From: Flavobacterium sp. M31R6 | GTDB lineage: Bacteria; Bacteroidota; Bacteroidia; Flavobacteriales; Flavobacteriaceae | DNA: 64,000 nt | Reading direction: 5' to 3' | Assembly (NCBI RefSeq): GCF_013284035.1 | Contig: NZ_CP054141.1 | Location: 3,596,001-3,660,000 of the forward strand | Shown here: positions 1-64,000 of the stretch, in pieces | Position numbering within the stretch: position 1 is the first letter of the stretch | How the letters are laid out: every line of letters begins with the position of its first letter | Notes under the pieces: generated by a model | Seen by the model: the letters and a program-made list of their open reading frames with translations, nothing else | Told to the model about the DNA's origin: nothing | The model's database searches: none | Translations under genes and position numbers: made by a program

Positions 1-550
1 TAAAGGTTACGGACAGGATGTAGAACTTTTTGGAAGAAAAAAAGGAAGTGGCGAAAGTATTTGGAAAATCAAAAAACAAATTGGTTTTTTCAATACGGCA
101 ATGACCGACTTATTTAATAAAAGTTATAGTCTGGAAGAAATGATTCTCTCTGGATTTTTTGATTCCATCGGATTATACAGAGAACCCACAACCTTACAGC
201 GAACAATAGCGGCACAATGGCTTGAAGCGATTCAAATGATCCACCTGAAAAACAAAATATTCAACCGCCTTTCCATCGGACAACAGAGAGTTGCCCTTAT
301 CGCCCGTGCAGTTATTAAACATCCTCCCCTATTGATTCTGGACGAACCTCTTGAAGGTTTGGATGACCAAAATATAGCATTGGTAACTCAACTTATCAAT
401 TTAATAAAGAAAGAAACCAATATAGCCATCCTATTCGTTTCCCACCGAATAGAACCGAATCTTTCCCCAGATTCTATTTTAGAATTAACCCCAAGCGCAA
501 CTGGTTCTAAGGGAATTATAAAACATCATTTTGGAACTGAAATAAAATAA
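1..550 (+). CDS. ABC-type ATPase, ModF-like, C-terminal part (truncated by window edge)
   Basis: The reading frame is open from base 2, so this is the last 182 residues of a longer protein that starts outside the window. An ABC signature (LSIGQQRVALIARA), Walker B (LLILDEPLEGLD) and an H-loop His (LFVSHR) are visible; the Walker A must lie to the left. The segment before the signature (ELFGRKKGSGESIWKIKKQI) is typical of the second ATPase domain of ModF/PhrA-type tandem ATPases, which lack membrane segments. An internal ATG at 101 is not the start because coding character continues upstream. Substrate is unknown; a role in molybdate transport is only a family name. It ends at a terminator shared with the convergent rluD gene. 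Confidence 0.8.
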   Translation, partial: KGYGQDVELFGRKKGSGESIWKIKKQIGFFNTAMTDLFNKSYSLEEMILSGFFDSIGLYREPTTLQRTIAAQWLEAIQMIHLKNKIFNRLSIGQQRVALIARAVIKHPPLLILDEPLEGLDDQNIALVTQLINLIKKETNIAILFVSHRIEPNLSPDSILELTPSATGSKGIIKHHFGTEIK

Positions 551-564
551 CGTATTCCATAAAA

Positions 565-587
565 AAAGCCCCGAATTTCGGGGCTTT
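565..587. terminator. Bidirectional intrinsic terminator
   Basis: An 8-bp stem (AGCCCCGA at 567-574, TCGGGGCT at 578-585) is flanked by A and T runs. It lies between the convergent ends of the ModF-like gene and rluD and can serve both. Confidence 0.8.
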
Positions 588-599
588 ACTATTTCATTT

Positions 600-1640
600 T
601 TAATCTTCTTCGGCATGATGTGATTTCGAATATCCTCTCCATTTCTCTATACAATCTTTAAAATCCTGAGGCAATTCTGTGTCAAAACGCATCATTTCAC
701 CCGTATTCGGATGAACGAAACCAAGTGTTTTGGCATGCAGCGCCTGACGTGGTAAAGCTTTGAAACAATTTTCGATGAACTGTTTGTATTTCGTAAATGT
801 GGTTCCTTTCAAAATCAAGTGTCCACCATAACGTTCATCATTAAAAAGCGGATGCCCAATATGTTTCAAGTGTGCACGAATCTGATGTGTTCTTCCTGTT
901 TCCAATCGGCATGAAATCAAAGTCACATACCCAAAACGTTCCAGAACTTTATAATGCGTAATGGCAGGTTTCCCTATTTCTGGATCGGCAAAAACAGCCA
1001 TCTGCATGCGGTCTTTTAAGTGTCGCGCCAAGTTTCCTTCAATAGTTCCCTCCTCTGCTGCAACGTTCCCCCAAACCAAAGCAATATATTCTCTTTCCGA
1101 TGTTTTGGCTTCAAATTGTTTGGCTAAATGCGTCATTGCAGCTTCAGTTTTGGCAATAACCAATAATCCCGAAGTATCCTTATCAATTCTATGAACCAAT
1201 CCGGGACGCTCACTGCTGTTCATTGGCAAATTCTCAAAATGAAAAGCCAATGCATTCACCAAAGTTCCAGTATAATTCCCATGACCAGGATGTACTACCA
1301 ATCCAGGCGGTTTGTTTATTAACAAAAGTGCCTCATCCTCATAAACAATATCCAACGGAATATCCTCTGGATCTACCCTGTTTTCAAACGGCGGATGTGA
1401 CAACATCACCTGAATCACATCAAGGGGCTTCACTTTATAATTTGACTTTACAGTCAAGTCATTCACAAAAATATTCCCCTCGGTAGCAGCATTCTGAATT
1501 TTATTTCGTGTGGCATTTGGAATCATACCCATCAGGTATTTGTCAATCCTCAAAATCGCCTGTCCTTTCGGCACTTCATAACGAAAATGCTCAAATAACT
1601 CTTCGTCTAAATCCTCTATTTGCTCAATATTATTGTTCAT
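600..1640 (-). CDS. rluD: 23S rRNA pseudouridine synthase, RluA/RluD family
   Basis: Isomerises uridines in large-subunit rRNA. The 346-residue product has an S4 RNA-binding domain at about residues 23-90 and a catalytic domain with the family motif HRIDKDTSG, placing the catalytic Asp at residue 153. The start at 1640 (MNNNIEQIEDL) is chosen over an upstream TTG/ATG at 1730 because it matches where the family begins and overlaps the end of the PASTA gene by only 11 bp, suggesting translational coupling. Gene order PASTA-rluD beside a divergent ddl is usual in Flavobacteria. Which uridine is modified (RluD or RluC type) cannot be decided from sequence alone. Confidence 0.9.
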   Translation of the reverse strand: MNNNIEQIEDLDEELFEHFRYEVPKGQAILRIDKYLMGMIPNATRNKIQNAATEGNIFVNDLTVKSNYKVKPLDVIQVMLSHPPFENRVDPEDIPLDIVYEDEALLLINKPPGLVVHPGHGNYTGTLVNALAFHFENLPMNSSERPGLVHRIDKDTSGLLVIAKTEAAMTHLAKQFEAKTSEREYIALVWGNVAAEEGTIEGNLARHLKDRMQMAVFADPEIGKPAITHYKVLERFGYVTLISCRLETGRTHQIRAHLKHIGHPLFNDERYGGHLILKGTTFTKYKQFIENCFKALPRQALHAKTLGFVHPNTGEMMRFDTELPQDFKDCIEKWRGYSKSHHAEED

Positions 1641-2250
1641 TTGTTGTTGTTTCTTGTGCTGGTGTAGTAGCTGTACTGTCCACCGCTTCTTCTTGATAAC
1701 TCTCTTTTCCGTCTCCCAAAACCAAATCAATTTTAGAAGCTTTCAAAACTCTGTCTCCTACTTTTAGGTTTCTTCCTTTATAACGCATTTCCAAAACCAT
1801 GTCTTTTCCTAAATTAGGCACATACGTAATAGTTCCCGCTTCAAGTCCCAATGCCTTAAGTGTTGGCACTGCTTCACGATAGGTTTTATCAATCAAATCG
1901 GGAATTCGAACAGACGAAAACCCAGATGAGTTAATCTTAATATATACTTTTCTACCTACTTTCACCATCGTCCCAGGCATCGGATCTTGCTCCACTACGC
2001 TGTATTTTGGGTAATCTCCCCTAAAATCCACACTGTCCAACAGCTCATAATCCAAATCCAATTCATCCAGCTTGTCTTCCACTTGTTCCTCAGTCAATTT
2101 TCTCAAATCTGGAACAGCAATTTCATGCCCATGATCCGTTGTAAATGTCAACCAATGCATGAATAAATAACCCAAAACTGCAATAATGGCAAGTGCAATC
2201 AACACCTGTCCGAAAAATACGCGACTAGTAAGATATTTTTTTAAGCTCAT
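1630..2250 (-). CDS. PASTA-domain membrane protein
   Basis: A 206-residue protein with one N-terminal membrane segment (about residues 11-32) followed by two PASTA-like repeats outside the membrane (motifs VPDLRKL, QDPMPGTMV, IPDLIDKT). PASTA domains bind peptidoglycan or beta-lactam-like ligands in penicillin-binding proteins and Ser/Thr kinases; here there is no kinase or transpeptidase domain. The start MSLKKYL at 2250 is preferred over a TTG at 2271, which sits inside a TATCTTTG promoter-like element on this strand (2272-2279 region). It shares a divergent intergenic region with ddl, fitting a cell-wall role, which is inference. Confidence 0.8.
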   Translation of the reverse strand: MSLKKYLTSRVFFGQVLIALAIIAVLGYLFMHWLTFTTDHGHEIAVPDLRKLTEEQVEDKLDELDLDYELLDSVDFRGDYPKYSVVEQDPMPGTMVKVGRKVYIKINSSGFSSVRIPDLIDKTYREAVPTLKALGLEAGTITYVPNLGKDMVLEMRYKGRNLKVGDRVLKASKIDLVLGDGKESYQEEAVDSTATTPAQETTTNEQ

Positions 2251-2319
2251 AAATATTTTTGTTTCCCGCAAAGATAAAGCTATTTCGTTTCAAAAAAAAT
2301 GATAATTTTGTTTAGAATA

Positions 2320-2366
2320 CGTTTAATCGGCTAATCGATTAAACGTTTAACCGATTAAACGTTTAA
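2320..2366. repeat. Inverted plus direct repeat in the ddl leader
   Basis: CGTTTAATCG at 2320-2329 is inverted as CGATTAAACG at 2336-2345, and CGATTAAACGTTTAA then recurs as a direct repeat (2336-2350 and 2352-2366) with 16-bp spacing, ending one base before the ddl start codon. It could be a protein-binding site or form hairpins in the mRNA leader. Confidence 0.6.
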
Positions 2367-2367
2367 A

Positions 2368-3339
2368 ATGAAAAACATTGCCATCATCATGGGCGGCTAT
2401 TCAAGCGAATACAAGATCTCACTCATCAGCGGAAACGTAGTTTATCAATTCCTGGACAAAACCAAATACAATGCCTTCCGTATTCATATTTTTAAAGAAA
2501 AATGGGTATATGTTGATGCCAATGATGCCGAATTTCCAATAGATCGAAATGATTTTTCGATAAACATAAACGGAAGCAAGCAAACTTTCGATTGCGTTTT
2601 CAATGCCATTCACGGAACTCCGGGTGAAGACGGATTGATGCAGGCCTATTTCGAATTGCTAAACATTCCACAAACCGCCTGCGATTACTACCAAGCTGCT
2701 TTAACCTTCAACAAACGCGATTTATTGTCGGTATTAAAACCATACGGAATCAAAACAGCCACTTCCTATTACCTAAATAAAGGAGACATTATTAACACGG
2801 ACGAAATTGTACATAAATTAGGTTTGCCTTGTTTTGTAAAACCAAACAAAGCGGGTTCTAGCTTTGGAATTTCAAAAGTAAAAACCGCTGCCGAATTGCC
2901 AATCGCCATCGAAGTGGCCTACAAAGAAGACAACGAAATCATCATAGAAAGTTTCCTTGATGGTACCGAAGTTTCAGTTGGAGTCATCAACTACAAAGGA
3001 ACCATCACCGTTTTGCCTATAACCGAAATTGTTTCCGAAAATGATTTCTTTGATTACGAAGCCAAATACCTTGGTAAATCACAGGAAATTACGCCAGCCA
3101 GAATCTCGGATGAAATGACCCAAAAAGTGGGAGAAATAGCCAAACGCGCCTACGAAGTATTAAAAATGAAAGGATTCTCTCGAAGCGAATTCATCATTGT
3201 GGACGGCGAACCTCATATGCTCGAAATGAATACCATTCCCGGCCTAACAACCGAAAGTTTGATTCCACAACAAGCCAAGGCTGCCGGCATTTCACTGGAA
3301 GACTTGTTTACAAATGCAATTGAGTTGGCACTAAATTAA
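2368..3339 (+). CDS. ddl: D-alanine--D-alanine ligase
   Basis: Joins two D-alanines with ATP to make the dipeptide end of the peptidoglycan stem. The 323-residue length fits the family. Visible signatures are HGTPGEDG near residue 75, an ATP-grasp segment with KPNKAGSSFGISKV, and the metal/ATP-binding EMNTIPGLT near the C-terminus. It is transcribed divergently from the PASTA protein and in conserved Flavobacteria is followed by coaD; here two extra genes intervene. The ATG at 2368 directly follows a repeat block, with no recognisable Shine-Dalgarno, which is normal in this phylum. Confidence 0.95.
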   Translation: MKNIAIIMGGYSSEYKISLISGNVVYQFLDKTKYNAFRIHIFKEKWVYVDANDAEFPIDRNDFSININGSKQTFDCVFNAIHGTPGEDGLMQAYFELLNIPQTACDYYQAALTFNKRDLLSVLKPYGIKTATSYYLNKGDIINTDEIVHKLGLPCFVKPNKAGSSFGISKVKTAAELPIAIEVAYKEDNEIIIESFLDGTEVSVGVINYKGTITVLPITEIVSENDFFDYEAKYLGKSQEITPARISDEMTQKVGEIAKRAYEVLKMKGFSRSEFIIVDGEPHMLEMNTIPGLTTESLIPQQAKAAGISLEDLFTNAIELALN

Positions 3340-3340
3340 G

Positions 3341-3399
3341 TTACTGAGATTCTAAGCTGCTAAGTTTCTAAGACTCATAATGGCTTAGAAACTTAAAAA
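3341..3399. repeat. Short heptad-type intergenic repeat (left flank)
   Basis: A run of degenerate 7-bp units (CTAAGYT/CTTAGAA type). Bases 3341-3356 (TTACTGAGATTCTAAG) are the reverse complement, with one mismatch, of 4092-4107, so the two repeats bracket the two-gene insertion in inverted orientation. Confidence 0.6.
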
Positions 3400-3463
3400 A
3401 TACAATATAAAAAAAGTCCTTTCAGTAAATTCCATTAACAACAAAAAATAAATTTTTCGCAGA

Positions 3464-4078
3464 ATGATGGTATTGATTGGAACAAATGAAACTTGCTTAT
3501 TAAAAGGAACAATTCCTAATACAGAATGCCCTAATTGCAACTTTCATTCGGCAATAGATTATAGCATTTTTACCAGATATACCTCATTAACATTTATCCC
3601 ATTATTCCCTGTTGGAAATACAATAAATATCGAATGTAATAATTGCTCAAAAGAAATTGATTTTGACGATTTAGATGAGAATACTAAAACAAAACTCATC
3701 GATGAAAATAAAAAGACTAATCGAAAAAGACCTATTTGGTTATTTTCCGGTATCATTATATTGATTTGTTACATCGCCTTTTATTTTGTCAACTTATTTC
3801 AAACAAATAATGAGGCTGAAACTTTAATAAAAACACCAACTTTTGGCGATGTTTACAATGTGAAATTTTCAAATGGCTATTATTCATCAATGAGAATAGA
3901 TAAAGTGACTAATGACAGTGTTTACCTTACTCAAAATGATTATGATGTATATTTACAGTCAGAAGTTGAAGAAATAAACAAAACAGAAAATTACACAAAC
4001 CAGAAAATTAATTATTCAAAAAAGGATTTATTAAAGCTATACCATAAAGATGAAATATTCTCAATTACAAGAAAATAA
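3464..4078 (+). CDS. Zinc-ribbon membrane protein of unknown function
   Basis: Not recognised as a characterised family. The 204-residue protein has an N-terminal zinc-ribbon-like region with two CxxC pairs (Cys22/Cys25 and Cys58/Cys61) around a YSIFTRYTSL segment seen in zinc-ribbon proteins of membrane type, one membrane helix at about residues 92-112, and a charged C-terminal domain of about 85 residues with no motif I know. Two ATG codons open the frame (3464 and 3467). It sits with the next gene between ddl and coaD, a position normally gene-free, flanked by inverted short repeats, so it may be a later arrival. AT content appears higher than in its neighbours. Confidence 0.65.
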   Translation: MMVLIGTNETCLLKGTIPNTECPNCNFHSAIDYSIFTRYTSLTFIPLFPVGNTINIECNNCSKEIDFDDLDENTKTKLIDENKKTNRKRPIWLFSGIIILICYIAFYFVNLFQTNNEAETLIKTPTFGDVYNVKFSNGYYSSMRIDKVTNDSVYLTQNDYDVYLQSEVEEINKTENYTNQKINYSKKDLLKLYHKDEIFSITRK

Positions 4079-4080
4079 AA

Positions 4081-4118
4081 AATCTTAGTAACTTAGAATC
4101 TCAGAAACTTAGAAACTA
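4081..4118. repeat. Short heptad-type intergenic repeat (right of zinc-ribbon gene)
   Basis: Degenerate 7-bp units CTTAGTA/CTTAGAA/CTCAGAA. It is in inverted orientation to the copy at 3341-3356 and lies between the zinc-ribbon gene and the TMEM175-like gene. Confidence 0.6.
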
Positions 4119-4126
4119 AATAGAAA

Positions 4127-4699
4127 ATGAACAAAACCAGAATTGAAGCCTTTAGCGATGGCGTTTTAGCCATTATCATTACCATAATGGTTTTAGAAAT
4201 AAAAGCGCCTGAAGAAGATAGTTTTGAATCGTTAAAACACTTGATTCCTGTTTTCTTAAGCTACGTTTTGAGTTTTATTTATGTTGGGATTTATTGGAAC
4301 AACCATCATCATATGTTTCAAGTGGTTAAAAAAGTGAATGGCTCTATTTTGTGGGGCAATCTTTTTCTACTCTTTTGGCTGTCCTTAATTCCGTTTGCAA
4401 CAAGCTGGATTGGAGAGCATCATTTTGCAGCAGTGCCTATGAGTATTTATGGCTTTGTCCTACTGATGTGTGCTATCGCCTATAATTTGCTCCAAAATAA
4501 AATTATAAGACTCGAAGGTAAAGATTCAATTTTGCACCGTGCAGTTGAAAAGGACTTAAAAGGTAAACTATCGGCATTAGCCTATCTTTTGGCAATTCCC
4601 TTGGCTTTTGTCTCACCTTGGATTTCTGGTCTGCTTTATATTGCAGTAGCAATGCTCTGGATTGTTCCAGATTCAAGAATTGAAAAACAACTAAATTAA
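4127..4699 (+). CDS. TMEM175-family (DUF1211) membrane protein, putative potassium channel
   Basis: A 190-residue membrane protein beginning with the family signature FSDGVLAIIITIMVLE (residues 9-24), the pore-lining helix motif of bacterial TMEM175 homologues, followed by further membrane helices and the HHHMF segment of the second helix region. Bacterial members are tetrameric potassium-leak channels. It ends 6 bp before coaD and may be cotranscribed with it. Channel function is inferred from the family; selectivity was not assessed. Confidence 0.85.
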   Translation: MNKTRIEAFSDGVLAIIITIMVLEIKAPEEDSFESLKHLIPVFLSYVLSFIYVGIYWNNHHHMFQVVKKVNGSILWGNLFLLFWLSLIPFATSWIGEHHFAAVPMSIYGFVLLMCAIAYNLLQNKIIRLEGKDSILHRAVEKDLKGKLSALAYLLAIPLAFVSPWISGLLYIAVAMLWIVPDSRIEKQLN

Positions 4700-4705
4700 A
4701 TTGAA

Positions 4706-5170
4706 ATGAAGAAAGCAATATTCCCAGGATCCTTTGACCCAATCACTTTAGGTCATGAAGATATCATCAACAGAGGTATTTCGCTTTTTGATGAAATCGT
4801 AATTGCCATTGGGGTCAATGCCGAAAAAAAATACATGTTTTCACTCGAGGAAAGAAAACGTTTCATCGAAGAAACATTCAAAAATGAACCCAAAGTTACC
4901 GTCATCACTTATGAAGGCTTAACCATAGACTTATGCCATAAAATCAAAGCCGACTTCATACTAAGGGGATTACGCAACCCCGCCGATTTCGAATTCGAGA
5001 AAGCCATCGCCCACACCAACAGAAGATTGTCCAAAATAGAAACGGTCTTTTTATTGACCGCAGCACGAACTTCCTATATCAGCTCTAGCATCGTGAGAGA
5101 CGTTATCCGAAATTTTGGTGAATACGAAATGCTGGTTCCAGAAGCCGTAAGGGTTAAATTGCATAAGTAG
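4706..5170 (+). CDS. coaD: Phosphopantetheine adenylyltransferase
   Basis: Adds AMP to 4'-phosphopantetheine in the fourth step of coenzyme A synthesis. At 154 residues it is of normal length. The nucleotidyltransferase motif GSFDPITLGHED (TxGH type) is at residues 8-19, and the later RGLRNPADFEFE and YISSSIVRD motifs match the family. It lies 6 bp after the TMEM175-like gene. In many Flavobacteria coaD follows ddl directly, so the two preceding genes look inserted. Confidence 0.95.
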   Translation: MKKAIFPGSFDPITLGHEDIINRGISLFDEIVIAIGVNAEKKYMFSLEERKRFIEETFKNEPKVTVITYEGLTIDLCHKIKADFILRGLRNPADFEFEKAIAHTNRRLSKIETVFLLTAARTSYISSSIVRDVIRNFGEYEMLVPEAVRVKLHK

Positions 5171-5329
5171 TATTGGTTAATGTTTTGATTTAGTACAAAG
5201 ATTTTGAAGAAATGGAATTCTTTGAAAATTATAAACTCTGATACTACCAGAAGACACGAGCAAAACATAAACTTGCAAAACCTAGCATTTAAGCGTAATT
5301 TCGCAACCTAAAATAACACACACCTTATA

Positions 5330-5908
5330 ATGAGCTTCGAAAGAGAATTAAATAAACGCAGCGGTTCCAAATGTGAATTATGCGCTGCCACTGAAAATCT
5401 AAAAGAATTCCAAATTTTGCCTACCAAAAAAGGTGGATTGGACGAAAGTATCTTTGCCTGCCCTACTTGTATTGACCAAATTGAAAATCCCGGTCACGAA
5501 GATTTAAACCACTGGAGATGTTTGAACGACAGTATGTGGAGCGAACATATTCCTGTTCAGGTTTCAGCTTGGAGAATGTTGAGTCGTTTGCGTAAAAATG
5601 GTTGGCCACAAGAGCTTTTGGAGCAAATGTATTTGGATGAAGACACTTTGGAATGGGCACAAGCCACAGGTGAAGGAGAAGATGACGAAAACAAAATCGT
5701 ACACCGCGATGTAAATGGCGTGATTTTAACACATGGAGATTCGGTTGTTTTAATCAAAGATCTAAAAGTAAAAGGATCCAGTATGGTTGCTAAACAAGGA
5801 ACTTCGGTACGTAACATCCGTTTGGATCATGAAAATGCCGAATACATTGAGGGAAGAGTAGATGGACAACAAATTGTGATTATTACACAATACGTTAAGA
5901 AAATATAA
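5330..5908 (+). CDS. PhnA-domain zinc protein (YjdM-like)
   Basis: A 192-residue protein with an N-terminal zinc ribbon (Cys15/Cys18 and Cys44/Cys47), a middle region conserved in Bacteroidota, and a C-terminal PhnA domain carrying VKGSSMVAKQGTSVRNIRL. The family was named after the E. coli phn locus, but a role in phosphonate use is not established, and no phosphonate genes are nearby. It is a single-gene unit ending at a strong bidirectional terminator. Confidence 0.85.
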   Translation: MSFERELNKRSGSKCELCAATENLKEFQILPTKKGGLDESIFACPTCIDQIENPGHEDLNHWRCLNDSMWSEHIPVQVSAWRMLSRLRKNGWPQELLEQMYLDEDTLEWAQATGEGEDDENKIVHRDVNGVILTHGDSVVLIKDLKVKGSSMVAKQGTSVRNIRLDHENAEYIEGRVDGQQIVIITQYVKKI

Positions 5909-5930
5909 TTTCGGTTTCCATAAAAATAAA

Positions 5931-5959
5931 AAACGTCCCAAAATTTATTTGGGACGTTT
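5931..5959. terminator. Bidirectional intrinsic terminator
   Basis: A perfect 12-bp stem (AAACGTCCCAAA at 5931-5942, its complement at 5948-5959), loop of 5, then a T-run. It separates the convergent PhnA-domain gene and the small secreted protein. Confidence 0.85.
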
Positions 5960-5982
5960 TTGCTTTATAATGTTATTTCAAT

Positions 5983-6423
5983 TTAGCTTTTTTGGAACAA
6001 TTTTTCAACTTGCTCTTTTGATAATGGTTCAGAAATATGAGTAGCACTAGCCTCTTTGTTTGAAACCATAAACTGTACAGTCGTTTTATCAGAGCTTACA
6101 ATATAATGCAACCAAACAAAATTATTAGGTAATTCCAATTTTACATCATTCAAAGGACTTGCAGTAAAACCTTTTGAAATGATACCATAAAGACTTTGGT
6201 AAGCATTATCTACATTTTTAAATGTAAAAGCCTTTAAAGCTGACTCTTCATCTTCACTTTGAACAGTTGTATAAAAAAAGGTAAACTCATCTCCAATTTT
6301 TTGAACATAAAAACTATTATTTACTCTACCCAATTTTTCAACTGGCACAGTTTCAACAACTTTAATTTGGCTAAAACCAACAGAACTAATAAACAAAACA
6401 GCAATCGCAATAATTTTTTTCAT
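5983..6423 (-). CDS. Small secreted protein of unknown function
   Basis: A 146-residue protein with a clear signal peptide (MKKIIAIAVLFISSVGFSQ, cleavage likely after SFGS-like residues near 18). The mature part of about 125 residues has no motif I recognise; it is soluble-looking with no Cys. The upstream region holds a heptad-type repeat and an AT-rich stretch. Location is expected to be periplasm or exterior. Confidence 0.75.
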   Translation of the reverse strand: MKKIIAIAVLFISSVGFSQIKVVETVPVEKLGRVNNSFYVQKIGDEFTFFYTTVQSEDEESALKAFTFKNVDNAYQSLYGIISKGFTASPLNDVKLELPNNFVWLHYIVSSDKTTVQFMVSNKEASATHISEPLSKEQVEKLFQKS

Positions 6424-6571
6424 AATTTATTTGGGGTTTAATGATATACTTTAGTAGGTAAGTATTTGTTAGCAAACATAATAATAAAAAGAAACAACTC
6501 CTTTCTATTATTATGTTTTTATCAACACTAATTTATTTTTTTTGTTTGTAAATTAAAACTGCAACTCATAA

Positions 6572-6661
6572 GAATTTAGATTCCAGATTTTAGATTGCAG
6601 ATTGCATAGAAAATAATGATACCAGAAAATTCTAAATTCTGCACTCTGAAATCTGTAATCT
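6572..6661. repeat. Heptad-type intergenic repeat with inverted halves
   Basis: Degenerate 7-bp units GATTNNA (for example TTAGATTGCAGATT at 6590-6603) are followed by the inverted type (TCTAAATTCTGCACTCTG onward), ending at the helicase stop codon. The same core occurs at 24865-24905 and 42343-42372. Confidence 0.6.
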
Positions 6662-8009
6662 ACTCCTCTTCTTTCTTAATAACTTTTCTTGCTACTTCAA
6701 TCTTGAATTTCTTCCCTTTCATTTTTTCATCTTTTACATGATGCAGTAAATCTTTGACTTTATTGAATTTCACAGCTGCAAATGAGATAAAATCTTTCAC
6801 TTCAATTAATCCTAAATCTCCTTTTTCCAGTTTCCCCTTTTGGGAAAAGAAACCTACGATGTCAATTTTATTAAGTTTGTTTTTCTTTCCGCCACTAATG
6901 TAAATGGTTTGAAACTCGGGAGGTTTTGGCAGTGAGGTTGCGTTTTCAACATTAAACACTTCCATACCGTAATCCAGATAGTCCATTTTTTTCTCACTCT
7001 CATGAGCAATTACATATGCAGTTCCGGAAGCGAGCATACGAGCGGTACGTCCATTTCTATGGGTAAACTCATCTTCTTTCAAAGGCAAATGATAGTGAAT
7101 TACATGTTTCATTTCGGGGATATCAAGTCCACGAGCCGCCAAATCGGTGGTGATTAAATAACTCATGCTTCCATTCCGGAATTGAATCAATGATCGTTCA
7201 CGTTCGTCCTGATCCATGCCACCATGATAATAAGTGGCATAAATCCCTTTTTCGTTTAGGGTATCGCTAATACGTTCAGCAGCATCACGATGATTGCAAA
7301 AAACAATCGCCTGCTGAGATTTTAAAGAACATATCAAATTAAACAAACTTCCCAGTTTGTCTTTTTCTTTCGAAACAACCATTTTGGTGGCCAAGTTACT
7401 TTCTTGTTCCTCTTCAGTTGGGATAAAATCCAAGATTGTTGGGTTTACAACTCGAGTATATTTTGGAATTTCAATATCGGAAGTAGCCGAAACCAATACT
7501 CGTTTGTTTAGTTTGCTCAGTTTTCCAATTATAAAGGACATTTGTTCGTGGAAACCTAACTGCAGAGATTTGTCAAACTCATCCAAAATCAAAGTTTGGA
7601 TTTTGTCCAATCGAAAAGTACCTCTGTCAATATGGTCTGCAATTCGGCCCGGAGTTCCAATTAAAACTGCTGGAGGATTACTTAAATTTTTGATTTCGGT
7701 ATCAATGGAATGACCACCGTAACAAACGTTTACTTTGTAATCGGTTCCCATTTTTTTCCAAACCTGTTCGATTTGCAATCCTAATTCACGAGATGGAACC
7801 AGAATCAAACATTGAACCGATAAAATTTCGGGCTGTAACATTTCGAAAATTGGCAATAAAAATGCCAATGTTTTTCCCGAACCTGTTGGAGAAAGCAATA
7901 GAACATTATTGTCATTTAGGATGACATCTTGCGCAACTTCTTGCATTTCATTTAGGCTTTCGATACCTAAATTCAGTAATATATTGTTGGAGTGGTGTTT
8001 CTTATTCAT
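6660..8009 (-). CDS. DEAD-box RNA helicase, DbpA-like
   Basis: A 449-residue ATP-dependent RNA helicase. Visible motifs are Walker A SPTGSGKT near residue 40, motif II written DEFD rather than DEAD, motif III SAT, and motif VI HRNGRTAR. The C-terminal 75 residues (from KLNKIDIVGFF) resemble the DbpA RNA-binding domain that directs E. coli DbpA to 23S rRNA hairpin 92, suggesting a ribosome-assembly role. It is a single-gene unit with a long AT-rich upstream region containing two repeat types. Confidence 0.88.
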   Translation of the reverse strand: MNKKHHSNNILLNLGIESLNEMQEVAQDVILNDNNVLLLSPTGSGKTLAFLLPIFEMLQPEILSVQCLILVPSRELGLQIEQVWKKMGTDYKVNVCYGGHSIDTEIKNLSNPPAVLIGTPGRIADHIDRGTFRLDKIQTLILDEFDKSLQLGFHEQMSFIIGKLSKLNKRVLVSATSDIEIPKYTRVVNPTILDFIPTEEEQESNLATKMVVSKEKDKLGSLFNLICSLKSQQAIVFCNHRDAAERISDTLNEKGIYATYYHGGMDQDERERSLIQFRNGSMSYLITTDLAARGLDIPEMKHVIHYHLPLKEDEFTHRNGRTARMLASGTAYVIAHESEKKMDYLDYGMEVFNVENATSLPKPPEFQTIYISGGKKNKLNKIDIVGFFSQKGKLEKGDLGLIEVKDFISFAAVKFNKVKDLLHHVKDEKMKGKKFKIEVARKVIKKEEE

Positions 8010-8070
8010 TTTGCAAAGGTAATCAAAAATAACATTTTGATTTCTTTGCTAATATTTTTCAAAATTAAAC

Positions 8071-8150
8071 ATCGCAAAGACGCGAAGTCGCAAAAAAGAA
8101 TAAGTCCTAAGCTTTGCTTCTTTGGGTCTTCGCGAGAAAAAACAAAGCTT
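8071..8150. repeat. Palindromic intergenic repeat
   Basis: CGCGAAG at 8081-8087 is inverted as CTTCGCG at 8128-8134, and AAGCTTTG at 8109-8116 is inverted as CAAAGCTT at 8143-8150. The motif CGCAAAGACGCGAAG resembles dispersed repeats I know from Flavobacterium genomes. It has no coding frame of note. Confidence 0.5.
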
Positions 8151-8170
8151 AAATTAATCACATTGCCCTT

Positions 8171-8284
8171 TAGCCCCAATAGCAGTGAAAATCCTTTTTA
8201 TTTTTCCTTTAAAAATAAAAAGATTGAAACGGATAGCGGGACCAATGCCGGCTAAAATGCGCAATCTTTCTGCTCCAAAAATTA
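8171..8284 (+). repeat. Dispersed hairpin element, copy A
   Basis: Begins TAGCCCC, then an ATC-stem-GAT hairpin (arms CTTTTTATTTTT and AAAAATAAAAAG around 8194-8222), then AACGGATAGCGGGA, and ends CTGCTCCAAAAATTA. Copies B (27331-27440, minus) and C (55874-55984) keep the same ends and hairpin position but have different stem sequences. Confidence 0.7.
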
Positions 8285-8296
8285 ATAATGCAATTT

Positions 8297-9493
8297 TTAA
8301 AAAGCTTCGGTAATTCTAAAATAAATTCCCCAATCCCCACGACCCACTGCGGCATCAATTCCAGCATTTATTTTTTGACTGTCCTTTTCAATCACCTGAT
8401 AACGTATTCCGGCACCAATGCTTGGCAATGGCTTACTCCAGGAAGCTCCAGAATTGTACCAATCTCCCGCAGCAGCACCGGTTTCTGACTTTCTGTAAGC
8501 GATTCCTAGTCCAGCAAAACCGACATATCCCCATTTTTTATAAAAATTATTTCGAAACTCAGATTGAACTGTATAGGTTTGATTTCCTCTATATTCCCCT
8601 TGTGTATATCCCCTCAAATCTGTTTGACCGATATAATCCTGTGCAGCAAAAGGGACGTCGCCAAAATTGGCTTTCATTGCAAAGCGACTGGCTAAAATTT
8701 TGTGCTCACCCAATTTTTTATAATGGTTTACATATAACATCGTTTTAACGAAATCTTCGTCGTTATCGAGCCAAGAGGGTATGCTTGCAATTCTACCGTC
8801 TATAAAAATACCTGAACTTGGATTATAGATACTGTTTCGGGTATCAAAACTAAAGGGTATGGCCAGTGAATTGGTATTATTCGGATCAACTAGTTCTGAT
8901 TTGTCCGGAAGTGTGACAATCACATCTGTACGTATCATTGATCCACCTATTCCCAAATAAAAATTTTCAAAAATCCTTCTCTGTATCGCAAATGCAAATA
9001 GGCTTCCCTTTGTAGCATAAGGAGTTTCATAGACACTTGTCTGACTCCCTTCATCTATATCTTCAAAAGTTTGATAGGCCTGGAAATTATAGTTTATGTA
9101 TCCTACTGCTGCGAGTATTCTCCAGTAATCTTCCTTAAGATAAAGACGTGTCCCAAATATAATGTAGTAAGAGTCATTTGTCGCATAATTCCCCACCGCC
9201 ATTACTCTGGAAAGAGGCACCTTCTTTGAATTGTCAGCCTTGAAAAAACCCATTGCAATGACCCCGGCTCCAAGCCCCTGGGAACGGTCGTATGTCAAAG
9301 TAGGCATAGGCATAAAGGCAAATTTCTTTTCTTTCTTTTTTACGGTATCTGCCTTTTTTACGGTATCCAAATTACTAACCAATATTATCGACCGTATTTC
9401 TTTTTTAGAGAGTAGCGATTTTTCATTTTTCGAAAATGAAAAAACATAAAAAGTACTAAATAAAAATGCAAGGAGTAAGAAGCTTCTTTTCAT
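8297..9493 (-). CDS. Outer-membrane beta-barrel protein, BamA/surface-antigen (D15) type
   Basis: A 398-residue protein with a signal peptide (MKRSFLLLAFLFSTFYVFS), a Lys-rich linker and then a barrel region of alternating amphipathic strands ending in a terminal Phe (YFRITEAF), the usual outer-membrane insertion signal. The fold resembles the C-terminal barrel of BamA/TamA proteins, including GLGIAYR and the DLRGYTQGEYRGN segment, but there are no POTRA domains, so it is not BamA itself. Cargo or function is unknown. It is a single gene, divergent from the M14 peptidase. Confidence 0.8.
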   Translation of the reverse strand: MKRSFLLLAFLFSTFYVFSFSKNEKSLLSKKEIRSIILVSNLDTVKKADTVKKKEKKFAFMPMPTLTYDRSQGLGAGVIAMGFFKADNSKKVPLSRVMAVGNYATNDSYYIIFGTRLYLKEDYWRILAAVGYINYNFQAYQTFEDIDEGSQTSVYETPYATKGSLFAFAIQRRIFENFYLGIGGSMIRTDVIVTLPDKSELVDPNNTNSLAIPFSFDTRNSIYNPSSGIFIDGRIASIPSWLDNDEDFVKTMLYVNHYKKLGEHKILASRFAMKANFGDVPFAAQDYIGQTDLRGYTQGEYRGNQTYTVQSEFRNNFYKKWGYVGFAGLGIAYRKSETGAAAGDWYNSGASWSKPLPSIGAGIRYQVIEKDSQKINAGIDAAVGRGDWGIYFRITEAF

Positions 9494-9751
9494 TTGAAAT
9501 TAAATTTTGGATACAAAAAAATGATAATTGTAAAAATTCAACTATCAAAAATAAGCATAAACAAGTTTAAAAACGATTTTTATTCCCCTATAAATTGATT
9601 AATTATCAACGAATTACAAACTACACATCATCAAAATTGGCATTCATGTTAACTATTCTTTTATAGTACAAAAAAAATACAATCGCAATTATCTTAATCC
9701 TTCATAAAAACCTTCTTCCAGATTTGAGACAAAAAATAATTATAAATTAAT

Positions 9752-9759
9752 TACATTTG
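9752..9759 (+). promoter_or_regulatory. -7 element TACATTTG of the M14 peptidase gene
   Basis: Exact match to the Bacteroidota TAnnTTTG element, 24 bp before the ATG at 9784. A TTG that could open the frame (9757) lies within it, which argues for the ATG start. Confidence 0.6.
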
Positions 9760-9783
9760 AAACCCACATTCAAAATTAACCTT

Positions 9784-11514
9784 ATGCAATTAATACGCTT
9801 TTGTTTCCTACTGATCACAGTTTCTGTTTTTGCCCAAAAAAACAATAAATACAGTACTTTTTTCGAAAAAGGAAATGGAAACCAATCGGCTAATTATCAA
9901 GAAACAATTACTTATTATACCCTTTTGGCTCATGATTTTCAAACTATCAAAATGGAAAAAATGGGACTGACGGATAGTGGAGAACCATTATACATGATTA
10001 CTTTCAATCCTGAAAAAAAATTTAATTTTGATGAAATTCAAAAAAACAAAGCAGTATTGTTTCTAAATAATGGAATTCACGCAGGCGAACCCGATGGTAT
10101 AGATGCAACGATGCAATTGTTTCGTGATTTAGCTTTAGGCAAAATCAAAACACCTAAGAATACGGTAATAGTTACGATTCCAATTTACAATATCGGCGGT
10201 GCTTTGAACAGAAACTCAACTTCAAGAGCCAACCAAGAAGGACCTGAAGAATATGGTTTTCGAGGCAATGCCAGAAACTATGATTTGAATCGCGATATGA
10301 TCAAGTCGGATACCCGAAATACCAAAAGTTTTGTTGCTATCTACCATAAAATAAATCCAGATGTTTTTATCGATAATCACGTGAGCAATGGTTCTGATTA
10401 TCAATACAAGCTGACCTATATCATGACGCAGCACAATAAACTAGGAACTATTTTGGGAGATTACATGAACACTGAAATGATGCCCTTTATTGTAAAAGAT
10501 TTGGAACAAAAAAACATTCCAACAACACCTTATGTCAATGCATTCGAGGAAACACCCGATAATGGTTTTGTGCAATTTTCGGACACGCCAAGATATACAA
10601 CAGGTTACACTTCACTTTTCAATACTATTGGGTTTGTTGTTGAAACCCATATGCTAAAAAAATATGCTGATCGCGTAAAAGCTACTTATGAATATATGAT
10701 TTCTACAATCGATTTTATTGATTTGAATTATAAAAAATTAAAAGAATTACGTGCCAAAAATGAAGAACAATATAAACCTAAAAAGTCGTACCCTATTGAA
10801 TGGAAAATAGACAGCTCCAAGGCAACAACCTATTTGTTTTCAGGGTTTGAGGCTTCTTACAAAAAAAGTGAAGTTACAACAGGCCAACGATTATTTTATG
10901 ACAGAACCAAACCCTATCAAAAGAACGTTCCTTACATCAAAGAATATAAATCAGTCAAAGACGTTACAATTCCGAAAGCTTACATTATCCCAAAAGGATA
11001 TTGGAATGTCATAGATTTATTAAAAAGTAATGATTGTAGCTACACACAATTAAAAAAAGATACTATTATTAAAGTAGAAAGTTATAAAATTGCCGATTAC
11101 AAAACTTCAAGTCAAGCCTATGAAGGACATTATCCGCATAGAAATGCAAAATTAACTACAACTATTGAGAATAAAACCTTTGCCAAAGGAGATTATGTGT
11201 TTTCTACTGAACAAAAAGCGGTAAAATATTTACTGGAAACTTTAGAACCCGAAGCGGTTGATTCGTTCTTCAATTGGAACTTTTTTGACAGCATTTTACA
11301 ACAAAAAGAAGGATATTCAGAATATGTTTTTGAAGATTTAGCTGCTCAACTTTTAAAAGACAACCCTAGTTTAAGAAAGGAATTGGAAACCAAAGTCAAT
11401 AATGACCCTGCATTTGCAAAAAATAGTGAAGCACAATTGGATTGGGTTTATAAACATTCTAAATTCTATGAAAAAGAACATTTACAATACCCAGTTTACA
11501 GATTACTCAACTAA
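9784..11514 (+). CDS. Secreted zinc carboxypeptidase, peptidase family M14
   Basis: A 576-residue exported peptidase. The ATG at 9784 begins a signal peptide (MQLIRFCFLLITVSVFAQ). Zinc ligands fit M14: HAGEPDG (His and Glu of HxxE), a later His in DNHVSNGSDYQY, and the putative catalytic Glu in FVVETHMLKK. RNYDLNRD is the arginine/asparagine substrate-carboxylate region of the family. About 270 residues follow the catalytic domain without a sorting domain that I recognise. It likely trims peptides in the periplasm or outside the cell. It ends 11 bp from the convergent Nudix gene with no terminator in between. Confidence 0.88.
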   Translation: MQLIRFCFLLITVSVFAQKNNKYSTFFEKGNGNQSANYQETITYYTLLAHDFQTIKMEKMGLTDSGEPLYMITFNPEKKFNFDEIQKNKAVLFLNNGIHAGEPDGIDATMQLFRDLALGKIKTPKNTVIVTIPIYNIGGALNRNSTSRANQEGPEEYGFRGNARNYDLNRDMIKSDTRNTKSFVAIYHKINPDVFIDNHVSNGSDYQYKLTYIMTQHNKLGTILGDYMNTEMMPFIVKDLEQKNIPTTPYVNAFEETPDNGFVQFSDTPRYTTGYTSLFNTIGFVVETHMLKKYADRVKATYEYMISTIDFIDLNYKKLKELRAKNEEQYKPKKSYPIEWKIDSSKATTYLFSGFEASYKKSEVTTGQRLFYDRTKPYQKNVPYIKEYKSVKDVTIPKAYIIPKGYWNVIDLLKSNDCSYTQLKKDTIIKVESYKIADYKTSSQAYEGHYPHRNAKLTTTIENKTFAKGDYVFSTEQKAVKYLLETLEPEAVDSFFNWNFFDSILQQKEGYSEYVFEDLAAQLLKDNPSLRKELETKVNNDPAFAKNSEAQLDWVYKHSKFYEKEHLQYPVYRLLN

Positions 11515-11525
11515 TTGGCTCTTAT

Positions 11526-12128
11526 TCATTTGATCAATTTTTCTTCTTCAAATAGAAGCTTAATATTCTCGTATGAATTTTCCAATGCTTTTGGAATTTC
11601 ACTTGGCTTAAACCAAGCTACTTTTTCAATTCCTTCTTCTAATTGTCCCATTGGAATGCCTTCAAAGGTAGATTGCATTTCAAACCAATGGGTAATTTTT
11701 AATTTGTATTTTCCATTTCGTTTAAAAACATGGTAAGTTTTCTGAAGTTTTTTAACAATTTTCAGTTCATTTACACCAGTTTCTTCTTCAACTTCTCGCA
11801 TGGCGGTTTCTTCAATTAACTCTCCTTTATCGGTACCGCCTTTGGGTAAATCCCACTTTCCATTTCTAAAAATAAATAAAACCTCACCTTTTTTATTATA
11901 AACTAATCCACCTCCCGCTTTATTTACAGGAATTTTTGCTTTCAAAGTTTTCATAATCACACTTTCATCAGGGTGATAGAGATAGGCTTTCTTAATTTTA
12001 TTTTGAAACATTTTCACAATAACCTGCTCGATATCAATACTATCCAGCAAGAAAAGTTGAAAATCAGTCTCCTTGGAGATTTGATTTGTCAAAAAAAGTG
12101 GTTTGTCGTTAACAAAAACTTTATACAT
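11526..12128 (-). CDS. Nudix hydrolase
   Basis: A 200-residue protein whose Nudix box (G x5 E x7 REUxEExGU) is intact at residues 97-119, with KWDLPKGG before it. The N-terminal 70 residues are a family-specific extension. Nudix enzymes hydrolyse nucleoside diphosphates linked to other groups; the substrate cannot be read from sequence. Its start codon lies inside the promoter of the divergent pyrE gene, only 7 bp from the pyrE ATG, so the two genes are probably regulated against each other. Confidence 0.88.
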   Translation of the reverse strand: MYKVFVNDKPLFLTNQISKETDFQLFLLDSIDIEQVIVKMFQNKIKKAYLYHPDESVIMKTLKAKIPVNKAGGGLVYNKKGEVLFIFRNGKWDLPKGGTDKGELIEETAMREVEEETGVNELKIVKKLQKTYHVFKRNGKYKLKITHWFEMQSTFEGIPMGQLEEGIEKVAWFKPSEIPKALENSYENIKLLFEEEKLIK

Positions 12129-12131
12129 TTG
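12102..12131 (+). promoter_or_regulatory. pyrE promoter overlapping the Nudix start codon
   Basis: TTTG at 12102-12105, 18-bp gap, then TACATTTG at 12124-12131, a full match to the Bacteroidota -33/-7 pattern. The pyrE ATG begins 4 bp after the -7 element, so the transcript would have little or no leader. Confidence 0.65.
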
Positions 12132-12135
12132 TATT

Positions 12136-12777
12136 ATGATTTTTAATAAAGATACAGCCGAAAAAACAGCCGAATTGCTTTTGCAAATAAATGCAATTAA
12201 ATTGAATCCAGGAAATCCTTTTACATGGGCTTCTGGATGGAAATCGCCTATATATTGCGATAATCGTTTAATCCTCTCGTTTCCAGCTATAAGAAATTAT
12301 GTTAGGGACGAATTTTCTAAAAACATCGAGAAACAATTTGGTAAACCAGACGTTATTGCCGGTGTAGCCACTGGAGCAATTGGAATAGGAATGCTCGTTG
12401 CAGAAAGTATGGGACTACCTTTTGTTTATGTTCGACCAGAACCAAAAAAACACGGTCGTCAAAACCAAGTAGAAGGTTTTTTGCAAAAAGGACAAAGCGT
12501 AGTAATTATAGAAGATTTAATTAGTACTGGAAACAGTAGTTTGCTTGCCGTTGAAGGCTTACGGGGAGCAGGAGCAGTTATAAAAGGAATGGCAGCTATA
12601 TTTACTTATGGCTTTGACGTTGCAGACCAGAACTTCAAAAATGCTAAAATTGATTTGTACACTTTAAGCAACTATCAAAATTTATTGAATTTAGCGGTTG
12701 CCAAAAAGTATATTACAGAAGAAGAAGAGCAAACTTTGAGAGAATGGAATGGAAGTCCATCAACCTGGAGCGTTTAA
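12136..12777 (+). CDS. pyrE: Orotate phosphoribosyltransferase
   Basis: Converts orotate and PRPP to OMP in pyrimidine synthesis. The 213-residue product carries the type I PRPP loop VVIIEDLISTGNSS and the KKHGR loop used for phosphate binding. The start MIFNKDTAEKT at 12136 is chosen because the family begins there and the upstream in-frame codons fall in the promoter and the divergent Nudix gene. The SRPBCC gene follows 66 bp later and may be cotranscribed. Confidence 0.95.
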   Translation: MIFNKDTAEKTAELLLQINAIKLNPGNPFTWASGWKSPIYCDNRLILSFPAIRNYVRDEFSKNIEKQFGKPDVIAGVATGAIGIGMLVAESMGLPFVYVRPEPKKHGRQNQVEGFLQKGQSVVIIEDLISTGNSSLLAVEGLRGAGAVIKGMAAIFTYGFDVADQNFKNAKIDLYTLSNYQNLLNLAVAKKYITEEEEQTLREWNGSPSTWSV

Positions 12778-12843
12778 AATAGAAACTTTCTGATTTTAAA
12801 TAAAATTCCTTTAAAACAAAATAACAAACAATACATAAAAATA

Positions 12844-13236
12844 ATGAACTTAGAAAGTCCAAAAGTTACTGTTGAAAAATCAAGTCAAGAATTATTCGAT
12901 TTATTGAGTGATGTAAAAAACTTCGAAAAATTAATGCCCGATAATATCGCAAAATTTGAAGTTATCGGAGAAGATGCTTTTATTTTTGGATTAAAAGGAA
13001 TGCCCGAAATCAAATTAAAGATGAAAGAGAAAGTAGCGCCAAACAAAATTGTATTGGGTGCTGCAAGCGACAAACTTCCATTTACTTTAGTCGCTAATAT
13101 TGATACCATTTCTGAGCAATCAAGCGCTGTAAAACTAGATTTTGAAGGCGAATTCAATGCGATGATGGCCATGATGGTGAAAGGTCCTATTGGAAAATTC
13201 ATCGAGACCTTGGCAAATAATATGACAAAACTTTAA
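12844..13236 (+). CDS. SRPBCC (START-like) family protein
   Basis: A 130-residue single-domain protein with the pattern of the SRPBCC/polyketide-cyclase fold: an N-terminal strand VTVEKSSQELFDLLSDVKNF, a central GLKGMPEIKLKMKE strand pair and a long C-terminal helix. Such proteins bind hydrophobic ligands in a deep cavity. No catalytic residue is obvious. Neighbouring pyrE and birA give no firm clue. Ends at a strong terminator. Confidence 0.75.
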   Translation: MNLESPKVTVEKSSQELFDLLSDVKNFEKLMPDNIAKFEVIGEDAFIFGLKGMPEIKLKMKEKVAPNKIVLGAASDKLPFTLVANIDTISEQSSAVKLDFEGEFNAMMAMMVKGPIGKFIETLANNMTKL

Positions 13237-13255
13237 TATCTTTCTATAAAGAATA

Positions 13256-13286
13256 AAAGCCTTTTAGTTTTTAGCTAAAAGGCTTT
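13256..13286. terminator. Bidirectional intrinsic terminator
   Basis: 12-bp stem (AAAGCCTTTTAG and complement), loop of 7, then T-run; lies between the convergent SRPBCC and birA genes. Confidence 0.85.
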
Positions 13287-13314
13287 TTTATTGGCGATAA
13301 GAACAAATCTCGTT

Positions 13315-14043
13315 TTAATACAGCATTTGCACTTCTTTGAGGTTGTATTCGCAAATACTATCGTCTTCCAAAAGAATCTGAAGTTTACCTATTGAAGAAA
13401 CCCCTTTTATAATTCCCATAAAATTGTTTTCATTTTCATCTGTAAACGCTGTAGGAACTCCCATTTTAAATAATTCATTGCTATATTCTTCCCATAGATC
13501 AGAAGCTATTGCATCGTAATTAGCTATCATTTGCTCCATTTCTGCAACTATACCCAATAGAATTTCTTCTTTATCAAAAAAGGAATTGCATATTAAAGCC
13601 AATGATGATGCTCTGGGCAAATTTTCAAATTGCATTTGATTTACATTCAGTCCCAACCCTACAATTGACGTAATTGCTCCAGTTCCTTTTATGCTATTCT
13701 CAATCAATATGCCACCTATTTTCTTATTAGCTGACATAATGTCGTTGGGCCATTTTACACTTAATTCAGGAATATTGTACTTTTTTAAGGTTCTAATTAC
13801 AGCCAACGAAACCACTACGTTCAGGTTAAAAACTGCTTCATTATCAAACAAAAAATCCTTAACCAAAACACTCATTATAAGGTTTTTACCAGACTCAGAA
13901 TCCCACTTAGCTCCCATCTGCCCTTTCCCTTTCAACTGATTTTCAGCAGTAACTACAGTAAAATTTTGGACCTCCTGTTTGTTCGACAAACCTTTTAGAA
14001 ACTCATTTGTAGAATCTATGGCATCGAGTTTGATTAGCTTCAT
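13315..14043 (-). CDS. birA: Biotin--[acetyl-CoA-carboxylase] ligase
   Basis: Activates biotin with ATP and attaches it to carboxylase carrier domains. The 242-residue protein has the biotinyl-AMP loop as GKGQMGAKW (classically GRGRxGRxW) and the KWPNDI motif with the catalytic Lys, followed by GGILIE. There is no N-terminal winged helix, so it is the monofunctional class without DNA-binding repressor activity. The start at 14043 (MKLIKLDAID) is taken because upstream in-frame residues are not family-like. Divergent from rsfS. Confidence 0.92.
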   Translation of the reverse strand: MKLIKLDAIDSTNEFLKGLSNKQEVQNFTVVTAENQLKGKGQMGAKWDSESGKNLIMSVLVKDFLFDNEAVFNLNVVVSLAVIRTLKKYNIPELSVKWPNDIMSANKKIGGILIENSIKGTGAITSIVGLGLNVNQMQFENLPRASSLALICNSFFDKEEILLGIVAEMEQMIANYDAIASDLWEEYSNELFKMGVPTAFTDENENNFMGIIKGVSSIGKLQILLEDDSICEYNLKEVQMLY

Positions 14044-14139
14044 GTGTACTTTTTTTTGTAAAACATAATTTAATATTATGTTAAGGTTCAAAATTAATCA
14101 CAAAAAATGGTAACTTTACAAACTTATATAAAAAATTAA

Positions 14140-14511
14140 ATGGCGAAAAAGACTATAAACAATGATGTTCTGTTGGCGAACATTATAAAAGGAATAGAAG
14201 AAGTAAAAGGAAGTGATATCGATATTTTAGATTTAAGAGAAATAGACACCGCAGTTTGTGACTATTTTGTTATTTGCAATGGTAACTCAAACACTCAAGT
14301 GAATGCCATTGTGAACTCTATTCAAAAAACAGTTTCTAAAGATTTAAAAGACAAACCTTGGCATGTTGAAGGTTCTGATGTAGCAGAATGGGTTTTGATG
14401 GATTATGTACACATCGTAGTACATGTATTCCAAAAACACATCCGTGAATACTACAACATCGAAAGTCTTTGGGGTGATGCCAAAATCACTAAAATCGAAA
14501 ACAAATATTAA
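14140..14511 (+). CDS. rsfS: Ribosomal silencing factor RsfS
   Basis: A 123-residue member of the RsfS/Iojap family, which binds uL14 on the 50S subunit and blocks subunit joining in slow growth. The conserved segments DYFVICNGNS, PWHVEG, and WVLMDYVHIVVHVF are present. It is followed 15 bp later by ftsH, a pairing common in Bacteroidota. A TAACTTTA element at 14111-14118 is a one-mismatch -7 candidate. Confidence 0.92.
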   Translation: MAKKTINNDVLLANIIKGIEEVKGSDIDILDLREIDTAVCDYFVICNGNSNTQVNAIVNSIQKTVSKDLKDKPWHVEGSDVAEWVLMDYVHIVVHVFQKHIREYYNIESLWGDAKITKIENKY

Positions 14512-14526
14512 AGAAATAATCTTCTA

Positions 14527-16452
14527 ATGGCTAAAGATAATAATCCAAATTCAAATAAATTTAAAGTAAGTCCTTGGTTAGTTTACACTGCAATACTATT
14601 AATTTTTCTAGGAATAAGTTTTGTAACTGGTGGATCTAGCTTTCAAGAGCCTGCTCAATTAACTTCTTCTAAATTTAATTCTTATTTAGAGAAAGGACAA
14701 ATCGAAAAAGTAATTGTTTACAATAAAAATGAAGCTGAAGTTTATTTAAATGCGAAAGCTTTAAGTGATCCAGAACATAAAAAAGTATCAAAAGACGTAC
14801 TGGACAGACCTAACAAAGGTCCTCATTATTCGTTTGACATTGGTAATGACCAAATTTTTCAAACCAAATTAGAAAAAGCAGTTGCTGAAGGAAAATTAAA
14901 AGATTTTAATTTTCTGCAAAAAAGCAACTGGACTGATCTTTTTGTAAGTCTGTTGCCAATAATCATCATCATTGGTGTTTGGATTTTTATTATGCGAAAA
15001 ATGTCCGGTGGCCCAGGTGGCGGAGGCGGTCAAATTTTCAATATTGGAAAATCGAAAGCCAAGCTTTTTGATGAAAAAACAGATATTAAAACTACATTCA
15101 AAGATGTAGCAGGTTTAGAAGGTGCTAAAGAAGAGATACAAGAAATTGTAGAATTCCTTAAAAACCCTGAGAAATATACCAATCTAGGAGGTAAAATACC
15201 GAAAGGAGCTCTGCTTGTAGGACCTCCGGGAACTGGTAAAACATTATTGGCAAAAGCCGTTGCTGGTGAAGCTCAAGTACCTTTCTTCTCTTTATCTGGT
15301 TCAGATTTTGTTGAAATGTTTGTAGGTGTAGGTGCTTCAAGAGTACGTGATCTTTTTAAACAGGCCAAAGAAAAATCTCCGGCAATTATTTTTATCGATG
15401 AAATCGATGCTGTAGGTAGAGCTAGAGGAAAAAGCAATATGTCAGGTGGTAATGACGAAAGAGAAAACACATTAAACCAATTATTGACTGAAATGGATGG
15501 TTTTGGTACCAATTCAAATGTAATTGTTTTGGCTGCAACAAATAGAGCCGATGTTTTGGACAAGGCCTTAATGCGCGCAGGTCGTTTCGACAGACAAATT
15601 TTTGTTGACTTACCGGATATTCGTGAGAGAGCCGAAATATTCTTGGTACACCTTGCACCTTTGAAAAAAATTGAAGGATTGGATACCGACTTTTTAGCTA
15701 AACAGACCCCAGGTTTTTCTGGAGCTGATATTGCCAATGTTTGTAATGAAGCTGCATTAATTGCCGCAAGAAACAATAAAGAAGCTGTTGACAAACAAGA
15801 CTTCTTAGATGCAGTTGACCGTATTGTAGGTGGACTTGAAAAGAAAAACAAAATAATTACTCCAGAAGAAAAAAGAGCCATCGCCATTCACGAAGCTGGA
15901 CACGCCACAGTTAGCTGGATGCTTGAACATGCTGCCCCATTAATTAAAGTAACTATCGTTCCTCGTGGACAAAGTCTTGGTGCTGCTTGGTATCTACCAG
16001 AAGAACGTCTAATTGTTCGTACAGACCAGATGCTAGACGAAATGTGCGCTACAATGGGTGGTAGAGCTGCAGAAAAAGTGACTTTCGACAGAATATCAAC
16101 AGGCGCTTTAAGTGATTTAGAAAAAGTTACAAAACAAGCTCGTGCTATGGTTACCGTTTACGGATTAAATGATAAAATTGGAAATGTTACCTACTACGAT
16201 TCAAGCGGACAAAGTGAATACAGTTTTTCTAAACCTTATTCTGATGAAACAGCCAAAGTAATTGACAAAGAAATTTCAGATCTTATCGAAAGCCAATACC
16301 AAAGAGCAATAAAGATTTTAGAAGATAATAAAGATAAATTAGAGCAGCTAGCTGCAATCTTAATCGAAAAAGAAGTCATTTTCAAAGACGATTTAGAAAC
16401 TATTTTTGGAAAAAGAACTTTTGACAAAAACTTAGGTGAAGTAGTATCGTAA
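14527..16452 (+). CDS. ftsH: ATP-dependent zinc metalloprotease FtsH
   Basis: A membrane-anchored AAA+ protease that degrades misfolded and regulatory membrane proteins. The 641 residues show two membrane segments (about 18-38 and 138-158), Walker A GPPGTGKT at residues 232-239, Walker B IIFIDEID, the second region of homology ending MRAGRFDRQ, and the zinc-binding HEAGH at residues 455-459. The cluster with rsfS, cdsA and psd links it to membrane homeostasis; in E. coli FtsH controls lipid A synthesis, which is known for that species only. A strong terminator follows. Confidence 0.97.
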   Translation: MAKDNNPNSNKFKVSPWLVYTAILLIFLGISFVTGGSSFQEPAQLTSSKFNSYLEKGQIEKVIVYNKNEAEVYLNAKALSDPEHKKVSKDVLDRPNKGPHYSFDIGNDQIFQTKLEKAVAEGKLKDFNFLQKSNWTDLFVSLLPIIIIIGVWIFIMRKMSGGPGGGGGQIFNIGKSKAKLFDEKTDIKTTFKDVAGLEGAKEEIQEIVEFLKNPEKYTNLGGKIPKGALLVGPPGTGKTLLAKAVAGEAQVPFFSLSGSDFVEMFVGVGASRVRDLFKQAKEKSPAIIFIDEIDAVGRARGKSNMSGGNDERENTLNQLLTEMDGFGTNSNVIVLAATNRADVLDKALMRAGRFDRQIFVDLPDIRERAEIFLVHLAPLKKIEGLDTDFLAKQTPGFSGADIANVCNEAALIAARNNKEAVDKQDFLDAVDRIVGGLEKKNKIITPEEKRAIAIHEAGHATVSWMLEHAAPLIKVTIVPRGQSLGAAWYLPEERLIVRTDQMLDEMCATMGGRAAEKVTFDRISTGALSDLEKVTKQARAMVTVYGLNDKIGNVTYYDSSGQSEYSFSKPYSDETAKVIDKEISDLIESQYQRAIKILEDNKDKLEQLAAILIEKEVIFKDDLETIFGKRTFDKNLGEVVS

Positions 16453-16476
16453 TTACATAAAAAACACAAATATTTA

Positions 16477-16513
16477 AAATCTTAATTCAAAACCCTGTTT
16501 TGAATTAAGATTT
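16477..16513 (+). terminator. Intrinsic terminator after ftsH
   Basis: 16-bp perfect stem (16477-16492 and 16498-16513), loop CCCTG, then a T-run. It separates rsfS-ftsH from the LUD gene. Confidence 0.85.
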
Positions 16514-16516
16514 TTT

Positions 16517-16524
16517 TATCTTTG
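16517..16524 (+). promoter_or_regulatory. -7 element TATCTTTG before the LUD-cdsA-psd operon
   Basis: Exact TAnnTTTG match immediately after the ftsH terminator and 38 bp before the ATG of the LUD gene. No well-spaced TTTG is seen upstream because the terminator arm occupies that place. Confidence 0.5.
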
Positions 16525-16562
16525 AACGTTTTCAAGTAACACAAAACGATTATTAACAAATT

Positions 16563-17165
16563 ATGAATCTTTTTAAAAAATTATTTGGTTCTAACGACCC
16601 CTCTTCAGATGAAGCTAGAAGCGGCCATTCAAACAGACCAAATCCAGATATTAATTCCCCTTTGGATGAGCAGTTTATCTATAATTTCAAAAAAAATGGG
16701 GGTAAATTTTTATACTGTGAAAACTTAAATGAAGTAAAAGAACAATTTGAAAATATACTTGAAGAAAACGATTGGTTTGAAAGTGAAGCTTTATGCTATG
16801 AACCTAAATTGCACTTTTTGCTAGATGAAAATAAACTCACTTACGGTCAAAACATAAATCCCAAATTTTTATTGTCGAGCTGTGAAAATCTAGTAGCCGA
16901 AGAAGGTTCCATTTTGTTTTCCTCAAATCAAATCAAACAAAAAAAACCTAATGATTTACCCACTAACATCATTATTTTAGCCAATACTAGCCAGATAGTA
17001 GAAGGAAAAAGTGATGGCCTTAGTGCTATTAGAAAAAAATACTTGACAGAATACCCAACAAATATCACAACAATAAAATATTTTGAAAAAGCAAAAGAGG
17101 AAGATTTTACTCAATACGGAAGCTCAGCCAAAAATTTATATTTATTGCTTTTAGAAGATCTTTAA
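16563..17165 (+). CDS. LUD-domain (LutC/YkgG-like) protein
   Basis: A 200-residue protein with a variable N-terminal 60 residues and a LUD-type domain (KLHFLLDENKLTYGQNI, CENLVAEEGSILFSSNQ, NIIILANTSQIVEG). LUD proteins include LutB/LutC of lactate utilisation, but this lone copy has no lutA or lutB nearby and its role in Flavobacteria is unclear. It starts an operon: cdsA begins 1 bp after its stop, so translation coupling with phospholipid genes is likely. Confidence 0.75.
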   Translation: MNLFKKLFGSNDPSSDEARSGHSNRPNPDINSPLDEQFIYNFKKNGGKFLYCENLNEVKEQFENILEENDWFESEALCYEPKLHFLLDENKLTYGQNINPKFLLSSCENLVAEEGSILFSSNQIKQKKPNDLPTNIIILANTSQIVEGKSDGLSAIRKKYLTEYPTNITTIKYFEKAKEEDFTQYGSSAKNLYLLLLEDL

Positions 17166-17166
17166 A

Positions 17167-18018
17167 ATGAATGAAACACTAAAAAGGTCAATATCTGGAG
17201 CTATTTACATTTTATTATTAATAGCTTCAATACAATACTCTATAGAAACTTTTTTCATTCTATTTGGAGTTTTTTTATTGATAGCGGTAATGGAATTTTG
17301 CAATTTAGTTCACTTAAACAAAATTGCCCCTATTGCAATTGCCCTTATATTTTACTTGTTTTTTTATAAAATTGCTGTAGCTGCAAAGGTAGACGGCATT
17401 TTTTATATATTACGCTACAGCAAAAATTTTGATTTGGCTGTACTTTTTTTATCACTAGTTGTTTCCTTAAAATGTATCGTATTTCTATTTGATAATAAAA
17501 ATTTAAAAGTAGATACTTTTTCAAAATTTGCTTACCTAATTGGATATATTGTCTTACCATTTATTATAATTACAAAAATACCTTTTGGAATAAAAGGCTA
17601 TAATCCAAACATCCTAATCAGTATTTTTATTTTAATATGGACCAATGACACTTTTGCCTATTTAGTTGGTAAAACTTTTGGTAAGCATAAATTATTTGAA
17701 AGAATTTCCCCTAAAAAAACCATCGAAGGCTTTTTGGGTGGAATTGGATTTGCATTAATTGCCAGTTATTTTATATCAAAATATTTTTTGATGCTCCCTG
17801 AAAAAAACACTTACATTTGGATCATAATTGCCTTAATAGTAGGTATTTTTGGAACAATAGGGGATTTAGTAGAATCCAAATTCAAACGAATTTCAGAAAA
17901 AAAAGATAGTGGAAACATAATGCCTGGCCATGGAGGCATCCTAGATCGACTAGATAGTGTTATCTTTGTAGCACCAATAATATTTTTATTTTATCAAATT
18001 TTAAGTTATGTTTCATAA
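17167..18018 (+). CDS. cdsA: Phosphatidate cytidylyltransferase
   Basis: Makes CDP-diacylglycerol from phosphatidate and CTP, the precursor of bacterial phospholipids. The 283-residue integral membrane protein has about eight hydrophobic helices and the full C-terminal CDS signature (FKRISEKKDSGNIMPGHGG followed by ILDRLDS). It overlaps psd by 11 bp. Confidence 0.95.
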   Translation: MNETLKRSISGAIYILLLIASIQYSIETFFILFGVFLLIAVMEFCNLVHLNKIAPIAIALIFYLFFYKIAVAAKVDGIFYILRYSKNFDLAVLFLSLVVSLKCIVFLFDNKNLKVDTFSKFAYLIGYIVLPFIIITKIPFGIKGYNPNILISIFILIWTNDTFAYLVGKTFGKHKLFERISPKKTIEGFLGGIGFALIASYFISKYFLMLPEKNTYIWIIIALIVGIFGTIGDLVESKFKRISEKKDSGNIMPGHGGILDRLDSVIFVAPIIFLFYQILSYVS

Positions 18019-18661
18019 AGAAGGAACTCAAAGTATTTTATTTGGCACTATTTTTACTGCCATCGTTTGTTTAGTATCAGATCGTTTTATTCAAACAGAA
18101 TGGATTAAAATGACCATTGAAATAGCTGCTCTATTGCTATTAATCATCATTTTGCAATTTTTCAGAAATCCAAAACGAACAGTAGAAATAAATGAGAACC
18201 ATATTATTGCTCCAGTAGATGGAAAAGTTGTTGTTATAGAAGAGGTATTTGAAACTGAATATTTCAAAGACAAAAGAATTCAGGTTTCTATATTTATGTC
18301 TCCTATAAATGTTCACGTTACGCGTTATGCTCTAAGTGGTATTGTAAAATTCAGCAAATACCATCCCGGTAAATTTCTTGTAGCTTGGCATCCAAAAGCA
18401 AGTGAAGAAAACGAAAGAACCACAGTTGTTGTTGAAAATAAAACATTTGGTGCGATATTGTATCGTCAAATTGCCGGTGCTTTAGCCAGACGTATTGTAA
18501 ATTATGCCCAAGAAGGAATGCAAGTAGTACAAGGTACCGATGCTGGTTTTATTAAATTTGGTTCAAGAGTAGATATATTTTTACCAATAGGTACTCCAAT
18601 TAATGTGGTACTTGACCAAAAAGCAATTGGAGGAAAAACTATAATTGCAATTAAACCTTAA
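18008..18661 (+). CDS. psd: Phosphatidylserine decarboxylase-related protein
   Basis: Converts phosphatidylserine to phosphatidylethanolamine. The 217-residue form is the short class; an N-terminal hydrophobic hairpin (residues 12-52) anchors it, APVDGKV and INVHVTR are family motifs, and FIKFGSRVDIF holds the Gly-Ser pair where the proenzyme self-cleaves to form the pyruvoyl group. Overlaps cdsA by 11 bp and the acyl-CoA-binding gene by 1 bp. Confidence 0.93.
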   Translation: MFHKEGTQSILFGTIFTAIVCLVSDRFIQTEWIKMTIEIAALLLLIIILQFFRNPKRTVEINENHIIAPVDGKVVVIEEVFETEYFKDKRIQVSIFMSPINVHVTRYALSGIVKFSKYHPGKFLVAWHPKASEENERTTVVVENKTFGAILYRQIAGALARRIVNYAQEGMQVVQGTDAGFIKFGSRVDIFLPIGTPINVVLDQKAIGGKTIIAIKP

Positions 18662-18927
18662 TGATTGAAAAAGATTTAGATAAACAATTTCTGGAAGCTG
18701 TTGAAATTGCTTCTTTTATGACCCAAGCATCTTTACCACAAGATGTCCAGTTACGTCTTTATGCCTTTTACAAGCATGCGACATTTGACAGAACCAAGTT
18801 TACCGTTACGGACAATTCCGACTTAAGAAATGCGTTCAAAACCAATGCTTGGATTCAAATCAGTCATCTAACGCAAGACGAAGCCAAACAACAATATATT
18901 GAACTAATTCATTCCTTAATAAAGTAA
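18661..18927 (+). CDS. Acyl-CoA-binding protein
   Basis: An 88-residue four-helix acyl-CoA-binding protein (ACBP). The conserved core LRLYAFYKHAT and the C-terminal NAWIQISHLTQDEAKQQYIELI match the ligand-binding helices. It presumably carries acyl-CoA in the cytoplasm for lipid metabolism, consistent with its TAATG overlap with psd. The tryptophan and lysine positions of eukaryotic ACBP are only partly kept. Confidence 0.85.
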   Translation: MIEKDLDKQFLEAVEIASFMTQASLPQDVQLRLYAFYKHATFDRTKFTVTDNSDLRNAFKTNAWIQISHLTQDEAKQQYIELIHSLIK

Positions 18928-18940
18928 TTGTATTAATCTT

Positions 18941-19717
18941 ATGAAAAAAAATACTTTTCTAATAGCTCATTTGCTTTTTATTTCGGTTTTAATTTCTTGT
19001 AACGATAAAAAATTAACTGAAGTTGTCGAAGTCCCTTTACCTACAGTACAAGAGAAAGTTTCTATAGGCAATCCAAATGATTTAAAAGCGGATGAAGGAT
19101 CTTTTCAATTGGAAAAAATTCCTTTTGGATATGATGCGTTATCACCTGATCTATCAGCTTTGACAGTAGAATCACATTATAAAAATTATTTGTATTATAC
19201 CAACAGCCTAAACAAGGCGATTGTAGGAACTGACAAAGAAAACCTTTCGATAGAAGATATATTAAACAAATTAGACATCAACGATCCAGTATTACGTAAT
19301 AATGCAGGTGGATATTACAACCATAGTTTGTACTTTAAAACCATAGGACCAAAAGCAGGTGGCGAACCAACAGACACATTAGCTTCAAAGATCACTAAAG
19401 ATTTTGGCTCATTTTCCAATTTCAAAACCGTATTTAAAGACGCTGCAACTAAACAATTCGGATCTGGCTGGGTTTGGCTGGTAGTTGATAAAACAGGAGT
19501 CCTGCAATTATCCACAACTCAGGATCAAGACAATCCATTAATGACCTATGCTCCTGTTGCTGGATTTCACGGAACACCAATTTTAGGAATTGACCTCTGG
19601 GAACATGCTTATTTCTTGGATTATCAGTACAAAAAGAAAAAATATATCGATGCTTTTTTCAATATAATAAATTGGGAAAAAGTAAACGAAAATTATAAAG
19701 CTACTTTTAAAAAGTAA
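18941..19717 (+). CDS. Superoxide dismutase (Fe/Mn), lipoprotein form
   Basis: A 258-residue Fe/Mn superoxide dismutase with a lipoprotein signal peptide and lipobox (LISC, Cys about residue 23) followed by a 35-residue linker. All four metal ligands are visible: His in ESHYKNY, His in YYNHSLYF, and Asp and His in DLWEHAYFLDY. The enzyme would be tethered to a membrane on the outer side rather than cytoplasmic as usual. It is 13 bp after the ACBP gene and ends at a strong palindromic terminator. Choice of metal is undetermined. Confidence 0.92.
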   Translation: MKKNTFLIAHLLFISVLISCNDKKLTEVVEVPLPTVQEKVSIGNPNDLKADEGSFQLEKIPFGYDALSPDLSALTVESHYKNYLYYTNSLNKAIVGTDKENLSIEDILNKLDINDPVLRNNAGGYYNHSLYFKTIGPKAGGEPTDTLASKITKDFGSFSNFKTVFKDAATKQFGSGWVWLVVDKTGVLQLSTTQDQDNPLMTYAPVAGFHGTPILGIDLWEHAYFLDYQYKKKKYIDAFFNIINWEKVNENYKATFKK

Positions 19718-19723
19718 AGAATA

Positions 19724-19761
19724 AAAAAGCTGAAGTAAAATTAATTTTACTTCAGCTTTTT
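19724..19761. terminator. Bidirectional intrinsic terminator
   Basis: A perfect 38-bp palindrome (AAAAAGCTGAAGTAAAATT and its complement) flanked by A/T runs, between the convergent SOD and amylase genes. Confidence 0.85.
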
Positions 19762-19778
19762 TATTTTATCGAGCACTT

Positions 19779-21650
19779 TTACAACTGGTAAATAAATGAT
19801 TCTAACGGATGTATTGTAATAGACGTTTTTCCTTCTCCATTCACAACTTGTAATTGAATGATACTTTTTTCATACAGCTGATCTTTTATCGTATAACTTC
19901 CGTCTTTCAAATTCCATTTACTAATTATATCAGCAGGAATTTTTAGCTCAAAAGTATTAGAAGCTTCTGATGAAAAATTAGTAAGCACAATTAGTTTTTG
20001 ATTATCTGACCAACGTACAAAAGAATACAGATGGTTAGGATCGTAACCAAGGCCAGCATTGCGATTTACTTCTTGAAGATCTTGAAATTGTCCCATTACT
20101 GCAGAACTTTTTGCAGAGAAATTGAGCAATCGTTTATAAAAATCACGTAACTCTTTTTCGCTTTGCGATAACTTTCCGCCATCAAATGCACCATCATTCA
20201 TCCATCGTTGATGATTTGGAACTCCTACATAATCAAAAATTGATGTTCTGGAATGAGAGCCAAATCCACCATTTTCGTTGCCTGCCTCTCCTACTTCCTG
20301 TCCAAAATAAATCATAATAGGCGCTGAAGTTATCATAGTGGAAACTACCATCATTGGTTTTCCTTTTTCGGGAGAACCTGCAAATTCTGGACTAGCCAAT
20401 CGTTGTTCATCGTGATTGTCCAAGAATTTCAACATGTGTATATCAATATCTGCCAAACCACTTTGAATATATGAAAGCCCATCTGGTGGAGTTTTTCCTT
20501 GGATGATATCTTTCAGTTTGTCGTAAGTCTCTACTTTATCGTACAAATAATCCATTTTTCCCAAATGGATATAATTGCGATACTCTTTCGGATTGTATAC
20601 TTCGGCCATTAAGAATGCGTCTGGATTTACATTTTTTATTGCTGAGTTCATATAACTCCAAAATTCGTAAGGAACCATTTCGGCCATATCATATCTAAAA
20701 CCGTCAACACCTTTGGCGGTCCAATACAAAGCAATGTCTCTAAATTTAGTCCAAGAACTAGGGACATTTTTATCTTTCCAAAAATCAAAATGTTCTTTAT
20801 AGGATAGTTTATCATAGCCAGCCGGTAATTCAGGGAAGTCCTTTGAACCATCAGGTCGAATACCATAATTTACTTTAACCGTTTCGTACCAGTCATTTTT
20901 ATCCGGTTTTGCCAATCGAGAACCATTTCCAGTCCACTTAGCTGGATTTTCTTCGAATTTACCGTCAATAAGCGGATTGCTTTCCCCGTTCAAAGGCTTG
21001 TCACCATCAGGTAATTGGAAAGGCGTATTGGGAATGTAATAAAAGTTATTGTCTCTTTTGTATTCCACAGTAACATCATCATCGGCACCAAAATCCCTCA
21101 CTCCCTTTGGATTACTTTTACTTTCGTACTTACGAGCAATGTGATTGGGAACTATATCAATAATTACTTTAAGATTTGCCTTATGGGTTCTTTTAATCAA
21201 AGCTTCAAATTCTTCCAAACGCTTTTCAGGATTGACTGCCAAATCAGGATTCACGTTGTAATAATCTTTAACAGCATAAGGTGATCCTGCCCTTCCTTTT
21301 ACCACTTCTGGATCATCATTTGAAACCCCGATAGCTGTATAATCTCGTATAACAGCATGGTGCGGAACGCCTGTGTACCAGATGTGGGTAGCACCTAAAT
21401 CTTTTATTTCATGAAGCGCTTTATCTGTAAAATCGTTAAATTTTCCAACTCCATTTTCTTCAATAGTACCCCATGGTTTATTGGTTGTATTTTTGTTACC
21501 AAACAATCGAGTAAAAACTTGATAAACTACTGCTTTATTTCCAGAGACGGTTTCTTTCTTTTGTACACTCATTTTTACATCTTTAGTTTTACATGCAGTC
21601 GCTATAAGCAAAACACTTATTCCTGCCATTACTATTTTTTTTGTGATCAT
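19779..21650 (-). CDS. Alpha-amylase family glycoside hydrolase (GH13), lipoprotein
   Basis: A 623-residue GH13 enzyme expected to cleave alpha-glucans. The N-terminus has a lipoprotein signal with lipobox (LIATAC, Cys20). The catalytic triad is visible: Asp321 in GFRYDMAEM, Glu350 in MAEVYNP, Asp414 in FLDNHDEQ; region I is IDIVPNH. An insertion of about 100 residues between regions I and II holds an NNFYYIPNTPFQLPDG stretch. A beta-sandwich domain C ends the protein. There is no SusC/SusD pair or other sugar gene nearby, so it is not part of a polysaccharide utilisation locus in this window. Confidence 0.92.
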   Translation of the reverse strand: MITKKIVMAGISVLLIATACKTKDVKMSVQKKETVSGNKAVVYQVFTRLFGNKNTTNKPWGTIEENGVGKFNDFTDKALHEIKDLGATHIWYTGVPHHAVIRDYTAIGVSNDDPEVVKGRAGSPYAVKDYYNVNPDLAVNPEKRLEEFEALIKRTHKANLKVIIDIVPNHIARKYESKSNPKGVRDFGADDDVTVEYKRDNNFYYIPNTPFQLPDGDKPLNGESNPLIDGKFEENPAKWTGNGSRLAKPDKNDWYETVKVNYGIRPDGSKDFPELPAGYDKLSYKEHFDFWKDKNVPSSWTKFRDIALYWTAKGVDGFRYDMAEMVPYEFWSYMNSAIKNVNPDAFLMAEVYNPKEYRNYIHLGKMDYLYDKVETYDKLKDIIQGKTPPDGLSYIQSGLADIDIHMLKFLDNHDEQRLASPEFAGSPEKGKPMMVVSTMITSAPIMIYFGQEVGEAGNENGGFGSHSRTSIFDYVGVPNHQRWMNDGAFDGGKLSQSEKELRDFYKRLLNFSAKSSAVMGQFQDLQEVNRNAGLGYDPNHLYSFVRWSDNQKLIVLTNFSSEASNTFELKIPADIISKWNLKDGSYTIKDQLYEKSIIQLQVVNGEGKTSITIHPLESFIYQL

Positions 21651-21935
21651 TTTTTTAAATTATAAAAAATTAAAAATATAGATTTGATACTATATTTGTA
21701 TTCGGTATCAATCCATAAATTTAACGCTTTTTTCAAAAAAATAACCACCAAAACCTACTGATTCAGGTTAGTTTACAATTAAAAAACCACTACAACGTAA
21801 TAGCTAATCCTTTTGTTTATAAATATTTTTTAAAAAAATCGCTCTTATAATTCAAATGACAAACTGTTATAAATAAATCCTAATATATAAGGGGTTTGCC
21901 CCATTTTTCATAAATTTACAAAAAAATTAAGACCA

Positions 21936-23564
21936 TTGAAGAAATCTTTAAATTTCATTATCTATAGCCTAGTATTTCTTAGTGCAAATCTTGTTTTGGC
22001 ACAAGCTCCCAAAAAAATACATATTGAACAGTCTGACTTTGCTGATGTCGATCAACTTAAGATTCCAGATGCGCTTTTGCTTACTGGAAATGTAAGAGTT
22101 AGTCACGACGGAGTCATTTTAACCTGTAATAAAGCTTATTTTTTTCAGAAAGAAAATTATTTGAAAGCTTTTGGAAATGTACAATTGGTACAAGGCGACA
22201 CTTTGTATTTGAACAGTAATTATGCAGAATACAGTGGTGAATTAAAAAAAGCATTTGCAACTGGAAATGCAGTAATGAGTTCACCAGATGCAACTTTGGC
22301 TACGGACACAATCTATTTTGACAGAAACATACAAGAAGTATATTACAATACAAACGGAACTATCGTTAACAAAGACAATACCTTAAAAAGTAAGTCCGGA
22401 AGATATTATGTTACCCAGAAAAAATTCCAGTTCCTAACTGCTGTAACACTTACCAACAAAACATACGAAATCAAATCCAATCATTTGGATTATTACAGTA
22501 ATTCAGGTCATTCGTACCTTTTTGGTCCATCAACAATAACAAGTAAAGCCAATTATATTTACACCGAAAAAGGCTTCTACGATACCAAGAAAAATCTAGC
22601 CCATTTTCTGGACAAATCTTACATTAGGTATGATGATCGAGTGATAAAAGGAGATAGTTTGTATTATGACCGAAACAAAGAATTTGCTTCTGCAACACGA
22701 AATGTAAAAATAACCGATTCTATTAATCGAGGAGTAATTCGAGGACATTATGCCGAATTATACAAAAAGAAAGACTCCATGTTTGTGACAAAAAGAGCCT
22801 TGGCTGTTAATTTTGTAGATAACGACTCGGTTTATATTCATGGCAAAAAACTCATGGTTACCGGAAAAGAAGGAAACCGAATCATTCGCGCCTTCAATAA
22901 TGTTCGTTTTTACAAAACAGATATGAGCGGAAAATGTGATTCTATCCATTCCAGCTCAAAATTAGGTCTAACAAAATTGATTGGAAACCCAATACTATGG
23001 AATGGTGAAAGCCAAATTACAGGTGATGTGATGCACCTCATTGGAGATAAAAAGACCCAAAAACTTGATTCGCTCAAAGTGCTCAACAACACTTTTCTGG
23101 TCTCGAAGGACACTCTTGGTACCGGATTTAATCAGACAAAAGGGCAAAACTTATTTGGAAAATTTCAAGAAGGGAAACTCCATGATGTGGATATCATAAA
23201 AAATGCAGAAGTGATTTATTATATGCGGAATGATGCCAAGGAACTAATTGGTATCAACAAAAATGTGAGCAGTAAAATCAATATTCTTTTTGATAAAAAC
23301 ACAATAGAAACCATCACTTTTTTCAAACAAGTGGATGGCGATATTTATCCCGAATCCGAATTGCCCGAAAACGCGAGAACACTCAAAGGACTAAAATGGC
23401 GCGGAGATGAAAGAATAAAATCAAAAGACGACGTTTTTAGTGAAGAAGAAAATGCCGAAGAACTCAAAGTCATTGAAGCCACAACAAAAGACAAAGCTAA
23501 AAAAGCTGTCCCAATGAAAATTCGAAAAGAAACGTTGAATTACGATAAGAAGAAAAAGATTTAA
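21936..23564 (+). CDS. OstA-like (LptA-domain) protein
   Basis: A 542-residue exported protein with a signal peptide (KKSLNFIIYSLVFLSANLVLAQ) and repeated OstA/LptA-like beta-jellyroll segments (for example LLTGNVRVSHDGVILTCNKA and KAFGNVQLVQGDTLYLNSN). LptA-type proteins form the periplasmic bridge for LPS transport; the long Bacteroidota version has several such units plus a charged C-terminus rich in Lys and Glu. The start is a TTG at 21936: no ATG lies near the signal peptide. Upstream 285 bp to the amylase gene hold no gene. Confidence 0.85.
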   Translation: MKKSLNFIIYSLVFLSANLVLAQAPKKIHIEQSDFADVDQLKIPDALLLTGNVRVSHDGVILTCNKAYFFQKENYLKAFGNVQLVQGDTLYLNSNYAEYSGELKKAFATGNAVMSSPDATLATDTIYFDRNIQEVYYNTNGTIVNKDNTLKSKSGRYYVTQKKFQFLTAVTLTNKTYEIKSNHLDYYSNSGHSYLFGPSTITSKANYIYTEKGFYDTKKNLAHFLDKSYIRYDDRVIKGDSLYYDRNKEFASATRNVKITDSINRGVIRGHYAELYKKKDSMFVTKRALAVNFVDNDSVYIHGKKLMVTGKEGNRIIRAFNNVRFYKTDMSGKCDSIHSSSKLGLTKLIGNPILWNGESQITGDVMHLIGDKKTQKLDSLKVLNNTFLVSKDTLGTGFNQTKGQNLFGKFQEGKLHDVDIIKNAEVIYYMRNDAKELIGINKNVSSKINILFDKNTIETITFFKQVDGDIYPESELPENARTLKGLKWRGDERIKSKDDVFSEEENAEELKVIEATTKDKAKKAVPMKIRKETLNYDKKKKI

Positions 23565-23655
23565 GATTGAGGAATAACGATTTTTGAGTGCAGATTTAAA
23601 CATCTAAAATGCTTCGCCAGTTCGCTATCGCTCGAGTCAAAAATCGTTAATCTTA
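23562..23655. repeat. Hairpin-type intergenic element
   Basis: AACGATTTTTGA (23576-23587) pairs with TCAAAAATCGTT (23637-23648), extended by TAAGATT (23562-23568) and AATCTTA (23649-23655). The loop contains TTCGCTATCGCTCGAG, a sequence I associate with dispersed Flavobacterium repeats. Confidence 0.6.
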
Positions 23656-23689
23656 AATCAGCAATCAAAACATTAATAAAAAAAGCACC

Positions 23690-24871
23690 GTGAATCCTGA
23701 TTTCCTTAAATACCAAGCACAAACTTCACCCTATCCATTGGGCATGGAAGTTTCGCATGCCATTGGTTCTTATATTTTTGATACAAATAACAAAAAATAT
23801 CTAGATTTTGTTGCAGGTGTTTCGGCTTGCACACTAGGACATCAAAACAAGAGAGTGAATGACGCCATAAAGGATCAGTTAGACAAATATTCGCATGTTA
23901 TGGTTTATGGTGAATACTCCCAAAGCCCAGCGGTGGAATATTGTAAATTGATGGCCTCACTCCTGCCTTCTCCTCTAGACAAAACCTATTTAGTTAATTC
24001 GGGAACCGAGGGTATAGAAGGCGCCTTAAAACTAGCCAAAAGAGCTACAGGGAGAAGTCAATTGATTTCGTGCCTCAACGCCTATCATGGCAACACAATG
24101 GGATCGATGAGCGTTATGGGATTTGAAGAACGCAAACAAGCTTTTCGTCCATTGCTTCCAGATGTCGATTTTATAACATTCAACAACGAAGCCGATTTAC
24201 AAAAAATAACTACCAGAACTGCCGGAATCATACTGGAAACAATTCAGGGAGGAGCTGGTTTTATTGAGCCTCATAATGATTTTCTGAAAAAAGTAAGAGC
24301 ACGATGTACCGAAGTAGGTGCAATGATGATACTCGACGAAATACAACCGGGATTTGGAAGAACGGGAAAACTTTTCGGATTCCAAAACTATGATGTTGTA
24401 CCGGATATCGTTGTTATGGGAAAAGGAATGGGCGGTGGTATGCCTGTAGGTGCATTCACAGCTTCAACTGCAATGATGGATTTACTAACCGAAAATCCAA
24501 AATTAGGTCATATCACCACATTTGGAGGTCACCCTGTCATTGCGTCAGCTTGTTTGGCCACTTTGAAAGAATTAACTGAAACCAACATCATGACAGAAGC
24601 TTTAAAGAAAGAAAAACTCTTTAGATCCCTTTTGGTACATCCTTTGATACAAGAAATAAGAGGAAAAGGATTGATGCTTGCTGCTATGACAGCGAGTGCA
24701 GACATTACGAATGAAGTCATTCTAAAATGTCAAGACAGAGGTTTAATTCTATTTTGGTTGCTTTTTGAAGGATGCGCGATTAGAATAACACCACCTCTTA
24801 CAATTTCCGAAGAAGAAATCAGAGAAGGCTGCGCGATAATTCTTGAAGTAATGAATGAAATTAAGATTTAA
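23690..24871 (+). CDS. Class III PLP-dependent aminotransferase
   Basis: A 393-residue fold-type I aminotransferase of the acetylornithine/4-aminobutyrate group. Motifs are NSGTEGIEGALKLAKRATGR, YHGNT, the Asp of ILDEIQPGFGRTG that pairs with the PLP nitrogen, and the PLP-binding Lys in VMGKGMGGGMPVGAF. Start is a GTG at 23690 (VNPDFLKYQ). It is often annotated as aspartate aminotransferase family in Flavobacteria; the real substrate is not resolved. No arginine-biosynthesis gene is adjacent. The stop codon lies inside a heptad-type repeat. Confidence 0.88.
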   Translation: MNPDFLKYQAQTSPYPLGMEVSHAIGSYIFDTNNKKYLDFVAGVSACTLGHQNKRVNDAIKDQLDKYSHVMVYGEYSQSPAVEYCKLMASLLPSPLDKTYLVNSGTEGIEGALKLAKRATGRSQLISCLNAYHGNTMGSMSVMGFEERKQAFRPLLPDVDFITFNNEADLQKITTRTAGIILETIQGGAGFIEPHNDFLKKVRARCTEVGAMMILDEIQPGFGRTGKLFGFQNYDVVPDIVVMGKGMGGGMPVGAFTASTAMMDLLTENPKLGHITTFGGHPVIASACLATLKELTETNIMTEALKKEKLFRSLLVHPLIQEIRGKGLMLAAMTASADITNEVILKCQDRGLILFWLLFEGCAIRITPPLTISEEEIREGCAIILEVMNEIKI

Positions 24872-24905
24872 GATTGCAGATTTCAGAATGCAGATTTTAG
24901 ATTTT
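24865..24905. repeat. Heptad-type intergenic repeat
   Basis: Tandem degenerate 7-bp units (AGATTGC, AGATTTC, AGAATGC, AGATTTT) overlapping the aminotransferase stop codon. Same family as 6572-6661 and 42343-42372. Confidence 0.6.
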
Positions 24906-25048
24906 TGAATAGGTTTAAAAATTTGATATTGACATTGAAATTGCCATTGAAACCTGTTAATTAAATTGTTCACAACAAATAAAATTCTTCCTCATTTCAA
25001 CAATACGTTTTCCTAATTTTATTTTAGGATAATTTAAAAACACACAGT

Positions 25049-26446
25049 ATGCAATTAAGCAACGAAGAAGAAGAGTATAACTTATCCCTATCCAAATTTG
25101 AGTCCATGTTGAAAACCAACAAAGTACTCTTTTTTGACTCCGAAGAATTTGAAGAAATCATTCTTCATTACCTCGACATGGGCAAGTCAGCATTGGCCAA
25201 AAAAGCTTTAAAATTAGCTCTGGAACAACACCCAAGATCCAGTGGGCTTAAATTAGTTCAAGTAGAAATGCTCATTTATGACGACAAACTCGAAATAGCC
25301 GAAAAGTTATTGAATGAGCTGTATGCCATTGAACCCACAAACGAAGAAATTTACATCCAGAAAGCCAATATTTGCTCCAAAAGGGATCAGCATGAAAAAG
25401 CAGTAGAAATGCTTAAGATTGCTCTAGAATACACCGATGACTATGCAGATGTTTACAACTTAATCGGTATGGAATATCTTTTTATGGACAATCTAGAATT
25501 AGCCAAAGAAAGTTTCATTAAATGTCTGGAAGAAGATTTCGAAGACCAATCGGCTTTATACAATGTGGTATATTGCTTTGAATTTTTGGATCAAAACCAA
25601 GAAGCAATAGCATATATAAACAAATACATTGACAAAAACCCATATAGTGAGATTGCTTGGCATCAATTGGGACGCTTGTACTATGGCGTAAAAGAATACG
25701 AAAGCGCCATACGTGCTTTTGATTATGCAACTCTTATAGACGAGGAATTTCTTGGTGCTTTTATGGAAAAAGCAAAAGCATTGGAACGTCTAAAAAAGTA
25801 CGACCTTGCCATTGAAAGTTACAATCGAACCATTGAATTGGACGATGCAACATCCTATGCCTTGCTTCGAATAGGGAAATGTTATGAAAAATTAGGCAAC
25901 AAAGTTTTAGCCCTTAAATATTTCAACAAAACAGTACATGAAGATCCACTTTTGGACAAAGGATGGATTGCGATTACCGATTTTTATGTACGTCAAAAAA
26001 ACTTCCAAAAAGCATTGTTTTTTGTCAATAAAGCTTTAGCCATTGACAACCAAAATAAATTGTATTGGAAACGATTTGCAGCCATCAACAAACAAATGAA
26101 CTTGTTTGAAGAAGCCGAATTTGGATATAGAAAAGCAGTAGAATTTGGGGATTACCAACTCGACACCTGGTTATTCTGGGTTGACATTTTACAATTTTTA
26201 GGCGAATTCGAAAGCGCAATTCAAACATTATTACAAGCATCCGAGTACTTCCCAGAAGAAAACGAAGTAGAATATCGTTTGGCAGGATTGTATTTTATGA
26301 TTTCAGACAATATCAAAGCAAAATTCCATTTGAGTAATGCTTTGCGTTTGAATTATAACAATTACATCCTCTTGGAAGATTTATTCCCTGTAGTCTGGGA
26401 GAAAAAAATGGTGCGAAATTATATTGACAAACATAAAAAACAATAA
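25049..26446 (+). CDS. Tetratricopeptide repeat protein
   Basis: A 465-residue protein made almost entirely of TPR helices (for example AEKLLNELYAIEPTNEEIY, AWHQLGRLYYGVKEYESAI, ALLRIGKCYEKLGNKVLAL), roughly ten to eleven repeats, with no signal peptide or membrane segment, so likely a cytoplasmic scaffold. It overlaps aroE by one base (TAATG), implying coupled translation. Partner proteins are unknown. Confidence 0.88.
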   Translation: MQLSNEEEEYNLSLSKFESMLKTNKVLFFDSEEFEEIILHYLDMGKSALAKKALKLALEQHPRSSGLKLVQVEMLIYDDKLEIAEKLLNELYAIEPTNEEIYIQKANICSKRDQHEKAVEMLKIALEYTDDYADVYNLIGMEYLFMDNLELAKESFIKCLEEDFEDQSALYNVVYCFEFLDQNQEAIAYINKYIDKNPYSEIAWHQLGRLYYGVKEYESAIRAFDYATLIDEEFLGAFMEKAKALERLKKYDLAIESYNRTIELDDATSYALLRIGKCYEKLGNKVLALKYFNKTVHEDPLLDKGWIAITDFYVRQKNFQKALFFVNKALAIDNQNKLYWKRFAAINKQMNLFEEAEFGYRKAVEFGDYQLDTWLFWVDILQFLGEFESAIQTLLQASEYFPEENEVEYRLAGLYFMISDNIKAKFHLSNALRLNYNNYILLEDLFPVVWEKKMVRNYIDKHKKQ

Positions 26447-27195
26447 TGATTGAAGTTTTAAGAAAACGTTTTGGTTTATTAGGCCGCAATATCAGTTATT
26501 CCTTTTCAAAAGGATATTTTACAGAAAAATTCAGCAAAGAACATTTTGAAGGATGCAGTTATGAAAATTTCGATATTCCCAAAATTAATGATTTTACCGA
26601 GTTAATAAAAAACAATACAGACCTTAATGGACTAAACGTAACTATCCCTTATAAGGAGTCTGTGATTCCTTTTTTGGATAAACTATCTAAAAACGCTGAA
26701 CAAATTGGAGCCGTAAACACCATAAAATTCACCAAAAAAGGAAAACTAAAAGGTTACAATACCGATTATTACGGTTTCAAGAAATCTCTTGAACCGTTAT
26801 TGCAACCACATCACAAAAAAGCACTTATTCTTGGAACCGGAGGGGCTTCAAAAGGAGTAGCTTTTGCATTGGATCAATTGGATATCACTTACACTTTTGT
26901 GTCTCGCGAAGCCAAACAAAATTGTATTGATTACAGTCTTATCAATGCCACAACATTTGACAACTACCAAATTATAATCAATTGTACTCCGGTTGGAACA
27001 AGCCCGAATGTTGATTTATTCCCACTGATTCCTTATGAATTCTTTACAGAGAAACACATTGCTTACGATTTGATTTACAATCCCGCAGAAACCCAATTTC
27101 TTAGTAAAGCCAAAGCACATGGCGCTCAAATTAAAAATGGCTTGGACATGCTTATTTTTCAAGCAGAGAAAGCCTGGAAGATTTGGAATAAATAA
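26446..27195 (+). CDS. aroE: Shikimate dehydrogenase
   Basis: Reduces 3-dehydroshikimate with NADPH in the chorismate pathway. At 249 residues it is slightly short for AroE. Shikimate-binding SYSFSKGYF, catalytic Lys in NVTIPYKES, NTDYYGF and the nucleotide loop GTGGASKG are all present. It overlaps the TPR gene by one base and is followed by a terminator. Confidence 0.93.
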   Translation: MIEVLRKRFGLLGRNISYSFSKGYFTEKFSKEHFEGCSYENFDIPKINDFTELIKNNTDLNGLNVTIPYKESVIPFLDKLSKNAEQIGAVNTIKFTKKGKLKGYNTDYYGFKKSLEPLLQPHHKKALILGTGGASKGVAFALDQLDITYTFVSREAKQNCIDYSLINATTFDNYQIIINCTPVGTSPNVDLFPLIPYEFFTEKHIAYDLIYNPAETQFLSKAKAHGAQIKNGLDMLIFQAEKAWKIWNK

Positions 27196-27218
27196 AACCC
27201 TCCCTTTTTAGATAACTC

Positions 27219-27256
27219 AAAAGCCCTCAAATGGAACTATCCTTTTGAGGGCTTTT
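27219..27256 (+). terminator. Intrinsic terminator after aroE
   Basis: 13-bp stem (27219-27231 and 27244-27256) with AAGCCCTCAAA arm, then T-run. Confidence 0.85.
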
Positions 27257-27258
27257 TT

Positions 27259-27694
27259 TATAGAAAACCAAGACTTTAGAGATTCCCATGAATGTTTTTT
27301 AGCACACTTTTAATCCGAGTTCAAAGCATCAATTTTGGAGCAGAACCATTTTCCCCTTTTTGTTAGCACCATCCCGTTTTTCGTTGCAATCTTATAAGCC
27401 AAACCCTGACTTATAATGATTTTCACTTCAACCGGGGCTAAGAGTTAGCATCCTTTCTTTTTTGCCAACATCCAAAAAAAAAATAGTAATCGAATTCAGA
27501 TTTCCAACAATTTGAATCATTGAGTACATAAATACATTACCGAACGAAATATTCTTTGCATGTAGATTATCTAAAAACTCTCTCATAATTATTTAATTTC
27601 TATTCTTTTTATGGTTTTCCACAATAGCGACAATGATATAATTCGTACATTTATATGACTATCAGGCTCTTGTTTTTAATTAATCATACGAATT
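27259..27694. other. 436-bp region between aroE and cas1
   Basis: Contains dispersed hairpin element copy B (27331-27440, minus) and an AT-rich stretch. A 52-codon minus-strand frame (27428-27586, MREFLDNLHAKN...) starts well but its last codons run into the repeat and it follows an A-run, so it may be a gene remnant or chance. A TACATTTA near-match to the -7 element at 27646-27653 is the best cas1 promoter candidate. Confidence 0.5.
27331..27440 (-). repeat. Dispersed hairpin element, copy B
   Basis: On the minus strand it starts TAGCCCCGGTTGAAGTGAAA, has an ATC-stem-GAT hairpin with arms TTATAAG and CTTATAA, then AACGAAAAACGGGAT, and ends TTCTGCTCCAAAATT. The ends match copies A and C while the stem is different but still self-complementary. 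Confidence 0.7.
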
Positions 27695-28594
27695 ATGCTA
27701 AAAAGAACCATACTTATCGAAAACAAATCTTCTATTAGTACCAAAAATCTGCAGCTTGTGATTAAATCTGAAATAAGGGAGAGCTCCATCCCAATAGAAG
27801 ATATAGGTTTTCTAGTTCTTGACCATGCTGAAATTTACTTAAGTATCCCAGCCATGAATTTGATGGTAGAAAATAATACAGCCGTGATTATTTGTTCCAA
27901 TAACCATCTGCCAAACGGCATGCTTCTAAACCTCAACAGCCATCACATTCAACAGGAGATATTCAAAAATCAGATTGAGGCTTCCATACCGCTAAAAAAA
28001 CAATTGTGGCAACAAACCATAATGGAGAAAATCACAAACCAAGGTATTCTTTTACAGAAAATTACCCAAAACAAAAACACTTTCGAATTCTTGGCAAGCA
28101 AAGTGTTGAGTGGCGACACTTCCAATATGGAAGGAGTAGCTGCCCAACAATATTGGAAATCATTTTTTGAACATGATTTCAAAAGGGAACGATTTGGTGA
28201 TTATCCCAATAATTTTCTCAATTACGGCTATGCCATTCTTCGAGCTGCAACGGCAAGAGCTTTATCCGGAAGCGGATTATTGAACACATTAGGTATTCAC
28301 CACAAGAGCAAATACAATGCTTTTGCTCTTGCAGACGATATTATGGAACCCTTTAGGCCAATCGTGGACGAAAAAGTATATCAAATTATGCAACGCTACG
28401 ATGAGCAAGAATTGAACACAGTGCTAAAATCAGAATTATTGCAAATTCTTACGCAAACTGTTTATTTCAAAGACGAGAAAAGCCCCCTTATGGTTGGATT
28501 GCAAAAAACAGCGAGCTCTCTGCAGCAATGCTTCACCGGACAAAGAAAGAAAATTAAATATCCAAAATTATGGAACTCAATGGGTACCGAATAA
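27695..28594 (+). CDS. cas1: CRISPR-associated integrase Cas1, type II-C
   Basis: Metal-dependent integrase that, with Cas2, inserts new spacers. The 299-residue product has the Cas1 triad: Glu146 (GDTSNMEG), His202/203 (GIHHKSKYN) and Asp215 in DDIMEPFRP. Sequence style is that of type II Cas1. It overlaps cas2 by 25 bp. Unlike typical type II-C loci, cas9 does not precede it; it is on the other side of the array. The start ATG at 27695 follows a TACATTTA promoter-like element. Confidence 0.95.
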   Translation: MLKRTILIENKSSISTKNLQLVIKSEIRESSIPIEDIGFLVLDHAEIYLSIPAMNLMVENNTAVIICSNNHLPNGMLLNLNSHHIQQEIFKNQIEASIPLKKQLWQQTIMEKITNQGILLQKITQNKNTFEFLASKVLSGDTSNMEGVAAQQYWKSFFEHDFKRERFGDYPNNFLNYGYAILRAATARALSGSGLLNTLGIHHKSKYNAFALADDIMEPFRPIVDEKVYQIMQRYDEQELNTVLKSELLQILTQTVYFKDEKSPLMVGLQKTASSLQQCFTGQRKKIKYPKLWNSMGTE

Positions 28595-28899
28595 TGTGGC
28601 TGTTTGTGTTTTTTGATTTGCCTACGGAAACCAAAAAAGACCGCAGGAATGCTTCCCAATTTCGAGGAAATCTACTCAAAGATGGGTTTAGCATGATGCA
28701 GTTTTCAGTTTACATTCGTCATTGCGCCAGTGGCGAAAGCGCCGATGTGCATGAAAAACGGATTCACAAACTCGTTCCTCCTTTAGGCAAAGTCAGTGTT
28801 TTAAGAATTACTGACAAACAATTTGGAATGATTATCAATTATTTGGGCAAAGCCAAACAAGATGCGGTAGATGCGCCCACGCAGTTGGAATTATTCTAG
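28570..28899 (+). CDS. cas2: CRISPR-associated protein Cas2
   Basis: Structural partner of Cas1 in the spacer-integration complex. The 109-residue product starts MELNGYRIMW and has the ferredoxin-like first strand ending in Asp16 (LFVFFDLPTET), with SVYIRHCAS as the later conserved strand. It overlaps cas1 by 25 bp and ends before a bidirectional hairpin that separates it from the array. Confidence 0.95.
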   Translation: MELNGYRIMWLFVFFDLPTETKKDRRNASQFRGNLLKDGFSMMQFSVYIRHCASGESADVHEKRIHKLVPPLGKVSVLRITDKQFGMIINYLGKAKQDAVDAPTQLELF

Positions 28900-28906
28900 A
28901 AATAAA

Positions 28907-28951
28907 AAAATGCTCCAATCTAGCCTATCACGTGCCAAAAAGGAGCATTTT
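28907..28951. terminator. Hairpin between cas2 and the CRISPR array
   Basis: 10-bp stem (AAAATGCTCC 28907-28916, GGAGCATTTT 28942-28951) with a 25-nt loop and A/T runs outside both arms. It can end cas1-cas2 transcription and also stop pre-crRNA coming leftward from the array. Confidence 0.65.
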
Positions 28952-29005
28952 ATTTTACGATATTTCTCTTTATTTTATTGATAATTAGAAGATAACAAGC
29001 CAACT

Positions 29006-31615
29006 AATATCGTGTTTTCTAATCTTTAATCAAACCACAACCGTATCATAAGACAACCCTCGAATCCCGATAATATCGTGTTTTCTAATCTTTAATCAAA
29101 CCACAACTAATAATGTTTGTAAAAAAGTAAACGTTCTAATATCGTGTTTTCTAATCTTTAATCAAACCACAACACTGGAGTCCAATCACCAATAGAGTGG
29201 AAAAATATCGTGTTTTCTAATCTTTAATCAAACCACAACTATTGATTTAGAAATACACGCTCCACAATTAATATCGTGTTTTCTAATCTTTAATCAAACC
29301 ACAACGATAATGAGCTTAAAAACGCAGCCGATGTAAATATCGTGTTTTCTAATCTTTAATCAAACCACAACAATTATTCAGTTGTTGATTTGGATGGTGC
29401 TAATATCGTGTTTTCTAATCTTTAATCAAACCACAACCGACTACGTAATGAACGATTACAACATCATAATATCGTGTTTTCTAATCTTTAATCAAACCAC
29501 AACATACCGCAAACACAGGAATTGCCAAAGTTGAATATCGTGTTTTCTAATCTTTAATCAAACCACAACTTTATTGATGAGTGTAATCAAATTACATATA
29601 ATATCGTGTTTTCTAATCTTTAATCAAACCACAACTTATGATGCCGATGCAATGAATTCTACTTCAATATCGTGTTTTCTAATCTTTAATCAAACCACAA
29701 CTATATTACTCTTTGTTCCTCATCTGAAAAAAATATCGTGTTTTCTAATCTTTAATCAAACCACAACTGATACAAACGCAAATAAAAATAAATTTCAAAT
29801 ATCGTGTTTTCTAATCTTTAATCAAACCACAACCTGTTTCATCTCCTGAATTATCGTAAACATAATATCGTGTTTTCTAATCTTTAATCAAACCACAACT
29901 ATATTCAGAATACTACTAAGATAAATTTAAATATCGTGTTTTCTAATCTTTAATCAAACCACAACTGGTTTGAAGTGAAGGATGGATATCCGTTTAATAT
30001 CGTGTTTTCTAATCTTTAATCAAACCACAACTAATGATTCGAATGTGTTTTACAAAGAAAGAATATCGTGTTTTCTAATCTTTAATCAAACCACAACTAA
30101 TCGCCTTGTAAGTCACCCATTCCAGTAAATATCGTGTTTTCTAATCTTTAATCAAACCACAACTCTACGTAGTAGCTTACTAATTTAACCCTTAATATCG
30201 TGTTTTCTAATCTTTAATCAAACCACAACCTAGATTTTAAGGCTAAAATTGCGCACCTCAATATCGTGTTTTCTAATCTTTAATCAAACCACAACTATTT
30301 TCTGCTATTATCCTATTTGTAAGCTAATATCGTGTTTTCTAATCTTTAATCAAACCACAACTATATTCAGAATACTACTAAGATAAATTTAAATATCGTG
30401 TTTTCTAATCTTTAATCAAACCACAACCATTACGATATGCTAATTTACCAAAGAGGCAATATCGTGTTTTCTAATCTTTAATCAAACCACAACTACAATC
30501 CTAGCATTACCCAGCGTTTGAATAATATCGTGTTTTCTAATCTTTAATCAAACCACAACTTACGCCTTTACCATCTTGTATGCAACATGAATATCGTGTT
30601 TTCTAATCTTTAATCAAACCACAACTTAGTACTATAGAGTAATATAAAAAATAATAATATCGTGTTTTCTAATCTTTAATCAAACCACAACATTGGTATT
30701 TGGAATACATCTAGCTGAACTAATATCGTGTTTTCTAATCTTTAATCAAACCACAACTACGCTGTTAATCTTAATTGTGGTAATTTGAATATCGTGTTTT
30801 CTAATCTTTAATCAAACCACAACTCCATTTGACGAATTACGTCATGACTGTATAATATCGTGTTTTCTAATCTTTAATCAAACCACAACTTATACCTTGG
30901 TCTACTCCTTCCGTTTGTTAATATCGTGTTTTCTAATCTTTAATCAAACCACAACCCAAAGAATATCATTGATATTTCTGAGCGAAATATCGTGTTTTCT
31001 AATCTTTAATCAAACCACAACTATCTAGCTTTACTTTTAATGTTCCCGAAAAATATCGTGTTTTCTAATCTTTAATCAAACCACAACTAGCTAAAAGAAA
31101 TAGGATTTGCATCCTTCAATATCGTGTTTTCTAATCTTTAATCAAACCACAACTATCTTCGAGTGCGCGAACTTCGTTGCGGGAATATCGTGTTTTCTAA
31201 TCTTTAATCAAACCACAACCTAGGAACTTTGTTATCAATAATTAATTCTAATATCGTGTTTTCTAATCTTTAATCAAACCACAACGCGCCAACACATACG
31301 GATAAGTATCTACTTAATATCGTGTTTTCTAATCTTTAATCAAACCACAACTCGCTTTATAGTACATTATCAACGGATCTAAATATCGTGTTTTCTAATC
31401 TTTAATCAAACCACAACCTAACCGAACAAGAGGCGCAACTTGCGACGAATATCGTGTTTTCTAATCTTTAATCAAACCACAACCAGAGATGGAGGATTAC
31501 GATAGGATGAATTAATATCGTGTTTTCTAATCTTTAATCAAACCACAACCAATAACACAGGCTACTGTTAATACGCACGAATATCGTGTTTTCTAATCTT
31601 TAATCAAACCACAAC
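29006..31615 (-). CRISPR. CRISPR array, 40 repeats and 39 spacers, type II-C
   Basis: The 36-bp repeat recurs with a strict 66-bp period, giving 40 repeats and 39 spacers of 30 bp (29006 + 39 x 66 = 31580, the last repeat start). On the plus strand the repeat starts AATATCGTGTTTTCTAATC and ends AATCAAACCACAAC. I noticed no mutated repeat, including the two terminal ones. The crRNA strand is inferred as minus (repeat beginning GTTGTGGTTTGATTAAAG) because that strand pairs with the tracrRNA candidate at 36376-36401. Spacers 14 (29900-29929) and 21 (30362-30391) are identical. The spacer base next to the repeat's ...CACAAC end is T in 23 and C in 10 of 39. No spacer matches elsewhere in this window were noticed by eye. 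Confidence 0.98.
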
Positions 31616-31669
31616 TGAAAGCTACTGCATCCCTGCTGGGCGGATGCCATACCTTTCAGTTGTGGTTTG
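31605..31669. repeat. Inverted partial repeat forming a hairpin at the array edge
   Basis: The last 11 bp of the terminal repeat plus 6 flanking bases (31605-31621, CAAACCACAACTGAAAG) are perfectly inverted at 31653-31669 (CTTTCAGTTGTGGTTTG). A second stem GCATCC/GGATGC (31627-31632, 31642-31647) lies inside. No T-run follows on either strand, so it is not an ordinary terminator. On the crRNA strand it sits in the leader and would mask the 5' part of the first repeat. Confidence 0.8.
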
Positions 31670-31673
31670 GCTG

Positions 31674-31702
31674 TTTATGACTACGAAAAAACTGTATGTC
31701 AA
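31674..31702 (-). promoter_or_regulatory. Possible leader promoter of the array
   Basis: On the minus strand TTGACA (31702-31697), a 17-bp gap and CATAAA (31679-31674) lie just upstream of the array-edge hairpin. This resembles a classical sigma-70 promoter, not the Bacteroidota consensus, so it is tentative. Confidence 0.3.
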
Positions 31703-31716
31703 AGAACTTATTTAAT

Positions 31717-31857
31717 TCAGACTAGACCTAATCTCTTTTTAAATTCTAATAGCATTTCTTCTTTGGTTTGCCTTTTTGCTAAACCACTTTTCTCAGCTCT
31801 ATCTAATTTTGCTTGAATTTTCGCTATTTGTTCTTTTGTTAATTTTGATTCGTCCAT
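31717..31857 (-). CDS. Small ORF downstream of cas9, 46 residues
   Basis: A complete ATG-to-TGA frame encoding a highly charged, helical-looking 46-residue peptide (MDESKLTKEQIAKIQAKL, later TKEEMLLEFKKRLGLV). It begins 36 nt after the cas9 stop on the same strand, so it could be cotranslated from the cas9 transcript, and ends about 15 nt before the possible array promoter. The LDRAEKSG pattern recalls C-termini of some RelB/ParD-type antitoxins, but no toxin frame is beside it. Function unknown; it might also be a remnant of a longer gene. Confidence 0.5.
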   Translation of the reverse strand: MDESKLTKEQIAKIQAKLDRAEKSGLAKRQTKEEMLLEFKKRLGLV

Positions 31858-31893
31858 AATTATATTTTCTCAAACTTCCCCGAAGGTAAAACT

Positions 31894-34800
31894 TTAAAAA
31901 TCAATCCTTCCTGTTGATGTGATTTTAAATTCTTTTTTTATTAATAAAAAATCACAATTAGAAACTCTTAACCTTAACCAAGGCACTGGATTTTCAAAAT
32001 CAACTTGCGAATTTTTTAAATTATTATCAGCCATAAATTTTACAATTGTCAATTCTTCTTTATTTGAACTACTTTGCTGCATTGCCGTTTTATGATGTCT
32101 GAATTGGATTCTACCATCTCCTTCAAAACCAATAACTTTGTACAATCTCTTCATTAAATCTTGATTGCCTATTTCATTTAACTCTTCTTTATTTTCTTTG
32201 TAAAACAAAACTAAATCTCCTTTTTTTATTTCATACTTCAATGGTAATTGCGTTTTTAAATGAATCATAGGAACTAATGGGTTAGAATTGTTGTTTTTAT
32301 TACTTAACTTATAATAAGCTCCTGCGTCCATATAATTAACCGATTCAAAACTCCTTTTAACATTGCCTTTTTTATCAATTCCTTCATAAATAGCCATTGC
32401 AAAATTCTCATCATTCTGCCCATAAACTTTTTGCTTATGTTCATGTCTAGATTTTGACAATTCACTATGTGTTTTAATTTTTAACGGATTCTTTACTGAA
32501 TTAGCATACAATCTAACTTTGTTTATTGGAATTCCTTTTTCTTGATTCATCCAAACTATACCTTCTAATTTATTTTTTTGTTGAGCATTGGATGAAATTA
32601 ATAAAACCTTATTTGATATCGCATCTTTCACTTTCTCTTTTACCATTTCATCAACAATATTCTCAACATCAGATGCTTTGATACTTTCTAAATCTTTACG
32701 GATTACATAACGGATTTCTTCTGTATTTAACGGATTTTTAATGGCTCCATAAATACTGTCTTGGTGTAATGAACCTCGAATGGTATCTCCTTGTTGCAAT
32801 CTTGGAATTCGCTTTCCTTCCTTATTAAGCCTGAAAATTATTTTATCATCGGCATCTTTTTGAACAATTGCCTTTCCATTTACATCCTTGACAGTTTCAG
32901 CAACATATTGCTTCTTCCCTCTAATTCTAACTATCTTTTTAGATTGCTTTTTAACATTATCAGGAGTGTAATGTGAAACTAAAATCTCTTCTTCAATCTT
33001 TATTAAATCTTCTTTAAAAGTTTTCCAAGGTTTTGAATCTGCTAATAGTTTTCGTGCTTCGCCAAGTTGCCCTTTGTCTTCGTGTGTCCAAGCGTTGGCT
33101 AAAGTATCATATTTCTCTTTGGTCATACAAGCAATTGTAATTGCATCGATGGTGTGATGTGTGTGTTTGCTTCGGTCTTTTTCGTGAAAATATTTTTTAT
33201 CGTTTTCTTGAAAACTCTCTTGAATTCCCCATATTTTTCTGAACTCAGCAACCATTCCTCCTTTTACAGATTCTACTCTTTTGAAATATGATTTTAAATA
33301 GGCTTGGGAATACTTTGTAATAATTCCTGTATCTGGAATTTGACTATTTTTGAAACCAACTTTGGGTTCTTCCCAAATAAAACGGTCATATTTTCCTTTT
33401 AGATAGTCCCTTTTTAAAGTTAAATAATGTCTTCTCCTTATTTTTTTATCTTTAAGCTCTTTGGTAGCTGCTGCTTTTATGGAGCGAGAAATTATTTCGA
33501 TTTCTCTAGTCAAATTATCTGATTCTTCTTTCCAATGTGCAATTCTTGGTAATATCTCAAGATAATTATTTAACTCAATAGGCATTTTATTTCCTTTTAT
33601 CTCTCTATTGAACTTTTGACTACAAAGAGTCTTGTTCATTTGAGAATTATCTTGCGAGCGGCTTCTTGGAACTGTGTGCTCAAAATCATATTTTGGATCA
33701 CTTCCTATTATATCACAAATACTTATGTTTCTTCCCTCTTCATAAATTTCTTGTTTATTTTGCTCTAACCAAAGTTGATACCTTAACAAATCGTCTTCTG
33801 TTGGTTCAATCTCTTTTTTGCATTCCTCAAAATACAATTTCCTTATCTCTTTGGCATATTCCTCTCGATTCTTCTTATTTTCATTTTGATAATCTTGAAT
33901 TCCTTTTCGTTTATTGGCATCGTTTAATTCACGAGCCATTTCAATATGAATTATCGTTTTTTCATCAACCTGTCCTTCAAAAATCAATGTATTTAAAACT
34001 TTCCTTAATTGATGCAGAGCACGCATTGCCATTAGGTTTTTAATCGAAGAAGTTAAAGGACTTCCTAAAACCACTTTTTCATTTCCGAATTCATCTTTAA
34101 TGATTTTCTTTTTAAATACCTCTATATCAGATGGATGATAAAGCTTATTTATTCGCTTTTCATTTGTACAGAATATTTCGCCATCATCATTTTTACCTTT
34201 TATAAAGTCTAAAACTTTTTCGTCTAAACGATTGATTTTAATATATTCATACTGTTTTAATTGCTCAATTAAAACAGGGAATAGTTCATTTACAATTGAT
34301 TCTCTATCAGATTCAATTTTATGAAATTTAATAAAAGGAGTCAACTTTTTATCTAAATCCTGCCTGAACAATGATTCCGCTTCTTTAGAATAAAACGTTT
34401 TTTTCCCTTCTTCTTTATCTCCTGATTTATACTCTTTTATCAAACTATTAATTACTTCTAATTTTCCGTTTTCAAAAGTGTGATTTTCAATTATTTCAGC
34501 AATTTTATCTTGAATAAATTTTCTTTGATTACTATCGTTCCAAATAGACTCATCAACAATTTTTTCAATATTTGCCATAAAAACAGCGTGAGAATACAAT
34601 AACCCTTCTTTTACATAAGGCAAAATCTTGGTAATTGCATTCAAACTCAAACTTGCAAAGTCTTTTTTCAATCGAATTTTACTAAATGCTTTTGCATTTT
34701 TATCATCCAATCCTAATTTTTCTTTTGCATATTGAAATAAGTAAATATCAGAAGTAGAAACGGACAGCAAATGCCATAAATCTTTATAATCTACAGTTCT

Positions 34801-36261
34801 ATTTACTTCAATTCCTTTTGAATTTTTAGTTTTGTATGAAATGGTTTTGATTTTCCAAACTTCTCCAAAAACATTTTTTAATGATGCCGAAACTGGGCTT
34901 GCTGTTACAGTATCATAAGGTTTGTAATTAAACAAATAATTAACTTCATTTGCTTTTGAAGATTTATAGAAATTGAATGTAGCTCCTTTTGGAATAAGTT
35001 CTTTGGCTAAATCTTCAAAACTAAAATTATCTTTTTTTCTTAAAAACTTCGGAATTAAACTTTGTTTCTCTTCTTGTGATAAAAATCGTAAAGTCTTATC
35101 AGATTGAGTTCTAATTTTTATCGTATTTAAATAAGTCCACATTCTATATTCTTCAAAATCAGGATGCGAAATAGCACAACGAGTTTTGCTTTTTTCAAAC
35201 GAACATTTTCCTATTAATCCTTTCTGTGATTTTAATGGTCTTTGGAAAAATATGGCTTTGTATAAATCTTTAGCTAATCCATTGTATTTTTTTTCAGGCA
35301 ATAATTCATTGTCTATGATTTCTCCAATTCCTTGTGTCTTGCAAATTATATTGAACTCTTCAAGGTAATGCTCTTCCCTTGAAGTATATTGGTTTCTAAT
35401 TTTGCCATTATTGTATAAACTAAAAAAATATTGACCTAATGTTTTGAAATTTCCGTCAAGCATAGCTTGGGTAATGTCTTTGATTTTACCTTTTACCTTT
35501 CCTAAATCTTCTTTTCTGTTTAATCTTACAATGATTTCTTCTTTGGCAGTAACAAACTTATTTTCATTGTTTTTAACTATACCTAAAAGAGCATTATATA
35601 AAGTTTTCAATTTGGCTTCCCCTTCGTCTAACTCTTTTTTGAAACCCCCTTTATTCGTTTCATCAAGAATTCCCTTGTCATAAAAATAATCTTTTAATTC
35701 AATTCGAATTTCAGTATTAGAATTACAATCTTCAATTATTGAGATAATTTGAGGACAATGTTCCTCTAATATTCCTTCAGCAGATTGATCCAATCGATTA
35801 CTCAAAAAACCTCTTCTTTGTGCAATATGATAAAAAGCTCTACCCAATTCAAATAAAGAGACGTTTTGTTTACTGGCTCTATCCCTAAAAACATAAGGAT
35901 TAATATTTTCTTCCTCATCAGTTCGTAACCATTTCAAAAATTCAGGATTCAATGGATATTTTTTAAATCCTGAATTTCTCCATTCTTCCACTTCTTCAAT
36001 AGATATTGGACACATATTATTTTTAGAAAGTACTTTTAGAGTTTCATACTTTCTTAATTTTCTACGAAATTTTATTTTTCTTGCACTTCTAAAGCCTGTG
36101 CGTTCTGCTGCACGTGAACTTTCAACTCCTTTTTCTGACTTCACCCCTTCCGAAAATATTCGAACTCCTTTATCAATAAGAGAAAATTCTATCCCCTCTT
36201 TCTCCACTATCGCCCAACCAATCGAGTTTGTACCTAAATCTAATCCTAATATTTTTGCCAT
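31894..36261 (-). CDS. cas9: CRISPR-associated endonuclease Cas9, type II-C
   Basis: RNA-guided DNA endonuclease. The start MAKILGLDLG at 36261 gives 1455 residues; an upstream in-frame start would add 18 untypical residues. RuvC-I has Asp8 (GLDLGTNSIGWA); an Arg-rich bridge helix follows (RSARKIKFRRKLRKYE); RuvC-II has Glu774 (IHIEMAREL); HNH has His862 (DFEHTVPRSRSQD) with later NREIKGNK; RuvC-III has His1036 and Asp1039 (HHTIDAI). All nuclease residues are intact, so it is probably active. It is longer than compact II-C Cas9s (about 1000-1100) but normal for the Bacteroidota group. It is on the opposite strand from cas1-cas2 and across the array. The PAM cannot be read from sequence. Confidence 0.97.
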   Translation of the reverse strand: MAKILGLDLGTNSIGWAIVEKEGIEFSLIDKGVRIFSEGVKSEKGVESSRAAERTGFRSARKIKFRRKLRKYETLKVLSKNNMCPISIEEVEEWRNSGFKKYPLNPEFLKWLRTDEEENINPYVFRDRASKQNVSLFELGRAFYHIAQRRGFLSNRLDQSAEGILEEHCPQIISIIEDCNSNTEIRIELKDYFYDKGILDETNKGGFKKELDEGEAKLKTLYNALLGIVKNNENKFVTAKEEIIVRLNRKEDLGKVKGKIKDITQAMLDGNFKTLGQYFFSLYNNGKIRNQYTSREEHYLEEFNIICKTQGIGEIIDNELLPEKKYNGLAKDLYKAIFFQRPLKSQKGLIGKCSFEKSKTRCAISHPDFEEYRMWTYLNTIKIRTQSDKTLRFLSQEEKQSLIPKFLRKKDNFSFEDLAKELIPKGATFNFYKSSKANEVNYLFNYKPYDTVTASPVSASLKNVFGEVWKIKTISYKTKNSKGIEVNRTVDYKDLWHLLSVSTSDIYLFQYAKEKLGLDDKNAKAFSKIRLKKDFASLSLNAITKILPYVKEGLLYSHAVFMANIEKIVDESIWNDSNQRKFIQDKIAEIIENHTFENGKLEVINSLIKEYKSGDKEEGKKTFYSKEAESLFRQDLDKKLTPFIKFHKIESDRESIVNELFPVLIEQLKQYEYIKINRLDEKVLDFIKGKNDDGEIFCTNEKRINKLYHPSDIEVFKKKIIKDEFGNEKVVLGSPLTSSIKNLMAMRALHQLRKVLNTLIFEGQVDEKTIIHIEMARELNDANKRKGIQDYQNENKKNREEYAKEIRKLYFEECKKEIEPTEDDLLRYQLWLEQNKQEIYEEGRNISICDIIGSDPKYDFEHTVPRSRSQDNSQMNKTLCSQKFNREIKGNKMPIELNNYLEILPRIAHWKEESDNLTREIEIISRSIKAAATKELKDKKIRRRHYLTLKRDYLKGKYDRFIWEEPKVGFKNSQIPDTGIITKYSQAYLKSYFKRVESVKGGMVAEFRKIWGIQESFQENDKKYFHEKDRSKHTHHTIDAITIACMTKEKYDTLANAWTHEDKGQLGEARKLLADSKPWKTFKEDLIKIEEEILVSHYTPDNVKKQSKKIVRIRGKKQYVAETVKDVNGKAIVQKDADDKIIFRLNKEGKRIPRLQQGDTIRGSLHQDSIYGAIKNPLNTEEIRYVIRKDLESIKASDVENIVDEMVKEKVKDAISNKVLLISSNAQQKNKLEGIVWMNQEKGIPINKVRLYANSVKNPLKIKTHSELSKSRHEHKQKVYGQNDENFAMAIYEGIDKKGNVKRSFESVNYMDAGAYYKLSNKNNNSNPLVPMIHLKTQLPLKYEIKKGDLVLFYKENKEELNEIGNQDLMKRLYKVIGFEGDGRIQFRHHKTAMQQSSSNKEELTIVKFMADNNLKNSQVDFENPVPWLRLRVSNCDFLLIKKEFKITSTGRIDF

Positions 36262-36636
36262 TTCAATCTGTATTTTGTAAGATTTTTTAAAGCTATGAAA
36301 AAAATAATTAATCACTTTACGGTTTTCCTCATCAAAACCTAATTACTTTTTATTTACATTTGTTACTGATTAAAATTTCTAATCTTTAATCTTATCACAA
36401 TAAGGCTATATGCCGTAGATGAAAATCTTTAGTCCTGCTTCGGTGGGACTTTTCATTTTAAGTACTTCAGCAAAAAAATCAAAAAACAAGTCAATAAACT
36501 AGAAACATTTCAAATTACAGCAATAAAGAAAGATTTTTCGCTAAAACAAAACTATAAACAAATGATTTATTTTGAATTTTGACACACCTTTACTATCTTT
36601 CGCACTCAAAAAATAAAAACCTTATACATTTACAAA
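36262..36636. other. Divergent region between cas9 and the DUF349 gene
   Basis: Holds the cas9 leader (36262-36360), the tracrRNA candidate (36370-36455) and the AT-rich upstream region of the DUF349 gene. TACATTTTG (36354-36362, plus) and its counterpart TAGGTTTTG on the minus strand are one base longer than the -7 consensus and are the only promoter-like elements seen for tracrRNA and cas9. Confidence 0.45.
36370..36455 (+). ncRNA. Candidate tracrRNA
   Basis: The anti-repeat at 36376-36391 (TTTCTAATCTTTAATC) is identical over 16 nt to the plus-strand repeat, so it pairs perfectly with the crRNA repeat; after a 4-nt bulge, CACAAT at 36396-36401 pairs with GTTGTG (one G-U). Three hairpins follow: GGC/GCC (36404-36414), AGAT-GAAA-ATCT with a GNRA loop (36417-36428), and an 8-bp stem with a TTCG loop (36431-36450) followed by TTTTCATTTT, a terminator. 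This matches the order duplex, nexus, terminator known for type II tracrRNAs. It is divergent from cas9. The 5' end is estimated. Confidence 0.85.
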
Positions 36637-38649
36637 ATGTTAGAAGAAAAGAACGATAACCTATCTCTAAAAGAAACTGAGATAGATGGAAAAACAGCCA
36701 ATGAATTGCAAGAAACAATTCAATCAGAAGCGTCTGTAGTAACAGAAAGTGAAATCAGTGATGCTGCAGCAGAAGAAAATACGGTAAACCCCGTTTCTGA
36801 AACAGTAATTCCGAATGAAAACGAAACAGACGAAAAGCAAAACGTGATAGACGCCATAGCTGAAACAAATGCTGAAGAAAGTGAAGATGAAACGCTAAAA
36901 GAACGTCATGATATTCCAATGCTTGATTATGATGCATTACCGATGGAAACACTTGTAAGTGAATTGAAAAATTTGGTTACAAATGAAAAAGTAATGTCAA
37001 TTAAAGAGCATGTTGAAGAAATTCGAAAAGCATTTTTAGCCAAATACAATCACCTCATAGAAGAAAAAAGGGAAGAATTCAATCAGGAAAATCAAGATCC
37101 TAACGAAGAATTCCAATACCATTCTCCACTAAAATTAAAGTTCGATCAATATTATACAATCTACAAAGACAATAAAAACTTACACTTTAAGAGTTTGCAA
37201 TCTAATTTGAAAACTAACTTAGAAATTAGATTGGCTATTGTAGAAGAACTAAAAGAATTAATCAATCCACAAGCAAACATCAAAGACACTTTAAATCATT
37301 TTAATGAATTAAGAGAAAGATGGAAAAATGCAGGTGCAATTCCAAAAGATAAATACAATCACGTTTGGAATAATTATCATTTTCACGTAGAAAATTTTTA
37401 TGATTATTTGCACTTAGACAGAGAAGCAAGGGATATTGATTTCAAATACAATCTAGAGCAAAAGCTAAAAATCATTGCACGTGTTCAAGAATTACTTAAA
37501 GAAGCTGACATCAATAAAGCTTTTAGAGAACTTCAAGATTTACACAGAATTTGGAAAGAAGACATAGGTCCTGTTTCAAGAGAACATCGCGATGAAATTT
37601 GGAACCAATTTAGTGAACTAACAAAAAAAATGCATGATAAGCGTGAAGTATTGTTTGAAAACTTAAGAGGAACCGAGCTTGAAAACTTAGAAAAGAAAAA
37701 AGAAATTATTGCCAAAATTGAAGTTTTAGCTACCGAAAAAGTGAATGCACATTCGCAATGGCTAGCCCAAATCGAAAAAGTAGAAGCTTTACGTTCTGAG
37801 TTTTTCTCAGCAGGAAAAGTTCCAGCTGATGTTAACGAAGCTACATGGGCCGCTTTCAAAACAGCCGTTAGAAATTTCAATAGCTTTAAAAATTCTTTTT
37901 ACAAAGACATCAAAAAAGACCAAAACGACAACCTGAACAAAAAAATTGCTTTGGTAAAGAAAGCCAAAGAACTACAGGAAAGTCTTGATTTTGCCAGCAC
38001 TACTCCTATCATGAAACAAATTCAGGAGGAGTGGAAAAAAATTGGTCACGTTCCAAGAAAATACTCTGATAAAATCTGGAACGAATTTAGAGAAGCTTGC
38101 AATCACTATTTTGACAAATTAAAAGAACACAAAAGTGTTGAAAACGTTGACGAAGTAGAGGCTTTTGACAAGAAGAAAGCCTACTTAGAAACGTTGAGAG
38201 AATTCCAATTAACAGGAGATCACAAAACAGATTTAGATGCTATCAAATTGCATATTGAAACTTGGAAAAACTTCGGTAAAGTTCCTTTCCCAAGAAGACA
38301 TATCGAAGGTAAATTCAATAAAATTCTTGATGCTTTATTTGAAAAATTAAGCTTAAGCAAAAAAGATACCGAAATGATGCGTTTTTCTAACAGAATGGAT
38401 CATTTATCTGAAAGCAATGACACTAGAAAACTCGATAATGAGAAGATTTTCTTGATGCGTAAAATTGAAGAAGTACAAAATGAAATTTTCCAACTAGAGA
38501 ATAACATTCAGTTTTTCACTAACACAAAAAACGCAAAAAAAGAAAATTCAATCGTATTGGAAGTTCGAAAAAACATTGCTATCCATAAAGAAAGCTTAGA
38601 TGTTTGGAAAGAAAAACTAAAACAATTGAGAAATTTAAACATCGAATAA
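36637..38649 (+). CDS. DUF349-domain protein
   Basis: A 670-residue, highly charged, mostly helical protein. An acidic N-terminal 95 residues (rich in Glu and Asn) precede at least four DUF349 repeats, recognisable by the recurrent W-K-x-x-G pattern (RWKNAGAIPKDKYNHVWN, EEWKKIGHVPRKYSDKIWN, TWKNFGKVPFPRRHIEGKF) and followed by a coiled-coil C-terminus. Function is not established for the bacterial family, though it is very common in Bacteroidota. It ends at a strong terminator. Confidence 0.88.
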   Translation: MLEEKNDNLSLKETEIDGKTANELQETIQSEASVVTESEISDAAAEENTVNPVSETVIPNENETDEKQNVIDAIAETNAEESEDETLKERHDIPMLDYDALPMETLVSELKNLVTNEKVMSIKEHVEEIRKAFLAKYNHLIEEKREEFNQENQDPNEEFQYHSPLKLKFDQYYTIYKDNKNLHFKSLQSNLKTNLEIRLAIVEELKELINPQANIKDTLNHFNELRERWKNAGAIPKDKYNHVWNNYHFHVENFYDYLHLDREARDIDFKYNLEQKLKIIARVQELLKEADINKAFRELQDLHRIWKEDIGPVSREHRDEIWNQFSELTKKMHDKREVLFENLRGTELENLEKKKEIIAKIEVLATEKVNAHSQWLAQIEKVEALRSEFFSAGKVPADVNEATWAAFKTAVRNFNSFKNSFYKDIKKDQNDNLNKKIALVKKAKELQESLDFASTTPIMKQIQEEWKKIGHVPRKYSDKIWNEFREACNHYFDKLKEHKSVENVDEVEAFDKKKAYLETLREFQLTGDHKTDLDAIKLHIETWKNFGKVPFPRRHIEGKFNKILDALFEKLSLSKKDTEMMRFSNRMDHLSESNDTRKLDNEKIFLMRKIEEVQNEIFQLENNIQFFTNTKNAKKENSIVLEVRKNIAIHKESLDVWKEKLKQLRNLNIE

Positions 38650-38671
38650 GTTTAAATTCACAAATAGATAC

Positions 38672-38703
38672 AAAGCCTCAAACCTTAATAAGTTTGAGGC
38701 TTT
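38672..38703 (+). terminator. Intrinsic terminator after the DUF349 gene
   Basis: 12-bp stem AAAGCCTCAAAC and complement (38672-38683, 38692-38703), loop of 8, then T-run. Confidence 0.85.
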
Positions 38704-38722
38704 TTTTATAAAATATATAATT

Positions 38723-38930
38723 TTAACCCGTTGGGTGAAATTGTTTTAACAACATAGAAACATAGAAAATAGTAATAATTTAAAGCGTTTGATAGACGTT
38801 TTACTTTTCACATAGCAATCTATGAGAAAAAATGGCACTATTTTCTAGCTATTCTTTGGCACTAATTATAAATCTATGTCTCTATGTGGTTCATTTTTTT
38901 TATTCATTTTAATTTCACCCAACGGGTTAA
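38723..38930. repeat. MITE-like element with 20-bp terminal inverted repeats
   Basis: TTAACCCGTTGGGTGAAATT (38723-38742) is perfectly inverted at 38911-38930. Further in, AACATAGAAACATAG on the left matches the inverse of CTATGTCTCTATGTGG on the right, so arms reach about 45 bp with mismatches. There is no transposase frame. It fills most of the 343 bp between DUF349 and the next gene. Confidence 0.65.
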
Positions 38931-38980
38931 TTTTAACTTTCATTTACCATAATACACTCCTTAAACAAAAACCTATTCTC

Positions 38981-38988
38981 TATTTTTG
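38981..38988 (+). promoter_or_regulatory. -7 element TATTTTTG
   Basis: Exact TAnnTTTG match 4 bp before the ATG at 38993; implies a transcript with almost no leader, or a chance match in AT-rich DNA. Confidence 0.4.
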
Positions 38989-38992
38989 CAAT

Positions 38993-39340
38993 ATGAGAAA
39001 GTTTTGGAAATTTATCGTATTTACAGGGTTACTGATTCAGTTTAGTTTTGCCTATAGTGCAAATCACGATGCTACCATTTCTTTTAGAAAGGATAACAAC
39101 ACTTCATTCAGTAAAGAAAGTTTAAGCATTTCTCATTTCGTCCAACCCAGTATAGAAAGAAACAATCCTGACCTAAAACACAACAACCGTATTCCAGTCA
39201 ATATAGACGACTCCAATACGACACTTCCATTATTTTCAAGTTTTAAAGAAAGTAATCTTAAAATAGTTTTATCAGATCAAGACATCGATCGATGTAGAAA
39301 AATCTCGATTTTACTTTTCCCCTTCCATTATTTTTGGTGA
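38993..39340 (+). CDS. Small exported protein of unknown function
   Basis: A 115-residue product starting MRKFWKFIVFTG with a signal peptide to about residue 22 (FSFAYSA). The mature part is polar and Asn/Ser-rich, with no known motif, and ends in a hydrophobic ISILLFPFHYFW tail, which could be a second membrane-associated segment. A longer frame from 38876 runs back into the MITE-like element and is not chosen. Not recognised further. Confidence 0.5.
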   Translation: MRKFWKFIVFTGLLIQFSFAYSANHDATISFRKDNNTSFSKESLSISHFVQPSIERNNPDLKHNNRIPVNIDDSNTTLPLFSSFKESNLKIVLSDQDIDRCRKISILLFPFHYFW

Positions 39341-39451
39341 TTTAATATCATGATTCCGTATTATAAAAGTTAAAACAACTTTTAAATCCTTCTTGTTTTC
39401 ATCTGAATCAAGAAAATAAATCATTATATATAATTACAAAAAAAATAAAAA

Positions 39452-39922
39452 ATGGACACATCAGTAACCATAATAGGTCTTATAATCACAATTTTAATAG
39501 GTATTCCGTTAACTTTAGTCTTCCGCTCCAATATAAATAATAGAGCAAAAATAAAAGAGATAAAGAAACAATACAGCCAAAACAATCGTTATAATTTTGA
39601 ATTAACGGAAACACAGAACAAAAAAATTCTGTCCATAGACCAGAAGAATAAAGGCTTTCTATTTATTGATTTCAGTTATAAGAAAGAAACAGTTTATTTT
39701 GTGGATTTAACAAACATTATTCTGTGTACTCTACTGGAAACTACCAGAAGCAGATTAGGCACAATGGAAAAAGTCGAAATAGAACTGGTTCATAAGAACA
39801 CCATGAAGAAAGAAATGATTCCAATCTATAATATCGAAAATCATTTTTTAGATTTCAATTGTTTGTTTGAAGACCATAAACTGGCAAAAAAATGGGTCGG
39901 TTTAATTAATGAAAGTCTATAA
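39452..39922 (+). CDS. Membrane-anchored protein of unknown function
   Basis: A 156-residue protein with one N-terminal membrane helix (residues 5-24), then a cytoplasmic-looking domain of mixed charge (KGFLFIDFSYKKETVYFVD, VEIELVHKN) that resembles PH-like or small beta-domain proteins, without a firm family. It ends at a strong terminator and precedes hemN by 125 bp. Confidence 0.65.
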   Translation: MDTSVTIIGLIITILIGIPLTLVFRSNINNRAKIKEIKKQYSQNNRYNFELTETQNKKILSIDQKNKGFLFIDFSYKKETVYFVDLTNIILCTLLETTRSRLGTMEKVEIELVHKNTMKKEMIPIYNIENHFLDFNCLFEDHKLAKKWVGLINESL

Positions 39923-39930
39923 AAAACTCC

Positions 39931-39958
39931 ACAAAGAGGTTCGAATGAACCTCTTTGT
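39931..39958. terminator. Intrinsic terminator
   Basis: 12-bp perfect stem ACAAAGAGGTTC with loop GAAT (39931-39958), followed by TTTG. Confidence 0.75.
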
Positions 39959-39980
39959 TTGTATATGACTATAAACGAAT

Positions 39981-40024
39981 ATGATAAATATCATTTTAAT
40001 CCTAAAAAAGTCACCTTAATTTTG
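39981..40024 (+). promoter_or_regulatory. hemN promoter with FNR-type palindrome
   Basis: ATGATAAATATCAT (39981-39994) has the TGAT N4 ATCA form of FNR sites. An exact -7 element TAATTTTG lies at 40017-40024; the palindrome centre is 36.5 bp before its final G, the same as at the two cco promoters. With transcription starting about 5 bp later, the site would be near -41.5, the class II activator position. Confidence 0.7.
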
Positions 40025-40046
40025 ACATCATATAAAATGCATATTT

Positions 40047-41411
40047 ATGAAGACCTCACTTATTCAAAAATACAATGTTCCTGGGCCACGTTATACAAGT
40101 TATCCTACGGTTCCATATTGGGATGAGTCAGGATTTACTAATGAAACTTGGATACAAACCCTAAAAAAATCATTTCAGGAAAGTAATGACGAAGAAGGCA
40201 TTAGTTTATACATTCATCTGCCTTTTTGCGAAAGCTTATGCACTTTTTGCGGTTGCAACAAACGCATCACCAAAAACCACAATGTTGAAAATCCTTATAT
40301 TGATGCCGTTCTAAAAGAATGGACACTTTACCGTGATATCTTGGGCAAAAAACCAAAAATTAAAGAAATCCACTTGGGCGGAGGAACACCAACATTTTTC
40401 TCCATAGAAAGCCTTGAAAAATTAATAAACGGAATATTCTCGCTTGCCGAAAAAGCTGAAGGTTATGAATTCAGTTTTGAGGGACATCCCAATAATACTA
40501 CTCTTGCCCATTTGAAAAAGCTATATGATTTGGGTTTTAGAAGAGTGAGTTTTGGGGTACAGGATTATTCTGAAAAAGTACAAAAAGCCATTCATAGAAT
40601 ACAGCCTTTTCACAATGTTGCTAAGGTTACTTTTTGGGCAAAAGAAATTGGTTATACTTCAATAGGTCATGACATTATTTTTGGATTGCCTTTTCAAGAA
40701 GTTGAAGATATCGTGGATACTATCGAAAAGACAAACTCCTTACAACCAGATCGTTTGGCATTTTATAGTTATGCCCATGTGCCGTGGATAAAAGGCAATG
40801 GACAACGTGGATTTCATGATGAAGATATTCCTAAAGACGACGCCAAAAGAAAATTATACGAAGTTGGAAAAGAACTGCTTTTTGAAAATGAATACTATGA
40901 AATCGGAATGGATCATTTTGCCTTAAAATCGGACAGTTTATATCATTCGTTTGAAGACAAAAAATTACACAGAAACTTCATGGGCTATAGTTCCTCCAAA
41001 ACTCAATTGATGATTGGTTTAGGTGTTTCCTCCATAAGCGACAGCTGGTACAGCTTTGCCCAAAATGTCAAAACCATAGAAGAGTATTACAAAGTACTAG
41101 AATCAGACGAATTACCTATTTATAGAGGGCATTTATTATCTACTGAAGATCTAATTATCAGGAAACACATTTTAAATCTAATGTGCCAATTTGAAACCAG
41201 TTGGGAGGATTCAGCAAATTATGTTTCTGAAATCCCAGAAATTGTATTTCAGCTAAAAGAAATGGAAAACGATGGCTTATTGATTATAGGTGACAACAAG
41301 ATCATTATTACCGAAGAAGGAAAACCATATGTTCGCAACATTTGTATGGCCTTCGATTTAAGATTAAAAAGAAAAGCGCCAGAGACAGCATTATTTTCAA
41401 TGACCATTTAA
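40047..41411 (+). CDS. hemN: Oxygen-independent coproporphyrinogen III dehydrogenase
   Basis: A radical-SAM enzyme that converts coproporphyrinogen III to protoporphyrinogen IX without oxygen. The 454-residue length fits true HemN. The iron-sulfur motif CESLCTFCGCNK (CxxxCxxC) is near residue 63, preceded by the HemN-specific PGPRYTSYPTVPYWD at the N-terminus, with GGGTPTFF and FEGHPNNTT for SAM binding. An FNR-type palindrome in its promoter fits low-oxygen induction to supply heme for the cbb3 oxidase encoded nearby. Confidence 0.95.
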   Translation: MKTSLIQKYNVPGPRYTSYPTVPYWDESGFTNETWIQTLKKSFQESNDEEGISLYIHLPFCESLCTFCGCNKRITKNHNVENPYIDAVLKEWTLYRDILGKKPKIKEIHLGGGTPTFFSIESLEKLINGIFSLAEKAEGYEFSFEGHPNNTTLAHLKKLYDLGFRRVSFGVQDYSEKVQKAIHRIQPFHNVAKVTFWAKEIGYTSIGHDIIFGLPFQEVEDIVDTIEKTNSLQPDRLAFYSYAHVPWIKGNGQRGFHDEDIPKDDAKRKLYEVGKELLFENEYYEIGMDHFALKSDSLYHSFEDKKLHRNFMGYSSSKTQLMIGLGVSSISDSWYSFAQNVKTIEEYYKVLESDELPIYRGHLLSTEDLIIRKHILNLMCQFETSWEDSANYVSEIPEIVFQLKEMENDGLLIIGDNKIIITEEGKPYVRNICMAFDLRLKRKAPETALFSMTI

Positions 41412-41469
41412 AAGAAAACTAAGGATATCTTAAAAGAATATCATATTAATTTAATTCACCTGTTTTTTA

Positions 41470-41604
41470 AAGCTCTTTTGGGCGTGCCCCTCCGTAAAAA
41501 CTGCGGGTCGTGCTGTACGTTCCCGCTTTTTTTTGATTCCTCAAAAAAGGAATCAAAAAAAGAGCTCCACTGCCATCACTCACGCAAAAACAGGAACTTT
41601 TTAA
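41470..41604. repeat. Palindromic intergenic element
   Basis: Outer arms AGCTCTTTT (41470-41478) and AAAAGAGCT (41558-41566) enclose an inner 13-bp stem TTTTTTTGATTCC / GGAATCAAAAAAA (41528-41540, 41549-41561). Flanks read GGGCGTGCCCCTCCG and CACTCACGCAAAAACAGG. Its GC-rich blocks contrast with the surrounding DNA. I associate this sequence type with dispersed Bacteroidota repeats. Confidence 0.6.
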
Positions 41605-41630
41605 ACATTCAATATTATGAGATACCAAAA

Positions 41631-41658
41631 AAAAGCCAATTAATGACAATTGGCTTTT
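41631..41658 (-). terminator. Terminator of the cco operon overlapping the safE-like stop codon
   Basis: 11-bp stem AAAAGCCAATT and complement (41631-41641, 41648-41658) with the stop codon in the loop and a T-run on the minus strand. Confidence 0.75.
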
Positions 41659-42341
41659 TCTTGTACAAACAAACTCATATTCGAGGGAGAAACATAAGGA
41701 ATCCCAAGCCCAAGCCCTCTTAGAATAAATAATACACCTATTACAATCCCAACATAAGGAATTATTTTTTGAATTCTATTTCGAATGGGAACAGTGATAA
41801 ACGAATTAATATATACCACCAAACTCATCAAAGGCACGGTTCCTAAACCAAAAAGCAACATATATAAAACTCCAAAACCGGCGCTTTGCATTGCAATTGC
41901 ACCAAATAGAGCCACATAAACCATCCCACAGGGCAAAAACCCATTGAGCAAACCAATAATAAAAAGCGATTTGAAACTTTTGTTTTTGAAATGACTACCT
42001 AGACTTTGCTTAATCTTTGAAATCCAACCGTAAACCGGTTTCGAAAAATTATATTGGGCAAAAATCTTTTCGGGAATCAGGATCACCAAAATCATAGCCA
42101 CCCCAATAAAAATAGAAAGTTGCTGTTGAATTCCTGCCAAAAACAAACCTCTTCCCAACAATCCAAAAAGCAAACCTATACTCCCATAAGCCGTTAACCG
42201 TCCCAAATGATAAGTGATGACTTGAATTGCTTTTTTGGCTGGATTATTTCGCTCTACAGGCAACATCATAGCAATAGGACCGCACATTCCTATGCAGTGA
42301 AAACTACTGATTAAACCAAATAAAAAAGCGGTGTAAAACAT
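41640..42341 (-). CDS. TauE/SafE-type membrane protein of the cbb3 cluster
   Basis: A 233-residue membrane protein with about six helices, starting FLFGLISSFHCIGMCGPIAMML; the HCxGMCGP motif with two Cys is the mark of the CcoA/DsbD-like transport group often called sulfite exporter TauE/SafE. Its place as the last gene after ccoH suggests a role in cbb3 assembly, perhaps copper or reductant supply, rather than sulfite export; this is inference. A heptad-type repeat lies between it and ccoH. Confidence 0.82.
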   Translation of the reverse strand: MFYTAFLFGLISSFHCIGMCGPIAMMLPVERNNPAKKAIQVITYHLGRLTAYGSIGLLFGLLGRGLFLAGIQQQLSIFIGVAMILVILIPEKIFAQYNFSKPVYGWISKIKQSLGSHFKNKSFKSLFIIGLLNGFLPCGMVYVALFGAIAMQSAGFGVLYMLLFGLGTVPLMSLVVYINSFITVPIRNRIQKIIPYVGIVIGVLFILRGLGLGIPYVSPSNMSLFVQEKANCH

Positions 42342-42342
42342 T

Positions 42343-42372
42343 GTGATTTTAGATTGCAGATTTTAGAGTGAA
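42343..42372. repeat. Heptad-type intergenic repeat
   Basis: Units AGATTGC and AGATTTT between ccoH and the safE-like gene; same core as 6590-6603 and 24869-24905. Confidence 0.5.
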
Positions 42373-42408
42373 ATGATTTGAAACTAATTTTTCTTCTCTA
42401 TTTCTTTT

Positions 42409-42861
42409 CTATTTAATATAAATCTCTTGTTTGGTCAAATAAGACTTTCCTTTATATTTCCATTCCATATTGATATCCCATTCACCACCAATTAGCTTAT
42501 CCTTTGCAATAAATAATGAGGCTGAATCAGTAAACGAAAGTGGCAATTGAAAATCAAATTTCTTATTGGAAGGCCTATATAAAGCAACAGTTCCTTTGAT
42601 ATATTTTGGTGCAAAATCAGCCGGAAAAACAATCGTAATACCATTAGCACCGACAGTAATTACAGGCTTCGACTTTAAATCATGAGCATTTTGGATGCGT
42701 GCCATTTCATCTTGAAAATGAACATCATGTTTATAATACTCTTCAACCACCAAATCATTATCATACTTACTATCTGACTGCACTTTTACCACAAAATACA
42801 TAATGAAGCTTATAAACAAAGCGAAAGCAATCACAATATAAGTTCCCCAATTAATTTTCAT
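42409..42861 (-). CDS. ccoH: FixH/CcoH family protein
   Basis: A 150-residue protein with one N-terminal membrane helix (residues 7-25) and a periplasmic immunoglobulin-like domain (VTVGANGITIVFPADF, GTVALYRPSN). CcoH assists assembly and stability of the cbb3 oxidase. It follows ccoG by 58 bp on the same strand. Confidence 0.88.
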   Translation of the reverse strand: MKINWGTYIVIAFALFISFIMYFVVKVQSDSKYDNDLVVEEYYKHDVHFQDEMARIQNAHDLKSKPVITVGANGITIVFPADFAPKYIKGTVALYRPSNKKFDFQLPLSFTDSASLFIAKDKLIGGEWDINMEWKYKGKSYLTKQEIYIK

Positions 42862-42919
42862 TTTTATTCTTTTTAAAGATTTCTTCTAATTAAATTACTT
42901 TTTTTAAAATGTACTATAG

Positions 42920-44338
42920 CTAATCAAAACTGCGGGGGCTTAAAAAATTAGTATATGTTGTCTCAATTTTTTTATTTCCCTCATAGAGATCAATTTCCAA
43001 TTTAGTTCTATCACTTTCCAACAAAAACCTATTGATTTCGATAAACATAGTTCCGCTGGTCATTCCTCGTTTTGGAACTTGTAATTCCTGAACACCAACT
43101 ACTTTTAAAGTACCTTTAATTCCAACCAATTTAAAATTCATATCCTTAATATCATGATTCGTCTTATTGATAATCTTAAAAGTATATATGTTACTAATAT
43201 TATCCCCTTTATGTTGAAACAATTGACCTGGTAATCTCAAAATGGTGGCTTCGACTTCGGTTCTTAAAAACAGCAAACCTGTAAGTACACCAACTAAAAT
43301 AACCAATATTGCTGTGTAACCTTTCATTCTAGCGGTGAACTTAAATTTCGCTTTGGTTTCAATTTCATCTTCCGAAGCGTATCGAATAAGTCCTTTAGGC
43401 AACCCAACACCTTCCATTATTGTATCGCATTCATCAATACAAGCGGTACAATTTACACATTCGAGCTGAACTCCATTACGAATATCAATACCCGTTGGAC
43501 AAACATGTACACATTGTTTACAATCTATACAATCACCTTTTCCCGAAGCTGCCCTGTCTTCCTGTTTATTGAATTTGGCTCTACCAACTTCTTTCTCACC
43601 ACGAACAAAATCATAAGCAACATTTATTGATTTTTTGTCCAATAAAACTCCTTGCAATCTTCCGTAAGGACAAGCAATAATACAAACTTGCTCTCTAAAC
43701 CAAGCAAAAACAAAATAGAAAACACTGGTAAAAATCAACAGTGACACAAAACTGCTCGAATGGGCTAAAGGTCCGTCTTCAATTAAACGAAATAATTCAT
43801 CGCTACCGATAAGATAAGCTAAAAACACATTGGCAATTAGAAACGAAATCACTAGAAACGCAAACCATTTTAAAGCTTTCTTTCTAATTTTCTCTCCATT
43901 CCATTCTTGTTTCTCTAGGCGGATTTGTGCTCCCCTATCCCCTTCTATCCAATATTCTATACGACGAAAAACCATTTCCATAAAAATGGTTTGCGGACAA
44001 ATCCAGCCACAAAATATGCGCCCAAAAATAACCGTAAATAAAATAACAAATACAACTCCAATAACCATAAACAGAACAAAAATATAGAAGTCCTGTGGCC
44101 AAAAAGGAAAGCTAAAAATATTAAAACGACGTTCCAAAACATTGAACATCATAAATTGATTACCGTTTATTTTTATAAAAGGATTAGCAACGAGAATAAT
44201 CAATAAAAAATAGCTGACCCATTTTCTATATTCGTAAAACTTACCGGAAGGCTTTTTGGGATAAATATATTTTCTATGACCCTCCTTATCAATAGTCCCA
44301 ATGGTATCTCTGAAAGATTCGTCTAGATTACTTGACAT
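42920..44338 (-). CDS. ccoG: Cytochrome c oxidase accessory protein CcoG
   Basis: A 472-residue polyferredoxin-type membrane protein (FixG/RdxA). It has about five membrane helices, the motif CGWICPQTIFMEMVFRRIE, and two 4Fe-4S cluster motifs: CIDCKQCVHVCP and CVNCTACIDECD. A C-terminal Ig-like FixG domain follows. CcoG is reported to reduce copper for cbb3 assembly. A strong hairpin lies between ccoP and this gene, so its level may be lower than that of the structural genes. Confidence 0.93.
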   Translation of the reverse strand: MSSNLDESFRDTIGTIDKEGHRKYIYPKKPSGKFYEYRKWVSYFLLIILVANPFIKINGNQFMMFNVLERRFNIFSFPFWPQDFYIFVLFMVIGVVFVILFTVIFGRIFCGWICPQTIFMEMVFRRIEYWIEGDRGAQIRLEKQEWNGEKIRKKALKWFAFLVISFLIANVFLAYLIGSDELFRLIEDGPLAHSSSFVSLLIFTSVFYFVFAWFREQVCIIACPYGRLQGVLLDKKSINVAYDFVRGEKEVGRAKFNKQEDRAASGKGDCIDCKQCVHVCPTGIDIRNGVQLECVNCTACIDECDTIMEGVGLPKGLIRYASEDEIETKAKFKFTARMKGYTAILVILVGVLTGLLFLRTEVEATILRLPGQLFQHKGDNISNIYTFKIINKTNHDIKDMNFKLVGIKGTLKVVGVQELQVPKRGMTSGTMFIEINRFLLESDRTKLEIDLYEGNKKIETTYTNFLSPRSFD

Positions 44339-44363
44339 TTTTCTATTTTTAAAATACTAAAAA

Positions 44364-44401
44364 AGAGCTTTCTCAAAAGTATTGATTTTTGACAAAGCTC
44401 T
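44364..44401 (-). terminator. Hairpin between ccoP and ccoG
   Basis: Arms AGAGCTTTCTCAAAA (44364-44378) and TTTTGACAAAGCTCT (44387-44401) pair with one mismatch, and the minus strand continues TTTTT. It looks like an intra-operon terminator or attenuator. Confidence 0.7.
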
Positions 44402-44425
44402 TCATTCTAATATATCGTTAAATTA

Positions 44426-45355
44426 TTATTTTACTTGAGTACTATCTGCAGCAGGAGCAGCAGCACTTGCTGGAGCATTCTCATCAACCCAAATTTCTCC
44501 GTCTGGTGCTTTCGGATCTTTAGGATTACTTCCTCTTAAAGAGATAACATAACTTGCAACCGCCTGAATTTCCTTCGGTTTTAAAGTTCCTTTCCAAGCA
44601 ATCATTCCCTTACCATCTCGACCACCATTAGTAATTGTATGAAATAAGTTTTTAATTCCACCACCCAATATCCAATGATCATCGGTTAAGTTAGGCCCAA
44701 TTTGTCCTCCTGCATCAGCTCTATGACAAGCTACACAGTTCGTAGTAAATATAGCTTTTCCTGCATCTAAATCTGCGGGATCTGTCAATAAAGTTACTGT
44801 TTTTTCGTCCATCAAATCGGGAGCTGTTTTCATATATTCAGCAACTTCAATTTTGGCTTGAGCCATTTCACTTTTCAATTCAGCTTCTTGGTCTGGCGCA
44901 CCCATGATTTCAAAACGAACCAGATATATCACTGCAAAAATAATACAGGCATAAAATAAATAGACCCACCATGGTGGCAAATTGTTATCCAATTCCTTGA
45001 TTCCATCATAATCATGATCCATCAATAATTGTTTTTCGTCTTCAATTGGCACTGTTCTTGTCAAACGTTGCATTAAGTTTTTGTACCAAATTTTATCTTT
45101 CAAACTTAAACTATCTTCATGAGCTAGTTTTGCTTTCTCTTCGTCTGTTAACAATCTATAAGTAATTGTGTTAACAGCATTCAATGTTATTTCGATTGCA
45201 ATCAAAAGGAAAAGCAATACAAATAAAAAGACTGCAACCATTGGATACTTTATAAAAGCAGGACGATCTCCAGAGTCTATAAAATATTCCATCAATCCTA
45301 AGACTGAGAAAAATATGAAAAGAACTCTTATATAAGGTGGAATTAATTTTTTCAT
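44426..45355 (-). CDS. ccoP: cbb3-type cytochrome c oxidase subunit III (CcoP)
   Basis: A 309-residue membrane-bound cytochrome c that feeds electrons to CcoO. Two N-terminal membrane helices and a third near residues 128-148 are followed by one cytochrome c domain with CVACH as its heme site and the downstream GMIAWKGTL Met ligand. Only one CxxCH is present, whereas proteobacterial CcoP has two. The C-terminus is an Ala/Pro-rich tail. ccoQ lies 27 bp upstream. Confidence 0.92.
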   Translation of the reverse strand: MKKLIPPYIRVLFIFFSVLGLMEYFIDSGDRPAFIKYPMVAVFLFVLLFLLIAIEITLNAVNTITYRLLTDEEKAKLAHEDSLSLKDKIWYKNLMQRLTRTVPIEDEKQLLMDHDYDGIKELDNNLPPWWVYLFYACIIFAVIYLVRFEIMGAPDQEAELKSEMAQAKIEVAEYMKTAPDLMDEKTVTLLTDPADLDAGKAIFTTNCVACHRADAGGQIGPNLTDDHWILGGGIKNLFHTITNGGRDGKGMIAWKGTLKPKEIQAVASYVISLRGSNPKDPKAPDGEIWVDENAPASAAAPAADSTQVK

Positions 45356-45382
45356 TATTTATATTTTTTGAAATTGTACAAT

Positions 45383-45550
45383 TTAATCTTCTAATGGGAT
45401 TTGACTTATTTCGTCTATCGTCTCTTTTTTATAGGAATAAACCCAAAGTCCTAAGCCAAGAAAAAAGAAAAAGAAAATCAGCAACGATACTATTGGAAAA
45501 ATTGCTACACCTGCAATGGTCTCCATATTGTGTTTTATTTGTTCGAACAT
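45383..45550 (-). CDS. ccoQ: cbb3-type oxidase small subunit CcoQ
   Basis: A 55-residue frame between ccoNO and ccoP: MFEQIKHNMETIAGVAIF, then one membrane helix (SLLIFFFFFLGLGLWVYSY) and a charged tail. Size, topology and position match CcoQ/FixQ. The start is 16 bp after ccoNO ends. Confidence 0.8.
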   Translation of the reverse strand: MFEQIKHNMETIAGVAIFPIVSLLIFFFFFLGLGLWVYSYKKETIDEISQIPLED

Positions 45551-45566
45551 AACGTTTACTTTTTTG

Positions 45567-47744
45567 TTATTCTTTAACTTTAATATCAGTACCTAGTCTT
45601 TGTATGTAAGCAATCATTGCTACAATTTCTCTTTCATTCATTGGAACGAATTTTTCACCTTTAGCCAGAGCTTTTTTCTTGCTATCCTCATAACTTTTTA
45701 CAAAATCAGGATCATTTTTAAGACTTTCTTCAATTGCAATAGCTTGTGTTCTTAAATCTTTCAATCCGCTTGCAACCTGAGCATCAGAATAAGGAACCCC
45801 CAGAGTTACCATCGCTTTCATTTTCTTTTCGGTCAATGAAATATCCATCGCTTTATTGTCAAATAACCATTTATAGCTTGGCATAATAGAACCAGCAGAA
45901 ATACTTTGTGGACTCCAAAAGTGATTAAAATGCCAATTGTCATTGTATTTTCCACCAACTCTCAACAAATCGGGACCAGTACGTTTAGAACCCCACAAAA
46001 ATGGATGGTCGTAAACAAACTCCCCTGCTTTAGATTGTGGTCCATAACGCTCTACTTCACTTCTAAAAGGACGAACCGATTGAGAGTGACAACCAACACA
46101 ACCTTCACGAATGTATAAATCACGCCCTTCTAACTCTAAAGGAGAATATGGTTTTACACTTGCAATTGTTGGAATATTTGATTTTACCATAATGGTTGGA
46201 ACGATTTGAATGATTCCACCAATTAATATTGCTACTGTAGCGAATATGGCCATTTTGATTGGTTTTCTTTCCAACCAAGAATGATATTTCTCTCCTCTAA
46301 GTCTTCCAGAACTAATCGTTTGTAATGCTGGAGCTTCTGCTAATTCATCTTCTACTTCTTCACCGGCTCTAACTGTTTGGATAATATTGTAAACCAACGT
46401 TAACATACCTACCAAATACATAGATCCTCCGATTGCTCTCATCCAATACATTGGCATGATTTGAGTAACGGTTTCAAGGAAGTTACCATAGGTTAAGGTT
46501 CCGTCTGGATTGAATTGCTTCCACATAGAAGCTTGCAAGAAACCAGCCAAATACATCGGCAATGCATATAATATAATCCCTAAAGTTCCAACCCAGAAAT
46601 GGAAATTAGCCAATTTAGTTGAATACAAAGTAGTTTTTGTCATTCTTGGAATCAACCAATAAATAATACCAAAAGCCATAAAACCATTCCAAGCCAATGC
46701 TCCAACGTGAACGTGGGCAATAATCCAGTCTGTATAGTGTGCTATAGCATTTACATTTTTAAGAGAAAGCATTGGTCCTTCAAAAGTTGCCATACCATAA
46801 CCAGTCATTGCAACAACAAAGAATTTTAAAACTGGTTCCTCACGAACTTTATCCCAAACTCCTCTCAAGGTCAGAAGTCCGTTAATCATACCTCCCCAAG
46901 ATGGTGCAATCAACATTACAGAGAATACAACTCCTAAATTTTGAGCCCAGTTAGGTAAAGCAGAATACAACAAATGGTGAGGACCCGCCCAGATATATAA
47001 AAATATTAACGACCAAAAGTGGATAATTGACAATCTATAAGAGTACACAGGGCGATTGGCCACTTTAGGCACAAAATAATACATTAACCCTAAAAATGGC
47101 GTAGTCAAGAAAAAGGCAACAGCATTATGACCGTACCACCACTGTACTAACGCATCCTGAACTCCTGCATAAACAGAATAACTCTTCATTGCAGAAACCG
47201 GCAACTCCAAACTGTTAAAAATATGTAATACGGCAACCGTAATAAATGTGGCTAAGTAAAACCAAATGGCAACATATAAATGGCGCTCTCTTCTTTTTAA
47301 CATCGTACCAATCATATTGATACCGAAAGCTACCCATATTAAAGCAATGGCAATGTCAATAGGCCATTCCAATTCAGCATATTCTTTTGAAGATGTATAT
47401 CCTAATGGAAGTGAAATTGCAGCCGCAACAATAATTAATTGCCAACCCCAAAAATTCAGGTTACTCAAAAAATCACTATACATTCTGGCTTTTAACAATC
47501 GCTGAAGCGAATAATAAATACCCGCGAACATTGCATTACCCACAAAGGCAAAAATTACTGCATTGGTATGTAAAGGTCTTAATCTACCAAAACTCAACCA
47601 TGAAATACCTTCGGTCATGTTTGGAAAAAGGAACATAGTAGCCAATATAAGACCTACTAACATTCCCACTACTCCAAATAGTATGGTAGCATAAATGAAC
47701 TTCTTTACAATTTTGTTGTCATAATAAAATTGTTCCATTTCCAT
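45567..47744 (-). CDS. ccoNO: Fused cbb3-type cytochrome c oxidase subunits I and II (CcoN-CcoO)
   Basis: A 725-residue fusion of the heme-copper catalytic subunit and the monoheme subunit. The N-terminal 480 residues are a 12-helix CcoN with the metal-binding histidines in HTNAVIF, YGHNAVAFFL and HVHVGALAWNG; the C-terminal part is CcoO, anchored by a helix near residue 500, with the heme site EGCVGCHSQSVRP. The fusion is known in Bacteroidota. The enzyme reduces oxygen with high affinity. Either ATG (47744 or 47738) may be the start. Confidence 0.95.
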   Translation of the reverse strand: MEMEQFYYDNKIVKKFIYATILFGVVGMLVGLILATMFLFPNMTEGISWLSFGRLRPLHTNAVIFAFVGNAMFAGIYYSLQRLLKARMYSDFLSNLNFWGWQLIIVAAAISLPLGYTSSKEYAELEWPIDIAIALIWVAFGINMIGTMLKRRERHLYVAIWFYLATFITVAVLHIFNSLELPVSAMKSYSVYAGVQDALVQWWYGHNAVAFFLTTPFLGLMYYFVPKVANRPVYSYRLSIIHFWSLIFLYIWAGPHHLLYSALPNWAQNLGVVFSVMLIAPSWGGMINGLLTLRGVWDKVREEPVLKFFVVAMTGYGMATFEGPMLSLKNVNAIAHYTDWIIAHVHVGALAWNGFMAFGIIYWLIPRMTKTTLYSTKLANFHFWVGTLGIILYALPMYLAGFLQASMWKQFNPDGTLTYGNFLETVTQIMPMYWMRAIGGSMYLVGMLTLVYNIIQTVRAGEEVEDELAEAPALQTISSGRLRGEKYHSWLERKPIKMAIFATVAILIGGIIQIVPTIMVKSNIPTIASVKPYSPLELEGRDLYIREGCVGCHSQSVRPFRSEVERYGPQSKAGEFVYDHPFLWGSKRTGPDLLRVGGKYNDNWHFNHFWSPQSISAGSIMPSYKWLFDNKAMDISLTEKKMKAMVTLGVPYSDAQVASGLKDLRTQAIAIEESLKNDPDFVKSYEDSKKKALAKGEKFVPMNEREIVAMIAYIQRLGTDIKVKE

Positions 47745-47805
47745 ATTTATAATTGTTTTTAAAGTTGTTTAAAATTGGTAATTGTTAAAAAGATTAAAGA
47801 GTAAT

Positions 47806-47985
47806 TTAACTCTTAATTTCTGATTTCTTTTGGGAAGATTTAATCAATTCATCGTCAAAAAGCATTCTGACCGATGGTGTATAGTCATCATCATATTGAC
47901 CTGATTTTACAGCAAAAACAAATGCAATAAAAAATCCAATCGCGACGAAAATACTAATAGCAATAAGCAAATAAATTACACTCAT
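47806..47985 (-). CDS. ccoS: cbb3-type oxidase assembly protein CcoS
   Basis: A 59-residue protein: one membrane helix (VIYLLIAISIFVAIGFFIAF), then FAVKSGQYDDDYTPSVRML, the conserved CcoS tail with the SGQYDD motif. It is needed for cofactor insertion in cbb3 oxidase. It is the first gene after an FNR-type promoter and 61 bp before ccoNO. Confidence 0.88.
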   Translation of the reverse strand: MSVIYLLIAISIFVAIGFFIAFVFAVKSGQYDDDYTPSVRMLFDDELIKSSQKKSEIKS

Positions 47986-48004
47986 AATCTTAATATTAAG
48001 TTAA

Positions 48005-48048
48005 CAAAATTATAGGTATCACTATTTACAAAAAATGACAATTATCAT
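48005..48048 (-). promoter_or_regulatory. ccoS-ccoNO promoter with FNR-type palindrome
   Basis: ATGACAATTATCAT (48035-48048) is a one-mismatch TGAT N4 ATCA site. On the minus strand TAATTTTG spans 48012 to 48005, an exact -7 element; palindrome centre to its final G is 36.5 bp, as at hemN. Confidence 0.7.
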
Positions 48049-48103
48049 ATTTAATGTAATATGTTAAAAATATGAAAAAAAAACTAAACAATTCCCTGTT
48101 AAA

Positions 48104-50482
48104 CTATTTTATTTTCCGCGAATAATAATTACTCATTATTGTGACAAAACTTACTATCGTGATGGTACTCAACGGCATAATAATCGCAGCAACTAATGGC
48201 AAGAGGTTTCCTGTAATGGCAAAAGACAATCCAACTACATTGTATAAAAGTGACAAAGTGAAGCTCATTTTGATGGTCGTGATGGCTTTTTTGGATAATT
48301 TTAAAAAATAATGCAACTTTTGAAACTGTTTTGCGTCCAAAATTGCATCACAGGCAGGAGAAAAAACATTCACATTTTCGGATATGGAAACTCCGACGTT
48401 GCTTTGTGCCAAAGCACCGGCATCATTAAGCCCATCTCCTACCATCATTACATTTTTGCCTTGTTCTTGCAGAGCTTTTATAAACTCAAGTTTTTGTTCG
48501 GGTTTTTGATTAAAAATCATTTGTGTACCCTTAGGCAAAATCGATTCCAGCAGACTACGTTCCCCTTCATTATCACCCGATAAAACTTTCAGCTGATATT
48601 CAGCGCTAAGTTTACCAAACAACTCGGATAAACCATCTCGATATTGATTGTTAAAAATATATTTACCGTAATATTCCTCACCAATTTTTATATGAACAGT
48701 CGTTTGCTTGATTTCGTCTTCCCTGTTTTCAACAATAAAATTAGCAGATCCTATTTGTATCGAAACTCCGTCAATCAACGCTTGAATTCCTTTTCCTGTT
48801 ATCTCTTCGAATTCGTCCAATTTCAATCTTTTGGTTTCAGGCAAAAAATCATACAGCATTCTGCTCAAAGGATGATTTGAAGCACGAAGTACACTTTTTA
48901 ATATTGCCAAATTGGATTCATCAAGTATTTTACCTTCATAGGAAATATTCGATTTTGCATTGGTGGTAATCGTTCCTGTTTTATCAAAAACAATCGTATC
49001 GACTTTGGCCAATTGTTCAATTACCAAAGCATTTTTGAGGTAAAAATGTTTATTGCCAAAAATTCGCAACATATTCCCCATAGTAAAAGGAGCAGTCAAT
49101 GCCAATGCGCAAGGACAGGCGACTATCAATACAGCCGTAAAAACATTGAAAGCGGTATTGGCATCAAAAAATATCCAATATCCAAATCCTGCAAATGCTA
49201 TAAGCAATAGAATTGGTGTAAAATAACGACTAATGCTATCAGTGATGGTTTTGTGTTTTTGTTCTACCTTCTTCTGAAAAACATCATTACTCCATAGTTG
49301 GGTTAAATAACTTTGGGAAACCGAATGCAACACTTCCATTTCAATCACTTTCCCTATTTGTTTTCCTCCAGCAAAAACTTTGTCTCCCGATTTTTTGGTT
49401 ATTGGAACGGCTTCACCTGTAACAAAACTGTAATCAATTTCAGCTTTATCCGATATTAAAATACCATCAACAGGAATCAGTTCTTGGTTACGAATCAACA
49501 ACCTATTACCTTTTTCTATTTCATAAACAGGAATACTTTCTTCAGTAGAGTCTGTATTTATTTTGGTTATGGCTATTGGAAAATAGGATTTAAAATCTCT
49601 TTCGAAACTAAGAAAACTATAAGTTTTGATTTGAAACATCTTTCCCAAAAGCATGAAAAAGATTAAACCGGTCAAACTGTCAAAAAAACCGGAACCATAA
49701 TTCATGACAATATCAAAAGTGCTTCGAACAAACATTACGACAATTCCTAACGCAATAGGAATATCAATGTTCAGCATTTTTGATCGAATACTTTTATAGG
49801 CCGAAACATAATAACCACTTGCCGAATAAAAGAAAGAAGGTAAAGACAAGGCGAAAATTAATCCCCTGAAAAATGGGCGGTAATTATCCAACCAAAATTC
49901 CTTTACTTCAAAATACTCCGGAAAAGAAAGCAACATGATATTTCCAAAACAAAAGAAAGCAACTCCGAGTTTGTAAGTCAAACTTCTGTCAACATTATTT
50001 TTTCCCGTTTCATAATTATCTAAACTGATGTAAGGCTCATACCCTATTGAGCTTAATAAATAAACAATGTTTTTTAAAGAAACTATCTCGGGATTGTAAT
50101 TTATTCGGACTTTCTTTTCAGGAAAATTAACCTGCGAAGTGTTTATTCCTTTTTGAAGACGTTGTAGATTTTCCAAAATCCAAATACACGAGCTACAATG
50201 TATGTGAGGAATGCTAAGTGAAATAATAGCGGTTGAATCTTCTTGAAATTCCAATAATTTTGAAACGATACTTTCATTGTCTAAAAAATCATATTTTCCG
50301 TTAATATCTTGTGGAGTGGCACCTGGTGATTTCTCAAAATCATAATAACAGGTTAAATCATTTAGGCTGAAAATTTCGTAAACAGTTTTACATCCATTGC
50401 AACAAAAATCTTTTTCGTCAAAAACAATTTGTTCTTCTTTTACTATATCTAAACCGCAATGAAAACAGTTATTTTTCTCCAT
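48104..50482 (-). CDS. ccoI: Copper-type P1B-ATPase for cbb3 oxidase assembly (CcoI)
   Basis: A 792-residue heavy-metal P-type ATPase. The N-terminus has Cys clusters (CFHCGLD, CCNGC) and an HMA-like domain with CSSCIW. Membrane helices follow, with the CPC transport motif in CPCALALTAP, the phosphorylated Asp in DKTGTIT, and the MVGDGLNDAGAL hinge. CcoI/FixI exports or delivers copper for the CcoN active site. It is the first gene of the minus-strand cbb3 cluster with its own FNR-type promoter. Confidence 0.93.
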   Translation of the reverse strand: MEKNNCFHCGLDIVKEEQIVFDEKDFCCNGCKTVYEIFSLNDLTCYYDFEKSPGATPQDINGKYDFLDNESIVSKLLEFQEDSTAIISLSIPHIHCSSCIWILENLQRLQKGINTSQVNFPEKKVRINYNPEIVSLKNIVYLLSSIGYEPYISLDNYETGKNNVDRSLTYKLGVAFFCFGNIMLLSFPEYFEVKEFWLDNYRPFFRGLIFALSLPSFFYSASGYYVSAYKSIRSKMLNIDIPIALGIVVMFVRSTFDIVMNYGSGFFDSLTGLIFFMLLGKMFQIKTYSFLSFERDFKSYFPIAITKINTDSTEESIPVYEIEKGNRLLIRNQELIPVDGILISDKAEIDYSFVTGEAVPITKKSGDKVFAGGKQIGKVIEMEVLHSVSQSYLTQLWSNDVFQKKVEQKHKTITDSISRYFTPILLLIAFAGFGYWIFFDANTAFNVFTAVLIVACPCALALTAPFTMGNMLRIFGNKHFYLKNALVIEQLAKVDTIVFDKTGTITTNAKSNISYEGKILDESNLAILKSVLRASNHPLSRMLYDFLPETKRLKLDEFEEITGKGIQALIDGVSIQIGSANFIVENREDEIKQTTVHIKIGEEYYGKYIFNNQYRDGLSELFGKLSAEYQLKVLSGDNEGERSLLESILPKGTQMIFNQKPEQKLEFIKALQEQGKNVMMVGDGLNDAGALAQSNVGVSISENVNVFSPACDAILDAKQFQKLHYFLKLSKKAITTIKMSFTLSLLYNVVGLSFAITGNLLPLVAAIIMPLSTITIVSFVTIMSNYYSRKIK

Positions 50483-50508
50483 AAATTAGGGGGGTGATTA
50501 AACAGATA

Positions 50509-50569
50509 CAAAATTCACAAATTGAATATGCCTCAACTATGATATTTATCATATAAATGTATAACTTTG
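50509..50569. promoter_or_regulatory. Shared operator between ccoI and the Crp/FNR regulator
   Basis: ATGATATTTATCAT (50539-50552) is a perfect TGAT N4 ATCA palindrome. Toward ccoI, GAATTTTG on the minus strand (50516 to 50509) has its final G 36.5 bp from the centre, the same as at two other promoters. Toward the regulator gene, TAACTTTG (50562-50569) is an exact -7 element but only 23.5 bp away, so binding would cover the -33 region and probably repress. Confidence 0.65.
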
Positions 50570-50591
50570 TACGTGAAAATCCAATTCCATT

Positions 50592-51272
50592 ATGAGTAAA
50601 TGTGAACAATGTATCGTGAGAGAGTTTAGTTCTTTGAAAGCGCTAAATAAAGACGAACTTATTAAAATTGCAGAATGCAAAACCTCTAAAACTATAAAAA
50701 AAGGAGAAACTATATTTGCGGAAGGAGAAAATGTAAACGGTATTTTTTGCGTTAAGGACGGGATATGTAAAATGACCAAATTAAGTCCTAACGGAAAAGA
50801 CCAGATTGTAAAATTGGTCACTAAAGGAGAATTATTGGGACAACGTTCCATGATAAGCGACGAACCGGCTAATTTGAGTGCCATCGCTCTAGAAGATATG
50901 CAAGTTTGTTTCATTCCAAAAACTGAAATATTAGGGTTCTTCGATAAAAACAATCAGTTTTCAATGAATGTTATGAAAACAATTTGCGGCGATTTGAAAT
51001 TGGCGGATGACCACATGGTCAATATGGCCCAAAAATCCGTAAAAGAACGTTTAGCCGAAACTTTGATTTATCTGCATGAAACCTTTGGAATAAATACTGA
51101 CAAAACATTAAAAGTACAACTTTCAAGAGACGAATTGGCCAGTATGATAGGCACCGCAACCGAAAGCTGTATCCGATTACTATCCGATTTCAATAAATTA
51201 GGGTTGATTGAATTGGTGGGTAAAAAAATTGTTTTAAAAGACATTAATAAATTAAAAAAGATTGCTGATTAA
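50592..51272 (+). CDS. Crp/FNR-family transcriptional regulator
   Basis: A 226-residue regulator: cNMP-binding-type beta barrel (residues about 20-130), dimer helix, and a C-terminal winged helix (LSRDELASMIGTATESCIRLL). The recognition helix keeps Glu and Arg of the FNR ExxxR pattern but not the Ser. N-terminal Cys4, Cys7 and Cys29 plus later Cys residues could hold an iron-sulfur cluster, as in FNR; this is inference. A matching palindrome lies in its own promoter and before ccoI, ccoS and hemN. It is likely the oxygen-responsive regulator of this cluster. Confidence 0.88.
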   Translation: MSKCEQCIVREFSSLKALNKDELIKIAECKTSKTIKKGETIFAEGENVNGIFCVKDGICKMTKLSPNGKDQIVKLVTKGELLGQRSMISDEPANLSAIALEDMQVCFIPKTEILGFFDKNNQFSMNVMKTICGDLKLADDHMVNMAQKSVKERLAETLIYLHETFGINTDKTLKVQLSRDELASMIGTATESCIRLLSDFNKLGLIELVGKKIVLKDINKLKKIAD

Positions 51273-51309
51273 AGTAATCTTTTTACTGCGTTCTAAATAC
51301 TGCTTGAAC

Positions 51310-52083
51310 CTAAAGCTTCTTCGCTTCATTCCAAAAGACATCCATCTCGGCAAGAGTCATATCCATCAAGGGCTTTCCTAGTTGATCGGCTTTACTTTCC
51401 AAGTATTGAAAGCGCTTAATGAATTTTTTGTTGGTTCGTTCCAATGCGTCTTCAGGATTAATATTCAAAAAGCGAGCGTAATTTATCATCGAGAATAAAA
51501 CATCCCCAAACTCGGATTCCATTTTATCCTGGTTTCCGGCAAGCACCTCATCTTGTAATTCCTGCAGTTCTTCCTGGACTTTATCCCAAACTTGATGCGG
51601 TTCTTCCCAATCAAATCCCACTCCTTTAACTTTGTCCTGAATTCTACTGGCTTTCACAAGAGCTGGTAGACTTCTAGGAACTCCTTCCAAAACCGATTTT
51701 TTTCCTTCTTTTAGTTTTAGTTTTTCCCAATTCTGTTTTACTTCTTCTTCATCCTTAACAACTACATCTCCGTAAATATGAGGATGCCTGTGAATTAGTT
51801 TTTCGCAAATATCATTACAAACGTCTGCCATATCAAAATCGTTCGTTTCGCTGCCGATTTTGGCATAAAAAACAATATGCAACAATAAATCCCCTAATTC
51901 ATTTTTTACTTCATTTAAATCATTATCCAATATGGCATCTCCCAATTCATAAGTTTCTTCAATGGTAAGATGACGAAGCGTTTGCAGAGTTTGCTTTTTA
52001 TCCCAAGGACATTTTTCGCGCAAATCGTCCATTATGTCTAACAATCTTTTGAAGGCTTCGAGTTGATTTTGTTTAGAGTCCAT
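51310..52083 (-). CDS. mazG: Nucleoside triphosphate pyrophosphohydrolase MazG
   Basis: A 257-residue enzyme with two MazG domains; the first has the metal-binding EETYELGDAI and the characteristic KCPWDKKQTLQTLR start, the second ELQDEVLAGNQDKMESEFGDVLFS. It hydrolyses NTPs to NMP and pyrophosphate and is thought to clear abnormal nucleotides or ppGpp precursors. It is convergent with the regulator gene and separated from the DUF5606 gene by a terminator. Confidence 0.92.
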   Translation of the reverse strand: MDSKQNQLEAFKRLLDIMDDLREKCPWDKKQTLQTLRHLTIEETYELGDAILDNDLNEVKNELGDLLLHIVFYAKIGSETNDFDMADVCNDICEKLIHRHPHIYGDVVVKDEEEVKQNWEKLKLKEGKKSVLEGVPRSLPALVKASRIQDKVKGVGFDWEEPHQVWDKVQEELQELQDEVLAGNQDKMESEFGDVLFSMINYARFLNINPEDALERTNKKFIKRFQYLESKADQLGKPLMDMTLAEMDVFWNEAKKL

Positions 52084-52157
52084 TGTAAAAGTTTAAATGG
52101 GTTATTAAGTTTAAAAGTTTAGCTTTTTACTAAACGGAATTATTGTAAAAACAAGAA

Positions 52158-52185
52158 ATCCTGCTCAGAAAAATCTGGGCAGGAT
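52158..52185 (-). terminator. Intrinsic terminator after the DUF5606 gene
   Basis: 12-bp stem ATCCTGCTCAGA and partner (one G-T pair), loop AAAA, T-rich sequence on the minus strand. Confidence 0.75.
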
Positions 52186-52207
52186 AAATATACTGAATTT
52201 GTGCAAA

Positions 52208-52687
52208 TTACTCTTTTTTAGCTTTTGCTTTTTTAGCAGGCGCTTTCTTTTCGGCAACAACCTCTTCTGCAACTGGAGCAGCTTCTTCCACAACAACTGG
52301 GGCATCAAAAACAAGCAAACCTTTTTCTTGAAGCATGTTGTACCAATTAACTATTTTCTTTACATCAGATGCATAAACTCTTTCTTCATCATACTCCGGC
52401 AATACTTCTCTAAAATAAGACAACAAAGTAGCATTATCTTCCTTATGTGAAATCGTTTGTCCATTGTTTTCTTTTTTGGCAATGCTTTGCATAATTTCAG
52501 CCAAAGGTTTTTCACCTTCATAAGTATAAATAGAAATTTCGGACAACAGACTTACATTGCTTTTCAAACTTACCGTGATTTTTTTCCCATCCAATAATGA
52601 CTCAGCAACAAAACCTGTACGTGTCTGTACTTTTAAAACATATAAACCTGGTTTCCCTGAAATCGATAATATTTTCTCTAAACTCAT
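52208..52687 (-). CDS. DUF5606-domain protein
   Basis: A 159-residue protein, residues 1-120 matching the DUF5606 family of Bacteroidota (SLEKILSISGKPGLYVLK, LLSEISIYTYEGEKPLAEI), ending in an Ala/Glu/Lys-rich tail typical of nucleic-acid-binding extensions. No known activity. It follows def by 69 bp, an arrangement common in the phylum, where it is linked to mazG as well. Confidence 0.85.
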   Translation of the reverse strand: MSLEKILSISGKPGLYVLKVQTRTGFVAESLLDGKKITVSLKSNVSLLSEISIYTYEGEKPLAEIMQSIAKKENNGQTISHKEDNATLLSYFREVLPEYDEERVYASDVKKIVNWYNMLQEKGLLVFDAPVVVEEAAPVAEEVVAEKKAPAKKAKAKKE

Positions 52688-52756
52688 TTTTATTTTTTTT
52701 ATTTATTCTTTATTAAAAATCTGAATACTTACTACTGCTAACTGCTTACTTAAAAA

Positions 52757-53344
52757 TTACCTCCCCTTTTTGGCAAAAAACTTCATTCTATAATCTTGAA
52801 ATGTTTTCCCTTCGGTAATGTTTTTTAATTTTTTTTGGATCAAACGCTTTTTCAAAGATGATATTTTATCTGTAAATAAAATCCCTTCGATATGATCGTA
52901 TTCGTGTTGAATAACCCTGGCAATCAAACCATCAAAAACTTCGGTTTTCATCACAAAATCTTCTTCACAATATTCAATGGTAATTGTTGGTTTTCTGTAT
53001 ACGTCTTCACGTACATCAGGAATACTTAAACAACCTTCATTAAAAGCCCATTCTTCACCTTCTTCTTTTATGATTTTAGCATTGATAAAAGTTCTTTTGA
53101 AACCTTTCAATTTATTTTGTTCCTTATCTTCCAAATCCTCATCATCACTAAATGGAGTCGTATCAATAACAAACAATCGCAATGACAACCCCACTTGCTC
53201 CGCAGCAAGACCAACTCCACTTGCATTATACATGGTTTCATACATGTTTGCAATAATTTCTTTTAAATTTGGATAATCTGGAGTAAGTTCCTCCCCTATT
53301 TTCCTTAAAACAGGATCACCATATCCTATAATTGGTAATATCAT
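52757..53344 (-). CDS. def: Peptide deformylase
   Basis: Removes the formyl group from nascent proteins. The 195-residue product has the three motifs: GVGLAAEQVG, EGCLSIPDV (metal Cys) and QHEYDHIEG (metal His pair and catalytic Glu). A short insertion after TTPFSDDEDLEDKEQ is typical of the Bacteroidota form. In related genomes ruvX lies directly upstream; here the FUSC and mqo genes separate them. Confidence 0.95.
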   Translation of the reverse strand: MILPIIGYGDPVLRKIGEELTPDYPNLKEIIANMYETMYNASGVGLAAEQVGLSLRLFVIDTTPFSDDEDLEDKEQNKLKGFKRTFINAKIIKEEGEEWAFNEGCLSIPDVREDVYRKPTITIEYCEEDFVMKTEVFDGLIARVIQHEYDHIEGILFTDKISSLKKRLIQKKLKNITEGKTFQDYRMKFFAKKGR

Positions 53345-53514
53345 TTGATTTATTTTTATTAATACCTAGCGCAAATAAAGGAAAAAATCCACTTTATTAA
53401 GTTGGCAAAAGTAGTAAAAAAATAGATAATGAATAATCTACATTTGATAATTAGCATATTTTTGTACAATTGTATTGATAGGTTATATAAAATCTTACGA
53501 AGCCATTTATAACT

Positions 53515-53522
53515 TATCTTTG
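53515..53522 (+). promoter_or_regulatory. -7 element TATCTTTG before the FUSC gene
   Basis: Exact TAnnTTTG match 16 bp before the ATG at 53539; no clear TTTG at the usual -33 spacing. Confidence 0.45.
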
Positions 53523-53538
53523 TATTAAATGAAATTCC

Positions 53539-55752
53539 ATGATTACCAAAATAGAAAAATTCACTGATAGCACTTATTTCACGAATGCATTAAAAGCAAC
53601 TATATCAGCAGTTCTTCCCGTATTGATATTTACCTATTTTGGCCTTTTTGAAATTGGTTTTGTCATTGCATTAGGTGCTTTTTTGACTTATCCTAGTGAC
53701 ATTCCAAGTAGTTTAAAGCATAAGATAAACGGAATTATTGTCACCGCTTTTCTAATAGCGGGAGTCAATTTATTAATCAATCTTACCTACCCCATTCCTT
53801 TTATTTTCTATCCTTTTTTCTCCATATTGGTATTCATATTAGCTATGTTATCTGTCTACGGACAAAGAGCTACTTTCACATCCTTTTCTGCTTTATTATC
53901 GGTATCATTATCTTTTTCCCATTTGCATACGGGAATGGAAATGGTTCAACATTCGGCATTAATACTTGCTGGGGGTTTGTTTTACCTAGTCATTTCATTG
54001 CTGTTTCATTACTTAAGACCGTATCGCTACGCCGAATTACAAGTTGCGGAATGCATCAAATTAACATCCAAATACTTAAAACTAAGAGGAGATTTATGGA
54101 ACAGCATTGCCGACAGAAAAGTAATTCTCGAAAAACAACTGCATTTACAAGTCGAACTCAATGACATTCATCATAATATTAGAAGAGTACTTATTGGAAA
54201 ACAAATAAATGCTGTCTCTTCCAACCAAAATAGAAAAATGCTAATTGTATTTATTTCCTTGGTAGAAATATTGGAGTTAGCGCTATCAACTTCATTCGAC
54301 CATAATCGATTACATCAAAAATTTGAAAAGCATCCCAAAACATTAGCCACTTACCAAAATTTGGCTTACAATTTGGCTTCAACGTTAAAACAATTATCGA
54401 AAAACATTGAAAAAAGAACCAATTATATCCCCAAGCATAAATTATCCAACCATCTATTAGCTCTAGAAACTGCTATAATTGAGTACGAAAACGAGTTAGG
54501 AAAAGCAGAAGCTTCTGAGGGTGTTTTGATGCTAAAAACCATGATGGAATACGCCGAGAAACAAATCGAAAAAATCAAAGTAATTGAACGCGCTTTCACG
54601 TCAGTATCGAATACTTACGATTTTAAGGGAAAAGATAAAGATTTAGAAAAATTTTTAACTCCCCAATACTACCCAATAAGTACATTTATTCAAAATATAA
54701 GTTTTTCGTCTACTATATTTAGACATTCCTTACGATTAACGGTTGCTCTTATTTTTGGAGGTATTATAGGTAAATTTCTGGCATTTCAAAACGAATACTG
54801 GATTTTGATGACTATCATCATCATCATGAGACCGGGTTACGGGTTAACCAAACAGCGATCCATACAACGTGTTATTGGTACTGTCATTGGCGGTATCATT
54901 GCATTCAGTATTTTATCCTTAATGCCTACTCATTTTTTATTAAGCATTTTGGCAATATTATGCATGCTGCTTGGATTTTCTTTCACACAGACCAATTACA
55001 CTGTAAGTGCCACTTTTGTAACCATGTATATTGTATTCTTGCATGGAATTTTATCACCTGATTTTTTAAATGTCATCCAATTTAGAATTGCGGACACTCT
55101 AACGGGAGCATTGCTCGCTTATTTGGCCAATCATTTTTTATGGCCATCCTGGGAATACATCAAAGCCCCGGAATACTTAAAAAAATCTATTATTGCCAAT
55201 CGAGATTATTTGAAAGAAATTTTTATTTTTTATACCCAAAAAGGGGAAGTTACGACCTCATACCGTTTGGCAAGAAAAAATGCATTTATTGAAGTTGGAA
55301 ACCTGATGGCTTCGTTTCAAAGAATGTCACAAGAACCAAAATCCAAACAAAAGAAAATAGTTCTCCTGTATAAATTAACAGAACTCAATCATTCCTTGCT
55401 TTCATCGACAGCCTCTTTAGGCACTTATATTCAATCCCACAAAACAACACCTTCTTCCAAAGCCTTGACAATTGTTGTCGAAAAAGTGGTTAAAAACTTA
55501 GAGCAGGCGATTGCCTATTTAAAAGGTGAGTCAGTTAATGATTCGAATGAAATTACAAAAGAAGAATTGGCTAATCGTTTTATAGAATTAAAAAACATTC
55601 GAGAAAGCGAACTAAAAGAGGGAAATCCTATTGACGAAGAAGCTTTTGCCTTAAAAATGCAGGAAGCACAATTGGTAATAGAGCAATTAATTTGGCTAAC
55701 CAATTTATCCGAGGGAATTTTAAAAAACACTAAAAAACTAATGGAGGATTGA
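53539..55752 (+). CDS. FUSC-family (YccS-like) inner-membrane protein
   Basis: A 737-residue protein with two blocks of membrane helices (residues about 15-150 and 390-525) separated and followed by long cytoplasmic helical regions. RPGYGLTKQRSIQRVIGTVIGG is the family signature between helices in the second block. Related proteins include YccS and aromatic-acid exporters (AaeB); substrate unknown. It is a single gene inserted between def and mqo. Confidence 0.85.
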   Translation: MITKIEKFTDSTYFTNALKATISAVLPVLIFTYFGLFEIGFVIALGAFLTYPSDIPSSLKHKINGIIVTAFLIAGVNLLINLTYPIPFIFYPFFSILVFILAMLSVYGQRATFTSFSALLSVSLSFSHLHTGMEMVQHSALILAGGLFYLVISLLFHYLRPYRYAELQVAECIKLTSKYLKLRGDLWNSIADRKVILEKQLHLQVELNDIHHNIRRVLIGKQINAVSSNQNRKMLIVFISLVEILELALSTSFDHNRLHQKFEKHPKTLATYQNLAYNLASTLKQLSKNIEKRTNYIPKHKLSNHLLALETAIIEYENELGKAEASEGVLMLKTMMEYAEKQIEKIKVIERAFTSVSNTYDFKGKDKDLEKFLTPQYYPISTFIQNISFSSTIFRHSLRLTVALIFGGIIGKFLAFQNEYWILMTIIIIMRPGYGLTKQRSIQRVIGTVIGGIIAFSILSLMPTHFLLSILAILCMLLGFSFTQTNYTVSATFVTMYIVFLHGILSPDFLNVIQFRIADTLTGALLAYLANHFLWPSWEYIKAPEYLKKSIIANRDYLKEIFIFYTQKGEVTTSYRLARKNAFIEVGNLMASFQRMSQEPKSKQKKIVLLYKLTELNHSLLSSTASLGTYIQSHKTTPSSKALTIVVEKVVKNLEQAIAYLKGESVNDSNEITKEELANRFIELKNIRESELKEGNPIDEEAFALKMQEAQLVIEQLIWLTNLSEGILKNTKKLMED

Positions 55753-55762
55753 GTAAAAAAAG

Positions 55763-55808
55763 AATGACAGCTTTTGGTTTCTTTTATTCGAAACCAAAAA
55801 CTGTCATT
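55763..55808. terminator. Large hairpin after the FUSC gene
   Basis: 19-bp stem with one mismatch (55763-55781 and 55790-55808), loop TTTTATTC. No long T-run follows, so termination is probable rather than certain. Confidence 0.55.
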
Positions 55809-55873
55809 TAATATTTATTAACCTAAGGTGGTTGCAATTACTAATCATTGCAAAAATGCCAAATCTTTATCTT

Positions 55874-55984
55874 TAGCCCTGATCGTAACGGCATCCTTTT
55901 CTTTTTTTCTTTAAAAAAGAAAAGATATAGTGTAGAGCAGGTTCTATGTGACTAAAAAAGCCTTATGCTGTTGCTCCAAAAATC
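55874..55984 (+). repeat. Dispersed hairpin element, copy C
   Basis: Starts TAGCCCTGATCG, ATC-stem-GAT hairpin with arms CTTTTCTTTTTT and AAAAAAGAAAAG, and ends TTGCTCCAAAAATCA. Same architecture as copies A (8171-8284) and B (27331-27440). Confidence 0.7.
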
Positions 55985-55994
55985 AACAATCAGT

Positions 55995-57488
55995 TTAGCT
56001 TAATTTTAAAACTTCGGCTGTATTTTTTCTAATAGTTGCCAATAGCTCTGGATTTTCATTTAAGGACTGACCAAAAGAAGGAATCATAGCTTTCACTTTT
56101 TCCTGCCATTCAGGAGAACTAAATTGCTCTGGGAAACATTTGCTCACCAACTCAACCATAATAGAAACCGCGGTCGAGGCTCCAGGAGAAGCTCCTAATA
56201 AAACCGCCAAAGTTCCATCGTGTGTATTGATAATTTCTGTACCAAATTCCAATTTCCCAATTAGCTCTTCATCTTTCTTAATAACTTGAACTCGTTGTCC
56301 TGCTCTTTCCAGTTTCCAATCTTTGGTTCTGGCATTAGGGACATATTCGCGTAAGGCATTCATTCTGTCTTTTGGAGATTGACGCACTTGCTCAATCAAA
56401 TATTTCGTAAGTGGGATATTTTTATAACCAGCAACAATCATCGGAATTACATTATCCGGTTTTATAGACAAAGGCAAATCTGAATAAGAGCCGTTTTTTA
56501 AGAACCGCGTAGAAAATCCTGCAAACGGTCCAAAAAGTAATGCTCTCTCTCCATCAATCATTCGGGTATCAACATGAGGAACAGACATTGGTGGCGCACC
56601 TACACTCGCTTTTCCATATACTTTAGCTTGGTGTTTTGCAATTACTTCAGGATTTGTGCATTTTAGCCATTGTCCGCTAACAGGAAAACCTCCGTATCCT
56701 TTTCCTTCGGGCACATTTGCTTTTTCCAATAATGGCAATGAACCTCCACCAGCACCTATGAAAACAAATTTGGTATATACTTTTTTCTTTTGACCGGAAG
56801 CCAAGTCAGTGATTTTTATTCTCCAAGATTTGTCTTCGCGTTGTTTTAATTTTTTAACTTCATGGCTGTAGTGTATGGTAACATTGTCCAATTTTGTCAA
56901 ATAAGCCAACATGTTTCTGGTCAATGTACCAAAATTCACATCAGTACCAATTTTCATTGAAGTTGCGGCTACTTTCTCATCTGGATTTCTGCCTTCCATT
57001 ACTAACGGCATCCATTTTTGCAATTCGGAAACATCAGTACTAAAAATCATTTCGGCAAAAAGAGGATTTGATTGCAAAGCTTTGAACCTGTTTTTTAGAA
57101 AGTCAACATTTTTATCACCCCAAACAAAACTTATGTGAGGAATACTTTTTATAAAATCTTCTGGAGTTGGAAGTTTTCCGTCTTTGACCAAATAAGCCCA
57201 AAATTGTCTTGAAACCTCAAATTGTTCGGCAATACTAATGGCTTTATTTGGATTTATTGTTCCATCGGCACTTTCCGGAGTATAATTAAGCTCACAAAAA
57301 GCGGAATGTCCTGTTCCTGCATTATTCCATGCATCAGAACTTTCTGCCGCTGCAACATCTAATCTTTCGTAAATATCAATCTTTAAATCAGGTTGTAATT
57401 CTTTTAAAATTAAACCTAGAGTAGCGCTCATAATTCCAGCTCCAATTAAAACTACATCTGAATTGGATCGTATTGTTGTATCGGACAT
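55995..57488 (-). CDS. mqo: Malate:quinone oxidoreductase
   Basis: A membrane-associated flavoenzyme that oxidises malate to oxaloacetate and passes electrons to quinone in the TCA cycle. The 497-residue length is normal. The FAD motif VVLIGAGIMSATLG is at residues 13-26; GTGHSAFCELNYTP, GAGGGSLPLLEKANVPEG and PGASTAVSIMVEL are family motifs. A TAATTTTG -7 element on the minus strand lies at 57518-57511, 23 bp before the start. Confidence 0.95.
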   Translation of the reverse strand: MSDTTIRSNSDVVLIGAGIMSATLGLILKELQPDLKIDIYERLDVAAAESSDAWNNAGTGHSAFCELNYTPESADGTINPNKAISIAEQFEVSRQFWAYLVKDGKLPTPEDFIKSIPHISFVWGDKNVDFLKNRFKALQSNPLFAEMIFSTDVSELQKWMPLVMEGRNPDEKVAATSMKIGTDVNFGTLTRNMLAYLTKLDNVTIHYSHEVKKLKQREDKSWRIKITDLASGQKKKVYTKFVFIGAGGGSLPLLEKANVPEGKGYGGFPVSGQWLKCTNPEVIAKHQAKVYGKASVGAPPMSVPHVDTRMIDGERALLFGPFAGFSTRFLKNGSYSDLPLSIKPDNVIPMIVAGYKNIPLTKYLIEQVRQSPKDRMNALREYVPNARTKDWKLERAGQRVQVIKKDEELIGKLEFGTEIINTHDGTLAVLLGASPGASTAVSIMVELVSKCFPEQFSSPEWQEKVKAMIPSFGQSLNENPELLATIRKNTAEVLKLS

Positions 57489-57510
57489 TTTTGTGTTTTT
57501 TAAGAAGTTG

Positions 57511-57518
57511 CAAAATTA
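57511..57518 (-). promoter_or_regulatory. -7 element TAATTTTG before mqo
   Basis: Exact minus-strand TAnnTTTG match 22 bp upstream of the mqo ATG; no well-spaced -33 element seen. Confidence 0.4.
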
Positions 57519-57597
57519 ACTCTAAAAACCACAAAAAAAAATTATTTTTTGGTTACAAAACACCCAAAAAACATAACAGTTTGTTAAATTAAGATTA

Positions 57598-58008
57598 CTA
57601 TTTTCGATTCAAATAATCCTGAAGCATGATAGTGGCCGAAATCTCATCAATAAGAGCTTTGTTTTGGCGCTGTTTTTTACTAAGACCACTATCAATCATT
57701 GTTTGAAAAGCCATTTTGGAAGTAAAACGCTCATCAACGCGAATGACCTTCATATCCGGAAAATGATTGGTAAAATGAGTTACAAATCCTTTGATTATTG
57801 AAGCACTTTCAGAAGGTTCTCCATTCATTTGTTTTGGCTCGCCAATAAGAACAGCTTCCACTTTCTCTTTAGCAAAATAATCTTTTAAAAAAGCAATTGC
57901 GGTTGGTGATGGAATCGTAGTCAATCCCGAAGCTATAATTTGCAATTCATCGGTAACAGCTATTCCTGTTCGTTTTTGTCCGTAATCTATGGAGAGTATT
58001 CTTGGCAT
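57598..58008 (-). CDS. ruvX: Holliday-junction resolvase-like protein RuvX (YqgF)
   Basis: A 136-residue RNase H-fold nuclease with the first catalytic Asp in SIDYGQKRTGIAV, then GEPKQMNGEPS and VDERFTSKMA, the YqgF signature. Acts in pre-16S rRNA 5' maturation or junction resolution. It starts 1 bp after the toxin gene ends, a chance or recent junction. Confidence 0.92.
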   Translation of the reverse strand: MPRILSIDYGQKRTGIAVTDELQIIASGLTTIPSPTAIAFLKDYFAKEKVEAVLIGEPKQMNGEPSESASIIKGFVTHFTNHFPDMKVIRVDERFTSKMAFQTMIDSGLSKKQRQNKALIDEISATIMLQDYLNRK

Positions 58009-58290
58009 TTATAATGATTTTTTGTGTTTGATAAATCCAAAAACAGAAATGCAGTTTTGGTCTGTATCAATATAGTAAACAGAAATGTATCCTTTAAAAA
58101 CATAATCTCTTATGTTTTCGTCGTCATAATATCTCGATTTTTTGAAATGAAAAGGGTATTTTAAATCTTTCTTGATATTTTTGATTAAATCAACTTTAAA
58201 CTTCTTAGCTGCTTGAGGCTTATCCTTTGAAATATATCTAATCTGTTGGTCTAAATCAAGTCTATAATCTTTAGTAATCTCAATTTTCAT
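58009..58290 (-). CDS. RelE/ParE-type toxin of a toxin-antitoxin pair
   Basis: A 93-residue protein starting MKIEITKDYRLDLDQQIRYI; the C-terminal RDYVFKGYISVYYIDTDQNCISVFGFIKHKK is the RelE/ParE strand pattern, with the basic end usual in the family. The start at 58290 overlaps the antitoxin gene by 11 bp, typical of such pairs; an earlier in-frame start at 58320 is less likely. Target (gyrase or ribosome) unknown. Confidence 0.8.
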   Translation of the reverse strand: MKIEITKDYRLDLDQQIRYISKDKPQAAKKFKVDLIKNIKKDLKYPFHFKKSRYYDDENIRDYVFKGYISVYYIDTDQNCISVFGFIKHKKSL

Positions 58291-58513
58291 ATTCAGAAAT
58301 AGTAGCTTCAAGAAATGCATCTAATTCATCCAAAGAGCAACATTCGGCGGTCCCATTTTTAACTTTAGCCAAAGAAGCATCTAATTTTCTTTTATTTTCA
58401 TCGAAATAAGGGTCTTCCTGAACAATTTTTAGTTCATCCGAAGAGAACGAGCTTAATAATTCCAAGATTTTTGCTTTTATGTTAGGCTGAAATTCTAATC
58501 GAATAGTTTCCAT
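58280..58513 (-). CDS. Antitoxin of the RelE/ParE-type pair
   Basis: A 77-residue acidic protein preceding and overlapping the toxin gene. METIRLEFQPNIKAKILELL suggests a short N-terminal strand/helix and the C-terminus (LDELDAFLEATISEYEN) is the part expected to wrap the toxin. No DNA-binding fold is certain. Assignment rests mainly on context and composition. Confidence 0.72.
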   Translation of the reverse strand: METIRLEFQPNIKAKILELLSSFSSDELKIVQEDPYFDENKRKLDASLAKVKNGTAECCSLDELDAFLEATISEYEN

Positions 58514-58621
58514 AGCTTTTTATTTATTACACAAATATACCACTTTTTAAACAAAAAAATATTTCACAAAACAAATCTCGAACAAGTTAAATCTATAACA
58601 TTTTCCATACAATTTCTCTTT

Positions 58622-58650
58622 TTTGCTATTGGTTAAAAATGGTATCTTTG
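58622..58650 (+). promoter_or_regulatory. dapD promoter
   Basis: TTTG at 58622-58625, 17-bp gap, TATCTTTG at 58643-58650: a full Bacteroidota consensus, 17 bp before the ATG at 58668. It also rules out an in-frame start at 58623. Confidence 0.75.
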
Positions 58651-58667
58651 CCAAAAATCTATCAAAA

Positions 58668-59483
58668 ATGAACCCATTACAAACTATAATAGAACAAGCT
58701 TGGGAAAACCGTGCTTTACTACAAGAAACAACAACTACTGATGCCATCAGAGAAGTTATAGAATTATTAGATTCAGGAAAATTGCGTGTTGCCGAGCCTG
58801 TTGGTGAAGGATGGCAAGTAAACGAATGGGTAAAGAAAGCCGTTGTGATGTACTTCCCTATTCAAAAAATGGAAACATTGGAAGCTGGAATCTTTGAATA
58901 CAATGACAAAATGCTGCTAAAAAGAGATTATGCCGAAAAAGGAGTTCGTGTAGTTCCTGGAGCATCTGCTCGTTATGGTGCTTATATTTCGAGCGGTGTA
59001 ATCATGATGCCAAGTTACGTGAACATTGGCGCTTATGTAGATGAAGGAACTATGGTAGATACATGGGCAACTGTGGGAAGCTGTGCTCAAATTGGTAAAA
59101 ACGTACACTTAAGTGGTGGTGTTGGAATTGGTGGAGTATTAGAACCATTACAAGCAGCTCCCGTTATCATTGAAGATGGTGCTTTTGTAGGTTCTCGTTG
59201 TATTGTAGTTGAAGGAGTTCATGTAGGTAAAGAAGCAGTTCTTGGTGCCAATGTATGTTTGACAGCCTCAACAAAAATCATTGATGTAACTGGTGATGAG
59301 CCTGTAGAAATGAAAGGTTTTGTTCCTGCCCGTTCGGTAGTAATACCTGGAAGTTATACCAAAAAATTTGCTGCTGGTGAATTCCAAGTGCCTTGCGCTT
59401 TGATTATCGGAACTCGTAAACCATCTACTGATTTAAAAACATCTTTGAATAACGCTTTACGCGAATATGATGTAGCGGTTTAA
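58668..59483 (+). CDS. dapD: Tetrahydrodipicolinate N-succinyltransferase
   Basis: Succinylates tetrahydrodipicolinate in lysine/diaminopimelate synthesis. The 271-residue protein has the hexapeptide left-handed beta-helix (GAYISSGVIMMPSYVNIGAY, GVGIGGVLEPLQAAPVIIED) and begins MNPLQTIIEQAWENR as in the family. Single gene with its own promoter and a strong terminator. Confidence 0.95.
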   Translation: MNPLQTIIEQAWENRALLQETTTTDAIREVIELLDSGKLRVAEPVGEGWQVNEWVKKAVVMYFPIQKMETLEAGIFEYNDKMLLKRDYAEKGVRVVPGASARYGAYISSGVIMMPSYVNIGAYVDEGTMVDTWATVGSCAQIGKNVHLSGGVGIGGVLEPLQAAPVIIEDGAFVGSRCIVVEGVHVGKEAVLGANVCLTASTKIIDVTGDEPVEMKGFVPARSVVIPGSYTKKFAAGEFQVPCALIIGTRKPSTDLKTSLNNALREYDVAV

Positions 59484-59503
59484 AATCATTTTATTTTATA
59501 AAG

Positions 59504-59539
59504 AAAAGAGGTCTTATTTTGTAAAATAAGACCTCTTTT
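59504..59539. terminator. Bidirectional intrinsic terminator
   Basis: 17-bp near-perfect palindrome (AAAAGAGGTCTTATTTT arms) between the convergent dapD and glycosyltransferase genes, with T-runs. Confidence 0.85.
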
Positions 59540-59562
59540 TATATCAACCAAAATTCAAAACA

Positions 59563-60312
59563 TCAACTATTTTTTTTTTGAATTTTAATTAGTTTGGCAT
59601 ATTTCATATAAGAAAAGAAACCTTGAATCATAGAAATAGTCAATCCGTCTAGCCCATTCAAAATTCCTTTCTTAAAAAAGTAACAACGTATGAATGCAAC
59701 TGCCCCATTCAGAATTGGTTTATACCCTGATATTCTTACTCCTTGATCAAAGAGTTGCTGTGCATGCCAGCTTGAATATTGATTTTTTTTGGAAATAATT
59801 TGTTCCAAAGAATCCCAGCCATAATGCAGTATGTGAACAGCAACTTTCTTTTCATTGGTCGCAACTATAGTTTGGTGCACTTTTGAATCAGATGGATTTG
59901 CCGACTTTTTATTAAAAAACCGTACTTTATGATCTGGATACCAACCTGCAAAATCAATTAACTTATCACCCAAAAAATTTTTTATTCTAAAACTAAAGGC
60001 ATCATAATCCCCGTTTAGGTATTTCTCTTTTAAAATAAAATCTTCAGCATCTGCGTCCAAAAACTCATCAGCATCCAAATTAAGAATCCAATCATTTTTA
60101 CAAAAAGGTAAACCATGAGTACGTTGAGGACCATCTCCCAAAAAAGGCTGTTCAATGACTATTGCCCCTTTAGCTTTAGCTATCTCAACTGTTCTATCTT
60201 TACTCAAAGAATCGACTATAATTACTTCATCACAAACTCTAAAAAGTGCATCAATACACTTTCCTATCATTTTTTCCTCATTAAAAGTAATAATCAAACC
60301 ACTTATTGCCAT
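59563..60312 (-). CDS. Glycosyltransferase family 2, WaaE/KdtX-like
   Basis: A 249-residue GT-A enzyme beginning ISGLIITFNEEKMIG with the UDP-sugar motif LNLDADEFLD (DxD) and GWYPDHKVRFF, the features of the LPS-core glucosyltransferase WaaE group. The C-terminus has a short hydrophobic segment. It is divergent from the glycosyltransferase operon that follows and likely acts in LPS core or capsule assembly. Donor and acceptor unknown. Confidence 0.85.
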   Translation of the reverse strand: MAISGLIITFNEEKMIGKCIDALFRVCDEVIIVDSLSKDRTVEIAKAKGAIVIEQPFLGDGPQRTHGLPFCKNDWILNLDADEFLDADAEDFILKEKYLNGDYDAFSFRIKNFLGDKLIDFAGWYPDHKVRFFNKKSANPSDSKVHQTIVATNEKKVAVHILHYGWDSLEQIISKKNQYSSWHAQQLFDQGVRISGYKPILNGAVAFIRCYFFKKGILNGLDGLTISMIQGFFSYMKYAKLIKIQKKNS

Positions 60313-60436
60313 CGTAATATTTATTTGCTGCTACAAAAATATAGTTTTTCCCACTAGATTACTCCATTTATAATCTAGCTCCCACAAATATCTATAAATA
60401 CTTTGTATTTTAGCACTCAAATTAAGTTTATTCAAT

Positions 60437-61501
60437 ATGAGAATTTTAGTTATTCAGCAAAAAAGAATTGGTGACGTGCTTACAAGTACAATAATATGCA
60501 ATAATTTAAAAAAGCAATTTCCTTTATATACAATTGATTACATGTGTTATACCAATAGTCTTGACGTTTTAATCGGAAATCCAAATATTGACAACGTAAT
60601 ACCATTATCCCATAAAGTTAGAAAAAACTATTTCTCTCTATTTAGGTTTATTTTTGAAATTAGAGCTAAAAAATATGATGTTGTAATTGATGTTTACAAT
60701 AAATTGGAAACAAATCTAATTACAATGTTTGCTGGTTCCCATATTAAAATAGCTTACCACAAATGGTACACTAAATTGTTTTATACACATAATTTAAAAC
60801 GTTTTGAAAATACCGACACGCCAAAATATGGATTCGCCATTGACAATAGGCTTTTATTATTGGAGCCACTAAATCTAGATCAAAATAAAATAGACCCCCA
60901 TCCCAAATTATTTGTGAGTCCTGAAGAAAATGAAGCAACAATTTTGCTTTTTGAAAAACACAAAATAAACAGAAGCAAAAAAACGATAATGATTAGTCTA
61001 CTAGGAAGTGAGAAAAACAAAACCTATCCTCTAGAATACATGGTGAAGGTTGTTGAATATGTCGCAAACCATAAAGACGTAACAATACTTTTTAATTATT
61101 TTGAAAATCAAATTGAGGATGCCAAATCTATTTATAATTCCTGTTCACAAGAGACTCAAGAAAAAATACATTTTGATTTATTCGGTAAAGATTTGAGATC
61201 ATTTATAGCTATAATGAATCAATGTGATTTAATTATTGGTAACGATGGGGGAGCGATCAATATGGCCAAAGCATTAAACAAACCTGCTTTTACGATTTTT
61301 TCTCCTTTTGTAGAAAAGAAAATTTGGGCAACTTTTGAGGATGGAATAAAAAATATATCTGTTCATTTAAAAGATTTCAAACCTGAGCTATTTGCTGATA
61401 TTAATCACGATGAGATAAAGAAAAACCACACCTCTTTATATCAACAACTTTCTCCAGAACTTTTTAAAGACAAAATTGATTTTTTCATAGACAATAATTA
61501 A
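60437..61501 (+). CDS. Glycosyltransferase family 9, heptosyltransferase-like
   Basis: A 354-residue GT-B enzyme. The N-terminal QQKRIGDVLTSTIICNNLK is the ADP-heptose:LPS heptosyltransferase start, and GNDGGAINMAKALNKPAFTIF is the C-terminal nucleotide-sugar motif. It starts the plus-strand polysaccharide cluster. The exact sugar transferred is not determinable. Confidence 0.87.
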   Translation: MRILVIQQKRIGDVLTSTIICNNLKKQFPLYTIDYMCYTNSLDVLIGNPNIDNVIPLSHKVRKNYFSLFRFIFEIRAKKYDVVIDVYNKLETNLITMFAGSHIKIAYHKWYTKLFYTHNLKRFENTDTPKYGFAIDNRLLLLEPLNLDQNKIDPHPKLFVSPEENEATILLFEKHKINRSKKTIMISLLGSEKNKTYPLEYMVKVVEYVANHKDVTILFNYFENQIEDAKSIYNSCSQETQEKIHFDLFGKDLRSFIAIMNQCDLIIGNDGGAINMAKALNKPAFTIFSPFVEKKIWATFEDGIKNISVHLKDFKPELFADINHDEIKKNHTSLYQQLSPELFKDKIDFFIDNN

Positions 61502-61574
61502 CGATACGACTAAGCCTTATTAAATAAGTTCAATTTACACGACCAAATTCATCAAAAACTTATCCTATCTTATA

Positions 61575-62555
61575 ATGGACGTTTCAATTATTATAGTCAA
61601 CTACCGAAGTTGGAAGCCATTACATAACTGTCTAGAATCCTTACTTTCGATAGATAAAACAAAAATAAATTTTGAAGTAATCATTGTTGATAATTTTTCG
61701 AATGATGGAGAGTTTGATTCGTTTCAAAATAAATTTAAAGACTTTATTTTCATCAGAAACAATACTAATTCTGGTTTTGCGAATGGATGCAACCTGGGAG
61801 CAAAAGAAGCAAAAGGAGAATATTTTTTATTTCTGAATCCTGACACCGTAATTTCTCCCAATACCCTTACCACACTTTATACAACTTATAAAAACCATTC
61901 GGAAATAGGAATATTATCCTGTTTACAGGTTGACAAAAAAAATCGTTTTTTTTATCAAACCAACATTTTTCCATCACTAGCGCGCCTTTTTGCGATAAGC
62001 AGGTTTTTTTACAGAAAAATAATTAATAAAAGAACGAACACAATTTTCAACTCCAAAAAAGAATTATTTTATCCTGACTGGGTCACAGGAGCAGTAATTT
62101 TTATAAGTAAGGATTGGTTTAAAAAAGTGAATGGTTGGAACGAAGATTATTGGCTCTACTTTGAAGATGTCGATATTTGCAGAAAAATAGCCCAGAAGAA
62201 TGGTAAAATGGCAGTGACTAGAGACACGACTATTTTACATGAACACGGTGGTTCTTCAAGAAACGATTTTGAAACAGAACATATCAGCAAAACCGAAGTT
62301 ATCATTTCAAAACATGTATACATAAACAATAATTTTAAGCCAATAACCAAGGCACTAGCACATGGTTTTTTGACACTCTTTATACTTTTAGAAAAAACCT
62401 TCCTATCACTTTTAAGCTTATTTTTATTTTTTAATTTGAAATTAAAAACAAATAGATACATTCTCAAAAATCTTTGTTCTTATTATTTTTATGCGATAAA
62501 AAAACAAACTTGGTTAAGTAAAAGATCTCCAAACTATCAAAAAGTAGACTTATGA
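61575..62555 (+). CDS. Glycosyltransferase family 2, rhamnosyltransferase-like
   Basis: A 326-residue GT2 (DVSIIIVNYRSWKPLHNCLESL, NPDTVISP, WVTGAVIFISKDWFKKVNGWNEDYWLYFEDVDICRKI), the layout of dTDP-rhamnosyl and related transferases. A C-terminal hydrophobic stretch (residues about 262-285) may be a membrane anchor. It overlaps the next gene by 4 bp (ATGA). Confidence 0.87.
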   Translation: MDVSIIIVNYRSWKPLHNCLESLLSIDKTKINFEVIIVDNFSNDGEFDSFQNKFKDFIFIRNNTNSGFANGCNLGAKEAKGEYFLFLNPDTVISPNTLTTLYTTYKNHSEIGILSCLQVDKKNRFFYQTNIFPSLARLFAISRFFYRKIINKRTNTIFNSKKELFYPDWVTGAVIFISKDWFKKVNGWNEDYWLYFEDVDICRKIAQKNGKMAVTRDTTILHEHGGSSRNDFETEHISKTEVIISKHVYINNNFKPITKALAHGFLTLFILLEKTFLSLLSLFLFFNLKLKTNRYILKNLCSYYFYAIKKQTWLSKRSPNYQKVDL

Positions 62556-63343
62556 CAAATAGCAATGCTAAAAAATTGTCTGTGTTAATTATAACTTTAA
62601 ATGAAGAAGAACATTTAAAAGCTTTATTATCAGATTTAGATTTTGCAGATGAAATAATAATTGTCGATTCGTTTAGTACCGATGGAACAGAAATTGTTGC
62701 AAAAACTTTTCCTAAAGTAACGTTTACACAAAATAAATTTGAAAATTTTTCCGCACAAAGAAATTTTGCAATCTCACAAGCCAAAAATGACTGGATTCTG
62801 TTTCTTGATGCCGACGAGGTTTTAACGCCTGAATTAAAGCAGGAAATTATAGAAACACTACAAAACAACCAAACTTATGTAGCTTACTTTTTTGAAAGAA
62901 TTTTTATGTTTGAGAATACTGTTTTAAAGTATAGTGGTAATCAAACGGACAAAATATTCCGCCTTTTCGATAAAAAATCAGCAAGATATGATGAAAAAAG
63001 ATTGGTTCACGAAAAACTAATCGTTGACGGTGAAATTGGTTTTTTAAAAAATAAACTAATTCACCATTCCTATTCAAGTTACCAGGACTACCAGGAAAAG
63101 ATTATTTTTTACGGAAAATTCAAAGCACAAGAAAAATTCATAAAAAAAGTAAAGCCAACATTATTACATCAATTTTTCCATCCCAGCTATAATTTTCTGT
63201 ACAACTATTTCATCAGATTAGGATTCCTTGATGGCAAAAAAGGGATAATCATTTGTTACCTAAACGCTTATTCCATAGTTATTCGATACAAAGAGTTAAA
63301 AAAACTATGGAAACAAAATCAGAATCTTACTTCCAAAACTTAA
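62552..63343 (+). CDS. Glycosyltransferase family 2, WaaE/KdtX-like
   Basis: A 263-residue GT2 with LSVLIITLNEEEHLK, DSFSTDGTEIVAKTF and WILFLDADEVL (DxD), plus NQTDKIFRLFDK, similar to the enzyme encoded at 59563-60312, so the cluster holds two related enzymes. It overlaps the preceding gene by 4 bp and its tail overlaps the convergent kinase-like gene by 17 bp. Confidence 0.85.
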   Translation: MTNSNAKKLSVLIITLNEEEHLKALLSDLDFADEIIIVDSFSTDGTEIVAKTFPKVTFTQNKFENFSAQRNFAISQAKNDWILFLDADEVLTPELKQEIIETLQNNQTYVAYFFERIFMFENTVLKYSGNQTDKIFRLFDKKSARYDEKRLVHEKLIVDGEIGFLKNKLIHHSYSSYQDYQEKIIFYGKFKAQEKFIKKVKPTLLHQFFHPSYNFLYNYFIRLGFLDGKKGIIICYLNAYSIVIRYKELKKLWKQNQNLTSKT

Positions 63344-64000
63344 GTTTCTTCTTCAATCTTTTCTTCCTGTGAAATCTCTCTTGAAAATCAGCAGTATATC
63401 GCCAAAGAGTTTCAAATATCAAATCTTCAGGCTCACCTGATACTTTTGCATATTCATTGCTCATTACGGCTACCATTTCTTTTACCGGTGTTAATCGGCA
63501 AAGATTTTTCATTCGCAATTCAAACGACATTTTTTCATGAAAATTCATTCTATTCAAATCAACCAAAAAGAAATCATACTGTCCTTCAATACTCTTTTTA
63601 ATTAATGTATTCCCTGGAGAATGATCTTTAAACTCAATCCCCTTTTGATGCAAAGAATAAGAAAAGCGAGTAAACTGGCGTAGAATATTTTCATGGTCTG
63701 GATAAGTTGGGATTTCCACTAATTCTCTATAGGTCAAATCACATTGTAGATGCTCACTGGCATAATAACTGTCTTTCAATCCTATCCAATTATAATTCTC
63801 TAAATAAGCAATAGGTTGCGGCGTTCCAATTCCTTTTTCCAATAAAAGAGTTGCATATTCAAAAGAACGTCTTGCTTTAGACTTTCTAAAATACCTGTAA
63901 GCAATCTTGTTAATCAAATTTGGGATTTTGAAAGATTTGATATTAACAATTATATCTTCAAGTTCAAATAATTTAATGATATTTCTTTTTCCGTCACCAA
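63327..64000 (-). CDS. LPS (Kdo) kinase-like protein, truncated by window edge
   Basis: The frame continues to the right end of the window, so the start is missing. The visible 224 residues show protein-kinase-like LPS kinase features: KSKARRSFEYATLLLEKGIG, FKDHSPGNTL (HxD-type catalytic loop: Asp plus His) and FFLVDLNRMNF (DFG-like). Such enzymes phosphorylate the Kdo or heptose of LPS. The C-terminus is very basic (RKKRLKKKLKFWK). It ends 17 bp inside the convergent glycosyltransferase. Confidence 0.8.
   Translation of the reverse strand, partial: GDGKRNIIKLFELEDIIVNIKSFKIPNLINKIAYRYFRKSKARRSFEYATLLLEKGIGTPQPIAYLENYNWIGLKDSYYASEHLQCDLTYRELVEIPTYPDHENILRQFTRFSYSLHQKGIEFKDHSPGNTLIKKSIEGQYDFFLVDLNRMNFHEKMSFELRMKNLCRLTPVKEMVAVMSNEYAKVSGEPEDLIFETLWRYTADFQERFHRKKRLKKKLKFWK

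Follow-up and report, generated by a model that had tools for sequence, protein, structure and literature searches.

The locus analyzed here raises the question of how a type II-C CRISPR-Cas system handles the one repeat of its array that has no spacer on the guide side. Such a repeat is present in each array and could give an extraneous crRNA, or ecrRNA (PMC13187072). The II-A systems and several Cas13 systems are described as blocking the ecrRNA by a leader-repeat hairpin (PMC13187072, PMC12080349). For type II-C, PMC12080349 states that earlier studies had found no upstream region that forms a hairpin with the extra repeat, and it names upstream terminators, guide-trapping hairpins, and mutated extra repeats as the alternatives. 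In Flavobacterium sp. M31R6, the terminal repeat is part of a long inverted repeat for which the original prediction had offered several roles, and we weigh these roles against the structure of the locus and its occurrence in relatives.

The window is the whole stretch of DNA that was analyzed (64,000 nucleotides of contig NZ_CP054141.1). It contains a type II-C CRISPR-Cas locus with cas9, a 40-repeat array, and cas1-cas2. The subtype is defined by cas9, cas1, and cas2 in the absence of csn2 and cas4; family profiles recognized the three genes, and no fourth cas gene was present among the ORFs listed at the immediate locus. The main features, in window coordinates, are the following:

27695-28594, plus strand: cas1, type II family (TIGR03639, E 3e-87)
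28570-28899, plus strand: cas2 (TIGR01573, E 2e-18)
29006-31615, minus strand: CRISPR array of 40 identical 36-bp repeats and 39 spacers of 30 bp
31580-31615, minus strand: R1, the first transcribed and probably oldest ('extra') repeat, whose nt 1-11 form the 3' arm of the hairpin
31894-36258, minus strand: cas9, 1454 aa, type II (NCBIfam TIGR01865, E 7e-117)
36373-36461, plus strand: tracrRNA candidate with an anti-repeat (36376-36400), a nexus-like stem, and a terminal stem-loop (from sequence and fold)

The cas9 ORF could reach position 36315 from an upstream GTG. The tracrRNA candidate, which is probably transcribed, sits upstream of cas9 on the opposite strand. Its anti-repeat is identical to the repeat complement at 22 of 25 positions, with a two-base internal mismatch to the repeat, and is the best such match outside the array. 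Since the candidate pairs with the minus-strand form of the repeat (GTTGTGGTTTGATTAAAG...), the minus strand is taken as the crRNA strand, and the hairpin described below therefore lies 5' of R1, the first transcribed repeat.

Other observations concern the surroundings of the array. An identical 30-bp spacer occurs twice in it, at 29900-29929 and 30362-30391 (spacers 19 and 26 counted from the hairpin end). A Flavo-1 RNA (RF01705), a family of unknown role, adjoins cas1 at 27366-27443 on the minus strand and was the only match in an Rfam scan of positions 26000-38000. Between cas9 and the hairpin there is a 46-aa ORF (31717-31857, minus strand) that looks by eye like the C-terminal part of a ParD-like protein of locus L067, where this protein and a ParE toxin (PF05016) occupy the same place. 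A Pfam search of the ORF gave no ParD match, and it is possibly a toxin-antitoxin remnant.

The 17-bp segment 31605-31621, made up of the last 11 bp of the terminal repeat and 6 flanking bases, recurs without a mismatch in inverted orientation at 31653-31669. Inside the hairpin there are a 6-bp stem (31627-31632 with 31642-31647) and three further pairs. On the crRNA strand, the parts of the hairpin are the following:

31653-31669, minus strand: 5' arm, the complement of R1 nt 1-11 (31659-31669) and of 6 more bases
31622-31652, minus strand: loop with its inner stem, highly conserved among the long-class hairpins (alignment A2, inner-stem compensations)
31616-31621, minus strand: 3' arm bases upstream of R1, with which the would-be ecrRNA guide (about 31616-31640) ends at its 3' side (from pairing and covariation)

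The long match and the second stem inside it are exact, as had been described from the letters alone, and the proposal that the first repeat is paired in cis with an anti-repeat-like arm holds, with R1 nt 1-11 and the six bases upstream of them perfectly paired. The predicted fold of the minus-strand RNA reaches -42.1 kcal/mol, while shuffled sequences average -17.6 (z -8.0, with none of 200 shuffles as good), and the plus-strand fold has a z of -7.2. We regard the existence of the structure as near certain. A 301-bp query found no second copy of the hairpin in the same genome, the next matches being array repeats and short chance matches (E 0.026 and worse).

Two known kinds of arrangement coincide in this stem. 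As in a leader-repeat hairpin, the first repeat is paired with RNA from upstream of the array, and positions 31616-31640 form the 3' side of the stem, which gives the helix between an ecrRNA guide of about 25 nt and the region upstream of the guide that PMC12080349 describes as a guide trap. That paper also reports terminators upstream of some II-C arrays, and the stem could accordingly be a terminator or insulator that stops cas9 read-through into the array. However, it ends inside R1 and has no T run after it on either strand, and the terminator scan returned a single hit (31575-31589) and did not report the stem. As both the sequence and the scan thus fail to show the stem and U run of a Rho-independent terminator, we consider this explanation very unlikely.

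The distribution of the hairpin was examined in several ways. Cas9 matches at E 1e-50 or better were present in 48 of 398 Flavobacterium genomes. A two-arm pattern in which only the arms were fixed (AAACCACAAC, 20-50 any bases, GTTGTGGTTTGAT) occurred in 47 of 398 Flavobacterium genomes, one copy each, while the reversed-pattern control gave 0. When 30 of the pattern loci were fetched, 26 had a Cas9 match and four had none. Under the stricter filters of model searches over many genomes, which can miss weak copies, a covariance model was run on 397 genomes sampled from the family and 296 sampled from the order. It found the element in 11 of the former, which include the own genome and represent 10 of the 237 genera, and in 10 of the latter, all of them from the same genus or family as the window. 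Of the ten family matches other than the own genome, nine were confirmed by eye as array leaders, and these represent eight genera in addition to the own one; the family match L157 had no repeat of this type, and in the order search L169 had no such repeat and L170 was weak. The carriers include F. glaciei, F. gawalongense, F. granuli, F. omnivorum, F. croceum, Confluentibacter lentus, and Gelidibacter salicanalis. By eye, the arm was not seen at 16 listed loci that have other GTTGTGG-type repeats outside this repeat family and a readable upstream flank.

For comparisons anchored on Cas9 we used 47 loci (44 of 80 named loci, two others, and the window), the remainder lacking a repeat of this type, an array, or enough upstream sequence. 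Of the 47 loci, 29 have the arm and 18 do not, and hence the hairpin is dispensable. The hairpins fall into three classes (long, mid, and short), all of which use the repeat. These classes require at least 15 changes on the Cas9 tree, yet they are more clustered than shuffled labels. The 66-nt element of the window is identical in locus L119 of genome G203, which has a very different Cas9 whose C-terminal stretch reaches about 34 % identity to the closest of seven query Cas9s. This suggests that either the array start or the Cas9 was exchanged. At four other loci (L047, L049, L064, and L066), the start of the first repeat is replaced by a palindromic insertion, ACAAACACC...GGTGT(G)TTTGTG, upstream of the first good repeat; this insertion belongs to the F. 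columnare / F. covae group among others.

Compensatory changes were assessed in three alignments. In the long class (alignment A2, 19 hairpins of which 14 are distinct), 97.3 % of cells pair and five pairs are two-sided, a number reached in none of 500 shuffles, while the number of further pair types was not above the shuffles (336 of 500 as high). The eight hairpins of the mid and short classes have 96.2 % of cells paired and four two-sided pairs (3 of 500 shuffles as many). In the broad alignment A4 of 21 diverse hairpins, 92.8 % of cells pair; the 36 two-sided cells and the covariation score of 0.244 were matched by none of 500 shuffles, and the number of two-sided pairs (seven) was not above them (64 of 500 as high). 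For the first six flank pairs of 37 distinct pattern inserts, 195 of 222 cells pair, compared with a mean of 151 (maximum 174) in 10,000 arm swaps and a mean of 87 (maximum 108) in 2,000 composition-shuffled inserts. The first flank pair alone is T-A in 15 inserts, G-C in 14, A-T in one, C-G in one, and unpaired in six. Eleven relatives' hairpins folded singly gave z values from -4.9 to -9.3. The covariation check asked for at related loci with the same repeat thus came out in favor of the hairpin, with the arm kept by compensatory change. It follows that the hairpin is neither chance nor a decayed repeat, and the original view that a match reaching beyond the repeat is more than a decayed copy is upheld.

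On the crRNA strand, G-U occurs in seven cells and A-C in one. The other strand would pair less well, and an RNA on the crRNA strand is therefore the likelier target of selection, although these numbers are small.

An RNA of this shape might also act as a natural guide that aims Cas9 at a host site, in the manner of tracr-L, as had been suggested. The would-be guide is indeed nearly constant in the long class, but it differs in the other classes and is buried in the stem. With one guide length and one PAM tried, the own genome had no exact match to the last 12 nt of the guide (PAM-side) followed by NNNNNTAAA. A scan allowing up to three mismatches returned 121 sites, compared with 94 in the reversed control; the best site (one mismatch) is far from the CRISPR locus. 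Moreover, tracr-L is a long form of the tracrRNA, and here the tracrRNA candidate is 4.7 kb away on the other strand. This part of the original prediction found no support, and we give the guide-like reading almost no credence.

The role of the hairpin depends on which end of the array it marks. R1 is off consensus in 9 of 34 arrays, compared with 0 of 34 each for R2, R3, and the last two repeats before the end, and 0 of 31 for the last repeat, as seen with a repeat finder that needs a shared exact 14-mer and hence favors intact repeats. The opposite end carries a feature of its own:

28900-29005, minus strand: conserved block that follows the last repeat and contains a terminator-like stem; probable acquisition leader

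In the window and in all 28 relatives listed, this block at the cas2 end begins with AGTTGG or a close variant and holds the terminator-like stem, and the same block directly follows the single repeat of two spacer-less loci. In the II-C system of F. columnare, new spacers enter at the repeat-nt-36 end, according to the accessible text of PMC8092290. The mutable R1, the block at the cas2 end, and the F. columnare data together indicate that the hairpin is at the transcription-upstream, leader-distal end. With acquisition at the other end, the spacer next to the hairpin would be the oldest and not the newest. The order could not be read from the spacers themselves, none of which was common to different loci among 44 arrays with 1,142 spacers. 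At L056 (F. succinicans; near 14656-14691) and L148 (minus strand), the hairpin is followed by one repeat and then by the conserved cas2-side block; these loci are either empty arrays or arrays collapsed in draft assemblies.

The same evidence does not support two of the earlier suggestions, namely that the hairpin region is the acquisition leader and that the hairpin guides integration. The perfect inverted repeat at an array edge would suit a DNA-level signal, such as a cruciform or an anchor, for spacer integration or for the array boundary, but acquisition is probably at the other end (PMC8092290), the crRNA strand tolerates G-U pairs, and the sequence beside R1 varies between the classes with its pairing kept. 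We therefore find such a signal highly improbable. Alternatively, the hairpin could mainly speed the maturation of the neighboring crRNA, as is reported for the first spacer in the II-A system of S. pyogenes, whose leader-repeat hairpin has the same anatomy (PMC12080349, PMC13187072). However, the neighbor here is probably the oldest spacer (PMC8092290), and prioritizing it would be a poor strategy, and the Cas13 version is described without such an effect (PMC13187072). This explanation is decidedly unlikely.

The original prediction also held that the paired arm would compete with the tracrRNA, and the computed energies agree with it. The predicted binding of the tracrRNA to R1 is -15.7 kcal/mol with the hairpin and -27.1 kcal/mol without the 5' arm, while the 39 internal repeats have a mean of -22.7 kcal/mol (-17.7 to -26.3). 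In the predicted fold, the leader occupies R1 nt 1-10 and the tracrRNA nt 11-26, so that the tracrRNA loses R1 nt 1-8, the lower stem used by the internal repeats. As in a leader-repeat hairpin, the predicted pairing thus covers the part of the repeat that the tracrRNA needs.

We consider it probable, with reasonable though not high confidence, that the II-C pre-crRNA begins with a leader-repeat RNA hairpin that keeps the spacer-less R1 from yielding a Cas9-loadable ecrRNA. Transcription would enter the array from upstream. R1 nt 1-11, the part that would form the Cas9-recognized lower stem with the tracrRNA, would be held, together with the would-be guide bases of the ecrRNA, in a stem of at least 17 pairs, and the tracrRNA would be left with only the upper part of R1. 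With both the start of R1 and the guide locked, no Cas9-loadable ecrRNA would be expected, and R1 itself could stay intact while the loading of ecrRNA on Cas9 is avoided, presumably to the benefit of immunity. An intact R1 might be worth keeping as the only repeat of an empty array, and it may carry the promoter of the first spacer. Several points count against the leader-repeat reading: the tracrRNA is still predicted to pair with R1 nt 11-26, the arm is missing from the 18 Cas9-anchored loci noted above, and PMC12080349 reports that in II-C systems the upstream region forms no hairpin with the extra repeat.

The hairpin shares features with each of the described solutions. Like the II-A leader-repeat hairpin (Liao et al. 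2022, via PMC12080349 and PMC13187072), it belongs to a Cas9 system, and the extra repeat at the start of its array is paired with upstream RNA in a way that would hinder the tracrRNA; unlike it, the Flavobacterium locus is of type II-C, probably acquires at the opposite end, and probably has its extra repeat and adjoining spacer as the oldest, and we infer the block of ecrRNA here. In the Cas13 systems (type VI-B and others), upstream RNA and the first repeat likewise form a hairpin, which there prevents ecrRNA, but the effector is Cas13 and not Cas9, there is no tracrRNA, and acquisition takes place at the hairpin end (PMC13187072). With the II-C features of PMC12080349 it has in common the subtype, an extra repeat that is probably the oldest, a stem that also traps the guide, and arm-less loci that often have a decayed first repeat. 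It differs from them in that the stem takes in R1 nt 1-11 and has no terminator tail. The Flavobacterium hairpin thus joins a II-A type of pairing with a II-C guide trap.

We also compared the presence of the hairpin with the decay of R1. The repeat is intact in 25 of the 29 loci with the arm and in 6 of the 18 loci without it (Fisher p 0.0004); three of the latter were scored as decayed because a decayed repeat precedes the first good one. The minimum-energy pairing of R1 was rejected as a test of the hairpin, as 10 to 65 of 100 shuffles per locus also passed, and it was replaced by a count of helix pairs crossing the repeat boundary and by the presence of the arm alone. By the helix count, 26 of the 47 loci have at least 15 of 16 pairs and 29 have at least 14. 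At the threshold of 14, R1 is intact in 28 of 29 loci with the helix and 6 of 18 without it (p 4e-6), and at 13 the association is weaker (30 of 36 and 4 of 11, p 0.005). When relatedness was considered on the Cas9 tree, arm-based scoring left nine independent pairs (4.0 in the same direction and 1.1 in the opposite one; median p 0.375, not significant), while scoring by a working helix left ten pairs (6.4 and 0.1; median p 0.031) but is partly circular, since a mutated R1 breaks the helix. These results are suggestive of an association between hairpin loss and R1 decay, weak once relatedness is considered.

Upstream of the 5' arm lies another conserved element:

31672-31707, minus strand: promoter-like block, GTTCTTTGACATA ... 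ATAAACA, the end of which lies 3 bases upstream of the 5' arm (from conservation)

Of 26 hairpin loci, 24 have TTGACA at 28-34 bases upstream of the arm and 23 have TAAACA at 9-10 bases upstream of it, with a spacing of 13 to 19 that is unlike a standard promoter. A sigma-70-type promoter scan of 31500-32000 found none, so the proposal that this block acts as a promoter draws on its conservation. There are two occurrences of GTTCTTTGACATA in the genome; at the second site no tRNA was found, and a DUF805b RNA (Rfam) is located 0.4 kb away.

The distance from the end of this block to the 5' arm hardly varies, which would allow transcription to start at the base of the stem, and helices of 17 or more pairs would be suitable substrates for a double-strand RNase. 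The hairpin might therefore be a 5'-end stem that stabilizes the pre-crRNA or gives an entry site for RNase III, its complementarity to the repeat being incidental. However, the promoter and start site are putative, and a stabilizing stem has no need to use the repeat, yet all three hairpin classes do. We judge this alternative unlikely.

If the leader-repeat reading is extended to the upstream block, the II-C arrays of Flavobacteriaceae would have a dedicated upstream promoter with a transcript starting at the hairpin base. The hairpin would then be a self-contained 'silent start' module that leaves the founding repeat intact, so that an empty array could be re-seeded at the other end, yet hidden from the tracrRNA and Cas9. 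It would have evolved as a leader-repeat hairpin at the array end that takes up no spacers, in a subtype described as lacking one. Such a module would not be strictly tied to the Cas9 type, given that the element is letter-identical in the window and beside the divergent Cas9 C-terminal region of G203. We put this extension forward tentatively, at somewhat less than even confidence.

Among the open-access papers listed in literature searches, none describes such a hairpin in Flavobacterium or another II-C host. The word 'Flavobacter' is absent from the main text of PMC12080349, the supplementary data set of which may hold such loci, and the hairpin is not mentioned in the accessible text of PMC5006608 (on Riemerella), PMC5395568, or PMC12609912. 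For these bacteria, the hairpin element marks the 5' end and the strand of the arrays, and it affects the annotation of II-C arrays and of their transcription start. If the proposed function is true, the solution of the II-A and Cas13 systems also exists where the extra repeat is the oldest and could simply decay, which raises the testable question of why such an extra repeat stays intact.
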